64,000 nt of DNA from Oscillospiraceae bacterium (GTDB lineage Bacteria > Bacillota > Clostridia > Oscillospirales > Oscillospiraceae). Positions within the stretch are counted from its first letter, which is position 1. Every line of letters begins with the position of its first letter. Under the pieces are notes generated by a model. That model ran no database searches, was not told where the DNA came from, and saw nothing but the letters and a program-made list of their open reading frames with translations. Both the position numbers and the translations under genes were made by a program. The DNA lies in assembly GCA_910574635.1 (NCBI GenBank), contig CAJTCG010000004.1:62001-126000 (forward strand). Direction: 5' to 3'. This document shows positions 1 through 64,000 of this stretch, piece after piece.

Positions 1-399
1 CTGATTCTGGACGAGGCGACCTCCGGCCTGGACCCCATCGTCCGGGACGAGGTGCTGGAGATTTTCAACGAGTTCACCCGGGAGGAGGACCACTCCATTT
101 TGATTTCCTCCCATATCCTCAGCGATTTGGAGAAGCTCTGTGATTACATTGCCTTCCTGCACAGGGGACAGCTCCTCTTTTGCGACGAGAAGGACCAGCT
201 TCTGGAGACCTACGGCGTCTTTGCCGGGACGGCGGAGCAGCTGGAAAGCCTCCGGGAGGAGGCCATCCTGGGCCGGGAGTCCAGCGGCTACGGCGGGGTC
301 CGGGCCCTGGTCCGGCGGGAGGAGGTCCCGGCGGGCCTGGAGCTGGAGCGGGCGACGGTGGAGGATATCATCCTCTTTATGGTGAAAGGAGCGAAATGA
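1..399 (+). CDS. ABC transporter ATP-binding protein, C-terminal part (5' end outside window)
   Basis: The reading frame is open from base 1, so the start lies upstream. It begins inside the Walker B region (LILDEATSGLDP), followed by the H-loop region SILISSHILSDLEKLCDYIAF, then a roughly 60-residue C-terminal extension typical of drug/peptide exporter ATPases of the BcrA/YtrB type. The protein would hydrolyse ATP on the cytoplasmic face to drive a membrane partner. The stop overlaps the ATG of the next gene, which encodes a membrane protein, so the two form a translationally coupled ATPase-permease exporter. The substrate cannot be told from the sequence. The Walker A and signature motifs are not visible because of the truncation. 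Confidence 0.9.
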   Translation: MILDEATSGLDPIVRDEVLEIFNEFTREEDHSILISSHILSDLEKLCDYIAFLHRGQLLFCDEKDQLLETYGVFAGTAEQLESLREEAILGRESSGYGGVRALVRREEVPAGLELERATVEDIILFMVKGAK

Positions 400-986
400 T
401 GAAAGCGCTGGTACAGAAGGATTTCTATGTGATCTGGAAGCAGATGAGAATGTTTGTCCTGGTGTTGGCGCTGCTGTCCATGGTGAACAGTGCGTTCAAT
501 ACGGTGTTCCTGGTGGTCTGGTGCTCCATGCTGCCCTATACGGCCATGGCCTATGACGAGCGGAGCCATTGGAATCAGCTGGCGGCCATGATGCCCTATT
601 CCAAGCGGGATATCGTGCTGAGCAAGTACGTGCTGGGCTGGCTCTGCATGGCGGCGTCGGGGGTGTTCTGCCTGGCGGTGCAGGCGGCGGCGGGGATTGT
701 TTCGGGGAGCGCGCCCAGTGTTCCCACCCTGCTGGCGAGCCTTTGCTTGGGAATCATCACCCTGGATATCACCTTACCGGCGGTGCTGCGCTTCGGCGTG
801 GAGAGGGGAAGGATGATTTTCATGGTGGTGATCTTCGGCGTGGCGATCTCCATAGGGATTCTTGTGGACATGGTGGATGAACTCCCCAGCCTACCCGTTC
901 CCCTGGTGGTGCTGCTTCCCCTGGGGGCGGCGGCGGGAACGGCGCTTTCCATCCCGCTGTCCATGAAGCTCTACAAGGAGAATTGA
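396..986 (+). CDS. ABC-2 type transporter permease
   Basis: Membrane protein of 196 residues starting MMKALVQKDFYVIWKQ, with about six hydrophobic segments (for example MFVLVLALLSMVN and FMVVIFGVAISIGILVDMV). The N-terminal KALVQKDFY pattern and overall size match the small ABC-2 permeases paired with BcrA/YtrB-type ATPases. Its ATG overlaps the stop codon of the preceding ATPase gene (396-399), so it should be the membrane half of the same exporter. A second ATG at 399 is an equally possible start. No substrate can be assigned from sequence. Confidence 0.85.
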   Translation: MMKALVQKDFYVIWKQMRMFVLVLALLSMVNSAFNTVFLVVWCSMLPYTAMAYDERSHWNQLAAMMPYSKRDIVLSKYVLGWLCMAASGVFCLAVQAAAGIVSGSAPSVPTLLASLCLGIITLDITLPAVLRFGVERGRMIFMVVIFGVAISIGILVDMVDELPSLPVPLVVLLPLGAAAGTALSIPLSMKLYKEN

Positions 987-1001
987 AAGGAGAGGTACGC
1001 A

Positions 1002-1091
1002 ATGCCCCATGTACCAAATAATCTGCTGCTGCTTCTGCTGCTTTTGCCGCTTGCGGACCGGCTGTGGAAGATGTGGAAGGACCACCATTAA
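1002..1091 (+). CDS. Small hydrophobic protein, 29 residues, in exporter operon
   Basis: A 29-codon frame: a polar start (MPHVPNN), a run of eight leucines followed by PLADR, and a basic/aromatic tail (LWKMWKDHH). A good ribosome binding site (AAAGGAGAGG, centred about 8 bases upstream) precedes the ATG, 15 bases after the permease stop, and the TAA is followed at once by the ribosome binding site of the next gene. The length would span a membrane once. It could be a small subunit or regulator of the exporter. The function is unknown and the call rests on position, ribosome binding site and composition. Confidence 0.5.
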   Translation: MPHVPNNLLLLLLLLPLADRLWKMWKDHH

Positions 1092-1102
1092 GGAGAGATG
1101 AC

Positions 1103-1321
1103 ATGAAAAATACCAAGCGCTGCCCCGTCTGCGGCTCCACGGATGTCATTCGGGTCCCGGACGACGCCCACCGCTACCTCTCCAACGGCATCTTCCTCAC
1201 CCGGGCGCTGATGGTGAAGCGGATTCCCGTGGCCCGCTATGTCTGCCATGACTGCGGATACCTGGAAAACTGGGTGGAGAACCAGCACGAACGGGACAAG
1301 ATCAAGCGGGCCTGGGGATAA
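1103..1321 (+). CDS. Small zinc-ribbon protein
   Basis: 72 residues, start chosen at 1103 because AGGAGAG lies just upstream. The N-terminal CPVCGST and the later CHDCGY form two CxxC knuckles about 40 residues apart, the signature of a small zinc ribbon. The rest is basic and polar (ENQHERDKIKRAW). It is the last gene of the exporter operon, after the 29-residue hydrophobic frame, and is followed directly by a strong hairpin. Such proteins are often annotated only as zinc-ribbon domain proteins; a specific role cannot be given. Confidence 0.7.
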   Translation: MKNTKRCPVCGSTDVIRVPDDAHRYLSNGIFLTRALMVKRIPVARYVCHDCGYLENWVENQHERDKIKRAWG

Positions 1322-1325
1322 CCGG

Positions 1326-1355
1326 CGGGCCCTCCGCCATAAGGCGGAGGGCCCG
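1326..1355 (+). terminator. Hairpin after exporter operon (copy 1 of a duplicated hairpin)
   Basis: Perfect 13-bp arms (1326-1338 and 1343-1355) with a 4-base ATAA loop, immediately after the zinc-ribbon stop. There is no T-run directly behind it; instead more hairpins follow. The same arms and loop recur exactly at 1520-1549. Confidence 0.65.
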
Positions 1356-1357
1356 TC

Positions 1358-1468
1358 AGGCTGGCGAAAAAATATTTTCGCCAGCCTGAGCAAGTTTTCA
1401 GAACCCGCGGAAAGTTCTGAAAACTTATGATTTAAAAACGAAAGGAACCCCTCCTGGGTTCCTCTCGT
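1358..1468. repeat. Three further inverted repeats in tandem
   Basis: Between the two copies of the duplicated hairpin lie three more inverted repeats: 13-bp arms 1358-1370/1375-1387, 13-bp arms 1392-1404/1414-1426, and near-perfect arms 1438-1450/1456-1468 with one mismatch. None is followed by a clear T-run on the + strand. They occupy the whole 230-base gap between convergent genes. Confidence 0.7.
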
Positions 1469-1519
1469 AACTCTCTTCCTTCCCGTCAAATGGGTCTTCC
1501 GGTTTTTTCGACACTCCGG

Positions 1520-1549
1520 CGGGCCCTCCGCCATAAGGCGGAGGGCCCG
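1520..1549. terminator. Hairpin copy 2, between convergent genes
   Basis: Exact copy of the arms and loop at 1326-1355, here followed on the + strand by TTTCTTC, which makes it the better terminator of the two for rightward transcription. It also lies just beyond the stop (1555) of the leftward ferritin-like gene. Confidence 0.7.
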
Positions 1550-1554
1550 TTTCT

Positions 1555-2250
1555 TCATGCGTTTTGCAGGCTTCTTTGCAGCAGTCCCATCAGGGTTTCC
1601 GCGTGGGCGTAGGACTGCTTGCTCATCTCCTCGAAGAGCTTCGTCAGACAGGGGTCCATGGTGTCCTCGGCGGAGCGGGCGTAGTTGAAGCCGCTGCACG
1701 CCGCCGCGTGATAGCGCTCCCGGAGGGCGGGGCACCAGCGGCCTGCGTAGATGCGCTCCGCGCTGACGCTGGGGCGGTAGCGCCGGCCGGTGATGAGGTA
1801 GTGGGCCGCCATCAGCCGCCGGGCCTGGTCCTGGAGTTCCGCCGCCATGTCCCGCAGGGGCTTCCGGGCCCAGGAGGGGGCCTGGCGGGTCAGGGCCAGA
1901 AGATAGCGCCGGTCCGACAGGGCCGCTTCGATGTAGCCGGTGATGACCTCCAGCATCTCCTCCGCCTCGGTGCCCATGCAGCAGGGATTTTGTTCCGCGC
2001 CGGGAAGCGAGGCGTCGGGGCCCGCGGGAACGGGAACGGCGGGGGCCTCCGGCGCGGCGGGGAGAACGGTAAGGGCCGGGGCGGCGGGAATCGCGGAAGC
2101 CTCGGACCGGGCGGAGGCCGCCGGCTGGGCGGGGGCCGCCGGCTGGGCCGCCATGCCGGGGTAGGGCTCCAGGTTGGGGGCGACCCGCTGCCAGATGCGG
2201 TCATACTGTCGAAAATCGTAAACTTCCGGTGTTTGGGGCATATGTTCCAT
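1555..2250 (-). CDS. Ferritin-like domain protein with Pro/Ala-rich linker
   Basis: 231 residues. The start at 2250 is chosen because AGGAGGG lies 7 bases before this ATG; the frame stays open further upstream but without a ribosome binding site. Residues 1-30 (PEVYDFRQYDRIWQRVAP) are followed by about 75 residues rich in Ala and Pro, then a helical C-terminal domain with paired acidic/His positions (EAEEMLEVITGYIEAAL, LMAAHYLITG, ERYHAAACSGFNYA) like ferritin/rubrerythrin-type four-helix proteins. It may bind a di-metal centre, but the ligand set is not clear. Divergent from the Fe-S assembly pair, which is suggestive only. Confidence 0.55.
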   Translation of the reverse strand: MEHMPQTPEVYDFRQYDRIWQRVAPNLEPYPGMAAQPAAPAQPAASARSEASAIPAAPALTVLPAAPEAPAVPVPAGPDASLPGAEQNPCCMGTEAEEMLEVITGYIEAALSDRRYLLALTRQAPSWARKPLRDMAAELQDQARRLMAAHYLITGRRYRPSVSAERIYAGRWCPALRERYHAAACSGFNYARSAEDTMDPCLTKLFEEMSKQSYAHAETLMGLLQRSLQNA

Positions 2251-2370
2251 GAGAGGTCCCTCCTTTTCCTCCCAGTCTATGCAAAGGGTAAAAAAATGGT
2301 TCCTGTTGCGCCTGCAACAGATAAGAGAGGCGCTTTTGGGTAAAATGTAGAAGAAAACCCAAGGCATTCG

Positions 2371-2399
2371 TTGCATTCTCCCGTTATATCTGGTAGAAT
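2371..2399 (+). promoter_or_regulatory. Sigma-A promoter for the Fe-S assembly pair
   Basis: TTGCAT (2371-2376), 17-base spacer, TAGAAT (2394-2399), 35 bases ahead of the sufC-like start, which has its own AAAGGAGG ribosome binding site. Confidence 0.6.
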
Positions 2400-2434
2400 G
2401 CTGTCTGACACAGCAAGCAAAGGAGGATTCCCCC

Positions 2435-3175
2435 ATGCTGGAACTGAAACACCTCAGCTACGCCGTTCATGAGGACGGCGGGGAGCTGGGCATTTTGAAC
2501 GATATCTCCCTCACCGTCGGCGGCGGGCGGCTGGTGGTCTTCACCGGCCCCAACGGCGGCGGAAAGACCACGCTGGCAAAAAGCATCATGGGCCTGGTGA
2601 AGCCCACCGCCGGGCGGATACTCTGGAACGGGCAGGACGTCACGGATCTGGGCATCACCGAGCGGGCGAAGCTGGGCATCAGCTACGGCTTCCAGCAGCC
2701 CCCCCGGTTCAAGGGGCTGACGGTCCGGGATTTGCTGACCCTGGCCAGCGGAGACGGGACGCTCTCCAAGGATCGCTGCTGCCAGTACCTCACCCGGGTG
2801 GGCCTGTGCGCCAACGACTACCTGGACCGGGAGGTGGACGCCTCCCTCTCCGGCGGCGAGGTGAAGCGCATTGAAATCGCCAGCATCCTGGCGAGAAACG
2901 CGAAGCTTATGATTTTTGACGAGCCGGAGGCGGGCATTGACCTGTGGTCCTTCGCCCGGCTGACGGAGACCTTCGAGCAGCTTCACGCCGCCGGAGGGGC
3001 TACCATGATCATCATCTCCCACCAGGAGCGGATCATCTCCCTGGCGGACGAGGTCATTGTGGTGGGAGACGGGCAGATCCGCCACCGGGGAACCCCGGCG
3101 GAGATTCTGCCCCAGATTCTGGCGGACACCCTGGGCACCTGCCCGGTTTTGCGGAAGGAGGCGATGGCGCAATGA
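2435..3175 (+). CDS. sufC: Fe-S cluster assembly ATPase, SufC/SmsC type
   Basis: 246-residue soluble ABC ATPase: Walker A GPNGGGKTT at residues 38-46, signature LSGGEVKRIEIA near 138-150, Walker B LMIFDEPEAGIDL near 157-169, then an IIISHQE H-loop. The LSGGEVKR form and the E-AGIDL D-loop are typical of SufC, not of transporter ATPases. SufC energises the SufB scaffold on which clusters are built in the cytoplasm. Its stop overlaps the start of the SufB-like gene by 4 bases, and no sufS, sufU or sufD follows, which matches the minimal two-gene (SmsCB-type) arrangement of anaerobes. The symbol is used in the broad family sense. Confidence 0.85.
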   Translation: MLELKHLSYAVHEDGGELGILNDISLTVGGGRLVVFTGPNGGGKTTLAKSIMGLVKPTAGRILWNGQDVTDLGITERAKLGISYGFQQPPRFKGLTVRDLLTLASGDGTLSKDRCCQYLTRVGLCANDYLDREVDASLSGGEVKRIEIASILARNAKLMIFDEPEAGIDLWSFARLTETFEQLHAAGGATMIIISHQERIISLADEVIVVGDGQIRHRGTPAEILPQILADTLGTCPVLRKEAMAQ

Positions 3176-4095
3176 TGGATACCGAGATCGATCGCGGCTT
3201 ACTGGAAAAGATCGCGGACCTCATTGGCAAGCCCGTGGGGGCCTTCAACATCCGCAAGGACTCCGGCTGCGACGGCCGCCAGTCTACAGAGCACATTGAA
3301 ATCACCTCCAAGGAGGACAAGCCCGGCATCGACATCCGGGTCAAGCCCGGCACCGTGGGGGAGACCTGCTATATTCCCGTTATCATCACAAAGTCCGGCC
3401 TTCGGGAGATGGTCTATAACGACTTCTTCATCGGCGAGGGCTGTGATGTGGACATTGTGGCGGGCTGCGGCATTCACAACTGCGGTGGGGAGGAGTCCCG
3501 CCACGACGGCGTCCATACCTTCTACGTGGGCAAGGGCGCCCGGGTCCGCTACACCGAGAAGCACTACGGCGAGGGGGACGGAACCGGAGGCCGGATCATG
3601 AACCCCCAGACGGTGGTCTATCTGGAGGAGGGGGCCTCCATCCAGATGGAGACCGTTCAAATCCGGGGCATTGATTCCACCAAGCGCTCCACGAAAATCG
3701 TCTGCGGCAAGGGAGCCGAGGCTGTGGTTACGGAGCGGCTGCTGACCCACGGAGACCAGACGGCGGAGAGCGACATGGAGATCATTCTGGACGGCGAGGA
3801 TTCCAAGGGCCGGGTGATTTCCCGCTCCGTGGCGCAGGACCGCTCGGAGCAGGTGTTCTATCCCCGGATGGTGGGCAATGCCCAGTGCTTCGGCCATGTC
3901 CAGTGCGACTCCATCATTATGGGGACGGCAAAAATCAAGTCCATTCCCGCCATCACCGCCAACTGTACCGAGGCCCAGCTGGTCCACGAGGCGGCCATCG
4001 GCAAGATTGCCGGGGACCAGCTGCTGAAGCTGGAGACCCTGGGCCTCACCGAGGAGGAGGCTGAGGACTGCATCCTCAAGGGCTTCCTGGCCTGA
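3172..4095 (+). CDS. sufB: Fe-S cluster assembly scaffold, SufB/SufD family (SmsB type)
   Basis: 307 residues, clearly shorter than classical SufB (about 470-495) and lacking its N-terminal region. The beta-helix core is present, with the conserved cysteine in GHVQCDSIIMG and the glutamate in LVHEAAIGKI that in SufB take part in cluster building. The start overlaps the sufC stop (ATGATGGA), so translation is coupled; ATG at 3175 is an alternative. With the ATPase it should form an SmsB2C2-like scaffold. Many of the neighbouring enzymes (hydrogenase, PFOR) need Fe-S clusters. A bidirectional terminator follows. Confidence 0.82.
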   Translation: MMDTEIDRGLLEKIADLIGKPVGAFNIRKDSGCDGRQSTEHIEITSKEDKPGIDIRVKPGTVGETCYIPVIITKSGLREMVYNDFFIGEGCDVDIVAGCGIHNCGGEESRHDGVHTFYVGKGARVRYTEKHYGEGDGTGGRIMNPQTVVYLEEGASIQMETVQIRGIDSTKRSTKIVCGKGAEAVVTERLLTHGDQTAESDMEIILDGEDSKGRVISRSVAQDRSEQVFYPRMVGNAQCFGHVQCDSIIMGTAKIKSIPAITANCTEAQLVHEAAIGKIAGDQLLKLETLGLTEEEAEDCILKGFLA

Positions 4096-4108
4096 CCATT
4101 CAGGACGC

Positions 4109-4140
4109 AAAAACGCCCCGCCGTCCCGGCGGGGCGTTTT
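4109..4140. terminator. Bidirectional terminator between sufB-like gene and binding protein
   Basis: A-run, about 13-bp GC-rich inverted repeat with a 3-base loop, T-run (GGGGCGTTTT). It lies between convergent genes ending at 4095 and 4148 and can serve both. Confidence 0.85.
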
Positions 4141-4147
4141 CATGCGC

Positions 4148-5812
4148 TCAGGCAGTTCTGGCCACGACATTCGCAAAGCTGAACCAGCCCCGGGGGTCCC
4201 GGAAGGCCCCGGTGAAGGTCTCCCGCAGCTCCCAGTCGGTGCCCTTGGTGTAAAGGGGGGCGAAGGCGGAATTCATCAGCAGCAGGGCCTCGGCGTCGTG
4301 GAGGCAGCCCATCCGGGCGGTGCCGTCGGCGGCGCCCGCTACAATTTTCATCAGCGTGTCGTAGGCGCTGCTCTCATAGCGGACCAGGTTCTCCCGGCTC
4401 CCGGTGGTCCAGGACATCAGGAAGCACTCCGCGTCGTTGGCGGAGGCGGTGAGGGTCCGGCCCGCCAGGTCATATTCCCCGTTTCTCAGGGCGGACATCA
4501 GGCCCCGTTCCGTCAGGCCCTTGGGCACGGCCTGGACGCCCAGGACCTCCAGCCACTGTTGGCAGAGGAGCTGGGCCACAGCGTCGTTCACATCGTTTTT
4601 CAAATAGAGAAATTCCAGCTCGCCCAGGTCCGCGCCGCTGTTGTACCCGGCTTCTGCCAGCAGGTCCCGGGCCTGCTGGCAGCGGGCCTCATAGCCCTCC
4701 GGGCCGTTGTCCAGCAGGGGGGCGCTGAGGGCGCGGAAATCTCCCTCCTCATTCTCCGGTACGCCGGGGGGGACGACGCCCTCCGCCGGCAGGGCCGCCG
4801 CCCCCGCCGCCTGGGCCAGGGCGTTCCGGTCAATGGCCAGGGTCATGGCCTCCCGCAGGGCCGGGTCGCCGAAGGTCTCGGACGCGCAGTTGAACAGGGC
4901 GGCGTAGGTGGCCAGCTCCGGCAGGGGGGACCACTCCGGGTCCGCCGCCAGCTCTGTCAGGCGGGCGTCCGGCAAAGGCCAGACGGCGTCCACGGTCTTG
5001 CTCTCATAGAGGGACCAGGCTTCCTCCGGCGAACCGGCAAAGTGGAAGGTGACGCTCTGGGGCCCCGGCTGGGCGGCGTAGTAGCGGTCATTGGCGGTCA
5101 ATTGGAGGAGGCGGCCCTCCTCCAAAGAGGCGACGGTGTAGGGCCCGTTGGTCACCAGCTGGGTGGGGTCCCCTTCCCACCAGGACTTGTCCCCGGAGGC
5201 GGCTTTCAGCTTCTGCACCACGTCCTGGCGCAGGGGCATGGCGGCGGGGGAGGTGCAGACCTCCTTTAAAAACCAGTCGTAGCGCCCGTTCAGCGTCACC
5301 ACCAGGGTGGAGTCGTTTTTCGCCGTCACCTGGAGGAGGCTCATGTCCTTGGCGGCCCGGGCCTCCTGATAGCCCTTGACCACGGACAGCAGGTCCGCGT
5401 AGCGGGAGCCGGTGGCGGGGTTCGCCAGGCGCTGCCAGGCGTAGACGAAATCCCCGGCGGTGACGGGCTGCCCGTCGGACCAGCGGGCGCTGCGGAGGCG
5501 GAAGGTGTAGGTGACGGTGATGGCGCCCTCCTTAGTCTCCTCCTCCTGGTCCACGCTTTTGGCCATGCCGGGGAGGACGCTGGTTTTTCCCGTGCTGTCC
5601 ACCGTCACCCGCATAAGGTTTTCATAGAGATGAGCCAGGACGGTCTGGCCTTCGGTGTCCTCGGCGTAGATGGGGTCCAGGGACTCCGGGGCGGACCCCA
5701 CGCAGACGGCCAGGGCCATGCCCTCGCCGTCCTTGGCACAGCCGGACAGCAGGGCGGTGCACAGCAGCCCGGACAGCGCCAGGGCCGCCAGGCGTTTGAC
5801 GAACTGTTTCAT
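4148..5812 (-). CDS. Peptide/oligopeptide ABC transporter substrate-binding lipoprotein (SBP_bac_5)
   Basis: 554 residues. The start at 5812 follows TGGAGG; an in-frame ATG at 5842 lacks a ribosome binding site. Signal peptide of the lipoprotein class with lipobox LLSGC (Cys25), so the protein is anchored on the outer face of the membrane. Family features include ESLDPIYAEDTEGQTVLAHLYENL near the N terminus, FRLRSARWSDGQPVTAGDFVYAWQRL, and LREAMTLAIDRNALAQ. It resembles OppA/DppA binding proteins for peptides. No permease or ATPase genes are adjacent, so it is an orphan binding protein that may serve a distant transporter or act as a sensor. Confidence 0.85.
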   Translation of the reverse strand: MKQFVKRLAALALSGLLCTALLSGCAKDGEGMALAVCVGSAPESLDPIYAEDTEGQTVLAHLYENLMRVTVDSTGKTSVLPGMAKSVDQEEETKEGAITVTYTFRLRSARWSDGQPVTAGDFVYAWQRLANPATGSRYADLLSVVKGYQEARAAKDMSLLQVTAKNDSTLVVTLNGRYDWFLKEVCTSPAAMPLRQDVVQKLKAASGDKSWWEGDPTQLVTNGPYTVASLEEGRLLQLTANDRYYAAQPGPQSVTFHFAGSPEEAWSLYESKTVDAVWPLPDARLTELAADPEWSPLPELATYAALFNCASETFGDPALREAMTLAIDRNALAQAAGAAALPAEGVVPPGVPENEEGDFRALSAPLLDNGPEGYEARCQQARDLLAEAGYNSGADLGELEFLYLKNDVNDAVAQLLCQQWLEVLGVQAVPKGLTERGLMSALRNGEYDLAGRTLTASANDAECFLMSWTTGSRENLVRYESSAYDTLMKIVAGAADGTARMGCLHDAEALLLMNSAFAPLYTKGTDWELRETFTGAFRDPRGWFSFANVVARTA

Positions 5813-5889
5813 AAAACCTCCAGAGACGGACCGTCTCTTCATTTCTGATTACAGCCGCACCGCCGCCTGGGCGGATCTGGCAGACATCT

Positions 5890-5926
5890 ATTATAAAGAA
5901 TTTCGCCCGCCTTGTAAAGGCGGGCG
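5890..5926 (-). promoter_or_regulatory. Promoter of binding-protein gene with its -35 inside a hairpin
   Basis: Read on the minus strand: TTTACA (5913-5918), 17-base spacer, TATAAT (5890-5895). The -35 box sits at the tip of a perfect 10-bp-arm hairpin (arms 5904-5913 and 5917-5926), which is also the first hairpin downstream of the HAD gene ending at 5995. Confidence 0.65.
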
Positions 5927-5994
5927 GGGCAAAAAAGTAACAAAAATGACAAAAATTAAGGAACCGTTCAAATTTTAGGCGAAGCCTCCGGGCC

Positions 5995-6765
5995 TCACAG
6001 GGTTTCCAGCACCTCCGCCACGGTGCGGCAGCGGGTGGAGAAGCGGGCCCGGAGCTCCGGCGCGGCGCCCTCCATCAGATAGGGGCGGCCTGCCCGTTCC
6101 AGCATGGAAACGTCGTTGTAGTTGTCCCCGAAGGCCATGACCTCCTCCAGCCGCAGGCCCAGGGCCTCGCAGAGCCGGGAGATGCCCAGGCCCTTGTCCG
6201 CCAGGGTGAAGTCCACCCAGACCGCTCCGGCCACGGCGCAGCGGAAATGTTGCTCCCACTTGGGAAACAGGGCGGCCTTGGCGGCTTCGATGCCCTTGGG
6301 GCAGTAGGCGGAGACCTTGATGATGTCCTCCGGCACGTCTGCCGGGGCGGGGAGGACGGCGGTGCGGTTGCCCAGGAACCAGCGGATCTGGTCCTCCAGG
6401 TCCGGGGTCTTGGGGCAGAGGTAGCTGACGTCGGCGCCGGAGATCAGCACCTCCGTTTCCGGCAGGGCCAGAATCTCGGCGCACAGCTCCTCGGCTAGGC
6501 GGCGGTCCATGACGGTTTTGCTTAAAATGGGTCCAGGGCTTCCGGGGCCGTAGACCACCGCGCCGTTCTCGCAGAGGAAGGGCACTTGGTCCGCCACCGG
6601 GGCGAAGAGCCGCCGGAGGCTGGTGTACTGCCGTCCGCTGGCGGGGCAGAAGAGGACGCCCTTCTTTTCCAGGCGGTGGATGTGGTCAAAGATCTCCGGG
6701 GGAATCTCCGTGGCTCCGTTTTGGAGCAGGGTCCCGTCGATGTCGCTGGCGATGAGGCGGATCAT
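5995..6765 (-). CDS. HAD-superfamily Cof-type phosphatase
   Basis: 256 residues. Motif I is DIDGTLL with the nucleophile and acid at D8 and D10; the C-terminal motif GDNYNDVSML matches the Mg-binding motif IV of the Cof/YidA subfamily (cap type C2B). Members dephosphorylate sugar phosphates, FMN or similar small molecules in the cytoplasm; substrate range is broad and cannot be read from sequence. It stands alone in its transcription unit, upstream of the binding-protein gene on the same strand and divergent from the XRE regulator. Confidence 0.85.
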   Translation of the reverse strand: MIRLIASDIDGTLLQNGATEIPPEIFDHIHRLEKKGVLFCPASGRQYTSLRRLFAPVADQVPFLCENGAVVYGPGSPGPILSKTVMDRRLAEELCAEILALPETEVLISGADVSYLCPKTPDLEDQIRWFLGNRTAVLPAPADVPEDIIKVSAYCPKGIEAAKAALFPKWEQHFRCAVAGAVWVDFTLADKGLGISRLCEALGLRLEEVMAFGDNYNDVSMLERAGRPYLMEGAAPELRARFSTRCRTVAEVLETL

Positions 6766-7040
6766 GGGTGGAGTTCCTTCTTTCTATATCAGGCAACATT
6801 CAAGAAACGCGGGCGGTGGAGCTGCAGCAAGGAGCGCCGCCTGGAATGCTTCTTTTTCATGCTCCCGTTTCTGCGCTGTGGCGCTTTACGATCCAGTATA
6901 CCCCATCCCCGGACGGGGTTCAAGCCCGAATTTCGCCGCCGGACTGTTAAGAATCCGTGCGGAAGTGCAAGGAAACGCCGCTGGCGTTCTCCGGAAAAAC
7001 CCTCTATAATAGAATCAACTTCAACACAGGAGGTCACAGA

Positions 7041-7496
7041 ATGAGTTTGGGAAGCAATCTGTCCGACGCCCGGAAGAAGAAGGGCCTGTCCCAGGAGGCC
7101 GTGGCGGAAAAGCTGGGGGTGAGCCGCCAGACCATCTCCAAATGGGAGACGGACGAGACTTTGCCGGACATCCGCCAGTCCAAGCACCTGGCGCTGCTTT
7201 ACGGCCTGACCCTGGACGAGCTGATCGCCTTCGACCTGGAGGTCCAGGAGATTCAGGAGGTCATCGACCGCACCCGGGAGGAGGTCTCGGACAAAATCGA
7301 CTGGACCAAGGCGTGGAGCAAAAAGTACCCTGTCCTGGCCCAATACCAGTCCCAGGTAGACGCCGCCCCCTACGCGGCGGAGCTGGAGCGGCTGCTGGAG
7401 GAGCTGAAAAGGACCTGCGGCTACAATGAGCTGGACGCGTTTTTGGTGCTGAAAGACATTCTGGCACAGGTTTGGAAGGCCCGGAAGCGCGCCTGA
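7041..7496 (+). CDS. XRE-family transcriptional regulator
   Basis: 151 residues starting MSLGSNLSDARKKKGLSQ, placed after AGGAGGT. The helix-turn-helix covers about residues 6-60 (LSQEAVAEKLGVSRQTISKWETDETLPDIRQSKHLALLYGLTLDEL). The remaining about 90 residues (EVIDRTREEVSDKIDWTKAWSKKYP) have no domain I recognise. A TATAAT at 7005-7010 may be its -10 box; the -35 is weak. It lies between a divergent HAD gene and the hydrogenase operon, and the target is unknown. Confidence 0.8.
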   Translation: MSLGSNLSDARKKKGLSQEAVAEKLGVSRQTISKWETDETLPDIRQSKHLALLYGLTLDELIAFDLEVQEIQEVIDRTREEVSDKIDWTKAWSKKYPVLAQYQSQVDAAPYAAELERLLEELKRTCGYNELDAFLVLKDILAQVWKARKRA

Positions 7497-7571
7497 GACG
7501 CCATTGCCGAGAAATATTTCACAATAAAAAGAAGCCCTTACAAAAAAAGATTGTCTATTTTATAACTTTGC

Positions 7572-7600
7572 TTGACTTTTCCAGCTCATGTCTCCATAAT
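7572..7600 (+). promoter_or_regulatory. Promoter of the hydrogenase operon
   Basis: TTGACT (7572-7577), 17-base spacer, CATAAT (7595-7600), 44 bases before the start at 7645, in an AT-rich stretch that contrasts with the GC-rich genes on both sides. The ribosome binding site is AGGAGAG. Confidence 0.6.
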
Positions 7601-7644
7601 AATATTTAGGAAACCAAAAAAACTTTTAGGAGAGAAGTGAAGTC

Positions 7645-9483
7645 ATGAGCAGACTGGAAGTGAAGACCCCCGGCCAGGCCCAGGCGGTGGTGGAGCAGCT
7701 CTACCGGAACATGGAGCGGCGCATCGCGGCCAGCCCGCCGGGCCTCTGCCCCGTGGACATGGCCCTGAATTTCCTGGACCTCTGCCGGGCCCAGACCTGC
7801 GGCAAGTGCGTGCCCTGCCGCATCGGATTGACCCAGCTTTCCAACATGATCCGGGAGGTGCTGGACGGGGAGCCGGATCTGGGCATCCTCCGGCGGATTG
7901 AGAAAACCGCCCAGGTCATTGTGGACACGGCGGACTGCGCCATCGGCACCGACGCCGCCAGCCTGGTCCTCATGGGCCTCAAGGGCTTCCGGGACGATTA
8001 CGAGGAGCATATCCTCCACCACCGCTGCCTGGGGAGCCTTAAGAACCCCGTGCCCTGCGTGGCGCTGTGCCCCGCCGGGGTGGATATCCCGGGCTACATC
8101 GCCCTCATCGGCGAGGGCCGCTGCGAGGACGCGGTGCGCCTCATCCGCAAGGACAATCCCTTCCCCACGGCCTGCGCCTATATCTGCGAGCACCCCTGCG
8201 AGGCCCGCTGCCGGAGGAACATGGTGGACGACGCGCTGAACATCCGGGGGCTGAAGCGCTACGCCGTGGACCAGGCCGGGGACGTGCCCCAGCCCAAGCC
8301 CGCCAAGGCCACCGGGAAATCCGTGGCAATTATCGGCGGCGGCCCCGGCGGATTGTCGGCGGCCTACTATCTGGCCCTCATGGGCCACAAGGTTACGGTC
8401 TATGAGAAGCAGAAGGCCCTGGGCGGCATGATGCGCTACGGCATCCCCAGCTACCGCTTCCCCCGGGAGAAGCTGGACGGGGAGATTGCCTCCATCCTGT
8501 CCCTGGGCATTGAGGTACATACCGGGGTGGATGTGGGCACCGATGTTTCCTTCGACGAATTGAAGCAGGAGTACGACTGCCTTTATCTCTCCATCGGGGC
8601 CCATACCGACAAAAAGACGGGCATTGAAGGGGAGGACAGCCTGGGGGTCGTCTCCGCCGTGGAGCTGCTGCGCCACATCGGGGACAACGAGATGCCGGAC
8701 TTCACGGGGCAGAACGTGGCGGTCATCGGCGGCGGAAATGTCGCCATGGACGTGACCCGCTCCGCCATCCGCCTGGGGGCGGAGAAGGTGACCTGCGTCT
8801 ATCGCCGCCGCCAGGAGGACATGACCGCCCAGGCGGAAGAGGTGGAGGGCGCGATTGCCGAGGGTGCGGAGGTGCTGACCCTCCAGGCGCCCCTGCGCAT
8901 CGAGGCGGACGAGAACGGCCATGTGGCGGCCCTTTGGACCCAGCCCCAGATCATCGGCGAGATGGACAAGGCGGGCCGTCCCCGGCCGGGCACCGCCGAT
9001 GTGGAGCCCCTGCGGATTCCGGCGGATACCATCATCGTGGCCATCGGCCAGGGCATTGAGACCCGAGGGCTGGAGCAGACGGGCATCAAGATTCAGCGGG
9101 GCGGGGCCCTGCTGGCGGACTCCAGCACCCAGCTTCCCGACATGGTGGGCGTCTTCGCCGGCGGCGACTGCGTGACGGGCCCGGCCACGGTCATCCGGGC
9201 CATTGCCGCCGGAAAGGCCGCCGCCGCCAACATCGACGAGTACCTGGGCTTCAACCATGAGATTGAGTCCGAGGTCAAAGTCCCCACCCCCCGGTGTACG
9301 GACCTCCGCCCCCGGGGCCGGGTCAACGCCACCGAGCGGGACGCCTGTGAGCGCAAGGGCGACTTCCAGTGCATCGAATGCGGCATGACGGACCAGGAGG
9401 CCGGGCAGGAGTCCTCCCGGTGCCTGCGGTGCGACCACTTCGGCTATGGAATCTTCAAGGGAGGACGTGTGGAGAAATGGTAA
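7645..9483 (+). CDS. NuoF-like/GltD-like NAD(P)H oxidoreductase, hydrogenase partner
   Basis: 612-residue fusion. Residues about 45-100 hold a NuoF-type C-terminal [4Fe-4S] site (C52, C55, C58, then C98). Residues about 130-210 are the glutamate-synthase small-subunit [4Fe-4S] region (CPAGVDIPGY, CEHPCEARCRR). An FAD fold begins near 228 (IIGGGPGGLSAAYY) and an NAD(P)H fold near 361 (IGGGNVAMDVTRSA). GDCVTGPATVIRAIAAGK closes the flavin domain, and a Cys-rich tail follows (CIECGMTD...CLRCDHFG). It should pass electrons between NAD(P)H and the [FeFe]-hydrogenase whose gene overlaps it by 7 bases. In hydrogenase classifications as I recall them, GltD-linked enzymes fall in group A2, which is poorly characterised. 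Confidence 0.85.
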   Translation: MSRLEVKTPGQAQAVVEQLYRNMERRIAASPPGLCPVDMALNFLDLCRAQTCGKCVPCRIGLTQLSNMIREVLDGEPDLGILRRIEKTAQVIVDTADCAIGTDAASLVLMGLKGFRDDYEEHILHHRCLGSLKNPVPCVALCPAGVDIPGYIALIGEGRCEDAVRLIRKDNPFPTACAYICEHPCEARCRRNMVDDALNIRGLKRYAVDQAGDVPQPKPAKATGKSVAIIGGGPGGLSAAYYLALMGHKVTVYEKQKALGGMMRYGIPSYRFPREKLDGEIASILSLGIEVHTGVDVGTDVSFDELKQEYDCLYLSIGAHTDKKTGIEGEDSLGVVSAVELLRHIGDNEMPDFTGQNVAVIGGGNVAMDVTRSAIRLGAEKVTCVYRRRQEDMTAQAEEVEGAIAEGAEVLTLQAPLRIEADENGHVAALWTQPQIIGEMDKAGRPRPGTADVEPLRIPADTIIVAIGQGIETRGLEQTGIKIQRGGALLADSSTQLPDMVGVFAGGDCVTGPATVIRAIAAGKAAAANIDEYLGFNHEIESEVKVPTPRCTDLRPRGRVNATERDACERKGDFQCIECGMTDQEAGQESSRCLRCDHFGYGIFKGGRVEKW

Positions 9484-11237
9484 ACTTTACAATCAACGGC
9501 CAGGAGCTGTCCGCCCCCAAGGGGACCACCATCCTGAACGCGGCGGAAAAGGCGGGCATCCCCATTCCCCACCTGTGCTATTTGAAGGAGCTGAACGAGA
9601 TCGCCGCCTGCCGCATGTGCATGGTGGAGGTGGAGGGCACGGAGCGCCTGGTCCCCGCCTGCAACACGGAAATCCTGGAGGGCATGGTGATTTACACCAA
9701 CTCCCCGCGAGTGCGTGACGCCCGGAAAACGAACCTCCGGCTGATTCTCTCCCAGCACAATTCCAACTGCACCGTTTGTGTGCGGAGCGGCTACTGTGAG
9801 CTCCAGAAGCTCTCCCACGACCTGAACATCCACTACCAGCCCTATAAGGTCCAGCCGGAGCGCTCCAACGTGGACCTGAGCGTCCCCATCGTCCGGGAGG
9901 CCGGCAAGTGCATCAAGTGCATGCGCTGTGTCCAGGTCTGCGACAAAATCCAGGGCATGAACATCTGGGACGTGGCGGGCACCGGCTCCCGGACCACCGT
10001 GGACGTGAGCTATAACCGCTATCTCAAAAACACGGACTGCGTATTCTGCGGACAGTGCGTCACCCACTGTCCCACCGGGGCCCTGACGGTCCGGGACGAC
10101 ACGACGAAGGTCCTCCGGGCCCTGGCGGACCCCGAGATTACTACGATTATCCAGGTGGCCCCGGCGGTGCGGGTGGCCTGGGCGGAGGTCTTCAACCTCC
10201 CGTCGAAACAGGCCACCACGGGCCGCATGGTGGCGGCGCTGAAACGCATCGGCTTTGACTACGTGTTTGACACCAACTTCGCCGCCGACCTCACCATCAT
10301 GGAGGAGGGCAGCGAGTTTATCGACCGCTTCACCCACCGGGGGAAGTACCGCTGGCCCATGTTTACCTCCTGCTGTCCCGGCTGGGTGCGGTTCCTCAAG
10401 ACACAGTACCCCAGTTATACGGACCATTTGTCCACAGCCAAGTCCCCCCAGCAGATGTTCGGCGCGGTGGCAAAGAGCTATTTCGCGGAGAAGATGGGCC
10501 TGGACCCGAAGAAGGTCTTTGTGGCCTCCATCATGCCCTGTTCCGCCAAGAAGGCGGAGAGTGAGCTGCCCACCATGAAGGACGCCTGCGGCGACCCGGA
10601 CGTGGACGTGGTGCTGACCACCCGGGAAATGTGCCGCCTGTTCCGCAGTGACTGCATTGTCCCGGCGGACCTGGAGGAGGCGGAGTTTGACAGCCCCTTG
10701 GGCACGGGCACCGGCGCGGCGGTGATTTTCGGAGCCACCGGCGGCGTTATGGACGCGGCCCTGCGGAGCGCCTACTATCTGGCCACCGGGAAGAACCCCG
10801 ACGCGGACGCGTTTAAGGCCGTCCGGGGGGAAAAGCCCTGGAAGGAAGCAGCTTTCAATATTCCCGGCGCGGGGGATATCCGGGTGGCGGTGGTCAGCGG
10901 CCTGGGGAATACCCGGAAGCTGATGGAGGCCATCGAGGAGGGAACAGCCGATTACGACTTTGTGGAGGTCATGGCTTGCCCCGGCGGCTGTGCCGGGGGC
11001 GGCGGCCAGCCCATCCACGGCGGCGCGGAGTACGCCGGGCAGCGGGGGGATAAGCTTTGGAAAATGGACGCGGGATCTGAAATCCGCTTCTCCCACGAAA
11101 ACCCGGATGTACAGGCCCTGTACCGCACCTACCTCAAAAAGCCCTTGGGAGAGCGCTCCCACCATCTGCTGCATACGGACCACGGCGCCTGGTCCGCCGG
11201 AGAGAACGGAGGACGGGCGGCGGACCAGGATTTATAA
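9477..11237 (+). CDS. hydA: [FeFe]-hydrogenase, multi-cluster form
   Basis: 586 residues; start MVNFTINGQE at 9477, overlapping the previous gene. N-terminal [2Fe-2S] ligands C34, C45, C48, C62; His-ligated [4Fe-4S] H94, C98, C101, C107; two ferredoxin-like clusters (CIKCMRC, CVFCGQC). H-cluster motifs: TSCCPGW (C299/C300), MPCSAKKAE (C355) and VMACPGGCAGGGGQP (C501, C505). All H-cluster cysteines are present, so it should reversibly reduce protons to H2 in the cytoplasm. The maturases HydE, HydF and HydG are not in the window. The overlap with the flavoprotein gene points to a complex using NAD(P)H as well as, or instead of, ferredoxin. Confidence 0.93.
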   Translation: MVNFTINGQELSAPKGTTILNAAEKAGIPIPHLCYLKELNEIAACRMCMVEVEGTERLVPACNTEILEGMVIYTNSPRVRDARKTNLRLILSQHNSNCTVCVRSGYCELQKLSHDLNIHYQPYKVQPERSNVDLSVPIVREAGKCIKCMRCVQVCDKIQGMNIWDVAGTGSRTTVDVSYNRYLKNTDCVFCGQCVTHCPTGALTVRDDTTKVLRALADPEITTIIQVAPAVRVAWAEVFNLPSKQATTGRMVAALKRIGFDYVFDTNFAADLTIMEEGSEFIDRFTHRGKYRWPMFTSCCPGWVRFLKTQYPSYTDHLSTAKSPQQMFGAVAKSYFAEKMGLDPKKVFVASIMPCSAKKAESELPTMKDACGDPDVDVVLTTREMCRLFRSDCIVPADLEEAEFDSPLGTGTGAAVIFGATGGVMDAALRSAYYLATGKNPDADAFKAVRGEKPWKEAAFNIPGAGDIRVAVVSGLGNTRKLMEAIEEGTADYDFVEVMACPGGCAGGGGQPIHGGAEYAGQRGDKLWKMDAGSEIRFSHENPDVQALYRTYLKKPLGERSHHLLHTDHGAWSAGENGGRAADQDL

Positions 11238-11265
11238 CCGAATTTTGGAGGAACGGAAAGAGAAA

Positions 11266-11307
11266 AAAACCGGAGGAGGCCGTCAAAAGACGGCCTCCTC
11301 CGGTTTT
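11266..11307. terminator. Bidirectional terminator between hydA and porB
   Basis: 19-bp perfect arms (11266-11284 and 11289-11307) with an AAAA loop, starting in an A-run and ending in TTTT. It separates convergent hydA and porB. Confidence 0.9.
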
Positions 11308-11337
11308 GGAGAGTGTATATAGCAGATAAGCGTAAGC

Positions 11338-12270
11338 TTACAGCTCGCAGAGTTTGAGGAGCTCCTCCCAGTTGCGGTCAACTTCCTTCTGGGTCTCCTC
11401 GATCATCCACTCGTTGCCGGGTTTGAACATGTGGGCAAAGCGGCCCTGGACCTTGAGGTACTCCTCCACCGGCAGCTTGCTCTTGGGCTTGTAGCTTAAG
11501 ATGTACTTGCCCTCAATGACCTCATACATGGGCCACACGCAGGTTTCCACGGCCAGCTTGGTGATTTCCATCATCTTTTCAGACGGATATCGCCAGCCTC
11601 TCGGGCAGGGAGCCATGACGTTCAGGAACGCCGCGCCGGGGGTGTAGATCGCCTTGTGGGACTTCTCCGTGATGTCCTTGAAGTTTCCGATAAACGTGGT
11701 CTGGGCCACATACGGAATCCCGTGGGCTACCATGATTTTGGTCAGATTCTTCTTCTGCTGGGGTTTGCCGGGGACTACCTTGCCAACCGGGGTGGTGGTG
11801 GTGTCGGCGAAGTGGGGGGTGGAGCTGGAGCGCTGGATGCCCGTGTTCATGTACGCCTCGTTGTCGTAGCAGACATACACCAGGTCATGTCCCCGCTCCA
11901 TGGCCCCGGACAGGCTCTGGAAGCCGATGTCATAGGTTCCGCCGTCTCCGCCGAAGGCGATAAACTTGTAGGTCGCGTCGATTTTTCCCCGCTTTTTCAT
12001 GGCGTGATAGGCCGTCTCTACGCCGGAGAGGGTGGCCGCCGCGTTCTCAAAGGCGTTGTGAATGAAGCTGTCCTTATAGGACGTATAGGGGTACATGAAG
12101 GAGGAGACCTCCAGGCAGCAGGTGGCGGAGCAGACCACCGCGTGGTCCTCCGGCTCCAGGGCCCGCAGCACCGTCCGCACGGCGATGGGGCAGCCGCAGC
12201 CCGCGCACATTCTGTGTCCGCCGGTAAAGCGGTCTTCCTTCATCACATTTTCTTTCAGATTATAGGCCAT
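11338..12270 (-). CDS. porB: Pyruvate:ferredoxin oxidoreductase, beta subunit
   Basis: 310 residues, starting MAYNLKENVMKEDRF after AGGAGGG. Cluster ligands in HRMCAGCGCPIAVRT, the thiamine-diphosphate motif GGDGGTYDIGFQSLSGAMERG with DNEAYMNTG, and CPRGWRYP near the C terminus are typical of PorB. It binds TPP and a [4Fe-4S] cluster in the four-subunit enzyme that turns pyruvate and CoA into acetyl-CoA, CO2 and reduced ferredoxin. Last gene of the porCDAB operon; the 16-base gap to porA and its position opposite the hydrogenase suggest coupled fermentation. Confidence 0.92.
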   Translation of the reverse strand: MAYNLKENVMKEDRFTGGHRMCAGCGCPIAVRTVLRALEPEDHAVVCSATCCLEVSSFMYPYTSYKDSFIHNAFENAAATLSGVETAYHAMKKRGKIDATYKFIAFGGDGGTYDIGFQSLSGAMERGHDLVYVCYDNEAYMNTGIQRSSSTPHFADTTTTPVGKVVPGKPQQKKNLTKIMVAHGIPYVAQTTFIGNFKDITEKSHKAIYTPGAAFLNVMAPCPRGWRYPSEKMMEITKLAVETCVWPMYEVIEGKYILSYKPKSKLPVEEYLKVQGRFAHMFKPGNEWMIEETQKEVDRNWEELLKLCEL

Positions 12271-12286
12271 TTTGACTCTTCCCTCC

Positions 12287-13465
12287 TTACTCGCGCACGT
12301 CCAGGTAACGGTACGTCTCGCCCACGTCCCCGGTCTCAGCAATCTTTTCCAGGTCCGCGAAGACGTGCTGGATGCTCTCCACCCGCACGTCCCGGCCGCC
12401 CAGGCCGTAGATGTAGCTGATGCCCTTGGGGCCGGAGATGCCGTTGGCGTACAGGCCCGCGCAGGTTTCCGCGAAGATGGGTCCGCAGTGGGCGTTGAAG
12501 CTGTCGTCCTTGTCCATGGCGGCAAAGGCCTTCACGTTTTTCAGGGCCTCCGCAATTTCTGCGGCGGGGAAGGGACGGAAGGAGCGGATCTTGATCATGC
12601 CCACCTTCCTGCCCTGGGCCCGGAGCTGCTTGATGGCCTCCCGGGCGGTTCCAGCGGAGGAGCCGATGATAATAATCGCTTCCTCGGCGTCGTCCATTTC
12701 GTATTTCTCAATCAGCCCGTACTGCCGGCCCGTCCAGGCGGCGAATTCGTCCGCCACGTCCTGGATGACCTGCTTCGCGTCCATCATGGCCTGGGCCTGG
12801 GCCCGCTTAGTCTCCATGTAGTACACCGGGGTGGAATAGGGGCCCACGGCGATGGGCTCGTCCTTGTTCAGGAGGTAGTGCTGGGGCTTGTACTCGCCCA
12901 CGAACTCCCGGACCTTCTCCGTCTCCTCCAGCTCGATGTTCTCAATGGCGTGGGAGGTGATGAAGCCGTCCTGGCAGATCATGATGGGCAGGGATACCGC
13001 CTCGCCGATCCGCATGGCCTGGAGGTAGTTGTCATAGGCCTCCTGGTTCGTCTCGGCAAACAGCATCAGCCAGCCCGCGTCCCGGACACTCATGGCGTCG
13101 GAGTGGTCGTTGTTGATGTTGATGGGGCCGGACAAAGCGCGGCAGGAAACCGCCAGGGTGATGGGCAGGCGGTCCGAGGCGGCCACATACAGCATCTCGG
13201 CCATGTAGATGAGGCCGCAGGAGCTGGTGGCGGAAATGGCCCGGCATCCGGCGGCTTCCGCGCCGATGCAGGTGGACATGGCGCTGTGCTCGGATTCCAC
13301 GGCGATGAAATCGGTGTCTACCTCGCCGTTGTCCACGTAGGCGGAGAAGTACTGGGGAATTTCGGTGGACGGCGTAATGGGATAGGCTCCCATCACGTCG
13401 GGGTTGATTTGCTTCATCGCGTAGGCAACGGCTTCGTTGCCGGACAGTCTCTCTCGAATGCTCAT
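12287..13465 (-). CDS. porA: Pyruvate:ferredoxin oxidoreductase, alpha subunit
   Basis: 392 residues. The N-terminal GNEAVAYAMKQINPDVMGAYPITPSTEIPQ is the alpha-subunit TPP/pyrimidine-binding signature, and AVESEHSAMSTCIGAEAAGCRAISATSSCGL follows in the expected place. The C-terminal half (ERYGLIEKYEMDDAEEAIIIIGSSAGTAREAIKQLRAQG) is the transketolase C-terminal-like domain that binds CoA. It forms the catalytic core with PorB. Gap of 13 bases after porD. Related 2-oxoacid enzymes (e.g. for 2-oxobutyrate or isovalerate) look similar; pyruvate is the default inference. Confidence 0.9.
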   Translation of the reverse strand: MSIRERLSGNEAVAYAMKQINPDVMGAYPITPSTEIPQYFSAYVDNGEVDTDFIAVESEHSAMSTCIGAEAAGCRAISATSSCGLIYMAEMLYVAASDRLPITLAVSCRALSGPININNDHSDAMSVRDAGWLMLFAETNQEAYDNYLQAMRIGEAVSLPIMICQDGFITSHAIENIELEETEKVREFVGEYKPQHYLLNKDEPIAVGPYSTPVYYMETKRAQAQAMMDAKQVIQDVADEFAAWTGRQYGLIEKYEMDDAEEAIIIIGSSAGTAREAIKQLRAQGRKVGMIKIRSFRPFPAAEIAEALKNVKAFAAMDKDDSFNAHCGPIFAETCAGLYANGISGPKGISYIYGLGGRDVRVESIQHVFADLEKIAETGDVGETYRYLDVRE

Positions 13466-13478
13466 TTATCGCCCCTCC

Positions 13479-13787
13479 TTACTTTTCGTCCTTGACCATG
13501 GTGATGGCCCCGAAGGGGCAGACATTGGCGCAGATGCCGCAGCCCTTGCAGAAGAAATAGTTGAAATCCTCCCGCTTGCCGTCCTTGTTGACCGGGATGG
13601 ACATATCCGGGCACACCGGCGCGCACAGCAGGCACTGCTTGCACTTATCAAAATCCAGCACCGGCTTCATGGTCCGCCAGTCGCCGGTCTCCACCACCTG
13701 GGAGGTGCCGCCTTCAAAGATAGCGCCGCCGGGGGTGATGTCCTTCCATGTGACCTGAGGGGTCATATCCTTCGCTAAATGGCTCAT
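13479..13787 (-). CDS. porD: Pyruvate:ferredoxin oxidoreductase, delta (ferredoxin) subunit
   Basis: 102 residues with two [4Fe-4S] motifs, CKQCLLCAPVCP and CKGCGICANVCP, preceded by a PorD-type N terminus (TWKDITPGGAIFEGGTS). It relays electrons from the TPP centre to soluble ferredoxin. Its start overlaps the porC stop by 4 bases, so the two are translationally coupled. Confidence 0.92.
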   Translation of the reverse strand: MSHLAKDMTPQVTWKDITPGGAIFEGGTSQVVETGDWRTMKPVLDFDKCKQCLLCAPVCPDMSIPVNKDGKREDFNYFFCKGCGICANVCPFGAITMVKDEK

Positions 13788-14362
13788 CCTTCCTTGACCT
13801 CCTCCATAGAGCGTTTCAGGGCCCGCATGTTGCCCTCAATGACCTGGGGCTTGGTGGCGAACTTGTGCTTGAAGGACGCCTCCATGTCCTTGACGAATTC
13901 CTCCGCGTCCACCACGCCGCTGACCTTCACAATCGCGGCCAGCATGGGGGTGTTGGGGAAGTTCTTGCCCAGCTCCTCTTCGGAGATTTTGCCCGCGTCG
14001 ATGGTGCACACCCGGCCCTCATAGCCCTTCAGCAGGGGGCGGAGCTCTTCCGGGGACTTGCCGGAGTTGATGACGATGGCCCCTTCTTTCTTGAGGCCCG
14101 CCGTCACGTCCACGGCGGAGATCAACGTCTCGTCCACCACGACTACATAGTCCGGCTCATAGATGTTGGAGTGGACCGTGCTCCGCTCCGAGCTGATGCG
14201 GTTGTACGCCGTAATGGGCGCGCCCATGCGCTCCGGGCCGTACTCCGGGAAGCCCTGGACATACTTGCCCGTGTTGAACGCCGCGTCCGCCAGCAGAAGC
14301 GAGGCCGTCTTCGCCCCCTGGCCCCCACGGCCGTGCCAGCGGATTTCTACGATGTCTTTCAT
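13784..14362 (-). CDS. porC: Pyruvate:ferredoxin oxidoreductase, gamma subunit
   Basis: 192 residues; start MKDIVEIRWHGRGGQGAKTAS with GGAG upstream. The RWHGRGGQGAKTAS and GFPEYGPERMGAPI motifs define the gamma subunit family. First gene of the porCDAB operon, transcribed leftwards from a promoter at 14435-14463. The subunit makes contacts with CoA and the other chains in known enzymes. A longer in-frame extension upstream lacks a ribosome binding site and was not used. Confidence 0.92.
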   Translation of the reverse strand: MKDIVEIRWHGRGGQGAKTASLLLADAAFNTGKYVQGFPEYGPERMGAPITAYNRISSERSTVHSNIYEPDYVVVVDETLISAVDVTAGLKKEGAIVINSGKSPEELRPLLKGYEGRVCTIDAGKISEEELGKNFPNTPMLAAIVKVSGVVDAEEFVKDMEASFKHKFATKPQVIEGNMRALKRSMEEVKEG

Positions 14363-14434
14363 GCGCTGCTTGCTCCTTTCGTTTCTTTGCTTGGAGGCGG
14401 GGAAGGAGGTGAGGCTCCGGCCCGGTCCAAGCTT

Positions 14435-14463
14435 ATTGTACCGCAAACGCGGCGGGCAGTAAA
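14435..14463 (-). promoter_or_regulatory. Promoter of porCDAB
   Basis: Minus strand TTTACT (14458-14463), 17-base spacer, TACAAT (14435-14440). The -35 box overlaps the loop of the hairpin at 14449-14477, which follows the methionine gamma-lyase gene. Confidence 0.6.
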
Positions 14464-14477
14464 GACCTGCCCGCCGC
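14449..14477 (-). terminator. Hairpin after methionine gamma-lyase gene
   Basis: 11-bp arms 14449-14459 and 14467-14477 with a 7-base loop, 15 bases beyond the stop. The T-tract behind it on the minus strand is short (GTTTG), so termination may be partial and some readthrough into porC is possible. Confidence 0.6.
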
Positions 14478-14492
14478 TGAAATGTAAGAAAA

Positions 14493-15686
14493 TTACACCA
14501 GGGGGTCCAGCACGGCCTTGAAGTCGGCAATGATGTCCTCGGCGTCCTCCAGACCCACGCTGACGCGGACCAGGCCCTCGGAGATGCCGGCGGCTTTCAG
14601 CTCCTCGGCGGAATAAGTAGAGTGGGTCATGGTGGCGGGATGTTCCACCAGAGTCTCGGCGTCGCCCAGGGAGACGGCCACGGTGCACAGCTCCAGCTTG
14701 TTCAGGGCGGCGGCGGTGGCGGCCTTGTCGGCCTTCAGCTCCAGGGCGATCATGCCGCCGGGCAGCTTCATCTGCTTCATGGCGGTTTCATGGCCCTCAA
14801 AGCTCTCCAGGCCGGGATAGTAGACCTTGGAGACGGCGGGATGGGCCTCAAAGAACTCGGCCAACTTCTTGGCGTTGGCACAGTGGCGCTCCATGCGGAT
14901 ATCCAGGGTCTTCATGCCACGGGCCATCAGGAAGGCGTCGAAGGGACTCATGACCGCGCCGGTCAGGTCCTTCAGGCCGAACATGCGGCACTTGCCTACA
15001 AACTCCTTGTCCCCGACAATGACGCCCGCGATAACGTCTCCGTGGCCGTTGAGGTATTTCGTGGCGCTGTGAACCACGGTGTTGGCGCCCAGGGCCAGGG
15101 GCTGCTGGAGGTAAGGCGTGCAGAAGGTGTTGTCCACGATTACCCGGATGTCGGACTTGAAGTCATGGGCGGTCTTGGTAATCAGGGCGATGTCCAGAAT
15201 CTTCATGGTGGGGTTGCAGGGGGTTTCGAAGTACACCACCTTGGTCTTTTCGGTCATGGCCTTTTTGAGGTTTTCAATGTCGCTCAGGTCGGTGAGGGTG
15301 ACCTTGACGCCGAACTGGCTCATGCCGTGCTCCAGCAGGGAGTAGGTGCAGCCATACAGAGTCTCGTCCGCCACGATCTCGTCCCCGGCGGAGACGGAGC
15401 TCCAAAGAGCGGTGGAAATAGCGCCCATGCCGGAGGCGGCTGCCAGAGCGTCCTCGCCGCCTTCCAGGTCGGCCATCTTGGCTTCCACCAGGTTGGTGGT
15501 GGGGTTGCCCAGGCGGCTGTAGATGTAACCCTCTTCCTTGCCGGCGAAGCGGGCGCCGCCCTGCTCCACAGACGCAAACTCAAAAGTGGAGGTCTGGTAA
15601 ATCGGGGCGCACAGAGAGCCGGCGGTGTTCTCTACCTTGCCGGCGTGGATCTGGCGGGTGGCGAAGCCCTTGTTCTTACAGTTCAT
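14493..15686 (-). CDS. megL: Methionine gamma-lyase (Cys/Met metabolism PLP enzyme)
   Basis: 397 residues of the gamma-family PLP enzymes. The PLP lysine is K210 in SATKYLNGHGDV; Y111 in LYGCTYSLLEHG is the catalytic tyrosine position and C113 next to it corresponds to the cysteine (C116 in Pseudomonas) that marks methionine gamma-lyases as against cystathionine enzymes. Length fits the family. The reaction splits methionine to methanethiol, ammonia and 2-oxobutyrate; the last could feed the neighbouring PFOR. A divergent LysR gene and an NhaC-type transporter lie next to it. Cystathionine gamma-lyase/synthase activity is the alternative. Confidence 0.78.
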   Translation of the reverse strand: MNCKNKGFATRQIHAGKVENTAGSLCAPIYQTSTFEFASVEQGGARFAGKEEGYIYSRLGNPTTNLVEAKMADLEGGEDALAAASGMGAISTALWSSVSAGDEIVADETLYGCTYSLLEHGMSQFGVKVTLTDLSDIENLKKAMTEKTKVVYFETPCNPTMKILDIALITKTAHDFKSDIRVIVDNTFCTPYLQQPLALGANTVVHSATKYLNGHGDVIAGVIVGDKEFVGKCRMFGLKDLTGAVMSPFDAFLMARGMKTLDIRMERHCANAKKLAEFFEAHPAVSKVYYPGLESFEGHETAMKQMKLPGGMIALELKADKAATAAALNKLELCTVAVSLGDAETLVEHPATMTHSTYSAEELKAAGISEGLVRVSVGLEDAEDIIADFKAVLDPLV

Positions 15687-16036
15687 AATTGTTTACCTTC
15701 CTTTCTTTTTTTCGCCGGCCGGCGTCGATTTTTGCTGGAAAAAGTTGGCGTTCAATTTTTTTGCTATTGAATGCCTTTCTCCTTCCGGCGCCGGGCGGAC
15801 CTGTGAGAGTGTATGGAGAGACAATTATACAGCGGAATTAGGGTAATGTTGACCAGGAAGCGGAGAGCGGTCCTCCGGCTTTTTGTCAACTCCTATAGTC
15901 ATCATACCATTTTTTCCGCAGGGGTGTTAGTATGAGTTTTTTTGAATTTGTTAGCGTTTTAAGTGATAGCCATTTGACATTCCGGGAAAAGTACTCTATA
16001 ATACCTGCAAGACTTTTATAGGAGGGGAACGGTGCT
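15687..16036. other. Divergent control region between megL and lysR-type gene
   Basis: A 350-base AT-richer gap. Rightwards it holds the consensus promoter at 15974-16002. Leftwards, TATAAT on the minus strand (15824-15829) is a likely -10 for megL, without a good -35. The megL ribosome binding site AAGGAAGG is near 15700. No SAM riboswitch-like structure was recognised. Confidence 0.55.
15974..16002 (+). promoter_or_regulatory. Consensus sigma-A promoter of the LysR-type gene
   Basis: TTGACA (15974-15979), 17-base spacer, TATAAT (15997-16002): a perfect match in both boxes, 34 bases ahead of the ATG. Such a strong promoter suggests repression, perhaps autoregulation. Confidence 0.8.
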
Positions 16037-17002
16037 ATGAACTTTCAGCAGCTGAACTATGTGGTGGAGATATCAAAATGCGGCTCCATCAATAAAGCGG
16101 CCAACAAGCTGTTTCTCTCCCAGTCCGGCATCTCCACCGCCATCCGGGAATTGGAAGAGGAGCTGGGCATCCAGTTCTTTGTCCGAAGCAACCGGGGCGT
16201 GGAATTCACGCCGGACGGGCGGGAGTTTTTGGGCTACGCCGCCTCCCTGCTGGAGCAGAAGCAGTGGATCGAGACCCGCTATGGAGAGGCGCGGAACGCC
16301 GCTCCGGCCACGCATCTGTCCGTTTCCTCCCAGCGCTATCCCTTTACGGAGGACGCCTTCATTGAGCTGCTCCAATCCCCGGAGGCCAACCGCTATCAGT
16401 TTTCCATCCGGGAGGTGGACATGGACGCCGTTATCGACGACGTGTATGACCACCGGGCGGATATCGGGGTCATCTGCCTGACGGAGCTGACGGAAAAGAT
16501 CATTTTCCGTTTTCTGGATTCCCGGGCCCTGGTCTTCCACGAGATTGCGGAAGTGGACCCCTGCGTCTACGTCCGCCGGGGCCACCCCCTGGCGGAACGG
16601 CCGGCGGTGAAGGAGGCGGACCTGGCGGGATATCCGTATGTATCCTTTGAGCGGGAACAGGGCGTGGCGGTGGATTTCTCCGAGGAGTACCGGATGCTGT
16701 CCTTGAAAAAGCCCGCCCGGCAGATTCGGGTCAACAGCCGCAGCGCCATGCTGCGGGTCCTGTCCTACACCGACGGCTTTACCACCGGAAGCGGCCTGAT
16801 TACGAAAAGCAGCGGCTACCGGAAGCTCATCACCCTGCCGCTGGCGGAGAAAAGCGGCATCCGCATCGGCTGGATCGCCTTGAGGAGCGTCAAGCTCTCC
16901 GCCCAGGCGGAGCGGTTTTTGAAGCTGCTGGAAAAGAATATCCTGGAGTCCATCCAGTTTACAAACGAGGCCCGGCAGTCCCGGAAGGAGGAGACTCTGT
17001 AA
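16037..17002 (+). CDS. LysR-family transcriptional regulator
   Basis: 321 residues, ATG after AGGAGGGG. Residues 1-60 form the LysR winged helix (MNFQQLNYVVEISKCGSINKAANKLFLSQSGISTAIRELEEELG), followed by the linker helix and an effector-binding domain from about residue 90. It is divergent from megL and convergent with the NhaC-type antiporter gene. LysR regulators usually control divergent genes, so control of methionine catabolism is a reasonable inference; the effector is unknown. Confidence 0.88.
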   Translation: MNFQQLNYVVEISKCGSINKAANKLFLSQSGISTAIRELEEELGIQFFVRSNRGVEFTPDGREFLGYAASLLEQKQWIETRYGEARNAAPATHLSVSSQRYPFTEDAFIELLQSPEANRYQFSIREVDMDAVIDDVYDHRADIGVICLTELTEKIIFRFLDSRALVFHEIAEVDPCVYVRRGHPLAERPAVKEADLAGYPYVSFEREQGVAVDFSEEYRMLSLKKPARQIRVNSRSAMLRVLSYTDGFTTGSGLITKSSGYRKLITLPLAEKSGIRIGWIALRSVKLSAQAERFLKLLEKNILESIQFTNEARQSRKEETL

Positions 17003-17049
17003 GGAGAGTGGGACTGCCGGGCGGAAACGGGCCGGGGTTTGAAAAAGGA

Positions 17050-17071
17050 GCGCGCCGGAAGACCGGCGCGC
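17050..17071. terminator. Bidirectional terminator between lysR-type gene and nhaC
   Basis: 9-bp GC arms (17050-17058 and 17063-17071) with AAGA loop, preceded by an A-run (T-run on the minus strand, towards the end of nhaC transcription). Confidence 0.7.
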
Positions 17072-17083
17072 TTCAATGCGTCC

Positions 17084-18514
17084 TTAGACGGAGTGCTCCT
17101 TCTCAATGGCCTTCTCGGCTTCCAGAAGGGCCTTCTTGGCCGTGACGCCGGACTCGGCCACGTCATATTCCCAGTTCCAGGGGTCCTTCTTGCAGGCGCC
17201 GTCGGCAAAGGGGACGAAGATGGACGCGATGCCCACAATGGCCAGCACCCAGCAGTACCACAGATTGGGGATGATGTCCGTGGGGTTGATGTTTATGCCG
17301 CAGGCCACCGTCAGAGACGCGGCGGACAGCAGCTGCGCGCCGTAGGGGATGATGCCCTGGAACACGCAGGAGAATACGTCCAGCAAAGAGGCGGTCCGCC
17401 GGGGGTCCACCTTGTATTCGTGGCTGATCTCCTTGGCCATGCTTCCGCTGAGGACGATGGCCACGGTGTTGTTGGCCGTGGCGCAGTCCGCCAGGGACAC
17501 CAGGGCGGCAACGCCCACCTGGGCGGACTTGTTGCCCTTCATCATGCCCCGGAGGCTGTTGATAAGCCAGTTGATGCCTCCGTTATGGGTGACCATTTCA
17601 CCCATGCCGCCGCAGAACAGCGTCAGGAAAAAGACCTCGTTCATGCCGGTAAAACCGCTCCAGATGGCCTGGGCAAAGCCGAACAGGTCTATGGAGCCGG
17701 TGGCGATACCCACCAGGCCCGCCGCGAAGATGCCGATGGTCAGCACCAGGAACACGTTCATGCCGATGAGAGCCAAAAGGAGGACCAGCAGATAGGGTAT
17801 TACCTTGATGATGCTGTATTGGAGTTCGTCCATGGGGACGGCGGTTTCAGGACGGCCCACGATCAGCAGGACCACCAGGGTGATGAGGGCCGCGGGCAGG
17901 GCGATGAAGAAGTTCACCCGGAACTTGTCCCGCATCTCGCAGCCCTGGGAGCGGGTGGCGGCGATGGTGGTGTCGGAGATCATGGACAGGTTGTCGCCGA
18001 ACATGGCGCCGCCCACGCAGGCGCCCACCAGCAGGGGGATGGACAATCCGCCCTTGTCCGCAACGCCCACGGCGATGGGGACGATGGCCCCGATGGTGCC
18101 CATGGAGGTGCCGGTGGCCGTGCCCATAAAGGCGGAGATGATGAACACGCCGGCGGCGAGGAACTGCACGGGGACCAGGGAGAGGCCCAGGTTGACGGTG
18201 GCGTCCCGGCCGCCCATGGAGGCGGCGACGCTGGAGAACGCGCCCGCCAGCAGATAGATCATCAGCATGGTCAGCACGTCGATATTGGCCGCGCCCCGGG
18301 CGAAGATGGCGAAGCGCTCGTCAAGGCTGCCCTTGGTGATGGCGAAGGCCACCAGCAGGGCGATGAACATGGCGGTGACAGAGGGGAACTGGTAGAATGC
18401 CATTTCAACGCCCTGGGCCTGGAGAATCAGGCCGGCGCCGAGGTAGATCACGACAAAAATCAGAAAGGGGACCAGTGCCAGGGCGCTGCTCTTTTTGTTT
18501 AAGTTGTGTTCCAT
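17084..18514 (-). CDS. nhaC: NhaC-family Na+/H+ (or solute/Na+) antiporter
   Basis: 476 residues; start MEHNLNKKSSALALVPF at 18514 after AGGAG. About eleven membrane segments with the family motifs GTATGTSMGTIGAIVPIAVG, GACVGGAMFGDNLSMISDTTIAATRSQGCEMRDKFRVN and SLADCATANNTVAIVLSG. NhaC members exchange sodium with protons, or with organic acids or amino acids; some family members transport methionine. Because megL and a LysR gene sit next door, import or export of a methionine-related compound is possible but unproven. Confidence 0.85.
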   Translation of the reverse strand: MEHNLNKKSSALALVPFLIFVVIYLGAGLILQAQGVEMAFYQFPSVTAMFIALLVAFAITKGSLDERFAIFARGAANIDVLTMLMIYLLAGAFSSVAASMGGRDATVNLGLSLVPVQFLAAGVFIISAFMGTATGTSMGTIGAIVPIAVGVADKGGLSIPLLVGACVGGAMFGDNLSMISDTTIAATRSQGCEMRDKFRVNFFIALPAALITLVVLLIVGRPETAVPMDELQYSIIKVIPYLLVLLLALIGMNVFLVLTIGIFAAGLVGIATGSIDLFGFAQAIWSGFTGMNEVFFLTLFCGGMGEMVTHNGGINWLINSLRGMMKGNKSAQVGVAALVSLADCATANNTVAIVLSGSMAKEISHEYKVDPRRTASLLDVFSCVFQGIIPYGAQLLSAASLTVACGININPTDIIPNLWYCWVLAIVGIASIFVPFADGACKKDPWNWEYDVAESGVTAKKALLEAEKAIEKEHSV

Positions 18515-18749
18515 TTCATTTCTCCTTTTCTTTACCGCTTGTGGGATACGCCTTCTTTCTGCTGATTGCATAGTTTGCATAGTTTTCCGCTGAGAGTCTC
18601 CTTCTCTCTTGTGCAAAATTATAACAGATTTTGACAGAAACCGGTAATAGCTATTTTATGCAATCCGTCCACGGTTTTGCCGATAGTAGACGGATTTCTT
18701 CCAGATTCCAAAACTGGAAATCAAAAAAGGAATGAAAATTACCCGCAAA

Positions 18750-18778
18750 AAAGGAGCGCCCGCACCGGGCGCTCCTTT
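18750..18778 (-). terminator. Terminator of the XRE/zinc-ribbon gene
   Basis: 13-bp arms 18750-18762 and 18766-18778 with a 3-base loop, followed on the minus strand by TTTTTT; it starts right at the stop codon. Confidence 0.85.
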
Positions 18779-19221
18779 CAAGCTTCCTTCTTTTTCCAGC
18801 GGTCCAGGGTGGGCAGCAGCTCCGCCATGTACGTCCGGTTGGCCTCCGGATCCCCGGGCATGTGGGGGAGGCACTGCTCCACCATCTCATCTACGGTGCA
18901 GTCCCGGAGGAACGCCCCGTTGTTCCAGCACCACTCGCAGTAGTGCTGGTTGAGGGTCCCGTCCTGTTCCCGGCCCATGTGCTCGGGGGTGAGGGGCATG
19001 CCGCAGCTTTGGCACCGGAGGTCCGAGGGATAGCCGAGGAGATCGTTGATGGTCACATGAAAGAGCTTGGAGATGGCTTGCAGGGTCTCGATTTCCGGTA
19101 CCGTATCGCCCTGCTCCCAGCGGGACACGGCCTGCCGGGTGACGAAGAGCTTTTCGGCGATGTCGTTTTGGGAAAGGCCCGCTTTTTTCCGCAGGTCCGT
19201 GAAGATGTCTTTGAATTTCAT
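18778..19221 (-). CDS. XRE-type regulator fused to a zinc-ribbon domain
   Basis: 147 residues. Residues about 6-62 are a helix-turn-helix of the Cro/CI type (LSQNDIAEKLFVTRQAVSRWEQGDTVPEIETLQAISKLF). From about residue 70 a cysteine pattern CQSCGMPL...CEWCWNNG forms a putative zinc-ribbon of the kind often found alone as a small 'zinc ribbon' family with the GMP(L/M) motif. The fusion suggests a metal- or redox-sensing repressor. It is monocistronic and convergent with nhaC; no operator is obvious. Confidence 0.8.
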   Translation of the reverse strand: MKFKDIFTDLRKKAGLSQNDIAEKLFVTRQAVSRWEQGDTVPEIETLQAISKLFHVTINDLLGYPSDLRCQSCGMPLTPEHMGREQDGTLNQHYCEWCWNNGAFLRDCTVDEMVEQCLPHMPGDPEANRTYMAELLPTLDRWKKKEA

Positions 19222-19292
19222 GGGTCCGCCTCCTTTGTGATATCAGTTTACCATGGAGGGGACAGGCCGTCAAGCAACCGTCGGTTGCGCTC

Positions 19293-21416
19293 TTACCGGG
19301 GCCGGGCGGCGAAGACCTTCACGCTCCGGGGGCCGATGGAGAACCGGCCGCTGGGGACGTCCACGGCGGACTGGCCCGCCTCCCAGGTGTCCGCCAGCTG
19401 TTCCCAGACCAGACTCCGGGGCAGCTCCGGCAGCTCTACCTCCAGGGGCTTCCAGTAGGCGTTGGAGGCGGTATAGATAATCTGGGGCGCTTCTCCCTCC
19501 GTCTGCCCGGCGAAGAGCACGCCCACGTAACGCTCATGGTCCTCGAACTGGGTGTGCCAGGGGGTGACGCCGTGGAAGCTGACGTCGGGGAAGCCGTAGT
19601 ACCCGTCGGAGAGGTTGGTCCGGAGGATGCGGAAGCGCTTGCGCAGGGCGATCATGAACTGGAAGAAGCGGAACATGTCCTTGTTCTCCTCCAGCATCCG
19701 CCAGTCCAGCCAGGAGGTCAGGTTGTCCTGGCAGTAGGCGTTGTTGTTTCCAAACTGGGTGTTGCAGAACTCGTCCCCCGCCAGGAACATGGGGATGCCC
19801 CGGCTGCACATCAGCAGGGCGAAGGCGTTGCGGACCATCCGCCGCCGGAGGGTGTTGATCTCCGGGTCGTCCGTCGCCCCTTCGATGCCGCAGTTCCAGC
19901 TGTTGTTGTCGTTGGCTCCGTCGGTGCCTCCCCAGCCGTTTTTTTCGTTGTGTTTCACATTGTAGGAGTACAGGTCCCAGAGGGTGAAGCCGTCGTGGCA
20001 GGTGATGAAGTTCACGGAGGCGTTCTTCCGCTCCCCGGACTGGTAGATGTCCCGGGAGCCCACCATCCGCAGCGCGGCGGCCTGGGCGCAGCCCGCGTCC
20101 CCCTTGAGGTAGCGGCGCATGTCGTCCCGGTAGCGGCCGTTCCACTCCGCCCAGCGGTTCCAGGCGGGGAAGGAGCCCACCTGGTAGAGCCCTCCGGCGT
20201 CCCAGGCCTCGGCGATGAGCTTCACGTCCCCCAGAATGGGGTCGAAGGCCATGGCCTGGAGGAGGGGGGGCTTGTTCATGGGGGTGCCGTCCTCGTTCCG
20301 CCCCAGGATGGAGGCCAGGTCAAAGCGGAAGCCGCTGATGTGGTAGGTGGTGACCCAGTAGCGGAGGCAGTCCATAATCATCTGGTGGACGATGGGGTGG
20401 TTGCAGTTCAGGGTGTTCCCGCAGCCGCTGAAATTGTAGTACTGCCCGCCGGGGGTGAGTAAGTAGTAAATGTTGTTGTCGAAACCCTTGAAGGAGAAGA
20501 AGGGCCCGTCCTCGTTGCCCTCCGCCGTGTGGTTGAAGACCACGTCCAGGTAGACCTCGATACCGTTTTCGTTGCAGTCCTGAATCAGGCGCTTGAGCTC
20601 GTTGCCCTCCCGGTTGTACTCCAGGCCGGAGGCGTAGCTGGTGTTGGGCGCGAAGAAGCTGACGGTGTTGTAGCCCCAGTAGTTGTAGAGCTGTTCCCCA
20701 TCCACCTGCCGGGCGTCCTGCATCTCGTCGAACTCGAAAATGGGCATCAGCTCCACGGCGTTGACGCCCAGCTCCTTTAAATAAGGAATCTTTTCCCGCA
20801 GCCCCTCGAAGGTCCCGGGAGCGGCCACGGCGGAAGACTCATGGATGGTGAAGCCCCGGACATGAAGCTCGTAAATCACCAGATCCTCCATGGGGATCAG
20901 GGGCCGGGACATGTTGCCCCAGTCGAAGTCGTCCTTCACCACCCGGGCCCTGTAGTGCTGGTCCATGACGGACTTCACGCCCCACTGGCTCTGCCCCGTC
21001 ACCGCCCGGGCGTAAGGGTCCAGGAGGTAGCGGGTCTTGTCGAAAATCAGGCCCTTCTCCACGTCCCGGGGGCCGTCCACCCGGAAGGCGTACTCGAACT
21101 CCTCAATGTTCAGCTTGAATACAATCATGGAGTACACGTTTCCGATGCGGTAGCGGTCCGGGAAGGGCAGGACGGCGTAGGGCTCCTCCTCCCCCCGCTG
21201 GAAGAGCAGCAGCTCGATGGCGGTGGCTCCGTGGGAATGGACCGTAAAGTTCACGCCGCCGGGGATGGCGGTGGCGCCGTTGATTTCATAAAAGCCCGGC
21301 CGCACGTCGAACCCGTTTACGTGGTCCATGGGAACGAGATGGATGGTGCGGGGCAGGGCCACCGCGGGGGTCTCGGAAAGGGCCGCCTGGGCCGGGATAT
21401 TGTCCTGTGTTTTCAC
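19293..21416 (-). CDS. glgX: Glycogen debranching enzyme / isoamylase (GH13, GlgX type)
   Basis: 707 residues from a GTG start at 21416, chosen because AAGGAG lies 6 bases upstream; ATG at 21464 is an in-frame alternative with a weaker site. An N-terminal CBM48-like domain (NGATAIPGGVNFTVHSHGATAIELLLFQ) precedes the GH13 barrel: YNYWGYNTVSFFAP, DVVFNHTAEGN, GFRFDLASILG (nucleophile Asp), LIAEAWDAGG (acid/base Glu) and FITCHDGFTLWDL. It hydrolyses alpha-1,6 branches of glycogen or limit dextrins. No other glycogen genes are adjacent. Confidence 0.88.
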   Translation of the reverse strand: MKTQDNIPAQAALSETPAVALPRTIHLVPMDHVNGFDVRPGFYEINGATAIPGGVNFTVHSHGATAIELLLFQRGEEEPYAVLPFPDRYRIGNVYSMIVFKLNIEEFEYAFRVDGPRDVEKGLIFDKTRYLLDPYARAVTGQSQWGVKSVMDQHYRARVVKDDFDWGNMSRPLIPMEDLVIYELHVRGFTIHESSAVAAPGTFEGLREKIPYLKELGVNAVELMPIFEFDEMQDARQVDGEQLYNYWGYNTVSFFAPNTSYASGLEYNREGNELKRLIQDCNENGIEVYLDVVFNHTAEGNEDGPFFSFKGFDNNIYYLLTPGGQYYNFSGCGNTLNCNHPIVHQMIMDCLRYWVTTYHISGFRFDLASILGRNEDGTPMNKPPLLQAMAFDPILGDVKLIAEAWDAGGLYQVGSFPAWNRWAEWNGRYRDDMRRYLKGDAGCAQAAALRMVGSRDIYQSGERKNASVNFITCHDGFTLWDLYSYNVKHNEKNGWGGTDGANDNNSWNCGIEGATDDPEINTLRRRMVRNAFALLMCSRGIPMFLAGDEFCNTQFGNNNAYCQDNLTSWLDWRMLEENKDMFRFFQFMIALRKRFRILRTNLSDGYYGFPDVSFHGVTPWHTQFEDHERYVGVLFAGQTEGEAPQIIYTASNAYWKPLEVELPELPRSLVWEQLADTWEAGQSAVDVPSGRFSIGPRSVKVFAARPR

Positions 21417-21506
21417 CGGGAACTCCTTCCTAGCCGCTCCGGCGGCTGTAGAATACGGCTTCATTATACAACACCCCCTCAGATTTGTCATAGCTTTTTT
21501 CCCTTT

Positions 21507-21522
21507 TTGTGAGATTTCACAA
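21507..21522. promoter_or_regulatory. Palindrome between glgX and sigma-factor gene
   Basis: TTGTGA-GATT-TCACAA, a perfect 6-bp inverted repeat with a 4-base centre, in the 213-base divergent gap. It resembles a Crp/Fnr-family operator half-site pair with shorter spacing than the classical TGTGA-N6-TCACA. TATAAT at 21546-21551 is a possible -10 for the sigma gene. Confidence 0.4.
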
Positions 21523-21629
21523 AGTCTTTGTGGGAAAGTACCATTTATAATAAAGCCGAAGGTTTTTTCCGGCAGGGTGAAAAATTTCCCGCCGCCCAGC
21601 CGTGTTGTAAGCAGAAGGGAGTGAGGAAC

Positions 21630-22112
21630 GTGGTTCCATTTGGTACCGATGAAACCATCCGCCGGATTGTCTCGGCCTACAGCGACATGCTGCTGCGGCT
21701 GGCGTGCACCCGCCTGGGTTCCACCGCCGACGCGGAGGACGCCGTGCAGGAGGCGTTTTTGCGCCTGCTTACCGCCCGGCCCGTCTTCCGGGACCCGGAG
21801 CACGAAAAGGCCTGGCTGATCCGCACCACCCTTCAGCGCGCCAGCGACATCCGCCGGAAGGCGGAACAGCGCAACGTCCCTCTGGAGGACGTGACGGAGC
21901 CCGCGGCCCCGGAGAGCCCCGGGGAGGAGCTTCGCTCCGCCGTCCGGGCCCTGCCGGAGATGTACGGGGCCGTCATCCACCTCCATTACTACGAGGGATA
22001 TTCCATCAAAGAAATTGCCAAACTGCTGGGCCTGCCCGCCGCCACGGTGGGCACCCGCCTGGCCCGCGGCCGGGAGCGGCTGCGGCAGATGCTGAGGGAG
22101 GACGTTGTATGA
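21630..22112 (+). CDS. ECF-type RNA polymerase sigma factor
   Basis: 160 residues from a GTG start at 21630 (GAAGGGAG upstream). Region 2 is seen in LLRLACTRLGSTADAEDAVQEAFLRLLTARP with the aromatic helix EHEKAWLIRTTLQRASDIRR; region 4 in LPEMYGAVIHLHYYEGYSIKEIAKLLGLPAATVGTRLARGRERLRQML. Its stop overlaps the ATG of the membrane anti-sigma gene, the usual arrangement of a signal-controlled pair. Target promoters are unknown. Confidence 0.88.
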   Translation: MVPFGTDETIRRIVSAYSDMLLRLACTRLGSTADAEDAVQEAFLRLLTARPVFRDPEHEKAWLIRTTLQRASDIRRKAEQRNVPLEDVTEPAAPESPGEELRSAVRALPEMYGAVIHLHYYEGYSIKEIAKLLGLPAATVGTRLARGRERLRQMLREDVV

Positions 22113-23011
22113 ACGATTACCGAAAGGCCTTCGACGAGCTCTCCTTTTCCGCGGATTTTCAGGAGCGGACGGCGGACCTGCTGCGAAATCGCGCCCGCGA
22201 ATTGGAAAAGGAGCGTACTGACATGACTATCAGCAAAACCAAAAAAATCGCGGTGCTGGCCGCCGCCTGTATCGCCCTGCTGGCGGTGTCCGTGTCCGCC
22301 GCTTACGCTTGGCTTACCCCCGCCCAGGTGGCGGAGGAGCACGACCAGCCCCTGCTGGCGGAGGCCTTCGAGGGCCCCGACGCCATCGAAATCAACGAAA
22401 CCGTGGAGAGCGGGGACTTCTCCATCACCCTGCTGGGCCTGGTGTCCGGGCGGAACCTGGACGTTTTGAACCAGGACCTGGAAAAGGACCACACCTATTC
22501 CGTCCTGGCCCTGCGCCGCCTGGACGGGGAGCCGCTGGAAAATGAGACCTTCGATTTCAGCGGATATGTCATGACCCCGCTGGTAGCGGGCTGTTCCCCT
22601 GCGGCGGTGAACAACTGGACGTTGGGCGCCTTTGCCCAGGGCTTTGCCAAGGACGGCGCGTACTATTACCTGCTGGACACCCAGAGCATTGAGATGTTCG
22701 CGGACCGCACGGTCTATATGACCTTCTACGAGGGCTTTGTGCCCAATAACACCATTTTCACCATGGCAGACGACGGGACCATCGCCTTCTGCGACGATTT
22801 CACCGGCGTCCACGCCCTCTTCACCCTGCCCCTGGACTCCGCCAAGGCGGACCCCGCAGCGGCGGAGGCGTTCCTGACGGAGAACGACATGGGCTGGACC
22901 AACGAACGGACGGAACCGGAGGGGGAATGGGAAATCGAGCGCCATGAGACGGAGGACGGCGAGGAGATTTTCCTCCGGCCCGAGGACGGCGGCACGGACG
23001 CGAGCCACTAA
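22109..23011 (+). CDS. Membrane-anchored anti-sigma factor, DUF4179-like
   Basis: 300 residues. The cytoplasmic N terminus (about 1-45: DYRKAFDELSFSADFQERTADLLR) would bind the sigma factor; a single membrane helix follows at about 48-70 (KIAVLAAACIALLAVSVSAAYAWL), then a 230-residue extracellular region without a catalytic motif. The start overlaps the sigma gene by 4 bases (ATGA). The outside part presumably senses an envelope signal. DUF4179 is my recollection of the family and was not checked by search. Confidence 0.7.
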   Translation: MNDYRKAFDELSFSADFQERTADLLRNRARELEKERTDMTISKTKKIAVLAAACIALLAVSVSAAYAWLTPAQVAEEHDQPLLAEAFEGPDAIEINETVESGDFSITLLGLVSGRNLDVLNQDLEKDHTYSVLALRRLDGEPLENETFDFSGYVMTPLVAGCSPAAVNNWTLGAFAQGFAKDGAYYYLLDTQSIEMFADRTVYMTFYEGFVPNNTIFTMADDGTIAFCDDFTGVHALFTLPLDSAKADPAAAEAFLTENDMGWTNERTEPEGEWEIERHETEDGEEIFLRPEDGGTDASH

Positions 23012-23019
23012 GAAACAAG

Positions 23020-23053
23020 AGGACCGGCGGGGACGCTTCCCCTCCGGTCCTTC
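23020..23053. terminator. Terminator between anti-sigma gene and asnA
   Basis: Imperfect inverted repeat (AGGACCGG...CCGGTCCT arms) ending in TTCT, between convergent genes. Confidence 0.65.
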
Positions 23054-23069
23054 TCTATGTTCACAGGCT

Positions 23070-24098
23070 TTACAGGAGGGTAATCCCCGCCTTCTCACAG
23101 CCCTCCAGGGTTTCCTTATCCCAGAGACTGGCCTGGACCTCGCCGATGTGGCAGGCCCCCAGCAGCAGCATGCACACCCGGCTCATGCCGATGCCGCCGC
23201 CGATGGACTGGGGCAGCTCCCCGTTCAAAAGCATCTGGTGGAAGGGCAGCTTCCGCCGCTCGTCGCACCCGGCGGCGGTGAGCTGGCGGTCCATGGCCGC
23301 CGCGTCCACCCGGATGCCCATGGAGGAGACCTCAAAGGAGCGCTGGAGCACCGGGTTCCACATGAGAATGTCCCCGTTCAGCTCCCAGTCGTCGTAGTCC
23401 GGGGCCCGGCCATCGTGGCGGTTCCCGGATTTCAGGGTCTTGCCGATCTGCATGAGGAACACCGTCCGGTGCTTGCGGCAGATCTCCGTCTCCCGCCCGG
23501 CGGGGTCCAGGTGCGGGAAGCGGTCCTCCAGCTCCTGGGTGGTGATGAAGTACACGTCCCGGTCGGGCCGGAAGTCCAGGGCGGGGAAGTGGTTGCGCAG
23601 CACAGAGGCGGTGTCGCACAGGGCTCCCACGATGTCCCGGACCGTGTCTTTTAGATACTGGAGTTTCCGGTCCTCCTGGCCGATGTGCTTCTCCCAGTCC
23701 CACTGGTCCACGTAGATGGAGTGGAGATTGTCCACCACCTCGTCCCGGCGGATGGCGTTCATGTCGGTGAAAAGACCCATGCCTTGGGGGAACTCATAGC
23801 GCTTGAGGGCCAGGCGCTTCCACTTGGCCAGGGAGTGGACCACCTGGCCCTCGGCCCCCACGTCGGGGATGTCGAAGGTCACAGGCCGTTCCACGCCGTT
23901 CAGATCGTCGTTCAGGCCGGTGCGCCCGTCCACAAACAGGGGGGCGGAAACCCGGTGAAGGTTCAGCCGGAGGGTGAGGTTGCGCTGGAAGTCCTCGTGG
24001 ATGAGTTCAATGGCCCGCTGGAGCTCATTGTTGCTCAGGGGCATCCGATAGCCCTGGGGGATGGTGAGCTTGCTCATGTGATAAAACCAGTCCTTCAT
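23070..24098 (-). CDS. asnA: Aspartate-ammonia ligase (asparagine synthetase A)
   Basis: 342 residues, the usual AsnA size (about 330-345). Class II aminoacyl-tRNA-synthetase-like fold with LRLNLHRVSAPLFV, DLNGVERPVTFDI, YVDQWDWEKHI and the C-terminal SIGGGIGMSRVCMLLL, all typical of AsnA. It makes asparagine from aspartate, ammonia and ATP. Start uncertain: MKDWFYH at 24098 and MSKLTIPQG at 24077 both lack a good ribosome binding site, and the 23-base gap after gltX suggests coupled translation within one operon. Confidence 0.92.
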   Translation of the reverse strand: MKDWFYHMSKLTIPQGYRMPLSNNELQRAIELIHEDFQRNLTLRLNLHRVSAPLFVDGRTGLNDDLNGVERPVTFDIPDVGAEGQVVHSLAKWKRLALKRYEFPQGMGLFTDMNAIRRDEVVDNLHSIYVDQWDWEKHIGQEDRKLQYLKDTVRDIVGALCDTASVLRNHFPALDFRPDRDVYFITTQELEDRFPHLDPAGRETEICRKHRTVFLMQIGKTLKSGNRHDGRAPDYDDWELNGDILMWNPVLQRSFEVSSMGIRVDAAAMDRQLTAAGCDERRKLPFHQMLLNGELPQSIGGGIGMSRVCMLLLGACHIGEVQASLWDKETLEGCEKAGITLL

Positions 24099-24121
24099 TC
24101 AGATTATGCGGGGGGGAGGGA

Positions 24122-25606
24122 TTACAGCTTTCCAAGGCCGAGGCGGAGGCGGCGGAGGGTCTCCTCCCTGCCTAAGATGTGGCAGATTTCCACCGCGCCG
24201 CCGGGAGTTACCTGCTTGCCCGCCGCGGCGATGCGGACGGGCCACATCAGCGTGGCGTTCTTGACGCCCAGGGATTCCGCCAGGCCGATGAGGCAGTCGT
24301 GGACGGCCTCCTGGGTCCAGCTTTCCAGGGCCTCCAGGGCGGGGACGGCGGCTTCCAGCATGTTCCGGGAGACCTCTGCGTCGGTCTTGGATTTTTTGTT
24401 GGTGAAGAGGGAAACGTCATACTCCGGCAAAGCGTCGAAGAAGTCCACCTTCTCCGGGATGTCCGTCAGCTTCTCGCACCGGGCCTGGAGCAGGGCGGCC
24501 ACCGCCGCCGGGTCAACGGCGGGGTTTTTCACGGCCTGCCGGATATAGGGCTCCGCGATTTTGGCGAAGTCCTCCGGGGCCATGGCCCGCAGATACAGGG
24601 CGTTGAAGTAGGTCAGCTTTTCGATGTCGAAGATGGCGGGGGACTTGGAGATGCCCGCGATGTCGAAGGCGTCCACCAGCTCCTCCAGGGAGAAGACCTC
24701 CTGCTCGCTGCGCTCCCCCTTGGGGGCCCAGCCCAGCAGGGCCACGTAGTTCAGCACGGCGGGGGTCAGATAGCCCTGGGCAATCAGGTCCTCATAGGAG
24801 GGGTCCCCGTGGCGCTTGCTCATCTTGTTGTGCTGGTCCCGCATGACGGGGGAGCAGTGGACGTAGGTGGGAATCTCCCAGCCGAAGGCCTCATAGAGCA
24901 GATTGTATTTCGGCGCGGAGGAGAGGTATTCGCTGCCCCGGACCACATGGGTGATGCCCATGAGGTGGTCGTCCACCACGTTGGCGAAGTTGTAGGTGGG
25001 CAGGCCGTCCCGCTTCAAAAGCACCTGGTCGTCCAGGGTCTTGTTTTCCACGGTGATGTCGCCAAAGCTCACGTCGTGGAAGGTGGTGGTCCCCTCCTGG
25101 GGGATGCGCTGGCGGATGACGTAGGGCATTCCCGCCAGCAAGTTGGCGTCGATCTCCTCCTGGGAGAGCGCCCGGCAGGGGTCCGCCGCCCGGTCAAAGT
25201 TGCCGCTGTCCTCCTCGGACTCGGTTTTCTCGCAGAAGCAGTAGTAGGCCGCGCCCTTCTCCACCAGGAGCTTGGCGTACTTCCCGTAGAGGTCCCGGCG
25301 CTCCGACTGGATATAGGGCCCCGTGGGGCCGCCTACGTCGGGGCCCTCGTCATGGGTCAGGCCGCACTCGGCCATGGTGCGGTAGATCACGTCCGTGGCG
25401 CCCTCCACCAGGCGGCCCTGGTCCGTGTCCTCAATGCGGAGGATAAAGGTGCCGTGGTGATGCCGGGCGATGAGCCAGGTGTACAGGGCGGTGCGGAGAT
25501 TGCCCACATGCATGTAGCCCGTGGGAGAAGGGGCGAAGCGGGTGCGGACTGTCCCCTTGGGGATGCGGTCCTCCATGTCCTGGAAAAAGCGGCTGTCGGT
25601 CGCCAT
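24122..25606 (-). CDS. gltX: Glutamyl-tRNA synthetase
   Basis: 494 residues. HIGH-class motif is HVGN (residues 33-36, in PSPTGYMHVGNLRTALY), KMSKS-class motif is KMSKRHG near 262. The zinc-binding region contains YYCFCEK. It charges tRNA-Glu in the cytoplasm; in many Clostridia it also charges tRNA-Gln for later amidation. First gene of a gltX-asnA operon behind a strong promoter. No T-box leader was recognised in the short (under 60 base) leader. Confidence 0.95.
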   Translation of the reverse strand: MATDSRFFQDMEDRIPKGTVRTRFAPSPTGYMHVGNLRTALYTWLIARHHHGTFILRIEDTDQGRLVEGATDVIYRTMAECGLTHDEGPDVGGPTGPYIQSERRDLYGKYAKLLVEKGAAYYCFCEKTESEEDSGNFDRAADPCRALSQEEIDANLLAGMPYVIRQRIPQEGTTTFHDVSFGDITVENKTLDDQVLLKRDGLPTYNFANVVDDHLMGITHVVRGSEYLSSAPKYNLLYEAFGWEIPTYVHCSPVMRDQHNKMSKRHGDPSYEDLIAQGYLTPAVLNYVALLGWAPKGERSEQEVFSLEELVDAFDIAGISKSPAIFDIEKLTYFNALYLRAMAPEDFAKIAEPYIRQAVKNPAVDPAAVAALLQARCEKLTDIPEKVDFFDALPEYDVSLFTNKKSKTDAEVSRNMLEAAVPALEALESWTQEAVHDCLIGLAESLGVKNATLMWPVRIAAAGKQVTPGGAVEICHILGREETLRRLRLGLGKL

Positions 25607-25664
25607 AGGTAAACCTCCATGTCAAGCCGGGGAAGCCCGGCGGGTTTGGTAATAAGACACTGCC

Positions 25665-25693
25665 ATTATCCACGCTTTGGGAGAAAAAGTCAA
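25665..25693 (-). promoter_or_regulatory. Promoter of gltX-asnA
   Basis: Minus strand TTGACT (25688-25693), 17-base spacer, GATAAT (25665-25670), about 60 bases from the gltX start. Confidence 0.7.
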
Positions 25694-25781
25694 GGGCGCC
25701 CCTTCCGGTTTCCCGTTCCTTTTTGCCAGATACGCTAAAAAAGCCGCCGCGCAAAGCCTTGGCTTTCAGTCCCTTCGTCAC

Positions 25782-25810
25782 TTGCAAAGGGAAAGGGGGC
25801 TTGTTAGAAT
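25782..25810 (+). promoter_or_regulatory. Promoter of the HAD phosphatase/zincin pair
   Basis: TTGCAA (25782-25787), 17-base spacer, TAGAAT (25805-25810), 78 bases before the start at 25888. Confidence 0.55.
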
Positions 25811-25887
25811 ATTTGAGGGGCGGACAGGCTAAGCGGTCAAGCCCCTTCCCGATATTGAAAACTGATGATACTGATGATGAGGTGCGT

Positions 25888-26550
25888 ATGTATCAAACCG
25901 TAATTTTCGACCTGGACGGGACCCTTTTGGACACCATCGAGGACCTGGCCGCCGCGGGGAACTGGGTCTGCCGCCGCAACGGCTGGCCGGAGCACTCCCT
26001 GGAGGCGTTCAAGGCCATGGTGGGCCACGGCATCCCCAACCTGGTTTCCAAATTTTCCCCCGAGGGCTGCAAGAGCCCCCTGATTCTGGTGAACACCCTC
26101 GCCCAGTTCAGTGAGTACTACGGGGAGCACAACATGGACGCCACCGCGCCCTATCCCGGCGTCCCGGAGCTTTTGGAGCGGCTGAAAGCCGCCGGAGTCC
26201 GGATGGCCGTCTACTCCAACAAGGCGGACAGCTTCAGCCGGGAGATCGTGGAGCACTACCTGCCCGGCTTTTTCCGGCTGGTCCGGGGAAAGGTGGACGG
26301 CGTGCCTGTGAAGCCGGACCCGGCGGGGCTTCGCGGCGTCATGAGGGAGCTGGGCGCGGAGCCGGAAACCACCCTCTTCGTGGGGGACAGCGCAACAGAC
26401 ATCCACACCGGCCATAACGCGGGATTGAAGGCCTGCGGGGTCACCTGGGGCTTCCGCCCCCGGGCCTCCCTGGAGGAGGCCGGGGCGGACCGTTTGGCGG
26501 ACACCGTGGAGGAGCTGGAAGCCGCCGTTTTGGAGGGGCCATGGTCCTGA
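25888..26550 (+). CDS. HAD hydrolase, phosphoglycolate phosphatase-like
   Basis: 220 residues. Motif [11 protein letters not shown] (D8, D10), motif II YSNKADS, motif III lysine in [11 protein letters not shown], and motif [28 protein letters not shown] match the Gph/PGP subfamily. ATG at 25888 follows GAGGTG. It would dephosphorylate 2-phosphoglycolate or a similar metabolite; substrate is not certain. Overlaps the next gene by 10 bases. Confidence 0.83.
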
Positions 26551-26930
26551 GCTTTGAACAGGCGGGGGACCTGCTGGACACGCTGGCGGAGTCCTTCCCG
26601 GAGGCCCTTTTCGACGGGCTCAACGGCGGCGTGAACTTCCAGGAGGAGGCCGTGCCGGACCAGGAGTTTCCCAAGGGGCAGGTATACATCCTGGGGGAGT
26701 ATTGCGACGATCTGCTGGGACGGTATATCAACCTCTACTATGGCTCCTTCGCCGCCATGGCGGAAAACGAGGACTGGACCGAAGAGGACTGGGAGCAGGA
26801 GCTCCGGCAGACCCTCTCCCACGAGCTGACCCACCACATGGAGGGCCGGAGCGGCCTGCACGCCCTGGACGACAAGGACGAGGCGGAGATGGCCGCCTGG
26901 CAGGAGGAATACGGGGAGAGCGATTCCTGA
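26541..26930 (+). CDS. Small zincin-like metallopeptidase family protein
   Basis: 129 residues with HELTHH at 94-99 (HExxH zinc motif) after a family-typical N terminus ([30 protein letters not shown]) and [27 protein letters not shown]. This matches the small one-domain metallopeptidase family (PF06262-like) common in Firmicutes and Actinobacteria. The third zinc ligand is probably a downstream acidic residue. Physiological substrate unknown. Translation is coupled to the phosphatase gene, so the pair is likely one operon; a strong terminator follows. Confidence 0.8.
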
Positions 26931-26964
26931 AAAAACCGGAAGGGGAGGCCCCTTCCGGTTTTTT
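26931..26964. terminator. Bidirectional terminator after the zincin gene
   Basis: A-run, GC-rich inverted repeat with AGGC loop, T-run (GGTTTTTT); between convergent genes ending at 26930 and 26969. Confidence 0.9.
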
Positions 26965-26968
26965 GCCG

Positions 26969-27487
26969 CTATTTCGTGGGAAAGCCAAACTGCTTTCGCA
27001 TATCGAAGAGGAACCGCAGGAAGCTCTCCGGGTAGGGAATGAAGGCTCCCCGGCCCAGCATGTCCAAAATTTCCTCCAGAGAGGCCCAGCGGACGGCCTG
27101 CACCTCTTCTTCCTGGAGGGTCAGGCCCTCTATGGAGAGGTCCTTTGTGAGGATGTAAAAATCGTCAAAGCCGCCGTCGAAGTTCACCGTCACCGAGGGC
27201 CGGAGGCCGCTCAGGTCCAGGGAAACGCCCAGCTCCTCCCGGACTTCCCGCTCCGCCCCCCGGCGGCTGGTCTCCCCGGCGTCCACGCCGCCGCCTACGG
27301 ACACGTCCCAGAGGTTCGGGAAGATGAATTTTGACCGGGTCCGCTGCTGGATCAGCAGCCGCCCCCGGCGGTCAAAGACGCAGACATGGACCACCAGCCG
27401 CAGCTCGCCGGGGCCCTTGGGGGCGCTTCGCTCCGCCGTCTTCCCCAGGGGGAGGCGGTTTTCATCGTATAAGTCTACCAGTTCCAT
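26969..27487 (-). CDS. NUDIX hydrolase
   Basis: 172 residues. The NUDIX box spans about 65-88 (GGGVDAGETSRRGAEREVREEL). The N terminus (MELVDLYDENRLPLGKTAER) and VVHVCVFDRRGRLLIQQRT resemble the isopentenyl-diphosphate isomerase-like/YfcD branch. It would hydrolyse a nucleoside diphosphate-linked substrate. Last gene in the yedF operon, 11 bases after the small Cys-rich gene. Confidence 0.85.
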   Translation of the reverse strand: MELVDLYDENRLPLGKTAERSAPKGPGELRLVVHVCVFDRRGRLLIQQRTRSKFIFPNLWDVSVGGGVDAGETSRRGAEREVREELGVSLDLSGLRPSVTVNFDGGFDDFYILTKDLSIEGLTLQEEEVQAVRWASLEEILDMLGRGAFIPYPESFLRFLFDMRKQFGFPTK

Positions 27488-27498
27488 AGCGCCCTCCC

Positions 27499-27678
27499 TT
27501 ACTGCTTCGCCGCCGTCTTGTAGTCCCCGCCGGGGCGGTAGAAGGGGCAGGCGGTGTTGGTCCCCTTCATAAAGCGTTCCATCTCGTCCTCGTCCAGGTC
27601 CATGGTGCAGACGAAGGCTTCCAGCTCCTCGTCGTAGTCATAGCAGACACAGTCCTCGCAGATACTGCTCACGCGCAT
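27499..27678 (-). CDS. Small Cys-rich protein (DUF6472-like)
   Basis: 59 residues, start at 27678 behind AAGAGGTG. Four cysteines: CEDCVCYDYDEEL near the N terminus, CTMDLDEDEMERF and CPFYRPGGDYKTA. The pattern suggests a small metal- or cluster-binding protein. I recall this family as DUF6472; its function is unknown. It lies 6 bases after the DUF3343 gene in the same operon. Confidence 0.6.
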   Translation of the reverse strand: MRVSSICEDCVCYDYDEELEAFVCTMDLDEDEMERFMKGTNTACPFYRPGGDYKTAAKQ

Positions 27679-27684
27679 CACCTC

Positions 27685-27921
27685 TTAGAGGATGATAGCA
27701 TAAATCCCGTCCACATCCAAGCGTTTTTTTATGACCAGCTCCTCCAAGACCTCCCGGCTCTCCGGCGGCGCGGCCCAGCACAGGCCGCATCCGGCGGTGA
27801 CGCTCCTAGGCACGGGAATCAGCCGCCCGGGAAGGCCCGCCGCGCTGCAGGCGGCCTCCATGGCCATGGCCCCCGCCGTGGTGCGGAAGGTTACCACGTA
27901 CTTCTCGGTTCTTTGCTTCAT
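27685..27921 (-). CDS. DUF3343 protein, putative Se/S carrier
   Basis: 78 residues: KYVVTFRTTAGAMAMEAACSAAGLPGRLIPVPRSVTAGCGLCW then ELVIKKRLDVDGIYAI. The conserved SxxxGCGxC region and GRLIPVPR match DUF3343, a family described as a putative selenium/sulfur carrier. Its ATG overlaps the stop of the cysteine desulfurase-like gene by 4 bases. The cysteine pair would accept persulfide or perselenide from that enzyme; this is inferred from context. Confidence 0.75.
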   Translation of the reverse strand: MKQRTEKYVVTFRTTAGAMAMEAACSAAGLPGRLIPVPRSVTAGCGLCWAAPPESREVLEELVIKKRLDVDGIYAIIL

Positions 27922-29066
27922 CCTTCCAGTGCCTCCCGGGCCAGGACCCGGACCGCCTCCGCGGCGGCGGCGGTCTCCTCCTCCGTGTTGAAGTACGACC
28001 AGGAGAACCGGACGGCCCCCTGCTCCTCCGTCCCCAGGGCACGGTGGAGCCGGGGGGCGCAGTGGGCCCCGGGGCGGGTGGCGATGCCAAAGCGCTCCGC
28101 CAGCTCGTCGGAGATTTCGGCGGAATCCAAATCCCCGATGTTCAGCGTCACGACAGGGGCCCGGACCGGGGCGGAGAAATCCCCGTAGACCGTTACCCCC
28201 GGCAGATCCCGGACCGCCTTGTAAAACCGGCGGGCCAGGGCGTCCTCATGGGCGTGGATGCGCGCAATGCCGGTTTCCGACAGGAAATCCAAGGCGGCGC
28301 TCAGCCCCGCCAGGCCGTGGCCGTTGAGGGTCCCGGCCTCTAATCGGGTGGGATACTCGCCGGGCTGGGCCTCGGAGTAGCTCTGTACCCCGGTGCCCCC
28401 CACGGTGAAGGGGCGGATCTCCAGCCCCTCCCGGAGGCACAGCCCCCCGGTGCCCTGGGGGCCCATCAGGCTCTTGTGGCCGGTAAAGCACACCACGTCA
28501 ATGCCCATTGCCGCCAGGTCGATGGGGAGGACTCCCGCCGTCTGGGAGGCGTCCAGAATAAAAAGCAGGCCGTGTTCCCGGGCGAAGCGGCCCACCCGGG
28601 CGATATCCACCGCGTCCCCCGTCAGGTTGGAGGCGTGGGTGCAGACGATGGCCTTTGTTTCCGGACGGAGAAGGCGTTCAAACCCGCAGTAGTCCAGCCG
28701 CCCCCGGCTGTCCGCCGGGACGAAATCCACCGCCGCCCCCGCGTCCCGGAGGCGGTACAGGGGCCGGAGGACGGAATTGTGTTCCAGGTCCGTGGAAATC
28801 ACATGGTCCACCGGCCCCAGCAGGCCGCAGACGGCGATGTTCAGCGCCTGGGTGGAATTTTGGGTGAAGCAGACATGGTCCGCCCGGGGACAGCCCAGCA
28901 GGGCGGCGATTTTTTCCCGGGTTTCGTAGATGGCCCGGGCGGCGGACAGGGCCCCCTGGTGCCCCCCCCGGCCGCAGTTTCCGTAGGAGGACAGGGCTTC
29001 CAGCACGGCTTGGGCCACGGCGGGGGGCTTGGTCCGGGTGGTGGCGGCGTTGTCCAGGTAGATCAC
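27918..29066 (-). CDS. Cysteine desulfurase-like PLP enzyme (class V aminotransferase fold)
   Basis: 382 residues. N-terminal YLDNAATTRTKPPAV, PLP-lysine K198 in CFTGHKSLMGPQGTGGL, and a conserved cysteine C336 in RPGAHCAPRLHRALG are the hallmarks of the CsdA/SufS-like group. It removes sulfur (or selenium) from cysteine (or selenocysteine) to form alanine and a bound persulfide. Both ends overlap neighbouring genes by 4 bases (yedF upstream, DUF3343 downstream), so the three products probably act together. Confidence 0.83.
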   Translation of the reverse strand: MIYLDNAATTRTKPPAVAQAVLEALSSYGNCGRGGHQGALSAARAIYETREKIAALLGCPRADHVCFTQNSTQALNIAVCGLLGPVDHVISTDLEHNSVLRPLYRLRDAGAAVDFVPADSRGRLDYCGFERLLRPETKAIVCTHASNLTGDAVDIARVGRFAREHGLLFILDASQTAGVLPIDLAAMGIDVVCFTGHKSLMGPQGTGGLCLREGLEIRPFTVGGTGVQSYSEAQPGEYPTRLEAGTLNGHGLAGLSAALDFLSETGIARIHAHEDALARRFYKAVRDLPGVTVYGDFSAPVRAPVVTLNIGDLDSAEISDELAERFGIATRPGAHCAPRLHRALGTEEQGAVRFSWSYFNTEEETAAAAEAVRVLAREALEG

Positions 29067-29680
29067 GGCTTGACCACCTGGCCCGCCCCCGCCAGCTTCT
29101 CCACGATGGAGTACATATTGGTCACGCTCCCTACGGCCAGCTCCTCCGTCAGCCCATAGTGGTTCAGGCAGGTGCCGCAGGTAAGAATTTCCACCCCCTG
29201 GGCCTCCAGGCTTTTCAGGTCCTCCAGAGAGCCGGAGCCCTTACAGGTGAGATGGGCTCCGCCGTTATAAAAGAGCATGGTCTTCGGCAGCGCGGGAAGC
29301 TGGCCCACGGCGAAGAGGAAGCCCTTCATTAGCACCGCGCCCAGCTCGTCGCTGCCATGGCCCATGACGGCGCTGTCCACCGCCACCACCAGATCCCCCC
29401 TCTGGTCCGGGGCGCAGGACAGGGGCGGCTCCTCCAGGGGGGCCTCTCCGGCGGGGGCCGTCACCTCCATGGAGACTACAAATTCCTTCGCGCCCAGCTT
29501 CTCGGATTTGGCTTCCAGCTTGTGCCCGGCGGCCATCCGGGTCAGGTTCTGCACGGCGATTTCATTGTCCACATGGACCTCTAAAATCCCGGGCTCGGTC
29601 ATCCCCCGCAGGGCCCGGGTGGCTTTTACCACCGGAATGGGGCACTGCTCGCCCACGGCGTTCACAACGATTTTTCCCAT
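29063..29680 (-). CDS. yedF: YedF: TusA-like sulfurtransferase, selenium-metabolism associated
   Basis: 205 residues from ATG 29680 (GGAGG 7 bases upstream). Residues 1-75 form a TusA/SirA domain with the cysteine motif GEQCPIPVVKATRAL (C13). Residues about 100-205 form a DsrE-like domain with TCKGSGSLEDLKSLEAQGVEILTCGTCLNHYGL. This two-domain form is annotated as the selenium-metabolism protein YedF. It would carry persulfide/perselenide from the desulfurase encoded next. No selD, selA or selB gene is in the window. Confidence 0.82.
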   Translation of the reverse strand: MGKIVVNAVGEQCPIPVVKATRALRGMTEPGILEVHVDNEIAVQNLTRMAAGHKLEAKSEKLGAKEFVVSMEVTAPAGEAPLEEPPLSCAPDQRGDLVVAVDSAVMGHGSDELGAVLMKGFLFAVGQLPALPKTMLFYNGGAHLTCKGSGSLEDLKSLEAQGVEILTCGTCLNHYGLTEELAVGSVTNMYSIVEKLAGAGQVVKP

Positions 29681-29712
29681 AGAGATACCTCCGTATGATG
29701 GTTGTCCCCTCC

Positions 29713-29741
29713 ATTGTACCGCCGGAGGCGGCGGAAGGCAA
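29713..29741 (-). promoter_or_regulatory. Promoter of the yedF operon
   Basis: Minus strand TTGCCT (29736-29741), 17-base spacer, TACAAT (29713-29718). The spacer holds a GC-rich palindrome. Confidence 0.55.
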
Positions 29742-29786
29742 GGGCTATTTTTTAGAAAGAATATCGCGGGATTTTGGGGAAACTTC

Positions 29787-29816
29787 TTGACAGGGCGGGA
29801 AGGGGACGGATACAAT
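29787..29816 (+). promoter_or_regulatory. Promoter of lysA
   Basis: TTGACA (29787-29792), 18-base spacer, TACAAT (29811-29816), 37 bases before the start. Confidence 0.6.
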
Positions 29817-29852
29817 AGAAAAATCAGATTTTAAAAGATGCGAGGTCGTTTT

Positions 29853-31112
29853 ATGAAAACACCCTTTGTCACAAAGGACCGGCTGGAGTCCATTGCCGCC
29901 CAATATCCCACGCCCTTCCACATCTACGACGAGAAGGGCATCCGGGAGAACGCCCGGCGGCTAAAGGCCGCTTTCGCCTGGAATCCCGGCTTCCGGGAGT
30001 ACTTCGCCGTGAAGGCCACGCCGACCCCCGCCATTTTGAAAATCCTCCATGAGGAGGGCTGCGGCTGCGACTGCTCGTCCCTGGCGGAGCTGGCCCTGGC
30101 GGAGCGCTGCGGCGTCACCGGGGAGGCGGGGATTATGTTTTCCTCCAACAACACCACGGAAGAGGAGTTCCAAGCCGCCTGCCGCCTGGGGGGCGTTGTC
30201 AACCTGGACGACATCACCCTCATCGACACCCTGACGAAGGCTGTGGGGAAGGTGCCGGAGAAGATTTGCTGCCGCTACAACCCCGGCGGGGTCTTCACCC
30301 TGGGGGAGAGCCGGGACGGCGTGCAGGTGATGGACACCCCCGGCGACGCGAAGTACGGCATGACCCGGCCCCAGCTGGCGGAGGCGTTCCGGCGGCTGAG
30401 GGAGCTGGGGGCCAAGGAGTTCGGCATTCACGCCTTCCTGGCCTCCAACACGCTGTCCAACGACTATTACCCCGCCCTGGCCCGCATCCTCTTCCAATTG
30501 GCGGCGGAGCTCCAGGCGGAGACGGGGTGCCGGGTCACCTTCATCAACCTCTCCGGCGGCGTGGGGGTGCCCTACCGCCCGGAGGAGCCGGAAAACGACA
30601 TTGCCGTTATTGGAGAGGGCGTGCGCAGGGCCTATGAGGAGATTCTGGTCCCCGCCGGGATGGACGGCGTGGCCCTGTACACGGAGCTGGGCCGCTACAT
30701 GCTGGCCCCTTACGGGCACCTGGTCACCCGGGCCATTCATGAAAAGCACATTTACAAGGAGTATATCGGGGTGGACGCCTGTGCCTGCAACCTGATGCGC
30801 CCGGCCATGTACGGGGCCTACCACCATATCACGGTGATGGGGAAGGAGAACGCCCCCTGCGACCACAAATACGACGTGGCGGGAAGCCTCTGCGAGAACA
30901 ACGACAAGTTTGCCGTGGACCGGATGCTGCCCAAGGTGGACCGGGGAGATCTGCTGGTGATCCACGACGCGGGGGCCCACGGGTTTTCCATGGGCTACAA
31001 CTACAACGGCAAGCTCCGCTCGGCGGAGCTGCTCCTCCGGGAGGACGGCGGCGTGGACCTCATCCGCCGGGCGGAGACGCTGGAGGACTATTTCGCGACC
31101 TTGATTTGGTGA
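29853..31112 (+). CDS. lysA: Diaminopimelate decarboxylase
   Basis: 419 residues, start MKTPFVTKDRLESIA (GAGGT upstream). PLP lysine K54 in YFAVKATPTPA, then INLSGGVGVPYRPE, TELGRYMLAPYG and GVDACACNLMRPAMYGAYHHITV, which carries the catalytic cysteine of fold-III decarboxylases. It converts meso-diaminopimelate to lysine. It is separated from, and convergent with, the dapA-dapB-dapH operon, completing the lysine end of the pathway. The motif ELGR replaces the usual EPGR, as in a Clostridia subgroup. Confidence 0.88.
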   Translation: MKTPFVTKDRLESIAAQYPTPFHIYDEKGIRENARRLKAAFAWNPGFREYFAVKATPTPAILKILHEEGCGCDCSSLAELALAERCGVTGEAGIMFSSNNTTEEEFQAACRLGGVVNLDDITLIDTLTKAVGKVPEKICCRYNPGGVFTLGESRDGVQVMDTPGDAKYGMTRPQLAEAFRRLRELGAKEFGIHAFLASNTLSNDYYPALARILFQLAAELQAETGCRVTFINLSGGVGVPYRPEEPENDIAVIGEGVRRAYEEILVPAGMDGVALYTELGRYMLAPYGHLVTRAIHEKHIYKEYIGVDACACNLMRPAMYGAYHHITVMGKENAPCDHKYDVAGSLCENNDKFAVDRMLPKVDRGDLLVIHDAGAHGFSMGYNYNGKLRSAELLLREDGGVDLIRRAETLEDYFATLIW

Positions 31113-31115
31113 GAA

Positions 31116-31148
31116 AAACCGCCTGGGAAGCAGCTTCCCAGGCGGTTT
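31116..31148. terminator. Bidirectional terminator between lysA and dapH
   Basis: 15-bp arms (31116-31130 and 31134-31148) with CAG loop, in an A-run/T-run context. Confidence 0.9.
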
Positions 31149-31156
31149 CTTTGGCT

Positions 31157-31852
31157 TTAGAGTTTTCGGAGCGCGTCCACCAGGGCCGTCTTGCCCTCGG
31201 TTTTCTCGTCCTTCATCTTGATAACCCGGGCGGGGCTTCCCGCCACCACGGCGTTTTCCGGCACGTCCTCAATGACCACGGCCCCGGCGGCCACCACGGC
31301 GTTTTTGCCGATGCGGACCCCCTCAATGACCACGGCGTTCGCCCCTACCAGCACGCCGTCCTCCACGACGACGGGGGTGGCGGAAGCGGGCTCTACCACG
31401 CCGGCCAGCACGGCCCCCGCGCCGATGTGGCAGCGGGCCCCCACCGTGGCCCGTCCGCCCAGCACGGCCCCCATGTCGATCATGGTGCCCGGGCCTACCA
31501 CCGCGCCGATGTTGATAACGGCCCCCATCATAATGACGGCCCCTTCGCCAATTTCCACCTTCTCCCGGATGATGGCGCCGGGCTCGATACGGGCTTTTAC
31601 CCCCTTCAAATCCAGCAGGGGCACGCCGGAGTTCCGGCGGTCGTTCTCAATGACAAGGTCGGCGATCTTCTCCCGGCTGGCCTCCAGAATGGGGCCCAGC
31701 TCCGCCCAGTCGCCGAAGACGGTGAAGCTGTTTTGACCGCCGAAGACCTTGGCAGATCCAAAGTCCACGGGAGCGGTGGTGTTCACATAGAGCTTGACCG
31801 GGGTCTTCTTTTCCGAGTTCGCGATATAGTCGATGATCTCCTGTGCGTTCAT
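31157..31852 (-). CDS. dapH: Tetrahydrodipicolinate N-acetyltransferase
   Basis: 231 residues from ATG 31852 (GGAGG upstream). An N-terminal helical part ([23 protein letters not shown]) is followed by a left-handed beta-helix of hexapeptide repeats (about residues 85-190: [34 protein letters not shown]...). This is the DapH type, acetylating tetrahydrodipicolinate in the acetylase branch of diaminopimelate synthesis. The DapD succinylase looks different. Third gene of the dapA-dapB-dapH operon, so its expression should follow lysine level through the riboswitch. Confidence 0.9.
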
Positions 31853-31961
31853 AAAGAATCCTCCATAAAGACGCGGCTGCGCCGCCGCCGCAGGGGCTGG
31901 GTTAACCACTGCATGACGCAGCAAGATAACGTTCTTTTACGTTTCTTTCAAGAAAAGTGAC

Positions 31962-32681
31962 TTACTCTCCAAACAGGATTTTTTGCAGGTCGTATACCCC
32001 GTTGGGCTTCCCCGGCAGCAGCCGGGCCATGTGCAGCGCGCCGTTGACGAAGATTTGACGGCTGGCGGCCCGGTGGGTGAACTCCAGCTCCTCGTCGGGG
32101 CCGAAGAAGTGGACGGTATGGGTCCCCGCCACGGTGCCGCCCCGGAGGGCGTGGACGCCGATTTCCTCCTTCCGCCGCTGGCCGGTGTTTCCCTCCCGGC
32201 CATAGACCGGGGTCAGGGCGCGGGCGGGGTCGATGGCCTCCAGCAGCAGCTTGGCGGTGCCGCTGGGAGCGTCGGCCTTCTGGTTGTGGTGGGTCTCCGT
32301 CAGCTCGATGTCAAAGTCCGGCTTCAACACCCCGGAGACTGCCGCCAGGGCCCGGTAGAGGACGGCCACGCCCAGGGAGTAGTTGGCGGACCAGAGCACC
32401 GGGGCAAACGCGCCCAGGCTCTCCAGCAGGGCGTGGTCCGTCTGGGAGAGGCCGGTGGTGCCGGAGAGCAGGGGCGTGCCGGTCCGGCGGACATAGGACG
32501 CCACCTCCGGCAGGGAGCCGGGCCGGGAGAAGTCGATGACCACGTCGGCCGCTTTTCCGAGCTTGCCCAGCTGGTCGATGTCGTTGATGTCAAAGGCGGC
32601 CTGAATCTCGTCTCCGGCGGCCTGGGCCGTCTCCCGGATGAGGGAACCCATTTTCCCCCGGCCGATCAAAATATAGTTCAC
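31962..32681 (-). CDS. dapB: 4-hydroxy-tetrahydrodipicolinate reductase
   Basis: 239 residues from a GTG start overlapping the dapA stop (GTGA). N-terminal nucleotide fold with ILIGRGKMGS, catalytic motif ELTETHHNQKADAPSGTAK, and GHTVHFFGPDEELEFTHRAASRQIFVNGAL-type C-terminal part. It reduces the DapA product with NAD(P)H. Slightly short for the family (about 240-270). Confidence 0.9.
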   Translation of the reverse strand: MNYILIGRGKMGSLIRETAQAAGDEIQAAFDINDIDQLGKLGKAADVVIDFSRPGSLPEVASYVRRTGTPLLSGTTGLSQTDHALLESLGAFAPVLWSANYSLGVAVLYRALAAVSGVLKPDFDIELTETHHNQKADAPSGTAKLLLEAIDPARALTPVYGREGNTGQRRKEEIGVHALRGGTVAGTHTVHFFGPDEELEFTHRAASRQIFVNGALHMARLLPGKPNGVYDLQKILFGE

Positions 32682-33565
32682 AGCAGACCCGCCTCCTCCA
32701 GCATGGCCCGGAGGGCCGCCTGATGCTCGCCGCTCATCTCGCACAAGGGAAGGCGCATGGGGCCCGCGTTCAGGCCCATCATGTTCATGGCGGACTTGAC
32801 GGGGATGGGGTTGACCTCCATGAAGAGGCCGTTCATCAGCTTCAGGTATTTCAGGTGGTTTTCCAGGGCCCGGGCCTGGTTTCCCCCGGCGTAGTCCGCC
32901 ACAATCTGGCGGCACATGCCGGGCATCACGTTGGCGAAGACGGAGATGACGCCGCTTCCGCCGATGCTCATCAGGGGCAGGGTGATGTCGTCGTTGCCGG
33001 AGTAGAGGGCGAAGTCCGGCCCCACGCAGTGGGCGATCTTCATGGCGTAGGACATGTCCCCGCTGGCCTCCTTGATGCCGCAGATCTGGGGGTGCCTGCT
33101 GAGCGTTTCCACCACGGAGACGGGGATGGAGCAGCCTGTGCGGCCGGGCACGTTGTACAGAAGGCAGGGAATCTTTACCTTATCCGCCGTCTCGGCGAAG
33201 TGGCGGACCATGCCTTCGGGGTTGGCCTTGTTGTAGTAGGGGGCGATGAGCAGCAGGGCGTCGGCCCCCATGTCCTGGTACTCCACGCTCTTTTCAATTT
33301 GGGTGGCGGTGCAGTTGGAGCCGCTGCCCACGATGACGGGCACCCGGCCGTTTACCACCTTGACGGTGTGGGCCACCACGGAGGCGTCCTCCTCATGGCT
33401 CATGGTGGGGTACTCGCCGGTGGTGCCCAGGGTGAGGATGCCGTCGGTCCCGGCGGCGATCTGCCGCTCCAAAAGGTCGGTGAGCACGTCGAAGTTGACG
33501 CTTCCGTCCTGGCGGAAGGGGGTAATCATGGCGACGATGGAGCCGGTGGGGTTGTTGAATTTCAT
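32678..33565 (-). CDS. dapA: 4-hydroxy-tetrahydrodipicolinate synthase
   Basis: 295 residues. TTGEYPTMSHEED, Schiff-base lysine K165 in GIKEASGDMSYA and Y137 in YNVPGRTG are all present. It condenses pyruvate and aspartate semialdehyde, the first committed step of the DAP/lysine branch. First gene of dapA-dapB-dapH. Its 5' leader contains a lysine riboswitch with an intrinsic terminator, so transcription should stop when lysine is abundant. Confidence 0.93.
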   Translation of the reverse strand: MKFNNPTGSIVAMITPFRQDGSVNFDVLTDLLERQIAAGTDGILTLGTTGEYPTMSHEEDASVVAHTVKVVNGRVPVIVGSGSNCTATQIEKSVEYQDMGADALLLIAPYYNKANPEGMVRHFAETADKVKIPCLLYNVPGRTGCSIPVSVVETLSRHPQICGIKEASGDMSYAMKIAHCVGPDFALYSGNDDITLPLMSIGGSGVISVFANVMPGMCRQIVADYAGGNQARALENHLKYLKLMNGLFMEVNPIPVKSAMNMMGLNAGPMRLPLCEMSGEHQAALRAMLEEAGLL

Positions 33566-33611
33566 TTGAATGCCCTCCAGTTTTGTATAGAGTCGGGGAT
33601 GGGAAATCGTA

Positions 33612-33842
33612 TAAAAAAGCCGGTAGAGGCCGCGCTCCTACCGACAGGCTCCACGCCGAAAACGGCGGTTCTGTAAGCGGATAGCGCCCCCGCGGCTTTG
33701 AGCCGCGGACAGTCCCGGAGGTTTTTCCCCCGGGCCCATCCTCCGCCCACGCCTGGGCGGAAGATTCGGCGGAGCTGCCTCCCTCGCGTTCCCAGCCTGC
33801 CGGCTCCCGCGACCTCATCGTCTCCGCGCCTCTATCTCATTT
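33612..33842 (-). promoter_or_regulatory. Lysine riboswitch (L-box) with terminator, dapA leader
   Basis: On the minus strand the leader begins with GAGATAGAGGCGC (GATAGA at 33831-33836), the L-box signature. GCCGAA, then GGGACTGTC with flanking GC-rich stems, come next. GCTATC at 33680-33685 closes the P1 stem with GATAG. Downstream a hairpin (arms around 33619-33626 and 33635-33643) followed by TTTTTTAT (33612-33618) is the intrinsic terminator. The order and spacing match lysine riboswitches that terminate transcription when lysine binds. Identified by eye; no covariance model was run. Confidence 0.82.
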
Positions 33843-33848
33843 TTGGCT

Positions 33849-33877
33849 ATCATATCATCTTCCAAACCCGGTTGCAA
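33849..33877 (-). promoter_or_regulatory. Promoter of the dapA operon
   Basis: Minus strand TTGCAA (33872-33877), 17-base spacer, TATGAT (33849-33854), placed just upstream of the riboswitch. Confidence 0.7.
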
Positions 33878-33929
33878 GGGGAAAGGCGCAAAAAGTCCTT
33901 GTGGAAACCGACGAAAACGCCGCCGCCCC

Positions 33930-33959
33930 TTGCCGGGAAGCGCCGGAACGTGCTATATT
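33930..33959 (+). promoter_or_regulatory. Candidate promoter of the M20 gene
   Basis: TTGCCG (33930-33935), 18-base spacer, TATATT (33954-33959), 35 bases before the start; divergent from dapA. Confidence 0.45.
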
Positions 33960-33994
33960 GTGGTTTGCTGAATAAAACGCAAGGAGGCCCCGCT

Positions 33995-35098
33995 ATGCAG
34001 CCTGTAGTTGAATACCGCCGCGCCCTGCACCGCATCCCCGAGCTGGACGACCGTCTGCCGGAGACCTGCGCCTACGTTCATTCCGCCCTGGCCAGCTTTG
34101 AGATGGAGGCGTTTTCTCCCATTCCCTCCAGCGTCTGCGCCTATCTGGACGCCGGGAAGGCCGAAACCGTGGCCTTTCGGGCGGACATGGACGCCCTGCC
34201 CGTTGAGGAGGCCACCGGCCTGGATTTCTCCTCTGAAAACTCCGGGGCCATGCACGCCTGCGGCCATGATGGGAACACCGCCATGGCCCTGGCCCTGGCG
34301 GAGTACGCCGCCGCCCGCCGGGCGGCGCTGCCCCGGAACGTCCTCTTTCTCTTCCAGCCCTCCGAGGAGACCACCGGTGGGGCGGAAAAGCTCTGTGATA
34401 CCGGAATCCTGGAACGGTACCGTGCCGCCCGGGTCTTCGCCATGCACCTGTGGCCCAAGCTGGAGCAGGGACGGGTTTACTGCCGCCCCGGCCCCATCAT
34501 GGCCCGGTCCAACGAGGTGACGGTGCGCCTCACCGGGAAGAGCGTCCACATCGGCAAGGCGGCGGAGGGCGTCGACGCCCTGGCGGCGGGGGCGGAGTAC
34601 CTCCTGCGGGCCTATGAGATGGCAAAGGCCCTGCCGGGGGAGGAGCCGGTGGTGCTGCGCTTTGGAAAGATGGTCTCCGGCACGGTCCGCAACGCCGTCA
34701 GCGGCAGGACGGTGCTGGAGGGGAGCCTGCGCACCTTCCGGGACGAGACTCAGGCCCTCTGCCGCCAAAGGCTGGAGGAGATCGGCCGGGAGGTCGCGGC
34801 GGAAACCGGCTGCGGCGTAGAGGTTCATCTAAGCCAGGGCTACCCCGCCGTCTGGAACCACGAGGGGCTTTACGAGATGGTCCGCGCCGGGCTGGGGGAG
34901 CACGCCCCCTTGCCGCTGGCGGCCCCCACGCTGACGGCGGAGGACTTCTCCTTCTACCAGCGGCGGGTTCCGGGCCTGTTCTTCCTGCTGGGCGTGGGGG
35001 ATACGCCGGAGCTTCACTCCCCCGAGTTCTGCTTCGACGATGAGACGGTCCTGCCCCGGGGCGTGGAGTTCCTGAAGCGGCTGCTCCTGCTGGAATGA
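33995..35098 (+). CDS. M20-family amidohydrolase, candidate N-acetyldiaminopimelate deacetylase
   Basis: 367 residues from ATG 33995 (AAGGAGG upstream). Metal-binding and catalytic motifs: FRADMDALPVEE, MHACGHDGNTAM, FLFQPSEETTGGAEK, and APTLTAEDFSFYQ near the C terminus. This is the M20D aminoacylase/hippurate-hydrolase group. Because dapH (the acetylase branch) is present and this gene sits divergently beside dapA, it could supply the deacetylase step (DapL/YkuR-type). Broad amidohydrolase activity on other N-acyl amino acids is the alternative. Confidence 0.72.
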   Translation: MQPVVEYRRALHRIPELDDRLPETCAYVHSALASFEMEAFSPIPSSVCAYLDAGKAETVAFRADMDALPVEEATGLDFSSENSGAMHACGHDGNTAMALALAEYAAARRAALPRNVLFLFQPSEETTGGAEKLCDTGILERYRAARVFAMHLWPKLEQGRVYCRPGPIMARSNEVTVRLTGKSVHIGKAAEGVDALAAGAEYLLRAYEMAKALPGEEPVVLRFGKMVSGTVRNAVSGRTVLEGSLRTFRDETQALCRQRLEEIGREVAAETGCGVEVHLSQGYPAVWNHEGLYEMVRAGLGEHAPLPLAAPTLTAEDFSFYQRRVPGLFFLLGVGDTPELHSPEFCFDDETVLPRGVEFLKRLLLLE

Positions 35099-35110
35099 CG
35101 CAGGGGCCAC

Positions 35111-35138
35111 TTGCAAATGGGAAAAAACGGGGTATAAT
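35111..35138 (+). promoter_or_regulatory. Promoter of the ktr operon
   Basis: TTGCAA (35111-35116), 16-base spacer, TATAAT (35133-35138); the gene has GGAGG 10 bases before its ATG. Confidence 0.6.
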
Positions 35139-35174
35139 AGAAAGGGAAACCATATTTTAGGAGGAACGCTCCTT

Positions 35175-36494
35175 ATGCGAAGACCAAATGCCGTGCAGAC
35201 CCTCGCCCTGGGCTTCGCCCTCCTGATTTTGACGGGGGCGTGCCTGCTGTCCCTGCCCATCGCCTCCCGAAGCGGGGAGAGCATCCCCTGGACCAGCGCC
35301 GTGTTTACCGCCGCGTCGGCCTCCTGCGTCACGGGGCTGACGGTGTACGACACCGCCACTCAGTTCAGCGCCTTCGGCCAGGCGGTCCTGCTGCTGCTCA
35401 TCCAAATCGGGGGCCTGGGCTTTGTGACGGCCTCCCTCCCGGCGGCGCTGCTGGTCCGGCGGCGGGTGGGACTGCGGCAGCGGGCCCTGCTTCAAGACAG
35501 CGTGGGGGCTTTGCAGCTGGGGGGCGTTGTCCGCCTGGCCCGGCGGGCCCTGCTGGTGACGGTTTTCTGCGAGGGACTGGGAGCCATGTTGCTGGCCCTC
35601 TGGTTCTGCCCCCGGTACGGCTTGGGGAAGGGCCTTTGGATGGCGGTGTTTCACGCCGTCTCCGCCTTTTGCAACGCGGGCTTTGACCTTCTGGGCACCG
35701 GCGCGTCCATCACCACGGAGGCGGGGGAGCCCCTTTTAAACCTCGTGCTGATGGCTTTGATCATCTGCGGGGGCCTGGGCTTTCTGGTGTGGGACGACAT
35801 CCTGACCCACGGGCGGCGCTTTCGCCGCTGGCGGCTTCACTCCAAAATCGCCTTTACGGTGACGCTGCTTCTCTTTGCCGGGGGCGGGATTGCCTTTTGG
35901 TTTTTGGAGGCGGACCACGCCTTCGCCGGGGCGGACGGCCCCACCCGGGCGCTGATGGCGGCGTTCCAGTCGGTGACGGCCCGGACGGCGGGCTTCGCCT
36001 CGGTGGACCAGTCCTCCCTGAGCCAGGGGGGCGTGCTTTTGATGCTGGCTTTGATGTTTGTGGGCGCGGCCTCCGGCTCTACGGGAGGCGGCGTAAAGGT
36101 GAACACCTTCGCGGTGCTGGCCCTGGGGGTCCGGGCCCGGATCTGGCGGCAGGGCGACGTGAACGTCTTCCGCCGCCGCCTGGACGAGGGGGACATCCAC
36201 AAGGCCTACTCCACTGCCGGCATCTACCTTTTCGGGGCCCTGTGCGGCTGCATGGTGCTGTGCGTCCAGGGCGCGGGCCTGGTGGACGCGCTGTACGAGA
36301 CTTTTTCCGCCATGAGCACCGTGGGCCTCAGCCGGAACCTGACGGGCTCGCTGCCGCTTCTTTCCAAGTGGACGGTGATTTTGATGATGTTCGCCGGACG
36401 GGTGGGCAGCATGTCCGTTGCCATGGCGGTGACAAAGGGGCGGGATGCCGGGAACGGCCTGCGCTATGTGCCGGAGAAGATTTTGATTGGTTGA
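35175..36494 (+). CDS. ktrB: Potassium uptake channel subunit, KtrB/TrkH family
   Basis: 439-residue membrane protein with the four P-loop repeats expected of the family: SASCVTGLTV, SAFCNAGFDLL, TARTAGFASVD, SAMSTVGLSRN, each with a pore glycine. KtrB/TrkH forms the K+-conducting pore in the cell membrane. Length is near KtrB (about 440-450). The regulatory subunit gene follows 15 bases downstream. Confidence 0.9.
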   Translation: MRRPNAVQTLALGFALLILTGACLLSLPIASRSGESIPWTSAVFTAASASCVTGLTVYDTATQFSAFGQAVLLLLIQIGGLGFVTASLPAALLVRRRVGLRQRALLQDSVGALQLGGVVRLARRALLVTVFCEGLGAMLLALWFCPRYGLGKGLWMAVFHAVSAFCNAGFDLLGTGASITTEAGEPLLNLVLMALIICGGLGFLVWDDILTHGRRFRRWRLHSKIAFTVTLLLFAGGGIAFWFLEADHAFAGADGPTRALMAAFQSVTARTAGFASVDQSSLSQGGVLLMLALMFVGAASGSTGGGVKVNTFAVLALGVRARIWRQGDVNVFRRRLDEGDIHKAYSTAGIYLFGALCGCMVLCVQGAGLVDALYETFSAMSTVGLSRNLTGSLPLLSKWTVILMMFAGRVGSMSVAMAVTKGRDAGNGLRYVPEKILIG

Positions 36495-36509
36495 GAGGGA
36501 GGACGGAGC

Positions 36510-37160
36510 ATGAAATCCTTTTTGGTCATCGGCCTGGGCCGCTTCGGGCGGCACCTGACCCGGTATCTGCTGGAGCTGGGGAATGAGGTTATGGTGCTGG
36601 ACAAGGACGAGGAGAAGGTGGCGAAGGTGGCGGGCATGGCCACCGCCGCCTGTGTGGGGGACTGCCAGGACGAGCAGGTGCTGGAGTCCCTGGGCGTGCG
36701 GAATTTCGACATCTGCTTCGTCTGCGTCCGGGACGATTTCCAGTGCTCGCTGGAGGCCACGGCGGCCCTGAAGGAGCTGGGGGCCCGGTTCGTGGTGGCC
36801 CGGGCGGACCAGGAGCGGCAGATTAAATTCCTGCGGAAGATCGGGGCGGACCATGTGGTCCACACGGAGATGGACATGGCCCGCCGGGCCGCCATCCGCT
36901 TCTCCGCCGAAAATGTCTTCGACTACTTTGAGCTGACGCCGAAATTCGCTATCTTCGAGCTGGAGATCCCCGAGGAGTGGGAGGGCCACACGGTAATGGA
37001 GCTGGAGGTCCGCCGGAAATACAACGTCAACATCCTGGGCGTGAAGAGCGGCGACGTGGTGGTCCCCCTGGTGGACCCCAACTACCGCTTCCGGGACGAC
37101 GTCCACATCATTGTGGCCGGGGACAAGGAGGCGGGCATCCGCCTGATGAATTTACATTAA
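36510..37160 (+). CDS. ktrA: Potassium uptake regulatory subunit, KtrA/TrkA (RCK domains)
   Basis: 216 residues. RCK-N domain with the nucleotide-binding glycine motif VIGLGRFGRHLTRYLLELG and VLDKDEEKV, then a short C-terminal RCK-C domain (GHTVMELEVRRKYNVNILGVKSGD). It sits on the cytoplasmic side of KtrB and gates it in response to ATP/ADP or NAD(H). Directly downstream of ktrB. Confidence 0.92.
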   Translation: MKSFLVIGLGRFGRHLTRYLLELGNEVMVLDKDEEKVAKVAGMATAACVGDCQDEQVLESLGVRNFDICFVCVRDDFQCSLEATAALKELGARFVVARADQERQIKFLRKIGADHVVHTEMDMARRAAIRFSAENVFDYFELTPKFAIFELEIPEEWEGHTVMELEVRRKYNVNILGVKSGDVVVPLVDPNYRFRDDVHIIVAGDKEAGIRLMNLH

Positions 37161-37213
37161 ATTTCAACATAGAATTCGAGGTTTTGCGCATGCTGTTTCT
37201 GAGGTGATGTTTC

Positions 37214-37396
37214 ATGTCAGAGGACAGGCGCGCAGTGAATAACCTTGACGACGGAAAGCCCTTTCTCCGGCTGGAGCCGGAAAAGAGGATCTGTCCCATT
37301 CAGGACCCGGATTCCATCTACAAGTACCCCTTGGCGACGTCCGAGGAGATGGGCTTCCGGGTGCTGGACAATTTTCCTGAGGAGCACATTCAGTAG
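37214..37396 (+). CDS. Small hypothetical protein
   Basis: 60 residues: MSEDRRAVNNLDDGKPFLRLEPEKRICPIQDPDSIYKYPLATSEEMGFRVLDNFPEEHIQ in outline, acidic and without hydrophobic segments. GAGGTGA lies 9 bases before the ATG. It follows ktrA by 53 bases and ends just before a strong terminator, so it is probably read with the ktr operon or from a weak promoter of its own. I do not recognise the family. Confidence 0.55.
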   Translation: MSEDRRAVNNLDDGKPFLRLEPEKRICPIQDPDSIYKYPLATSEEMGFRVLDNFPEEHIQ

Positions 37397-37404
37397 CCGC
37401 GGAA

Positions 37405-37441
37405 AACGCGCCCCCTCCGGCCAACCCGGAGGGGGCGCGTT
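37405..37441. terminator. Bidirectional terminator after the ktr region
   Basis: 16-bp arms (37405-37420 and 37426-37441) with CCAAC loop and an AA...TT border; shared with the leftward aldolase gene ending at 37449. Confidence 0.85.
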
Positions 37442-37448
37442 GGGAGCG

Positions 37449-38465
37449 TTACTTGCAGGAGGCCAGGTCCCGGAGGAAGTCCTCCACCGCCTGTTCCGGC
37501 GTGGCCCAGCTGGCTACCAGGCGGATCATGGTGTGCCCCGCGTCCACGGCGTGGTCCACCTCGAACTCATAGCCCATATCCTGGAGCTTCGTGACCGCTT
37601 CGTTGGGCAGGACGGGAAACTGCTGGTTGGAGGGGGACTCCACCGGCAGGGGATAGCCCAGGGCGGCCACCCCGTCCCGGAGGCGGAGGGCCAGGGCGTT
37701 GGCATGGCGGGCGGCCTCCAGATAGGTTTCATCCTCCAGCAGGGCCTGGAACTGGACCCCCAGCAAACGGCCCTTGGCCAGCATGGCCCCCCGGCGCTTC
37801 ATGTGCCAGCGGAAGTCCGGACGGGGCTTGGCGAAGACCAGGGCCTCGCCGAAGAGGGCGCCGTTTTTGGTGCCGCCGATGTAAAACGCGTCGGTAAGGG
37901 CCGCGTAATCCGGGAGGGTCAGGTCCCCGCAGGCCAGGGCGGGCCCCAGCCGGGCCCCGTCCAGGAAGAGGAGGAGGCCGTGCTTGCCGCAGCACTGCCG
38001 GAGGGCCTGGAGCTCCGCCTTGGAGTAGACGGTTCCGATCTCCGTGGTGTTGGAGACATAGACCATGGCGGGCTTTACCTGGTGCTCGTCGCTGTGGAGC
38101 TCCGGCACGGACTCGATCATAGCGGGGGTCAGCTTCCCGTCGGGGCTGGGGACGGCGATGACCTTGTGGCCCGTGCCCTCGATGGCCCCGGTTTCATGGA
38201 CGTTGACGTGGCCCGTGTGGGCGGAGATCACCGCCTCATAGGGCTTCAGCATGGACTCAATCACCAGCAGGTTTGTCTGGGTGCCCCCCACCAGGAAGTG
38301 GACGTCCGCGTCCGGCGCGGCGCAGAGGGAGCGGATGAGGTCCCGCGTTTTTTGGCAGAGGGGGTCCAGGCCGTAGCCCCGGGTCTGCTGGAAATTGGTC
38401 TCGGTGAGGGCCTTTAACACCTTGGGGTGGGCCCCCTCGCTGTAGTCGTTTCGGAAACTGTACAT
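37449..38465 (-). CDS. Low-specificity threonine aldolase / beta-eliminating lyase family
   Basis: 338 residues, ATG after GGAGG. Fold-I PLP enzyme: RNDYSEGAHPKVLKALTETN, GGTQTNLLVIESML, AHTGHVNVHETGAIE, LDGARLGPALA and the PLP lysine in IGGTKNGALFGEALVF. It matches LtaE-type aldolases that split L-threonine or allo-threonine to glycine and acetaldehyde. The Clostridia homologues are often annotated only as aminotransferase class I/II or beta-eliminating lyase. Confidence 0.82.
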   Translation of the reverse strand: MYSFRNDYSEGAHPKVLKALTETNFQQTRGYGLDPLCQKTRDLIRSLCAAPDADVHFLVGGTQTNLLVIESMLKPYEAVISAHTGHVNVHETGAIEGTGHKVIAVPSPDGKLTPAMIESVPELHSDEHQVKPAMVYVSNTTEIGTVYSKAELQALRQCCGKHGLLLFLDGARLGPALACGDLTLPDYAALTDAFYIGGTKNGALFGEALVFAKPRPDFRWHMKRRGAMLAKGRLLGVQFQALLEDETYLEAARHANALALRLRDGVAALGYPLPVESPSNQQFPVLPNEAVTKLQDMGYEFEVDHAVDAGHTMIRLVASWATPEQAVEDFLRDLASCK

Positions 38466-38528
38466 GGCGAACCTCCAGAAAGTAACAACCGCAGGGAAGA
38501 ACTGTTACGGAATGTTACAGATTTGATG

Positions 38529-38557
38529 TTGAAATTATAGCGCGAATCCTGTATAAA
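38529..38557 (+). promoter_or_regulatory. Promoter of the DUF4358/MBOAT/DHHW operon
   Basis: TTGAAA (38529-38534), 17-base spacer, TATAAA (38552-38557), 64 bases ahead of the TTG start. Confidence 0.55.
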
Positions 38558-38621
38558 AACAAGGAACAGAACGAGAAAATTTTCCCGGCAGTCCGGGAAC
38601 TGGGAGCGGGAGGAGATTCGT

Positions 38622-39119
38622 TTGAAGAAGAGAGCGGTATGGATTCTGGCGGCTCTGCTGCTGCTGGCTTCCGGCTGCGGCAGGCAGCGGGAAGAAGGCG
38701 GGACGGAGGAGCCGGATGTTGCCCTGAACACCCTGTACGCCGGGATGGAGGAGTCCTGCGGCTGGGAAGAGGGTTACATGGCGGACGTGGAGGGGGAGCT
38801 GCTGGAGGGCTATTACCCCGGCCTTTCCGAAATCCCCGCGAAGCAGCTGGTTGTCAAGATCCCGGCCATGAGCTCCGACGTGAATGAGATTGTGCTGATG
38901 CAGGGGGAGACGGAGGAGGACGCGGAGTCCGCCGCCGCCATCCTCCAGGCCCGAATCGACGCCCAGGCGGAGGGCGGGGCCTGGTATCCCGAGAGCCTGG
39001 AGGCCTGGAAGGCGGCCAAGGTGCTGCGGGAGGGGACCTACGTGGCCCTGATTGCCTCCGGGGCGCATCAGGAGGCTTTAGAGGAGCAGTTCCGCCTCCA
39101 ATTCCAATCCAAGGAGTAG
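38622..39119 (+). CDS. DUF4358-family lipoprotein
   Basis: 165 residues from a TTG start (GGGAGGAG upstream). Lipoprotein signal peptide with lipobox LLASGC (Cys19), so it is exported and lipid-anchored. The rest (YMADVEGELLEGYYPGLSEIPAKQLVVKIPAMSSDVNEIVLMQGETEED) matches DUF4358, a family commonly next to MBOAT/DHHW pairs. Its role in polymer acylation is inferred only from that linkage. The next gene begins 3 bases after its stop. Confidence 0.72.
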   Translation: MKKRAVWILAALLLLASGCGRQREEGGTEEPDVALNTLYAGMEESCGWEEGYMADVEGELLEGYYPGLSEIPAKQLVVKIPAMSSDVNEIVLMQGETEEDAESAAAILQARIDAQAEGGAWYPESLEAWKAAKVLREGTYVALIASGAHQEALEEQFRLQFQSKE

Positions 39120-39122
39120 GCC

Positions 39123-40517
39123 ATGGTTTTCAGCAGCCTGACGTTTTTGTTCGGATATCTGCCGCTGACGCTGGCGCTGTACTTTCTTACGCCGCTTCGG
39201 CGGCGTAATTTTGTGCTGCTTTTGGCCAGCCTTTTTTTCTACGGCTGGGGAGAGCCGGTGTACGTGGGGGTTATGTTCCTCTCCATCTTCATCGACTACA
39301 CCCACGGCCTCCTGGTGGAGCGGTTCCGGCAGCGGGACCGGCTGGCCCGTTGGTTCGTGGGGCAGTCGGTGGTGTTCAACCTTCTGCTCCTGGGCTTTTT
39401 CAAGTACTGGGACTTCCTGGCGGCGAATCTGTCCCTGCTTCCCGGAGTGTCCATTCCTCAGCTGGGACTGCCCCTGCCCCTGGGCATTTCCTTCTTCACC
39501 TTCCAGACCATGAGCTACACCATCGACGTCTACCGCCGGGACGCGCCGGTCCAGCGGAACATCATCGGCTTCGGGGCCTACGTGACGCTGTTTCCCCAGC
39601 TCATCGCCGGGCCCATCGTGAAGTACAAGACCGTGGCGGCGGAGCTGGTTCACCGGACCGTCACGTCCCGGGACTTCGCCGAAGGAGCCTGCCGCTTTAC
39701 CGCGGGCCTTGCCAAGAAGGTGCTGCTGGCCAACGCCGCCGGGGCCCTGTGGGAGAGCTGCCAGGCCTCTCAAAACGCCGGGGCGCTGACGGTTGCGGGG
39801 GGCTGGACGGGGCTGTTCGCCTTCGGCCTTCAGATTTACTTTGACTTTTCCGGCTACTCCGACATGGCCATCGGCCTGGGGCGGATTCTGGGCTTCCGGT
39901 TTGACGAGAACTTTGACCACCCCTATCTCTCCACCTCTGTGGGGGAGTTCTGGCGGCGTTGGCACATGTCCCTGACCTCCTGGTTTCGGGAGTACCTGTA
40001 CTTCCCCCTGGGGGGCAGCCGGGCGGGGAGCGCCAAGACCCTTCGGAACCTGCTCATTGTCTGGTTCTGCACCGGCTTCTGGCACGGGGCCAGCTGGAAC
40101 TTTGTCCTGTGGGGCTTGTATTTCGGCCTGTGGCTGATTCTGGAGCGGTTCGTCTTCCGGGACCTCCTCACCCGGACGCCGGTCCTGGTGAAGCGGTTCT
40201 ATACGCTGCTGGTGGTCTTCGTGGGCTGGGGCATCTTCGCCATGGAGGACCTGGGCGTCTGCGGACGGTATCTGGCGGTGTGCTTTGGGGGAGGGCCCCT
40301 CTGGTCCGCCCCGGACGGGTACCGTTTGCGGAGCTGGGCCCTGATTCTGCTCCTGCTGGCCCTGGGCTCCACCACCCTGGCGGCGGACCTTTGGAAGAAG
40401 ATCCCGGAGCGGGGGAGGAAGGTCCTGGCCCCGGTGCTGATGGCCCTGGGGCTGGTTGTCTCCACCGCTTATCTGGTGGACGGCAGCTACAATCCCTTCT
40501 TGTATTTCCGGTTTTAA
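39123..40517 (+). CDS. MBOAT-family O-acyltransferase
   Basis: 464-residue polytopic membrane protein. Family motifs: PLGISFFTFQTMSYTIDVYR, YVTLFPQLIAGPIVKY, FWRRWHMSLTSWFREYLYFPLGG and the catalytic histidine in FWHGASWNFVLWGLYFG. Relatives include AlgI and DltB, which move acetyl or alanyl groups across the membrane onto polysaccharide. Neighbours encode a lipoprotein and a DHHW protein (AlgX/AlgJ-like), so the three probably acylate a cell-surface polymer; the polymer is unknown. Confidence 0.88.
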   Translation: MVFSSLTFLFGYLPLTLALYFLTPLRRRNFVLLLASLFFYGWGEPVYVGVMFLSIFIDYTHGLLVERFRQRDRLARWFVGQSVVFNLLLLGFFKYWDFLAANLSLLPGVSIPQLGLPLPLGISFFTFQTMSYTIDVYRRDAPVQRNIIGFGAYVTLFPQLIAGPIVKYKTVAAELVHRTVTSRDFAEGACRFTAGLAKKVLLANAAGALWESCQASQNAGALTVAGGWTGLFAFGLQIYFDFSGYSDMAIGLGRILGFRFDENFDHPYLSTSVGEFWRRWHMSLTSWFREYLYFPLGGSRAGSAKTLRNLLIVWFCTGFWHGASWNFVLWGLYFGLWLILERFVFRDLLTRTPVLVKRFYTLLVVFVGWGIFAMEDLGVCGRYLAVCFGGGPLWSAPDGYRLRSWALILLLLALGSTTLAADLWKKIPERGRKVLAPVLMALGLVVSTAYLVDGSYNPFLYFRF

Positions 40518-40529
40518 GGAGGCGGTGAG

Positions 40530-41669
40530 ATGACAACAAGATACAGCCGCTTCCTGTCGGCCTTTTTCTGCGTGTTTCTGGGGGGGCTGCTTGTCTGGCA
40601 CCTCCTCCTGCCGGACCGGGACCGCTCCGACGTGGAGAACCGGACCCTGGCCCAGTTCCCGGAATTCTCCTGGGAGGACTTGAAGGACGGCAGCTTTACC
40701 AAGGGCGTGGAGGAGTACTTCGCGGACCAGTTCCCCCTCCGGGACCAATGGACGGGTCTCAAGGCCCGGACGGAGCAAGTCCTGGGCAAGCGGGAGTTCA
40801 ACGGAGTCTACCTCTGCGGCGATGCCCTGATCGCCAAGGTGGAGCCGCCCAAGGACGGCCTGGAGGAGAAGAACCTGAGCTACGTTTCCCGCCTGGCGGA
40901 GCGGACGGAGCTTCCGGTGTACCTGGGCCTGATCCCCTCGGCGGCGGAAATCTGGCGGGACCGCCTGCCCAGGGGGGCGGAGAGCTGGGACCAGGCGGCT
41001 TTCATCGCCCGGGCGGCGGAGCTGGAGGGCGTGGAGCCTATTGATTTCCTGACGGCCCTCCGGGACCATGCCGGGGAGAGGACCTGGGAGGGGATTTTTT
41101 ACCGCACGGACCATCACTGGACCACCCTGGGGGCCTATTACGGCCACGCCGCGTTGATGGAGGCCCTGGGCCGGGGGGAAGAGGTCCCGGAGCCGGAGGC
41201 GGTGAAGGCGCGGGACCTCCCGGTTTCCAACGGGTTCCAGGGGACCCTGTATTCCCAGTCCGGCATTCACTGGCTGGAGCCGGACAGCATCGAGTTCTGG
41301 GTGGAGGAAAGCGGCCTGACGGTCACCTCCTGGCGGGACGGCACGCCGAAGGAGGCGGGACTGTATGACTACGACTATCTGGGGAAGAAGGATAAATACT
41401 CCGCCTTTCTGGGGGGCAACCAGCCGCTTTGCGTCGTGAAGAACCCGGAAGGGAAGGGGAAGCTGCTGGTGATCCGGGATTCCTACGCGGATTCCCTGGC
41501 TCCCTTCCTGGCCCTGCACTTTGAGGAGGTCCACCTGCTGGACCCCCGGTATTACCGCTATTCCGCCGCGAAGTACGCGGAGGACAACGGGCTGGACGCC
41601 ATCGCGGTGGTCTACAGCGTGCCCAACTTCATCACGGACCGGAACCTGGTCCTGCTGACGCAGTCATGA
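40530..41669 (+). CDS. DHHW-family protein, SGNH/AlgX-like acetyltransferase partner
   Basis: 379 residues with an N-terminal signal-anchor ([20 protein letters not shown]). The signature [23 protein letters not shown] and the C-terminal [14 protein letters not shown] correspond to the catalytic His and Ser positions of the AlgJ/AlgX-type SGNH domain. It acts outside the membrane, receiving acyl groups delivered by the MBOAT protein encoded 12 bases upstream. A terminator follows directly. Confidence 0.83.
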
Positions 41670-41672
41670 ATT

Positions 41673-41698
41673 GCCCGCCGAAAGTCTTTTCGGCGGGC
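41673..41698 (+). terminator. Terminator after the DHHW gene
   Basis: 11-bp arms (41673-41683 and 41688-41698) with GTCT loop, then TTGCTTTT. The T-tract overlaps the -35 box of the fumC promoter. Confidence 0.85.
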
Positions 41699-41727
41699 TT
41701 GCTTTTGCCCGCCTCTGCGGGTATAAT
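41699..41727 (+). promoter_or_regulatory. Promoter of fumC
   Basis: TTGCTT (41699-41704), 17-base spacer, TATAAT (41722-41727), starting directly after the terminator stem. Confidence 0.65.
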
Positions 41728-41758
41728 AAACGCCATAAAAATGAAAAGGGGAAGCGCT

Positions 41759-43123
<1,365 letters not shown>

Positions 43124-43190
43124 ACAATCCGCCGGGCGGCGGGGCATGTTTGTGTAAATCGGAGAATCTATTATACTACCGAATTAGCGC

Positions 43191-43219
43191 TTTACTATGC
43201 TAAAAAATCGGAGTATACT
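43191..43219 (+). promoter_or_regulatory. Promoter of the histidine operon
   Basis: TTTACT (43191-43196), 17-base spacer, TATACT (43214-43219). A second candidate (TTTGTG 43149-43154, TATACT 43172-43177) lies upstream. The leader to the start codon is only about 40 bases, too short for a T-box. Confidence 0.55.
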
Positions 43220-43260
43220 GTAATCCATCACCGGGGCCCTGCCCCGCAAGGAGGAACCCC

Positions 43261-44832
43261 ATGGAATTGGATTTGAATATGCTGCGGCCCCAGGAGCGGC
43301 TGTCCCTCCGGCTCCGCCTGCTCTATGAGGAGGCGGGCTTCCGCCAGTACCGCATGGGCCGCTTTGAGGAGTACGGCCTCTACCAGCAGAACCGCCGCTT
43401 CCTGGCCTCGGATCAGGTGATCACCTTTACAGACCTGGACGGGCGGCTGCTGGCGCTGAAGCCGGACGTCACCCTCTCCATCGCCAAGAACGCCCAGTTT
43501 GAGGAAGGGGGCTGCGGGCGGTTCTACTACTCCGAAAACGTCTACCGCCCCAGCCAGGAGAGCCACACCTTCCAGGAGATCAGCCAGATGGGCCTGGAGT
43601 GCATCGGCGCGGTGGACGACGGCATCACCGCCCAGGCGGTGTCCCTGGCGGGGAAGAGCCTGGCCCTGACGGGCCGGGACTTCGTGCTGGAGGCCAGCCA
43701 CATGGGCTTTGTGGCGGGGCTGCTGGACGCGGTGGGCGCGCCGGAGGCCGCCCGGCCCTGGCTGCTCAGCTGTATCCGGGACCGGAACCTCCACGAGCTG
43801 CGCTCCGCCGCGGAGGAAGCGGGCCTTTCCCGCCAGGGGACCGACGCCCTCTGCCGCCTGGACGCGCTGGCGGGAGACTGGGAGGCGGTGCTGGCCCAGG
43901 CGGAGCCTATCGCCCTCAACGCCGGAATGGGAGCGGCCCTGGCGGAGCTGCGGACCCTGTGCGCCGCCCTGGAGGCCCAGGGGCAGAGCCTGAGGCTGGA
44001 TCTGTCCCTGGTGAACGACATGGAGTATTACAACGGCCTGGTGCTTCAAGGCTACGTGGCGGGCCTGCCCCGGGCGGTGCTCAAGGGCGGGCGCTACGAC
44101 CCCCTGGCGGAGCAGTTCCGCCCCGGAGCCAAGGCGGTGGGCTTCGCCCTGTACCTGGACGAGCTGGAACGGCTAAGCGAAGCCGCCCCCCCGGAGGGGG
44201 AGAAAACTATGCTGAACATCGCCCTGCCCAAGGGCCGCCTGGGGGATAAGGTTTACAATCTCCTGGCGGAGGTGGGCTGCGGCTGCCCCGAGGACTACAA
44301 CGAGAGCCGGAAGCTGGTGGTGGAAAACCGGGAGGCGGGCATCCGCTACTTCCTGGTAAAGCCCAGCGACGTGGCCATCTACGTGGAGCACGGCGCGGCG
44401 GACGCCGGCATCGTGGGCAAGGACATCCTGGCCGAGTCCGGGGCGGACGTGTACGAGCTGCTGGACACGGGCCTTGGGAAGTGCCGCATGTGCGTGGCGG
44501 GGCCGGAGGACTTCACCGACGACCCGGGCCGGACCCTCCGGGTGGCGACGAAGTTCGTGAACATCGCGAAAGCCTACTACGCCGCCCAGGGCCGGGATAT
44601 TGATATCATCAAGCTGAACGGCTCCATTGAGCTGGCCCCGCTTCTGGGCCTCAGCGACGTGATTGTGGACATCGTGGAGACGGGGACCACCCTGCGGGAG
44701 AACCATTTGAAGGTGCTGACGGAGTTTATGCCCATCTCCGCCCGGTTTGTGGCCAACCGGGCCGGCTTCCAGTTCAAGCGCCGGGAGATCGAAACTTTGC
44801 TGGCGAAGCTGACGGAGGTGACGGGGGCATGA
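43261..44832 (+). CDS. HisZ-HisG fusion: ATP phosphoribosyltransferase, regulatory and catalytic parts in one chain
   Basis: 523 residues in one open frame. Residues 1-about 315 are HisZ, a histidyl-tRNA-synthetase-like domain (ALKPDVTLSIAKNAQFEEG, GRFYYSENVYRPSQESHTFQEISQMG). Residues 317-523 are short-form HisG (MLNIALPKGRLGDKVYNLL, the PRPP loop DIVETGTTLRENHL). HisZ and short HisG normally form a hetero-octamer from separate genes. No stop or frameshift lies at the junction (44161-44220), but GGAGGGGGAG sits 6-15 bases before the internal ATG at 44209, so a free HisG may also be made. It performs and regulates the first step of histidine synthesis. Confidence 0.88.
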   Translation: MELDLNMLRPQERLSLRLRLLYEEAGFRQYRMGRFEEYGLYQQNRRFLASDQVITFTDLDGRLLALKPDVTLSIAKNAQFEEGGCGRFYYSENVYRPSQESHTFQEISQMGLECIGAVDDGITAQAVSLAGKSLALTGRDFVLEASHMGFVAGLLDAVGAPEAARPWLLSCIRDRNLHELRSAAEEAGLSRQGTDALCRLDALAGDWEAVLAQAEPIALNAGMGAALAELRTLCAALEAQGQSLRLDLSLVNDMEYYNGLVLQGYVAGLPRAVLKGGRYDPLAEQFRPGAKAVGFALYLDELERLSEAAPPEGEKTMLNIALPKGRLGDKVYNLLAEVGCGCPEDYNESRKLVVENREAGIRYFLVKPSDVAIYVEHGAADAGIVGKDILAESGADVYELLDTGLGKCRMCVAGPEDFTDDPGRTLRVATKFVNIAKAYYAAQGRDIDIIKLNGSIELAPLLGLSDVIVDIVETGTTLRENHLKVLTEFMPISARFVANRAGFQFKRREIETLLAKLTEVTGA

Positions 44833-46109
44833 TGCGGATTCTGGATTTCGACAGCCTCTCGCCGGAGGAGTTTTTGAACCGGGACATCCAGGCGGAGGAG
44901 GATGTGTCCGCCGCCGTGGACGAAATCATCCGGGAGGTCCGCCGCCGGGGCGACGAGGCCCTGCGGGACTACACCCGCCGTTTTGACGGCGCGGAGATCC
45001 AGGACCTGTGGGTGAGCGCGGAGGAGTTCAACGCCGCCCGAAGAGCCGTGGCCCCCTTTTTTCTGGAGACGCTGAAGGAGGCGGCGGAGAATATCCGGCG
45101 CTTCCATGAGCGGCAGAGGCACAACGACTTCGTTCTCACGGACCGGAGCGGGATCGTCATGGGCCAGCGGTGGACGCCCATTGAACGGGTGGGCGTCTGC
45201 GTGCCCCGGAGCCCGGAGGCGTTCCCCTCCACCATTTTGATGAATGTCATTCCCGCCCAGATCGCCGGGGTGCAGGACATTGTCCTGGTAATGCCTCCCC
45301 GGCCGGACGGCACAGTCAGCCCCGAGGCCCTGATGGCGGCGGAGCTGGCGGAGGTGACGGACGTGTTCAAAATCGGCGGGGCCCAGGCGGTGGCGGCCCT
45401 GGCCTATGGGACGGAAACCGTGCCCCGAGTGGACAAGATCGTGGGCCCCGGCGGCGTGTTCGTGGCCACGGCGAAACGGAAGGTCTTTGGCCGGGTGGCC
45501 ATCGACATGATTGCCGGGCCCAGCGAGATTCTGGTGCTGGCGGACGGGAAGTCGAACCCCAAATGGGTCGCGGCGGACCTGCTGAGCCAGGCGGAGCACG
45601 ACGTGCTGTCCTCCGCCGTGCTGGTGACGGACAGCCGGGAACTGGCAGTAAGCGTACAGGCCGAGGTGGAGGCCCAGCTGGAGTCCCTGCCCCGGAAGGA
45701 CATTGCCCGCCGGTCCATTGCGGACAACGGAAAAATCATCGTCACGGACAGCCTGGACAAGGCTGTGGAGGCGGCGAACCGCATTGCCCCGGAGCACCTG
45801 GAGCTCTGCGTGGACGAGCCCTTCGCCCTGCTGCCCCGGATCAAAAACGCCGGGAGCGTTTTCCTGGGCCGCTCCACGCCGGAGGCCCTGGGGGACTATT
45901 TCGCGGGGCCGAACCACACCCTGCCCACCTCCGGCACCGCCCGGTTTTCCAGCCCCCTGGGGGTGGACGACTTCATGAAGCGCTCCAGCTTCCTCAGCTA
46001 TGACCAGGCGGCGCTGAACGCCTGCGGGGACAGGATTGCGGATTTCGCCCGGCGGGAGGGGCTGGAAGGGCACGCCCGTTCGGCGGAGAGCCGGAAAAAA
46101 TCTGAATGA
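44829..46109 (+). CDS. hisD: Histidinol dehydrogenase
   Basis: 426 residues, overlapping the hisG stop by 4 bases. Family signatures include GVCVPRSPEAFPSTILMNVIPAQIAGV, GGAQAVAALAYGTETVPRVDKIVGPGG and AGPSEILVLADG, plus SQAEHDVLSSA with a Zn-ligand His. It oxidises histidinol to histidine in two NAD-dependent steps. The start could also be the second ATG at 44832. Confidence 0.95.
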   Translation: MMRILDFDSLSPEEFLNRDIQAEEDVSAAVDEIIREVRRRGDEALRDYTRRFDGAEIQDLWVSAEEFNAARRAVAPFFLETLKEAAENIRRFHERQRHNDFVLTDRSGIVMGQRWTPIERVGVCVPRSPEAFPSTILMNVIPAQIAGVQDIVLVMPPRPDGTVSPEALMAAELAEVTDVFKIGGAQAVAALAYGTETVPRVDKIVGPGGVFVATAKRKVFGRVAIDMIAGPSEILVLADGKSNPKWVAADLLSQAEHDVLSSAVLVTDSRELAVSVQAEVEAQLESLPRKDIARRSIADNGKIIVTDSLDKAVEAANRIAPEHLELCVDEPFALLPRIKNAGSVFLGRSTPEALGDYFAGPNHTLPTSGTARFSSPLGVDDFMKRSSFLSYDQAALNACGDRIADFARREGLEGHARSAESRKKSE

Positions 46110-46122
46110 AAGCGGTGGTTTT

Positions 46123-47187
46123 ATGAGCCGGTTTTTATCTCCCGAGGCCCTGCGCTGCGCCCCCTACACCCCCGGCGAGCAGCCCCGGGATCAAAAATAC
46201 ATCAAGCTGAACACCAACGAGAGCCCCTTTCCGCCCTCGCCCAAGGTCCTGGAGGCCTTGAGCCGGGCGGAGGCGGAAAAGCTCTATCTCTACTCCGACC
46301 CCACCTGCGCCGCCCTGAACGCCGCCATTGCCCGGCGGTACGGCCTGTCCCCGGAAAACGTGATTTCCGGCAACGGTTCCGACGAGATTCTGGCCTTTGC
46401 CTTCCGGGCCTTCTGCGGGGAGGGGAAGGGAGCGGCCTTCGCCGACATTACCTACGGCTTTTATGAGGCCCAGGCGGCCCTGTTCGGCCTGGAGGCCCGG
46501 CGGGTCCCCCTGCGGGAGGACTTCTCCTTGAAGGTGGAGGACTACCTGGATTTTCCCGGCACGGTGGTCCTCGCCAACCCCAACGCCCCCACGGGCATGA
46601 CGGTCCCGGCCTCCGACATCCGGCGGCTGCTGGAAAAGGACCCGGACCGGGTGGTCGTGGTGGACGAGGCGTATGTAGACTTCGGGGCGGAGAGCTGCGT
46701 GCCTCTGGTCCGGGAGTACGAAAACCTCCTGGTGACCCAAACCATGTCCAAGAGCCGCTCCCTGGCGGGGGGCCGGATTGGCTTTGCCCTGGGCTCTCCG
46801 GAGCTTATCGCGGATCTGAACCGGGTGAAGTACAGCTTCAACCCCTACAACGTCAATCGCCTGTCCCTGCTGGCGGGAGCCGCCGCCATGGAGGACGAGG
46901 ACTATTTCCAATCCTGCTGCCGGGCCGTCCGGGAAAACCGGGCCTGGACCGCCGGGGCGCTGGAGGAGCGGGGCTTCACGGTTCTGCCCTCCTCCGCAAA
47001 CTTTCTCTTCGCCAAATCGGGCCGCCTCCCCGGCGGGGAGCTGTACCGGAGATTAAAGGAAGCCGGCATTCTGGTCCGCTGGTTTGACAAGGACCGCATC
47101 CGGGACTTTGTCCGCGTCACCATCGGCTCCCGGGAGCAGATGGAGGCGCTGATAGAGCAAATCGACCGGCTACCGGCCGGAGGATAA
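46123..47187 (+). CDS. hisC: Histidinol-phosphate aminotransferase
   Basis: 354 residues, start MSRFLSPEALRCAPYTPG. Fold-I PLP enzyme with KLNTNESPFPPSPKVLEAL, GNGSDEILAFAFRAFCG, ANPNAPTGM, VVDEAYVDFG and the PLP lysine in TMSKSRSLAGGRIGFALG. It transaminates imidazole-acetol phosphate. 13 bases after hisD. Confidence 0.94.
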   Translation: MSRFLSPEALRCAPYTPGEQPRDQKYIKLNTNESPFPPSPKVLEALSRAEAEKLYLYSDPTCAALNAAIARRYGLSPENVISGNGSDEILAFAFRAFCGEGKGAAFADITYGFYEAQAALFGLEARRVPLREDFSLKVEDYLDFPGTVVLANPNAPTGMTVPASDIRRLLEKDPDRVVVVDEAYVDFGAESCVPLVREYENLLVTQTMSKSRSLAGGRIGFALGSPELIADLNRVKYSFNPYNVNRLSLLAGAAAMEDEDYFQSCCRAVRENRAWTAGALEERGFTVLPSSANFLFAKSGRLPGGELYRRLKEAGILVRWFDKDRIRDFVRVTIGSREQMEALIEQIDRLPAGG

Positions 47188-47200
47188 GGAGGGAAGCGCT

Positions 47201-47788
47201 ATGCGCACCGCAAGCATTCAACGGGACACCCGGGAGACTCAAATCAAGCTCTCCTTGAACCTGGACGGCACCGGGAAGGCGGAAATTTCCACCGGCTGCG
47301 GCTTTCTGGACCACATGCTGGAGCTTTTCGCCCGGCACGGGGACTTCGACCTTTCCGTTGCCTGCCGCGGAGACACCCAGGTGGATTATCACCACTCCGT
47401 GGAGGACGTGGGCATCTGCCTGGGCAGGGCGTTTCAGGAGGCTTTGGGGGACAAGCGGGGCATTGTCCGCTACGGACAGTTTTTGCTTCCCATGGACGAG
47501 ACTCTGGTTCTCTGCGCCTGTGACCTCAGCGGCCGGGATTACCTGGGCTGGGCGGTGGATCTGCCCGCCGCCAAGGTGGGGGCCTTCGACACGGAGCTGG
47601 CTCAGGAGTTTTGGCTGGGCTTTGTGCGGAACTGCCCCGGCTCCCTCCACATCCGCCGGATGGCGGGGGAGAATACCCACCACATCCTGGAGGCCGTCTT
47701 CAAGGGCATGGGCCGGACGCTGAAAGAGGCCGTGTCCCTGGACCCCAAGCACATGGACGAGATTCCCAGCACGAAAGGGGTGCTGTGA
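47201..47788 (+). CDS. hisB: Imidazoleglycerol-phosphate dehydratase
   Basis: 195 residues with the two metal-binding motifs GFLDHMLELFARHGDFDL and HHSVEDVGICLGRAF, and a later NTHHILEAVFKGMGRTL. Monofunctional form, without the phosphatase domain. Its stop overlaps the hisH start. Confidence 0.95.
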   Translation: MRTASIQRDTRETQIKLSLNLDGTGKAEISTGCGFLDHMLELFARHGDFDLSVACRGDTQVDYHHSVEDVGICLGRAFQEALGDKRGIVRYGQFLLPMDETLVLCACDLSGRDYLGWAVDLPAAKVGAFDTELAQEFWLGFVRNCPGSLHIRRMAGENTHHILEAVFKGMGRTLKEAVSLDPKHMDEIPSTKGVL

Positions 47789-48399
47789 TGACCGCCATCG
47801 TGGACTACGGCGTGGGGAATCTCTTCTCCCTGCAATCCAGCCTCCGCTCCCTGGGGGTGGAAGCGGAGGTCACCGGCGAAGCGGAGCGCCTCCGGGCGGC
47901 GGACCGGATTATCCTGCCCGGCGTGGGGGCCTTTGGGGACGCCCGGGCCAAGCTGGATGAGACGGGGCTGGTTCCGGTTCTTCTGGAGGAGGCGGGACGC
48001 AAGCCCCTGCTTGGCATCTGCCTGGGGATGCAGCTCCTTTTTGACCGGAGCTTTGAGTACGGCGAGCACCCCGGCCTGGGCCTGGTTCCCGGCGAGGTGG
48101 CCTTTCTGGGGGAGGATTTGGCGGACAAGTCGCTGAAGGTCCCTCACATGGGCTGGAACAGCCTGGAAATTGTAAAAGGCGACCCGCTGTTCAAGTATTT
48201 CGAGAATGGTGAATATGTTTACTATGTCCACAGCTTCTACGCCCGCGGCTGCCGGGAGAGCACCCTGGGGGCCTCCCGATACGGAAACGTGGCCGTCACC
48301 GGCGCGGTCCGCCGGGGGAACGTCTGGGGGACCCAGTTCCACCCGGAGAAGTCCGGAGACGCGGGGCTGCGGCTGCTGCGGGCCTTTGCGGAGCTGTGA
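47788..48399 (+). CDS. hisH: Imidazole glycerol phosphate synthase, glutaminase subunit
   Basis: 203 residues. Class I glutamine amidotransferase: LPGVGAFGDA, nucleophile C78 in GICLGMQLLF, and the His/Glu pair in GTQFHPEKSG. It provides ammonia to HisF. ATG overlaps the hisB stop. In this operon hisF is two genes further on, after an inserted gene and hisA. Confidence 0.95.
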   Translation: MTAIVDYGVGNLFSLQSSLRSLGVEAEVTGEAERLRAADRIILPGVGAFGDARAKLDETGLVPVLLEEAGRKPLLGICLGMQLLFDRSFEYGEHPGLGLVPGEVAFLGEDLADKSLKVPHMGWNSLEIVKGDPLFKYFENGEYVYYVHSFYARGCRESTLGASRYGNVAVTGAVRRGNVWGTQFHPEKSGDAGLRLLRAFAEL

Positions 48400-48413
48400 A
48401 AGGGGGGAATGGT

Positions 48414-48884
48414 ATGCGAAGAGCGGACCGGGAGGTTACGGACCCTGTAAAAATCCGGGAAATTATAACCTCTTGTGATTGCTGCCGCCTGGGGCTGTGC
48501 GACGGGGAACGGGCCTACGTGGTCCCCCTGGACTTCGGCCTGGAGGAGCGAGACGGGCGTTATGCCTTCTATTTCCACGGCGCGAAAGAGGGCCGGAAGA
48601 TGGACCTCATCCGCCGGACCGGCTGGGCCGCCTTTGAAATGGACACGGGACACGAGTGGGTCATAAGCCAGCGGGCCCAGGAGACCACCTCCCGCTTCCG
48701 GTGCGTCATGGGCGGCGGCCCGGTGACGGTGCTGGAAACGGCGGAGGAAAAACGGGCGGGCCTCCTGGCCATTTTGGCCCATGTCACCGGGCGGGAGCAA
48801 TGGGACATCGGCGCGGCGGCCCTGGAAAACACCCAGGTGTTCCGCCTGGACGCGGAGGAGCTGACCTGCAAGGTCCACCCGTGA
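48414..48884 (+). CDS. Pyridoxamine 5'-phosphate oxidase-like flavin-binding protein within the his operon
   Basis: 156 residues from ATG 48414 (AAGGGGGGAA upstream). Split-barrel features: CRLGLCDGERAYVVPLDFGLEERDGRYAFYFHGAKEGRKMDLIRR and EWVISQRAQETTSRFRCVMGGGPVTVLET, matching the Pyridox_ox_2/NimA-like group that binds FMN. Not a known histidine enzyme. It is 14 bases after hisH and 15 before hisA, so it is transcribed with the operon. Role unknown; reduction of a small molecule is possible. Confidence 0.75.
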   Translation: MRRADREVTDPVKIREIITSCDCCRLGLCDGERAYVVPLDFGLEERDGRYAFYFHGAKEGRKMDLIRRTGWAAFEMDTGHEWVISQRAQETTSRFRCVMGGGPVTVLETAEEKRAGLLAILAHVTGREQWDIGAAALENTQVFRLDAEELTCKVHP

Positions 48885-48899
48885 GAAAGGAGCAAAACC

Positions 48900-49619
48900 A
48901 TGCAGATTTTTCCAGCTATTGACCTCCGGGGCGGGCAGGTGGTCCGCCTTTGCCAGGGGGATTACGACCGGGAGACCGTCTACGGCACCGACCCCTGCGC
49001 CCAGGCCCGGGAATTCATTTCCGCCGGGGCCCGATACCTCCATGTGGTGGATTTGGACGGCGCCCGGGACGGGACCCTGGCCAACTTCGACAGCATCGCC
49101 GCCATCGCGAAGCAGGGCGGGCTGACCATCGAGGTGGGCGGCGGCATCCGCACGGAGGAGCGCGTCCGCCGGTATCTGGACCTGGGGGTGGGCCGGTGTA
49201 TCCTGGGCACCATCGCCGTGAAGGACTTTGACTTTACCGCCCGCATGGCTCAAACCTATGGGGACCAAATTGCCGTCGGCGTGGACGCCCGGGACGGCTA
49301 TGTGGCCGTCAACGGCTGGAAGGAGCTTTCCCGGGAAAAGGGGGTGGACTTCTGCCGCCGCCTCCGGGACGCGGGGGTGCGGACCGTCATCTACACCGAC
49401 ATCAGCCGGGACGGCGCGGGCAGGGGGACCAACCTGGAGCTTTACGAGGAGCTGGTCCAAATCGAGGGCCTGGATGTCACCGCCTCCGGCGGCGTCGGCA
49501 CCCTGGAGGAGCTGCGGCGGCTGGAGGAAATGGGAATCCGCGCGGCCATCCTGGGCAAGGCCCTGTACGACGGGCGGCTGGACCTGCGGACCGTCGTGGA
49601 GGAGGTGGGGGCGTGTTAG
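48900..49619 (+). CDS. hisA: Phosphoribosylformimino-AICAR ribotide isomerase
   Basis: 239 residues. TIM barrel with AIDLRGGQVVRLCQGDY at the N terminus, EVGGGIRTEERV, and YTDISRDGAGRGTNLELY/TASGGVGTLEEL at the phosphate-binding loops. It catalyses the Amadori rearrangement. Overlaps hisF by 7 bases. Confidence 0.95.
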   Translation: MQIFPAIDLRGGQVVRLCQGDYDRETVYGTDPCAQAREFISAGARYLHVVDLDGARDGTLANFDSIAAIAKQGGLTIEVGGGIRTEERVRRYLDLGVGRCILGTIAVKDFDFTARMAQTYGDQIAVGVDARDGYVAVNGWKELSREKGVDFCRRLRDAGVRTVIYTDISRDGAGRGTNLELYEELVQIEGLDVTASGGVGTLEELRRLEEMGIRAAILGKALYDGRLDLRTVVEEVGAC

Positions 49620-50368
49620 CCAAGCGGATCATCCCCTGCCTGGACGTGCGGGACGGACGGGTGGTGAAGGGGACCAACTTCGAAGGGCTCCGGGACATGG
49701 CGGACCCGGTGGAGCTGGCCCGGTTCTACAACGACTCCGGGGCCGACGAGCTGGTGTTCTATGACATCACCGCCTCCGCCGAGGGGCGGGGGCTGTTTAC
49801 GGACATCCTCCGCCGGGTGGCCTCCGAGATCTTCATTCCCCTCACCGTGGGGGGCGGCATCCGGGGGCTGGAGGATTTCGACCGGGTGCTGAAATGCGGC
49901 GCGGACAAGGTCAGCGTCAACTCCGGGGCCATCGCGGACCCCTCCATCATCGCCGCGGCGGCGAAACGCTACGGGGATCAGTGCGTGGTCCTCAGCATGG
50001 ACGTGAAGCGGGTGGACGGGACCTTCCGCCTCTTCGCCAAAGGGGGCCGGGAGGATACCGGCATCGACGCTATGGAATGGGCCGTCCGGGGCGTGGGAGA
50101 CGGCGCGGGGGAAATCGTGCTGAACTCCATCGACACCGACGGGGTGAAGGGCGGCTTTGATTTGGAGATGCTGGACGCCCTGGCGGCCCGGGTGCATGTG
50201 CCCATCGTCGCCAGCGGCGGGGCGGGGAGCAGGGAGCACTTCGCGGAGCTCTTCACCCATTCCGGCGTGGACGCGGGGCTGGCGGCTTCCATTTTTCACA
50301 CAAAGCAAGTGGACATCAAGGACCTGAAACGCTTTCTCCGCGGCAGAGGCGTGGAGATGCGGCTATAA
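49613..50368 (+). CDS. hisF: Imidazole glycerol phosphate synthase, cyclase subunit
   Basis: 251 residues from a GTG start inside the end of hisA. LAKRIIPCLDVRDGRVVKGTNF with the catalytic aspartate, TVGGGIRGLEDF, VVLSMDVKRVDGTF, LNSIDTDGVKGGFDLEML and VASGGAGSREHF. It joins ammonia from HisH to the substrate, giving IGP and AICAR. Confidence 0.95.
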   Translation: MLAKRIIPCLDVRDGRVVKGTNFEGLRDMADPVELARFYNDSGADELVFYDITASAEGRGLFTDILRRVASEIFIPLTVGGGIRGLEDFDRVLKCGADKVSVNSGAIADPSIIAAAAKRYGDQCVVLSMDVKRVDGTFRLFAKGGREDTGIDAMEWAVRGVGDGAGEIVLNSIDTDGVKGGFDLEMLDALAARVHVPIVASGGAGSREHFAELFTHSGVDAGLAASIFHTKQVDIKDLKRFLRGRGVEMRL

Positions 50369-50392
50369 AAATTTGGGGAAGGAGCTTATAAA

Positions 50393-50836
50393 ATGGACAG
50401 TGAGATTCGCTGGTGGTTTCCAGGGTTCGAGGCGGGGCTGGCGGCCCTGCCGAAGGAGGAGCGGGGAACGCTGCTTCGCAGCTGTGCGGAAAACTGCCTT
50501 CAGATGGGGATGCTGGATTTTTACCGGGGGGTGCATGAGCGCACCGGCGGGGAGATTGACGCGTTTTTCCAGGCCCTGGGAGAGATGGGGGGCCTGGGTA
50601 CGGAGATCGTACGGCCGGGGAAGGAGTTCTGGCTGATTTTCCACCAGTGCACCTGCTCCCTCCACACCCAGGGCTACATCAATTCCTGTCTGCTGTGCGA
50701 GTGCTCCCGTCAGAGCGTGCTGCACATTCTCCGGGAGCTGTGGCCGGAGCGGAGCTTTATTGTGGACCCGGAGGGCACCATTCTGAACGGCGCCCAGGAC
50801 TGCCGGTTCCACATCATAGAGCGGGAGGAGGCGTGA
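50393..50836 (+). CDS. Unrecognised Cys-rich protein within the his operon
   Basis: 147 residues, ATG at 50393 with GGAAGGAG upstream. Notable features are [30 protein letters not shown] (five cysteines) and a C-terminal [11 protein letters not shown]. The last pattern (gly-x-x-x-Cys-x-Phe) and the overall layout recall the V4R/ATC-hydrolase-like fold, but this is a weak impression. It sits between hisF and hisIE with gaps of 24 and 1 bases, so it is part of the operon. Function unknown. Confidence 0.5.
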
Positions 50837-50837
50837 C

Positions 50838-51473
50838 TTGGATTTGAAGTTTGACGAGCGGGGCCTGATTCCCGCCATTGTCCAGGACCACTACACCAAG
50901 GAGGTCCTGACCCTGGCCTACATGAACGCCGAGAGCCTGGCCATCACCATTGACGAGCGGCGCACCTGTTTCTGGAGCCGGAGCCGCCGGGAGCTCTGGC
51001 GGAAGGGGGAGACCAGCGGGAACCGCCAGCATGTGGTCTCCATCACCGCCGACTGCGACGGCGACGCCCTGGTGGTGGAGGTGGTGAAGGACGGCCCCGC
51101 CTGCCACACCGGGGCGGAGAGCTGCTTTTTCAACGAGCTCTACCTCTCCGACGAGCTGAAGCGGTTCAGCTATGAGGGCCTGTACCGCCTCATTGCCGGG
51201 CGGAAGACCAGCCCCAAGGAGGGAAGCTACACCACCTATCTGTTTGAAAAGGGCTTGGATAAGATCCTCAAGAAAGTGGGAGAGGAGTGCACCGAGGTCA
51301 TCATCGCCGGGCGGAAGGAAGACAAGGAGGAAACGGTCTATGAGATCGCCGATCTCTGCTACCATGTGATGGTGCTGATGGTCCAGATGGGCATTACCGT
51401 GGAAGACGTCACCCGGGAGCTGGAAAAACGCCATGTGGTGGACCACAAGGTAAAGCAGGAACGGATGCAATGA
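50838..51473 (+). CDS. hisIE: Bifunctional phosphoribosyl-AMP cyclohydrolase / phosphoribosyl-ATP pyrophosphatase
   Basis: 211 residues from a TTG start (GGAGG 6 bases upstream). HisI part (about 1-115): [44 protein letters not shown] with metal ligands. HisE part (about 118-211): [46 protein letters not shown]. Carries out steps 2 and 3 of the pathway. Follows the Cys-rich gene by one base. Confidence 0.94.
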
Positions 51474-52297
51474 GAGGGGCCTTCTGTTCGGTGCACACCC
51501 ACTCCACGATGTGCGATGGAAAGAACACCCTGGAGGAGATGGCCCGGGCGGCGTTTGAGGCCGGGGCGGTCTCCTTCGGGGCCTCGGGCCACAGCCACAC
51601 GCCCCTGCCGGAGGACGAGGGCGAGGTTCTTCCGGCGGACATGACGGCCTACCGGGCGGAAGTCCTCCGCCTCCGGGAGGAATATGCCGGGCGGATGGAC
51701 GTGCTGCTGGGCATTGAGCTGGATAACCTGGCCGATGTGACGGCGGAGGGCTTTGACTACTGGATCGGCAGCGCCCACCATATGCGGGACCGGGAGGGCG
51801 GCTGGCACGCGGTGGACTGGGACCGGGAGACGCTGGAGCGGTGCTTCCGGGAGGACTTTTCGGGTCGGTCCCGGATGATGGCGGAGTCTTATTATGACGA
51901 GGTCCGCCGCATGGCGGAGCGGAAGCCCGACATCCTGGGCCATGTGGACCTGATTGCCAAGTTCAACGAGGCCGGGCGCTTTTTCGATGAGACGGACCCC
52001 GCCTATCAAGCCGCCGCCCTGGAGGCCCTCCACGCCGCGGACCCAAAAGAGACGCTGCTGGAGATCAACACCGGGGCCATGTCCCGGGGTTATCGGAGCG
52101 TCCCCTATCCGGCCCTGTTCCTTTTGAAGGAATGGCGGGCCATGGGCGGAAAAATCATCCTCACCGCCGACGCCCACAGCGCGGACGCCATCGTCTATGG
52201 CTACGCCCAGGCGGCGGAGCTTGGAAGGGCGGCGGGCTTTGCGCGCTCCGTGCTGCCGGTCCTGGCGGGCCGGGAGGAGCGGCCGCTGGATATTTGA
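51470..52297 (+). CDS. hisK: Histidinol-phosphatase, PHP family
   Basis: 275 residues. PHP metal motif [21 protein letters not shown] near the start, then [34 protein letters not shown] and a C-terminal [13 protein letters not shown]. It removes phosphate from histidinol phosphate. Being last in an otherwise complete his operon supports the assignment over other PHP phosphatases. Overlaps hisIE by 4 bases and is followed by a terminator. Confidence 0.88.
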
Positions 52298-52303
52298 GAC
52301 AAG

Positions 52304-52348
52304 AAAACGACGCGAAACTGCCGTTTGGCGGTTTCCGCGTCGTTTTTT
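52304..52348 (+). terminator. Terminator of the histidine operon
   Basis: Long inverted repeat (outer arms 52304-52314 and 52336-52346, with an inner AAAC/GTTT-type stem) ending in TTTTTT. The following 52349-52505 holds no gene. Confidence 0.9.
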
Positions 52349-52512
52349 GTGCGTTTAAACAAGGACTCCCCCCCGCCGTCTTCCACCACGGCGAGGAGAA
52401 AGTCCCTGTTGTGCTATTATGCGTTAGGTTTGGTCTTCCCCGCCCGGCGCATACCCGATGGGGCGGGTCGGAGTTTGTGCCCCGGCCCTGGTCCGCTGAA
52501 AAGGGCAACGCC

Positions 52513-52764
52513 TCAGGAGGCGTTCACACGGGACAGCTCCTTCATACATCTGGGGCAGACGCTCTTGCCTTTGAAGAGCGTAATGTCCTTGGTGGCGTCG
52601 CAAAAAATACAGCTGGGTTTGTACTTTTTGAGTATAACGGACGAGCCTTCCACATAGATTTCCAATGCGTCGCGCTCGGCGATGTCCAAGGTGCGCCGCA
52701 TCTCAATGGGAAGCACAATCCTGCCCAACTCATCCACCTTTCTTACGATTCCAGTCGATTTCAC
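52513..52764 (-). CDS. AbrB/SpoVT-family regulator with C-terminal zinc ribbon
   Basis: 83 residues from a GTG start (AAAGGAGG upstream). Residues 1-46 match AbrB closely (STGIVRKVDELGRIVLPIEMRRTLDI, ERDALEIYVEGSSVILKKYKP), but the C-terminal half differs: CIFCDATKDITLFKGKSVCPRC forms a two-knuckle zinc ribbon in place of the usual oligomerisation domain. AbrB proteins are transition-state regulators of sporulation and secondary functions. Monocistronic; spmA lies divergently. Confidence 0.88.
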   Translation of the reverse strand: MKSTGIVRKVDELGRIVLPIEMRRTLDIAERDALEIYVEGSSVILKKYKPSCIFCDATKDITLFKGKSVCPRCMKELSRVNAS

Positions 52765-52815
52765 AGCTCTCCTCCTTTCCCTATGTCCGCGGTATCTTCC
52801 AACAGGTGGTGTAAC

Positions 52816-52843
52816 CTTATCACACATGTGTGGAGTTTGTCAA
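52816..52843 (-). promoter_or_regulatory. Promoter of the abrB-like gene overlapped by a palindrome
   Basis: Minus strand TTGACA (52838-52843), 16-base spacer, GATAAG (52816-52821). A perfect 12-bp palindrome, CACACATGTGTG (52821-52832), fills most of the spacer and may be an operator. Confidence 0.5.
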
Positions 52844-52912
52844 TTCTTTCCTGGAAAAAATTAAGAAGATATTCATAATTTGGAGAAAAAAGTAATAATT
52901 TGGAGGGAAAAT

Positions 52913-53494
52913 ATGGAAATGGCATGGGTCTGGACAGGGATGGTCACGCTGTCATTAGCCTTTGGGCTCCTCACGGGGAACCTGGACGCGGTGGCGAACG
53001 CGGCGCTGGAGGGGGCCCGGTCCGCCGTGGAGCTGAGCCTGGCCATGGCGGGGGTGCTGTGCCTGTGGAGCGGCGTCATGGAGATCATGAACGCCTGCGG
53101 CCTCTCGGCGGGGCTGGCGCGGCTGTTCCGGCCTCTTCTGCGGCGGCTTCTGCCCAAAGCCAGCAGGGACCCGGAGACCCTGGCGGCGGTGTCCGCCAAC
53201 GTCTCGGCGAATCTGCTGGGCTTGGGCAACGCCGCCACGCCCCTGGGAATACGGGCGGCCCGGAGGATGGCCAGGGGCTGCGGCGGCATAGCGAGCGACG
53301 AGCTGTGCCGTCTGGTGGTGCTGAACACCGCTTCCATTCAACTGATTCCGGCCACCATCGCCTCGGTCCGGGCCGCCGCCGGATGCGAAACGCCCTTCGA
53401 CATCCTGCCGGCGGTGTGGCTGGCCTCCGTCCTGTCGGTGGCGGCGGGATTGACGGCGGAAAGGCTGCTGTCTCACGGGAGGCGGCGCGTATGA
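52913..53494 (+). CDS. spmA: Spore maturation protein A
   Basis: 193-residue membrane protein, ATG 52913 with TTTGGAGGG upstream. It shows the SpmA/nucleoside-recognition domain pattern: TGNLDAVANAALEGARSAVELSLAMAGVLCLWSGVMEI, PKASRDPETLAAVSANVSANLLGLGNAATPLGIRAA, VLNTASIQLIPATIA. SpmA acts with SpmB in spore-core dehydration in Bacillus. Its presence indicates an endospore former. A second start at 52880 (TTG) is less likely. Confidence 0.9.
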   Translation: MEMAWVWTGMVTLSLAFGLLTGNLDAVANAALEGARSAVELSLAMAGVLCLWSGVMEIMNACGLSAGLARLFRPLLRRLLPKASRDPETLAAVSANVSANLLGLGNAATPLGIRAARRMARGCGGIASDELCRLVVLNTASIQLIPATIASVRAAAGCETPFDILPAVWLASVLSVAAGLTAERLLSHGRRRV

Positions 53495-54012
53495 GCCTCA
53501 GCTCGCTGGTGATTCCCGTGCTGCTGGCCGGAGTAGCGGTATACGGCCTGGGCAAGCGGGTGGACGTGTATGCCGCCCTGACCCATGGGGCGGAGGAGGG
53601 CTTGTCCGTGCTGCTGCGCATCGTCCCGGCGCTGGTGGGCCTGCTGACGGCGGTGAGCATGTTCCGGGCCTCCGGGGCCATGGAGTGGCTGTCCGGGCTG
53701 TTCGCCCCGGCGCTGGACCTGCTGGGCATTCCGCCGGAGACCGCGCCGCTGATGCTGGTGCGGCCGGTGTCCGGGAACGGGGCCCTGGCGGTGGCCAGCG
53801 ATCTGATGGCTGTCCACGGGCCGGACAGCTATGTGGGCCGGGTGGCGGCGGTGATGCTGGGCAGCACGGAGACCACCTTTTACACCATCGCGGTCTATTT
53901 CGGCTCCGCCGGGATTACCAAGACAAGGCACACCGTCCCCGCCGCCCTGGCGGCGGACCTGACGGGCTTCGCGGCGGCGGCGCTGGCGGTGCGGCTGTTT
54001 TTCGGGAGCTGA
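53491..54012 (+). CDS. spmB: Spore maturation protein B
   Basis: 173 residues with about four membrane segments: LVIPVLLAGVAVYGLGKRVDVYAALTHGAEEGLSVLLRIVPALVGLLTAVSMFRASGAM, then PLMLVRPVSGNGALAVASDLMAVHGPDSYVGR and LGSTETTFYTIAVYFGSAGITKTRHT. Start overlaps spmA by 4 bases. Paired function with SpmA in spore maturation. Confidence 0.9.
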   Translation: MSLSSLVIPVLLAGVAVYGLGKRVDVYAALTHGAEEGLSVLLRIVPALVGLLTAVSMFRASGAMEWLSGLFAPALDLLGIPPETAPLMLVRPVSGNGALAVASDLMAVHGPDSYVGRVAAVMLGSTETTFYTIAVYFGSAGITKTRHTVPAALAADLTGFAAAALAVRLFFGS

Positions 54013-54086
54013 GGCCGGTGTTCTCTATTATTCATAATTATTCATAGGATGCCGTCAGGCGGGTGAAAGCCGCGGCGTGGACCGGA

Positions 54087-54115
54087 AACGGCGGAGGGCC
54101 CAGCCCTCCGCCGTT
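54087..54115. terminator. Bidirectional terminator between spmB and the 54.1 kb gene
   Basis: 12-bp arms 54087-54098 and 54104-54115 with a short loop, in an A...TTT context, between convergent genes. Confidence 0.85.
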
Positions 54116-54122
54116 TCTGGCC

Positions 54123-55019
54123 TTATGACAGAATGTCCAGTTCTTTATAGTTGGCTGTCCGCTCAGCCACGGCCTCCCAGGAGGGACCGGAGCAGACGAA
54201 TTCGTAATCGCTCCAAATGCGCTCCAGCTCCGCCTTGATCGGAGGGACCTCCTCCAGCTGCTCCGCGCCGGTGCGGACGTAGTAATCCGGCAGCAGGGCC
54301 CCCGTGATGATTCCCGTCTCCGGGGCTGGAGGCTCCTGCCCCTGGAGCCGAGCACAGGCCATGTCCAGAATCCCGCTGAGAAAGGCGTCTATTTCCAGAT
54401 GAACGCCCATCATGCCGTTCAGGTCAAAGACTTGGAAGGGCAAGCCGCCGGGGACGGCAATTTCACTCCCCATCCCCCAGAACGCTGGATCGTCCCCAAG
54501 CTCATAGAGCGCGCCGCTGAGGTCCTTTAGGCTGTTGAAAACATCTTCCGGCGGAGGAGCCTGGAAGGCGTTCAGTACAGCGTCCACAGCCCAGTCCAGC
54601 CGCGCCAAAGACCCGCAGCCGGGAAGAACGGACAGCCGGTTCCCCAGCTTTGTCAGCCGGGCCAGGGAAAGCAGCCCCCAGACTCGGACCCGGATATCCC
54701 CCAGGCCTTCCGCCTTTTCCTCCACTTGCGCGGGAATGTCGTTATAAAGGATATGCGTATCTTCCAGCTGCCCAATGCGGCTGGAGCAGTCGTCCGCAAG
54801 CTGCTCTCCTACCTTGTCATAAACCTCATCCCGGGCGCTGTAAATGGTGTCCGCCCGGTGGAGCCAGAGCTGCGCATGGTTCCGGTCCCCGCGGTCCATA
54901 GCGGCGGTTCCCAAGGCGTAGTAGGCCCTGCACAAGCCGGCCCAATCCCGCTTTTTTTGGCACTCCGCCAGCTGTTCCGCAGGGGCGGCGCCTCTCTTTT
55001 TTCCAAATAGCTTGAACAT
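54123..55019 (-). CDS. Hypothetical protein with N-terminal TPR-like region
   Basis: 298 residues, no signal peptide or membrane segment. The first 100 residues contain repeated helical patterns (WAGLCRAYYALGTAAMDRGDRNHAQLWLHRADTIY) like tetratricopeptide repeats. The remainder (for example LPGCGSLARLDWAVDAVLNAF and DLNGMMGVHLEIDAFLSGILDMA) is not recognised. It lies divergently from the 55.2 kb membrane protein and Sel1 gene, and could be part of the same uncharacterised locus. Confidence 0.6.
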   Translation of the reverse strand: MFKLFGKKRGAAPAEQLAECQKKRDWAGLCRAYYALGTAAMDRGDRNHAQLWLHRADTIYSARDEVYDKVGEQLADDCSSRIGQLEDTHILYNDIPAQVEEKAEGLGDIRVRVWGLLSLARLTKLGNRLSVLPGCGSLARLDWAVDAVLNAFQAPPPEDVFNSLKDLSGALYELGDDPAFWGMGSEIAVPGGLPFQVFDLNGMMGVHLEIDAFLSGILDMACARLQGQEPPAPETGIITGALLPDYYVRTGAEQLEEVPPIKAELERIWSDYEFVCSGPSWEAVAERTANYKELDILS

Positions 55020-55202
55020 GTAAACCGCATCCTCCCGTATTTAATTAGCTGCCACAAATATAGTACCATCAAGTCCGAAAGTCAAGGCTGCTTTTCGCCG
55101 GAAATAACCTGCCGGGGACTAGACAAAGCCGCGGCTAACTGCTAGAATAAAAATCAGGAAATGTCCCCGATTCCAGGGGGCGCAAGGAGGTAGGAAGAGG
55201 TC

Positions 55203-56816
55203 ATGAAGGAGAAGAAGGGAGGCTTCCTCCGCTGGCCGTGGAATGTGGCGGTTTACATCGCGCTGCTGGCGGTGTTCCGCCTGTTTGCCGTTCCCATCAT
55301 TCTGATTTTGATGGCGGTCCAGCGGAAGAACAATCCCCACGGCGTGGAGGAAGGCTATTGCCTCAGCCGGACCCGAAGGCGGTTCAGCTGGGTGCTGTGG
55401 GGACTTTTGTGGCTTGCCGCCGCCGCCGGGCTGTTTTACGTGTTTTACATAGGATTCCAGCAGGACCGGACCTATTGGGAGTCCTCGGACTATGTGACGC
55501 TGGCGGTCAGCGGGGGAGGCGGGGCTCTGTTCCTGCTTCTGGGAGCTTACATGGGCTATGCCGGTGCCCGAGATACGTTTTTCCCGGAAAAAAGCGCCTT
55601 GGCGGCGTCTATCCGCAGCCAGCTTCCCTACCCGGAGGAGGCCCCTCCGGTTGGAGAACTCTTCGCCATGGTGGACCGCGACCTGAAGGCGAACGGCCGG
55701 TGGTTTGACGAGATGGGCATTGGCCGGGAGTGGGTCCTGGGTGAGCAAGCCAACCGGATTGACCGCATCCGGGGCGTCTTCGTGGTGGATGAGACCAGGA
55801 CCCGCCGCAGCGGCGGCCGTACCATCACCAGCCGGGTCTTGCAGCTGGTGCTGGTGGACGACCGCTGGCAAAAGCACATTACGGATTTCAAGAAGCCCCA
55901 GGAACTGCGGGCGGCGGCGGACTGCCTGGCCCTCCGGGTCCCCGACGCCCGGCGAGGGACCAACAGCCAGTGGAGCGCCTTTTGGTCCATGGACGAGAGC
56001 GAGCGGGAGGCCTTCGAGCGGGACTTCCGCCAAAAGCAGAGCCGCCGGGCCTCGGAGGCCGCCCAGCGGGAGATTCTCAGCGAGGGCCCCCAGGACATGA
56101 TTTTAAAGCGCCGGAACGGCGAGGTGACCTCCCGTGTGACGGCTTCCCTGGTGGAAGAGGTGCTGAAACGCTGCCTCAGCGGGGAGGAGTCCGGCTTTGA
56201 GCTGACGCCCACCCGGCCCGTGGAGGGCGGGGGCCGCACCTTCCGCTCCCTGGACTGCCTGATTCGGGCAGAAGAAGAGGAAAAGGTCCTGCTGCTGCTG
56301 GAGCTGGCTCCCTCAGAGGGAGAGAATCTGGCCCTGGCCTTGACAACAGACGCCCGGGGGGCGGAGAAGGTCCTGCGGGGCTGGCTCCGCCGGGAGGTCC
56401 CGGACCTGACGGGTTGGGACCTGCGGCGGGTTTATAGTGCGCCCCAGGCCGCCCGCCCTCAGGCGCAGCGGAAATCCCAGGCGAGGCTTTCCCTGGTCTA
56501 TGCCAGCGGCGCGGCGGAAAACCACACTACCTTTACGGAGGAGGATGTCCAGATGGCGGCAGCGGGCCTTGTGGACGGGACCTATCAGCTGGTGGACCTG
56601 ACCCACGCCTCTGGCTATTTGTGGATTCGGGTGACGGCGGGGGATAAGATGGACGCCCGCTGCACTGTGGAGGCCACGAAGCCCGAGGGGGCGGAGCTGG
56701 GTTTCTATATGGCAAAGATGCCGCCCAAAGAGGCGGCGGCATGGCTGACAGGATATCCCCGCGGAGAGTTCCTGCCGGGAGGCCGGGACTGGAAGCGGGT
56801 AAAAAAACCAAGTTGA
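55203..56816 (+). CDS. Hypothetical membrane protein
   Basis: 537 residues. Three hydrophobic segments lie near the N terminus (about 13-40, 60-83 and 98-117), then a long soluble part from about residue 130 with no domain I recognise. The soluble part contains repeated acidic/basic helical stretches (SMDESEREAFERDFRQKQSRRASEAAQ) and a beta-rich C terminus ending near GGRDWKRVKKPS. Ribosome binding site AAGGAGG lies 13 bases upstream. It is 18 bases ahead of the Sel1 gene, so the two form an operon. Function unknown. Confidence 0.6.
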   Translation: MKEKKGGFLRWPWNVAVYIALLAVFRLFAVPIILILMAVQRKNNPHGVEEGYCLSRTRRRFSWVLWGLLWLAAAAGLFYVFYIGFQQDRTYWESSDYVTLAVSGGGGALFLLLGAYMGYAGARDTFFPEKSALAASIRSQLPYPEEAPPVGELFAMVDRDLKANGRWFDEMGIGREWVLGEQANRIDRIRGVFVVDETRTRRSGGRTITSRVLQLVLVDDRWQKHITDFKKPQELRAAADCLALRVPDARRGTNSQWSAFWSMDESEREAFERDFRQKQSRRASEAAQREILSEGPQDMILKRRNGEVTSRVTASLVEEVLKRCLSGEESGFELTPTRPVEGGGRTFRSLDCLIRAEEEEKVLLLLELAPSEGENLALALTTDARGAEKVLRGWLRREVPDLTGWDLRRVYSAPQAARPQAQRKSQARLSLVYASGAAENHTTFTEEDVQMAAAGLVDGTYQLVDLTHASGYLWIRVTAGDKMDARCTVEATKPEGAELGFYMAKMPPKEAAAWLTGYPRGEFLPGGRDWKRVKKPS

Positions 56817-56834
56817 CAAAGGAGAGGTTCCATC

Positions 56835-58082
56835 ATGGCAGCAGTTTTGAGCGATGAAGTGAAGCAGGCCCTTCAGGACATCTATTACAACGTCCGCACG
56901 GGCCGGGGCAAGGAGGCGTTTGCCCTTTTGGAAAAGGCTTCCGCCGCCGGAGACGGCGACGCCAGCTGCATTCTGGCCCGGTGCCTGTGCGGCCATCAGT
57001 ACGTCTGGGGCTGGCACGGCTTCCCGGAGGATGACGAAAGGGCCACAAAGCTCCTCCACAAGTCCGTGGAGCAGGGCAGCGCCCTGGGGGTGCTGGTGGC
57101 CCTGCGGAGCGGGGAGCTGACGCCCTCCGTCCAGAAGAAGATGCCCTTTGAGAGTCTCCAGCAGGCCTTTGAGCAGGTGGAGGCTTTGGCGAAGGAAGGG
57201 GACGCGTTCTGCCAGTATATCGTCGGCAACAGTTATTTCTGGTGGGACTTCCTCCGTATTCAGAACAAGGGCAAGGATTCCTTCCCCAGTCAGGCGGAGT
57301 TCAAGGCGTATTTAAAAGGAGAGATTTCCAAGTGCGAGGATTGGTTCTGGAAGGCCTTCCGGGGCGGGATTTATTTCGCCGCCAACAACCTGAACCAGTA
57401 CTATACCAAGGGGGATGAGGACATCATCGCTCCTCAGCCGGAGAAGGCCGAGGGCCTCTTTAAAATGGGCGCGGAAATGGGATACCCTCTCCATCAGTAC
57501 TTCTATGCGCAAGAGCTGGAAGAGGCGGAGAACTTTGCGGAGGCGGCCCGTTGGTATAAGGAATCCGCCGAGGCTGGAAACGGCGGCGGCTGGTATAAGG
57601 TTGGGACGATCTATTTCGACGGGAAGGGTGTGGCGCAGGACGAGGCCTATGCGGTGTCCTGCTTTGAAAAGGAGCTGGCCCGGGACTCGGAGCACATCGG
57701 GTCCAATAATCTGCTGGGCAAGGCGTATTTCTACGGACGGGGCGTTCCCCAGGACTATGCCAAGGCGTATCAGCTCCTGACGCTGGCCCATGACAAGGGA
57801 AATACGAATTGGGGCGTGTACTATCTGGCCAAGTGCTGCTTCAAGGGCTGGGGTACCCCCCAGGATTACGGTAAGGTGCTCCAGTATCTAAACGAGATGG
57901 ACTGGAATCACTGGGAAAAGGATTATATGCTGGGTGTCATCTACGCTCGGGGCCTGGGCGTGGCGGAGGATATTCCCAAGGGCGTGGCCCATCTCCAGAA
58001 GGCGTCGAGCCACACGGAGGCCAAGGAGGAGCTGCTGAACTACAAAAAGACCCTCTTCGGCAAGTGGGTCCGGCGGAAATGA
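56835..58082 (+). CDS. Sel1-repeat (SEL1-like TPR) protein
   Basis: 415 residues, no signal peptide. It contains tandem Sel1 repeats, clearest at about residues 235-380 (AARWYKESAEAGNGGGWYKVGTIYFDGKGVAQDEAYAVSCF, LGKAYFYGRGVPQDYAKAYQLL, LAKCCFKGWGTPQDYGKVLQYL, LGVIYARGLGVAEDIPKGVAHL). Such repeats form a superhelical scaffold for protein contacts. ATG follows AAAGGAGAGG. It may work with the membrane protein encoded just upstream. A strong terminator follows. Confidence 0.82.
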   Translation: MAAVLSDEVKQALQDIYYNVRTGRGKEAFALLEKASAAGDGDASCILARCLCGHQYVWGWHGFPEDDERATKLLHKSVEQGSALGVLVALRSGELTPSVQKKMPFESLQQAFEQVEALAKEGDAFCQYIVGNSYFWWDFLRIQNKGKDSFPSQAEFKAYLKGEISKCEDWFWKAFRGGIYFAANNLNQYYTKGDEDIIAPQPEKAEGLFKMGAEMGYPLHQYFYAQELEEAENFAEAARWYKESAEAGNGGGWYKVGTIYFDGKGVAQDEAYAVSCFEKELARDSEHIGSNNLLGKAYFYGRGVPQDYAKAYQLLTLAHDKGNTNWGVYYLAKCCFKGWGTPQDYGKVLQYLNEMDWNHWEKDYMLGVIYARGLGVAEDIPKGVAHLQKASSHTEAKEELLNYKKTLFGKWVRRK

Positions 58083-58093
58083 GGTCGGAAACA

Positions 58094-58127
58094 GGCGGCG
58101 GAAGCGTATTGCTTCCGCCGCCGTTTT
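58094..58127 (+). terminator. Terminator after the Sel1 gene
   Basis: 12-bp arms (58094-58105 and 58111-58122) with GTATT loop, then GTTTT. Confidence 0.85.
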
Positions 58128-58147
58128 GGTTTGAGCGAAGCACGCCG

Positions 58148-58434
58148 TCAGGGAAGGGGCGGGGCCCCCGGGAGGAAGCTGTCCTGATAGGTGCCGCCAT
58201 AGCCGTAGCCGTCACAGGGGAATTCCAGGGTATCCCCCTCCCGGAGGGCGGAATCGCTCTTGGCGGTGGTTTCGGTCTCCCTCTCGCTGTACACGCTCTG
58301 GACGCCGGTGACATATCCGTAAGGATTCCCGCGTTTTCCCACGTCCCCGAGAAGGTTTCCCTCCTCGTCGAAGTCGAACACGTTGTACAGCCCCAGGTCG
58401 ATGCAGCCCTCGCCGTCGTCGTAGAAGAGGTTTA
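58148..58434 (-). pseudogene. C-terminal remnant resembling clostripain-family (C11) proteins
   Basis: About 95 codons ending at 58148, on the minus strand. The visible residues FYDDGEGCIDLGLYNVFDFDEEGNLLGDV and NPYGYVTGVQSVYSERETETTAKSDSALREGDTLEF...YQDSFLPGAPP resemble two separate segments of the clostripain-like C-terminal region, joined with a gap, which suggests an internal deletion. The frame continues open beyond 58434 but the sequence there no longer looks related. No start codon or ribosome binding site. Family assignment is from memory and moderate only. Confidence 0.45.
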
Positions 58435-58588
58435 GAGCAGTTCCTAGAAAAAATGAGAAAAAGGAAGCGAGGGCAGGGAGCGCAGGGCAAGGCGGAGGAC
58501 GCAGGCGGGCTGACGCCCGTCAAGGACGGCAACGCGCCCCTGCGATTCCTGGACCACTGAACGTTTCTCGTGATTTTTGGATGCTGCC
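58435..58588. other. Non-coding segment with GC-rich inverted repeat, possible insertion boundary
   Basis: No coding frame was recognised. It holds a GC-rich palindromic stretch (CGGGCTGACGCCCG at 58496-58509) between the clostripain-like remnant and the transposase remnant. A short element such as a MITE is possible but no terminal repeats were found. Confidence 0.35.
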
Positions 58589-59059
58589 CTAATTAGAGTC
58601 TGCTGAAAAACATGGGATTGTGTAGACGCGGAAGATAGAACGGAAAAAGAGCGCAAGCCAACGAACCAGCCGGATGCCGAGCTGGGTACAGAACATTTTA
58701 TTGCGGCGGGTCCGGTAGATCCTGTCTGCCAGAACGGCGCTGGGATAGCAGCCAAACTTCCGAAAATAATCTTCCACAGCGGCTTCAAGGTCACCGTCTT
58801 CGTTGAAATTGCTCCAGCTGGTCTGCTCCAAATAGGTGTATCTATTCACCACGGAAAGGTGCATCTTCTGCCCGAATTCGGCGGGGTTTGGACGTTTGCC
58901 CCGCTGGAACGGACACATGTGGGACTGCTCCAGACTAACGATCCGGATATCCTTGACATGTCCCTCCGCGGCCTTGGAGCCGATTCCATGCTCCGCGACG
59001 ACCCGATCTGCCCAGTCCCGCAGAACAGAGTCGGCGCAGCGGCAGATTCTTGAGGCGGA
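58589..59059 (-). pseudogene. Degraded IS5/IS1182-type transposase fragment
   Basis: Minus-strand frame without a start, about 155 codons. The stretch DIRIVSLEQSHMCPFQRGKRPNPAEFGQKMHLSVVNRYTYLEQTSW, then YFRKFGCYPSAVLADRIYRTRRNKMFCTQLGIRL, matches the central part of DDE transposases of the IS5/IS1182 group, where the usual forms are RGK...EFGAK and ILADKIYR...GIRL. It breaks off after GIRL, before the final GRPKK-type motif and catalytic Glu, and the N terminus is missing, so it is inactive. No terminal inverted repeats are visible. Confidence 0.65.
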
Positions 59060-59593
59060 TTACGGCGCCTTTATGGATATGACGGCCCGCCATGAGATTG
59101 GCCGGACAGAAAAATATTTTTATCAGACTATTATTTTTGGTAGAACGCCGCCGATATGTAGTATTGAAAGCGGTTGAGGGAACCAATCAAAACCAAGAAG
59201 GCCCGGCGGATAGCCAACGCCGGGGACGCAGCCCAAAGCCCTTTTAGGCGGTCCTCTCAACACAATATTATCTTTATATATCATATTGAATGTACGGAGG
59301 AAACACCGGAGCGGTTTATCCGCGAAAGCGGCTCTCCAGGAGCTGAAAGAGGCCCTGGCCCGGATGGGCGAGGGGCCGGAGGTCCAAACCCTGCGGGAGA
59401 AGCTGGACTGCATCTTCCCCGTCCGGAAGGACGATTGAGATTGTTTTCACCCGGTCCTAGGCCGGTTGAAATATGTACCGCGCCGGAAATCCGAGGCTGT
59501 GGCCACGGTTTCGGAGGGATGGCGCTCCACAGACCTGTGCCTTGGTAAAAGGATGTTCCGAGGCACATTAATAGACTGAAAGGAGTCAGAATT
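59060..59593. other. Gap before flagellin with gene debris
   Basis: 530 bases without a convincing gene. A GCCGATAT (59150-59157) is identical to the sigma-D -10 consensus, but no TAAA lies at the right distance upstream. A 50-codon frame (59286-59438, TTG start) ends in LKEALARMGEGPEVQTLREK and looks like the end of a lost gene. The ribosome binding site for the flagellin (AAAGGAG) is at 59578-59584. Confidence 0.45.
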
Positions 59594-61648
59594 ATGCGCA
59601 TCCAACACAATATTATGGCAATGAATGCCTACCGCAACTACAACACCAACACCTCCGCCCTGGCGAAGAACCTGGAAAAGCTCTCCTCCGGCTACAAGAT
59701 CAACCGCGCCGGTGACGACGCCGCCGGTCTGGCTATTTCCGAGAAGATGCGGGCCCAGATCACCGGCCTGAACGCCGCCCAGAAAAACGTCAAGGACGGC
59801 ATCTCCCTGGTGAAGACCGCCGAGGGCGCCATGCAGGAAGTCCAGGACATGCTCAACCGTATGGAGTACCTGGCCACCCAGTCCGCCAACGGCACCTATG
59901 ACAACGAAGTCGACCGGGCCAACCTCCAGAAGGAAGTTACCGCCCTGAAATCCGAAATCAACCGTATCGCCGACTCTGCCAACTTCAACGGCATCAAGCT
60001 GCTGGACGGCTCCCTGTCCAACGGCACCTCCGGCGTTTCCAACGGCGCTCCCCTGGATATGGTCGCCGTGAACAACTCCGACAGCGTCTCCAGCGCCTCC
60101 AAGGACGGCCAGCGCCCCAACGCGGCCACCGGCGCGGAGTTCGTGGTCACCGTCGGAAGCGCGGGCACTCTGGCTGGCCTGGGTTCTAAGACCCTCACCG
60201 GCACCGCGCTGGGCACCGGTACGGTCAGCGATCTCTTTGACGCCTTCGACGAGGACGGCAACCAGATCGACCTGACGGATTCTACTGCGATTGCCTCCGG
60301 CGACACCGTGACCGTCACCCTGGTGGCGAAGCAGCAGGGCGCGCTTGGTAATACTGCTGTTGGCTCTCTCACGACCGCCCTTGAAGGCGTCACGGGAGTT
60401 GGCACCGGCAAGGTGGCGGCGACCGACGGCACGGACATCGGAAGCGATACCGCTGGCGGAACCCGCGCTGTTTACAAGGTGAACTTCAAGGATCTGTCCG
60501 CGCTCCAGGGCGGCGAAAAGTTCACCATCGGCAACAAGACCTTCCAGTTCACGATGGATGGGACCGCAGCCGCCCCTGCTGGCGTGGATAAGATGATCGA
60601 CATCTCCAGGCTTGATCTGAAAAACGGAACCAATGATGCGTATAAGAAGCTGAAGGAGAAAATTCTGGACGCTGTTGAGGATGCTGGTGTTGGCCTTGTG
60701 GGCACTGGCGCCGGGAAGTTCTCCCTCAGCAGCAAAAACAGCGGCTCCAACAACCCGGACGACTTCACGCTGACGATTACCTCCAACGACAAGGGCCTCG
60801 CCGCCAACGGCTTCAAGGATCCCCAGCACGACCAGAACAGCCTGGCGTTCGATGTGGACTTCAAGCCCGCCGAGGTCTATGCCAACACCGGCGTGGGCCG
60901 TCACGCGCAGGCCGTCTATGATCTGGGCGACATCGGAGTGGGCGACAAGATCACCATCGGCGGAAAAACCATCGAGCTCATCGACAAACACGACGAAAAC
61001 GCCCAGAAGGCCGACGCGGAAGTGGCCAGCGGCAAGCTGACCCTCAAGGAGTTCAAGGACAAGGATATGCTGAACAAGGCTCTCCAGTCCATGGGCTACA
61101 AGGAAGGCCGCGTGGAAGTCAAGGGCTCCAAGATCTTCGTCCAGAAGTCCGAAGCCGACGACACCACCGCCGCCGCCTGGTCCAAGGGCCTGGGCAAGGT
61201 CACCCTGGAGAAGGGCTCCGGCACCGACGGCTCCGCCGCGGGCGAGGACAACGGCCTGACCCTGCAGATCGGCGACACCGCCGACTCCTTCAACCAGCTG
61301 AATGTTGCCATCGGTGATATGCACACCAAGGCCCTGGGAATCGACGCCCTGAACATCAGCAACATCGAAGGAGCTCAGGGAGCCATCCAGACCATCAAGG
61401 ACGCCATCAACAACGTCTCCTCCGTCCGTGGTGACCTGGGCGCCATCCAGAACCGTCTGGAGCACACCCAGAACAACCTGAGCGTCATGGCCGAGAACAT
61501 CCAGGACGCCGAGTCCACGATCCGGGATACCGACGTGGCCGAGGAAATGATGAAGTACACCAAGAACAACATCCTGATCCAGTCCGCTCAGGCGATGCTG
61601 GCCCAGGCCAACGCTGTTCCCCAGGGCGTGCTCCAGCTGCTGGGCTAA
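59594..61648 (+). CDS. Flagellin
   Basis: 684 residues. Conserved N-terminal D0/D1 (about 1-140: MRIQHNIMAMNAYRNYN, LSSGYKINRAGDDAAGLAISEKMR, GISLVKTAEGAMQEVQDMLNRM) and C-terminal D1/D0 (about 590-684: GAIQNRLEHTQNNLSVMAENIQDAESTIRDTDVAEEMMKYTKNNIL, ending VLQLLG) are intact. The middle 450 residues form an enlarged variable D2/D3 domain rich in Thr, Ser, Gly and Asp. It is exported by the flagellar type III system and polymerises into the filament. The genes behind it suggest post-translational modification. One complete gene; no other flagellar genes are in the window. Confidence 0.95.
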   Translation: MRIQHNIMAMNAYRNYNTNTSALAKNLEKLSSGYKINRAGDDAAGLAISEKMRAQITGLNAAQKNVKDGISLVKTAEGAMQEVQDMLNRMEYLATQSANGTYDNEVDRANLQKEVTALKSEINRIADSANFNGIKLLDGSLSNGTSGVSNGAPLDMVAVNNSDSVSSASKDGQRPNAATGAEFVVTVGSAGTLAGLGSKTLTGTALGTGTVSDLFDAFDEDGNQIDLTDSTAIASGDTVTVTLVAKQQGALGNTAVGSLTTALEGVTGVGTGKVAATDGTDIGSDTAGGTRAVYKVNFKDLSALQGGEKFTIGNKTFQFTMDGTAAAPAGVDKMIDISRLDLKNGTNDAYKKLKEKILDAVEDAGVGLVGTGAGKFSLSSKNSGSNNPDDFTLTITSNDKGLAANGFKDPQHDQNSLAFDVDFKPAEVYANTGVGRHAQAVYDLGDIGVGDKITIGGKTIELIDKHDENAQKADAEVASGKLTLKEFKDKDMLNKALQSMGYKEGRVEVKGSKIFVQKSEADDTTAAAWSKGLGKVTLEKGSGTDGSAAGEDNGLTLQIGDTADSFNQLNVAIGDMHTKALGIDALNISNIEGAQGAIQTIKDAINNVSSVRGDLGAIQNRLEHTQNNLSVMAENIQDAESTIRDTDVAEEMMKYTKNNILIQSAQAMLAQANAVPQGVLQLLG

Positions 61649-61690
61649 TCCCTGAATACGGCTTAAAGTTGTTCCGCAAAAAAACCAGCG

Positions 61691-61720
61691 AAGGGGGCCG
61701 GGCGCTTTGCCCGGCCCCTT
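61691..61720 (+). terminator. Terminator after flagellin
   Basis: 12-bp GC-rich arms with GCTT-type loop, then TTTTCC, between flagellin and the sulfotransferase-like gene. Some readthrough could feed the downstream genes. Confidence 0.8.
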
Positions 61721-61742
61721 TTCCGAAGAAAGGACGGCTGAC

Positions 61743-63758
61743 ATGGACGTATTGGAGCTGGCCCGGCGGCTGGCGGGGCTGGGACAGACCCAGGAGGCCC
61801 AAAACGCATACGCACTCGCCATAGAGGGGGCGGACCCCGCCGGAAAACTGGAGGCGGCGGCCTATATCTTCCAATCCGGCGGCGATTACCGGATTTCCTA
61901 TACCTGCTTCCGGAACCTCTATAACGAGGGCCATTACCGGAAGGAAACCTTTGACATCATGACCCAGGCGTTTTACGAGCCCAACGTGAAGGCGCTGAAA
62001 AAACGCTATGAGAAAAACTGCAGGCTTCTGGCAAAATACCCCTATCTGTTCCGGAAGGATTTTCTGCCCTTCCAGGACCTTCCCATTCGCTTCTATCCCT
62101 ATGACGATAACGGCTATGTGCCGTTTTTTGCGGCAGAGGAGCGGTTTGGGGACTATGTGAATTTGAAATATCCCGCCGTCAGCCGGAACTTTTTCAAGGA
62201 TTTGGAAAAGCCTGTCCTGGCGGACGGCGTTACCTCCCAATATGAATTGGAATATTTGAATGACAACGTCCGGGACAGTGTGCGTGTCGGGCGTGAAAAC
62301 CATGTCTACCTGCATTACGGCGACTGGGGGACCTTCTGCGCCTATTTGCAGCTCTGGAACCTGCGCCCCCTGCTGGAGGAGAAAAAGCTGGTCTTCCTAA
62401 TAGGAGACGAGCTGGCGCTGTACCCCATCGACTTCAAGGCCCGCTTCGGCATAGATTACAGCCGGTACCAGCCCCAGCCGGTGGCGATCCGGGAGGTCAG
62501 CCGCCTGATTTGGCATACCCAGCTCTCCGCCCACAACGGCGGCGATTTCTTCAACGAGATCTTCGACGGACACCCGAATCTCTTGGCCCTGCCCTCCATT
62601 CTCTTCAACGAGGTCGAGGAAACGGTGGCCTCCATCCGGCGGCTGCTGAAGGAATCAAAGAGCGAGGCGGAGCTGCTGAGCGGCTGGAATCAGGGAGGCA
62701 GGAAGCGGATTTTAGAGCTGTACCGCATGGGGAACCCCACAGATAAGGACATCCTGGCGGGAATCTACCTGGCGAACAAGATCGCAAAATCCGGCCTGGA
62801 CCAGAGCGCCCGCATCGCCCCGGCGCTGTTCTTCCAGCCCCACTTTGAGGACATCGTCTACAAGCTGGAGGGGGCGGAAGACGGCCGGGTCAGCATCGGG
62901 GCGGAGGCGGCGAAGGAGCTGCGCCGCTGCCGCTTCCTGAAAGAGTTTCCCTATATCAAGACCTTCACGCCCATGCGCCGCATGACCACCAGCTACGGGG
63001 GCACGGTGCAGTATATGTACCAGATGTCCAAGCAGATGGAGGCGGCGGAAGCGGCGGACCCGAAGCGGAAGAAGACCGTGGTAGGGGACGAGATTTCGGA
63101 CCGGATTCTGAACCGGAGCTTCATGATAGACCCGGAGGAGCGGCTGTTTCAGGACAGCATCCTGGTCCGCTTTGAGGACGCGAAGCTGAATCCGAAGGCC
63201 ACGTTCACCGCCCTGGCCGCGTTTTTGGACCTGCCCTATACCCCCAGCATGACGGAGTGCACCCAGGGCGGGCAGCCCTTAAGCTACGGCGGCTATATCG
63301 CCGGAGGCTTTGACACGGCCCCGGTGTATAAGGCCTATGACGAGTTTGCGGGCGGCGCGGAACGATATTATATCGAGTATTTTATGCGGGATGCCTACGC
63401 CCGTTACGGCTATGACTTCCACTACTACGACGGCGCGCCCATGGACGAGGCCCGGGCCAAGGAGCTGATCGCCGGGTTCACCACCCTGAACGGCTACATC
63501 CGGGAGACCTGGAAGAAAGTGGCGGACTCGGCGGCTGTTCTCAAGAAAAACGGCGTGCCGGTCCCGCCGGAGGAAATGGAACAGGCCCGCCGGGAGCTGG
63601 TGGAAAAGCACATTCAGGAGCTGTCGGAAACACGGCTGAAAATCGCGAAGGTTTTGCTGCGGGATCCGCGGCTGGTGAACCAGGCGGGGCGGCCTCTGCG
63701 GTTCATGCCCATGCTGGAGCCGGACCCGGCGCTGCTGGAAGCGCCGCTCTATCATTGA
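61743..63758 (+). CDS. Large sulfotransferase-like protein, flagellin-linked
   Basis: 671 residues, ATG 61743 with AAAGGA upstream. Residues 1-75 are helical (LARRLAGLGQTQEAQNAYALAIEG). The middle part contains RFYPYDDNGYVPFFAAEERFGDYVNLKYP and HYGDWGTFCAYLQLWNLRPLLEEKK. Near residue 475 it has SILVRFEDAKLNPKATFTALAAFLDLPY, the pattern around the 3'-phosphate-binding site of PAPS sulfotransferases (RYEDL..P...L..F..FLGLP). The 5'-phosphosulfate loop (usually R/K-x-G-T/S) is not evident. With the APS kinase gene next, sulfation of flagellin or its glycan is inferred. Confidence 0.65.
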   Translation: MDVLELARRLAGLGQTQEAQNAYALAIEGADPAGKLEAAAYIFQSGGDYRISYTCFRNLYNEGHYRKETFDIMTQAFYEPNVKALKKRYEKNCRLLAKYPYLFRKDFLPFQDLPIRFYPYDDNGYVPFFAAEERFGDYVNLKYPAVSRNFFKDLEKPVLADGVTSQYELEYLNDNVRDSVRVGRENHVYLHYGDWGTFCAYLQLWNLRPLLEEKKLVFLIGDELALYPIDFKARFGIDYSRYQPQPVAIREVSRLIWHTQLSAHNGGDFFNEIFDGHPNLLALPSILFNEVEETVASIRRLLKESKSEAELLSGWNQGGRKRILELYRMGNPTDKDILAGIYLANKIAKSGLDQSARIAPALFFQPHFEDIVYKLEGAEDGRVSIGAEAAKELRRCRFLKEFPYIKTFTPMRRMTTSYGGTVQYMYQMSKQMEAAEAADPKRKKTVVGDEISDRILNRSFMIDPEERLFQDSILVRFEDAKLNPKATFTALAAFLDLPYTPSMTECTQGGQPLSYGGYIAGGFDTAPVYKAYDEFAGGAERYYIEYFMRDAYARYGYDFHYYDGAPMDEARAKELIAGFTTLNGYIRETWKKVADSAAVLKKNGVPVPPEEMEQARRELVEKHIQELSETRLKIAKVLLRDPRLVNQAGRPLRFMPMLEPDPALLEAPLYH

Positions 63759-63759
63759 G

Positions 63760-63828
63760 ATGGAAGAGCTGGAGCGGACAGCGGCCGCGCTGGAGGCGTT
63801 AGGGAAGGCCAAAGGGGAGGATACATAA
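63760..63828 (+). CDS. Very short frame (22 residues) before the APS kinase gene
   Basis: Starts ATG one base after the sulfotransferase-like stop and ends TAA two bases before the GTG of the next gene: EELERTAAALEALGKAKGEDT. No ribosome binding site of its own. Possibly translated by reinitiation or simply spacer; reported because it exactly fills the gap. Confidence 0.25.
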   Translation: MEELERTAAALEALGKAKGEDT

Positions 63829-63830
63829 GC

Positions 63831-64000
63831 GTGGAGAAAAAGGGAACGGTCTATTTTTTCACCGGCCTGGCCGGGGCGGGCAAGACCACCATCGGCGGGT
63901 TGTTTTATGAACGTCTGAAGGAAAAGAGCCCGGACGCCATTTTGATCGACGGAGATCAAACGCGTCTCGCGGCGGGCCACAGCACGGCGGCGGGCACGGT
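63831..64000 (+). CDS. cysC: Adenylylsulfate kinase, N-terminal part (3' end outside window)
   Basis: GTG start at 63831; GGGGAGG lies about 12 bases upstream. The 56 visible residues show FTGLAGAGKTTIGGLFYERLKE (P-loop) and ILIDGDQTRLAAG, matching APS kinases (GLSGAGKTT ... LDGDNIR). It phosphorylates adenylylsulfate to PAPS, the sulfate donor of sulfotransferases, which fits the gene before it. The lid and the sulfate site lie outside the window, so activity cannot be judged fully. Confidence 0.75.
   Translation, partial: MEKKGTVYFFTGLAGAGKTTIGGLFYERLKEKSPDAILIDGDQTRLAAGHSTAAGT

Follow-up and report, generated by a model that had tools for sequence, protein, structure and literature searches.

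In the last kilobases of the window, the whole stretch of 64,000 nucleotides that was analysed, a gene for a 684 aa flagellin (59594–61648, + strand; Pfam Flagellin_N 145 bits, Flagellin_C 97.1 bits) is followed on the same strand by a gene encoding a 671 aa transferase with a sulfotransferase fold (61743–63758, assigned from an AlphaFold model and the sequence) and by the start of a gene for an APS-kinase-family kinase (63831–64000; 178 aa, ending beyond the window at the equivalent of position 64367). Past the window, the contig continues with genes for a PHP protein, a ribulose-phosphate-epimerase-like protein, an IspD/TarI-like protein and a zinc dehydrogenase (L003:10377–13799), the IspD/TarI-like module opening a glycan island that contains glycosyltransferases and sugar genes. 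The layout described in the original prediction, flagellin then sulfotransferase-like protein then APS kinase, was therefore borne out, and the link to flagellin is tight, as flagellin lies upstream of the transferase in 66 of 66 loci. Flagellin is the presumed target, either as a protein or via its glycan.

The gap between the flagellin stop codon and the transferase gene, read directly, contains a 10-bp GC hairpin with the loop GCTTT followed by TTTT (61694–61722, + strand), which is likely to be a terminator or an attenuator. This hairpin is absent from the terminator-scan output and from the matches of our script, which found hairpins between flagellin and transferase in 61/70 loci and missed the window's own, we think because extension through G-T and A-T pairs consumed the T run.

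The AlphaFold model of the 671 aa protein (pLDDT 93) has a PAPS-sulfotransferase fold, with weakly TPR-like N-terminal helices (residues ~1–133) and a sulfotransferase-fold domain at residues ~246–668. Comparison of the model with known sulfotransferases upheld the earlier suggestion of a sulfotransferase-like protein, as the fold is shared with TPST1/2 and other PAPS sulfotransferases over residues 246–668. However, identity to the TPST chains is 12–17%, and the window protein differs from PAPS sulfotransferases in having an extra N-terminal half and no Pfam match: the whole protein hit 0 families at E ≤ 10, so no sulfotransferase model was matched, and its C-terminal 426 residues hit IBN_N alone, at E 0.2. 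A sequence search of the PDB gave a best E of 0.56, with the CurM sulfotransferase among the matches (E 0.83). The 5′-phosphosulfate-binding loop of PAPS sulfotransferases has the form K/R-x-G-T/S-T, usually R/K-S-G-T-T. The window transferase lacks this canonical loop and has H-N-G-G-D instead, within S-A-H-N-G-G-D-F-F-N-E-I-F-D-G-H-P-N, and both this loop and the R412/R413 region are invariant or nearly so among 54 transferase sequences. GGD is present in 74/74 readable rows outside the phosphoramidate class described below, Sat-linked rows included, whereas the loop is altered in 4/4 readable transferases of that class (against 0/74 of the others), which fits the expectation for a substrate-contacting site.

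The genes beyond the kinase point to an activating module. In NCBIfam, the IspD/TarI-like protein stayed below the cut-offs of both the ispD model (138.7 bits against 181.3) and the ribitol model NF001183 (132.7 bits against 166), scoring slightly higher with the former. Its four nearest solved chains are 2vsh, 4jis, 3f1c and 6xhp (100.6–89.4 bits), IspD chains following from 71.7 bits; 4jis and 6xhp carry the name ribitol-5-phosphate cytidylyltransferase, and 2vsh is presumably TarI. A separate IspD is encoded in the same genome (G000:C8, 203.5 bits). The pairing of an IspD-family cytidylyltransferase nearest to ribitol-type chains with a zinc dehydrogenase resembles TarI/TarJ, which synthesise CDP-ribitol for teichoic acid, although the window protein lies below the ribitol cut-off, the dehydrogenase has galactitol-1-phosphate dehydrogenase as its nearest match and the module is linked to flagellin. 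The PHP protein is nearest to the solved phosphoesterases 3e0f and 2yb1, and the best of 10 families listed for it was NF041577 (3′,5′-nucleoside bisphosphate phosphatase), at 161.5 bits against a cut-off of 400.

We compared the window with 80 relatives (L035–L114), giving 81 loci. The count was confined to these, since three other genomes hold contigs equal in length to those of L037, L049 and L084. Flagellin, transferase, kinase (present in 72/74 loci) and often the PHP phosphatase (32 of the 54 loci with at least 6 kb downstream) form a conserved unit, downstream of which lie exchangeable modules. Among 200 family genomes, the PF01583 matches at 60.4–102.1 bits (n = 7) all adjoin a transferase gene. 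Donor classes were set from tblastn seeds by a fixed precedence order, so that a locus holding modules of two sorts, such as L059, which holds both TagD-like and IspD-like genes, receives one label. On this basis we found an IspD/TarI-like module in 21 of the 81 loci, a kinase-methyltransferase fusion in 15 (the class of Flavonifractor plautii ATCC 29863), a phosphonate plus cytidylyltransferase module in 14, a TagD-like module in 6, a phosphoramidate-like module in 5, another nucleotidyltransferase module in 4 and an ATP sulfurylase module in 3, while 13 had no assigned class. Six of the 81 loci, the window included, combine an epimerase, an IspD-like and a dehydrogenase gene; the other 15 IspD-class loci have different partner genes. 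A cytidylyl- or nucleotidyltransferase is present in 42 of the 57 loci with at least 5 kb downstream, and the transferase tree requires at least 24 changes of class, against a minimum of 6 and a mean of 40.5 after shuffling. As a control, 8 kb upstream were searched in 23 loci, and kinase, PHP or activating enzymes were found in 0/23, against 23/23, 15/23 and 15/23, respectively, within 6 kb downstream of the same loci, a control which is biased because the seeds were taken from downstream genes.

Two of these modules resemble pathways known elsewhere. Five relatives carry a phosphoramidate-like set, detected in L072 by family scan and in the other four by tblastn. In L072 it comprises a PEP-utilising enzyme (PRK05849, 944.5 against 501 bits, a model named 'hypothetical protein' which we take to be the glutamine-kinase family), a protein related to gamma-glutamyl-CDP-amidate hydrolase (111.2 bits against a cut-off of 250) and an NTP transferase; in the window's contig, the 10 kb downstream yielded neither glutamine-kinase-like nor amidate-hydrolase-like genes. 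The set likens these loci to the MeOPN pathway of Campylobacter jejuni, in which Cj1415 is presumably an APS-kinase-family kinase. According to the published accounts, Cj1415–Cj1418 produce CDP-phosphoramidate 3′-phosphate (PMC11800397), and the acceptor is the capsule, with Cj1421/Cj1422 as transferases (PMC3907429). The loci described here differ in their link to flagellin, their sulfotransferase-fold transferase and their many other donor modules, and the likeness is drawn from the pathway genes beside the kinase, not from the sequences of Cj1415, Cj1421 or Cj1422.

Similarly, 14 relatives encode PEP mutase and a cytidylyltransferase-like domain, 10 of them with a decarboxylase and 7 with an AEP aminotransferase; family scans covered L096 and L078. 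That phosphonates can be activated with a nucleotidyl group has been described, in a paper with no occurrence of sulfotransferase, adenylylsulfate or flagell (PMC6697681). These loci recall tailoring by PntC (CMP-AEP), to which they add a sulfotransferase-fold partner and a kinase. Flagellin is also modified through a phosphodiester elsewhere in Clostridia, in the type A glycan of Clostridioides difficile, which is presumably made by a gene set other than the window's. This glycan is joined by a phosphodiester to N-methylthreonine (PMC8861647).

Taken together, the neighbouring genes and the relatives suggest that the transferase usually adds phosphate-linked groups, rather than sulfate, to the flagellum, and in the window probably a sugar-alcohol phosphate. 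Our main reading, to which we assign a probability of roughly 0.58, is that transferase and kinase are a flagellin-tailoring pair which uses the logic of PAPS with other groups, in this case pentitol phosphate. A pentitol phosphate, with ribitol-5-phosphate the likeliest, would be formed by the zinc dehydrogenase together with the epimerase-like enzyme, and the IspD/TarI-like enzyme, judging from its family, would convert it to CDP-pentitol. By homology with the enzymes behind the Campylobacter CDP-phosphoramidate 3′-phosphate, the APS-kinase-like enzyme would then phosphorylate the 3′-OH of the cytidine ribose. The transferase, whose fold and flagellin link are observed, would bind this 3′-phosphonucleotide and move pentitol phosphate onto flagellin or its O-glycan, and the PHP phosphatase may strip the 3′-phosphate from the spent 3′,5′-nucleotide. 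A profile of the transferase did not match the Azospirillum proteins compared with it, and so that comparison backs the logic and not common descent of the transferases.

An alternative possibility is that the cytidylyltransferase module serves the glycan island while the pair uses some other, always-available nucleotide donor, as the kinase-methyltransferase class may do. The position of the module at the head of an island holding glycosyltransferases and sugar genes means that CDP-pentitol might indeed serve the glycan, and no activating enzyme was found in 13/13 kinase-methyltransferase loci with at least 5 kb downstream. Nevertheless, 43 of the 44 remaining loci of that length do have an activating enzyme, the exception, L085, also lacking the kinase, and several unrelated chemistries recur at this one place, one of them giving a known 3′-phospho-CDP product in Campylobacter. 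We consider this alternative possible but rather improbable.

Less probable still is the sulfation put forward in the original prediction, in which PAPS supplied by the kinase would let the transferase sulfate flagellin or the glycan on it. The fold agrees with it, as do the Sat genes of three related loci and the family of the kinase, whose assignment to APS kinases stands (Pfam APS_kinase, 61 bits against a gathering score of 21.1); moreover, the kinase passes NCBIfam PRK05541, named adenylyl-sulfate kinase (134.9 bits, cut-off 127). However, the kinase at a phosphoramidate-class locus likewise matches PRK05541 (174.1 bits), so the name of this model does not settle the matter, and the window kinase falls below the apsK equivalog cut-off (TIGR00455, 65.4 against 138.7 bits). 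In seven kinase columns compared, two, the Asn of ENI and the Pro of ISP, part Sat-linked from other kinases. The Pro is present in 3/3 Sat-linked kinases, 4/4 family CysC (the readable sequences from 6 control regions) and 3/3 archaeal solved kinases, in 0/68 other readable kinases, and is Met in the window; the Asn is found in 4/4 CysC and 3/3 Sat-linked kinases but is absent from the window kinase and the three archaeal ones, and is not a universal feature of APS kinases. Counting against our main reading, Sat-linked kinases are also unlike CysC at the Phe of FTG and the Asp of LDT, and the Sat-linked transferases share their GGD with most other classes.

The supply of APS likewise argues against this reading. 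The original prediction had looked to the extended contig for ATP sulfurylase and glycosyltransferase genes; the latter are there, but Sat (PF01747) was not found in the window's draft genome (97.76% complete). CysD gave no match over cut-off in that genome, and neither did CysN, searched for in this genome only, where its 9 matches all scored lower (at most 99.9 bits, cut-off 336.1); the genome thus has no known source of APS. Together with the kinase residues and the cytidylyltransferase module encoded by the next genes, this led us to reject plain sulfation for the window's genome. Sat occurs in 3/50 genomes, those with Sat inside the locus, and CysD passes its cut-off in 0/51; sulfation is likely in the three of the 80 relatives which carry ATP sulfurylase within the locus (L055, L062 and L070). 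Separately, a 590 aa frame with a PAPS_reduct domain was set aside as a sign of sulfate metabolism because all its NCBIfam matches, headed by hypothetical PRK13795 models with cysH lower, were below cut-off.

That the transferase domain is an inactive scaffold or a flagellin chaperone seems very improbable, given the near-invariance of the loop and the R412/R413 region, the near-constant company of the kinase and a loop change confined to the phosphoramidate class.

Returning to the tailoring pair, the exchange of activating modules among relatives means that the group moved could be sulfate, phosphoramidate, phosphonate, glycerol-phosphate-like or pentitol phosphate. We would give even odds to a general scheme of 3′-phosphonucleotide tailoring, in which APS-kinase-like enzymes 3′-phosphorylate CDP- or CMP-activated groups (pentitol phosphate, glycerol-phosphate-like groups, aminoethylphosphonate and other phosphonates, phosphoramidate and, in the kinase-methyltransferase class, perhaps methyl phosphate) and sulfotransferase-fold enzymes build phosphodiesters or phosphonoesters on flagellin, with sulfate used where an ATP sulfurylase module is present, giving gut Oscillospirales a swappable coat. 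In the openly licensed literature, covered as titles and the starts of abstracts, we found no description of flagellin sulfation or of a sulfotransferase/APS-kinase pair with cytidylyltransferases.

If true, the sulfotransferase fold and the idea behind PAPS, a 3′-phosphate as the handle of the donor, would reach to phosphate and phosphonate transfer, and one conserved enzyme pair would serve several chemistries. It would also provide a role for an APS-kinase homologue in genomes where no APS source turned up, and give the phosphoramidate pathway of Campylobacter a link to a transferase fold. Several flagellin modifications not yet seen would be expected in gut bacteria, in a setting where flagellin acts as an immune signal.

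The flagellin gene of the window (59594-61648, + strand, by Pfam) is followed on the same strand by a 671-aa ORF with a sulfotransferase fold (61743-63758), the transferase, and by an APS-kinase-family gene, the kinase, which starts at 63831 and ends, on the contig beyond the window, at the equivalent of 64367. Re-reading of the window bore out the coordinates and motif of the original prediction, which had proposed that this flagellin, or its O-glycan, is sulfated. The window (G000:C4:62001-126000) stops inside the contig, and the locus was read onward past its end: 3' of the kinase lie, in order and on the + strand, PHP-domain, ribulose-phosphate-epimerase-like, IspD-family and zinc dehydrogenase genes, then TylF-type methyltransferase and glycosyltransferase genes. 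Further ORFs beyond these look by eye like sugar genes. A PF01747 search of the window's genome found no ATP sulfurylase (Sat). Flagellin and transferase are separated by a GC hairpin with TTTT behind it (61694-61722, + strand), and a script picked out hairpins of this kind at 61 of 70 loci. Such a hairpin between the two genes suggests that the modifying enzymes are expressed weakly, by read-through. Upstream of flagellin, short ORFs (58444-58918, - strand) resemble by eye an insertion-sequence transposase remnant; just past the glycan island, four large ORFs (L004:7531-14325, - strand) appear serine-recombinase-like by eye and perhaps mark a mobile-element boundary.

Of 112 relatives found, 80 were retained, and the window brings the set to 81 loci. 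All 66 loci that include 500 bp or more of upstream sequence have a flagellin C-terminus there, in the same orientation (median gap 123 bp), and 7 of the remaining 15 (<500 bp) show one. Transferase matches occurred in 12 of 394 genomes evenly sampled from the order Oscillospirales (10 near full length, one of them with an internal stop, and 2 short stretches), in 1 of 391 sampled from the class, namely the window's own, and in 8 of 200 Oscillospiraceae genomes, the match in genome G182 being a short stretch only. Judging from accession prefixes, one genome can hold several flagellin-transferase loci with differing donor modules (L042/L050/L051/L087; L056/L060/L066; L069/L095/L112).

Donor classes, the kinds of activating module downstream of the pair, were assigned by tblastn of downstream genes, with the seeds' representatives scanned against Pfam or NCBIfam. 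The 81 loci comprised an IspD-like cytidylyltransferase class (21, window included), a kinase-methyltransferase fusion (15), PEP mutase with cytidylyltransferase (14), TagD-like (6), a phosphoramidate-like set (5), MobA-type NTP transferase (4, including the kinase-less L113), ATP sulfurylase (3), others (6) and contig ends (7). A quick maximum-likelihood tree built from 80 transferases, many of whose deep branches are weak, requires 24 or more changes of donor class (minimum 6; shuffled mean 40.5; none of 200 shuffles gave so low a number), and the classes are therefore clustered yet often exchanged. An activating enzyme is encoded in 43 of the 57 loci that extend 5 kb or more downstream; none was found in the other 14, which are L085 and all 13 such loci of the kinase-methyltransferase class (L040, L042, L058, L060, L068, L082, L090, L093, L097, L098, L099, L105, L107, L110 and L114 in full). 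The fused partner in this class, its family determined by a scan in L093, is a SAM methyltransferase, a PHP gene lies downstream in 11 of 15, and a methyl-phosphate donor is possibly used. In L113 (2281-5632), genes resembling by eye a binding-protein ABC transporter lie downstream, followed by the NTP transferase; here the group would perhaps be taken up rather than synthesised.

The kinase is present in 72 of 74 loci compared (not found in L085 and L113); in 69 of the 74, no more than 250 bp separate its start from the transferase. In a PF01583 survey of the 200 family genomes, with up to 18 candidates scored per genome, the kinases beside the seven other transferase genes scored 60.4-102.1 bits, 17 stronger matches (176.9-228.5 bits) fell in genomes other than the transferase ones, and all other listed matches were below 27 bits. 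Two of seven columns compared split the kinases: the Asn of the ENI motif and the Pro of ISP occur in 4/4 canonical APS kinases (CysC) from family genomes and 3/3 kinases adjoining ATP sulfurylase, the Asn in 0/69 other kinases and the Pro in 0/68 readable ones, 66 of which have Met. The Sat-linked kinases also depart from CysC at two further columns, with Ile for the Phe of FTG and Glu for the Asp of LDT. Pro is the better mark, because three archaeal solved kinases keep it and lack the Asn. The residues divide accordingly even within single assemblies, identified by accession (L070, Sat, with L086, phosphonate; L062, Sat, with L068, kinase-methyltransferase). Of 50 genomes of transferase loci searched with PF01747, 3 gave a match, those with Sat in the locus (in two pieces in the L062 genome), and CysD exceeded the cut-off in 0 of 51, window's included, with weaker matches (19-36 bits) in 10. 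The window's genome, a draft 97.76% complete, yielded neither Sat nor CysN over cut-off; one draft genome is weak evidence of absence, but the pattern across genomes is not. We consider it quite unlikely that the window locus transfers sulfate.

Phosphoramidate synthesis offers a parallel that would point to 3'-phospho-CDP donors. According to PMC11800397, Campylobacter Cj1415-Cj1418 lead to CDP-phosphoramidate 3'-phosphate, and a work cited there is titled Cytidine Diphosphoramidate Kinase. In five loci, likely relatives of the other steps are a PEP-utilising enzyme (its NCBIfam model named merely hypothetical protein), a gamma-glutamyl-CDP-amidate hydrolase relative under the model's cut-off, and an NTP transferase. 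We take the PEP-utilising enzyme to be a glutamine kinase, and Cj1415 an APS-kinase homologue. When plasmids were searched for the PEP-utilising enzyme, 14 records came up, four of which were examined, with incomplete gene tables. Azospirillum lipoferum plasmid AZO_p6 has a phosphoramidate-type cluster in which an 846-aa protein (L122:8632-11172) carrying APS_kinase at its C-terminus (658-801) is accompanied by methyltransferase, PEP-utilising, gamma-glutamyl hydrolase and cytidylyltransferase genes, and a Sulfotransfer_1 protein (32.4 bits) lies three genes on. At its other end, the 846-aa protein resembles a sulfotransferase by eye only (Pfam E 0.22 for the N-terminus). The Deltaproteobacterium Smac51 plasmid has kinase and methyltransferase, with no sulfotransferase annotated; its kinase and that of Azospirillum both read ISMF at CysC's ISPF. 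On the Vibrio and Roseovarius plasmids neither kinase nor sulfotransferase is annotated nearby in the incomplete tables, so the association is not universal; in Vibrio, cysN and cysD adjoin the PEP-utilising set.

As for the group carried at the window locus, the nearest solved chains to the IspD-like protein are 2vsh, presumably TarI, 4jis, 3f1c and 6xhp, of which 4jis and 6xhp bear the name ribitol-5-phosphate cytidylyltransferase. Against ribitol counts the NCBIfam score for ispD (138.7) versus the ribitol model (132.7), both under cut-off. A separate IspD is encoded elsewhere in the genome. The combination of epimerase, IspD-like and dehydrogenase genes is shared by 6 of 81 loci, the 15 other IspD-class loci having different partners (e.g. 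epimerase/dehydratase-family), and the dehydrogenase of the window locus is nearest to galactitol-1-phosphate dehydrogenase. Our best guess is a CDP-pentitol, probably CDP-ribitol. A PHP gene was found in 32 of the 54 loci that extend 6 kb or more downstream; at the window locus, the nearest solved relatives of its protein include 2yb1, which we take to be a 3',5'-nucleotide bisphosphate phosphatase.

A search of openly licensed PMC papers, judged by title and opening of the abstract, found no description of such CDP-activated phosphate-group transfer to flagellin. The analysis establishes the transferase fold, the order of the genes, their linkage, the exchange of modules and the residue split between kinases, and found no ATP sulfurylase; donor, reaction and acceptor atom are what we infer, and with a probability a little under 0.6 the window locus would transfer a CDP-activated phosphate group. 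At the Flavonifractor plautii locus, L093, five scanned genes come after those for the transferase, fusion and PHP proteins, for a chemotaxis receptor, FlgN-like (28.1 bits, under the cut-off of 30.5), FlgK-type, Flagellin_C and DUF6470 proteins, with no glycosyltransferase among them; therefore the transferase/kinase pair may not need a glycan cluster nearby in order to act on the flagellum.
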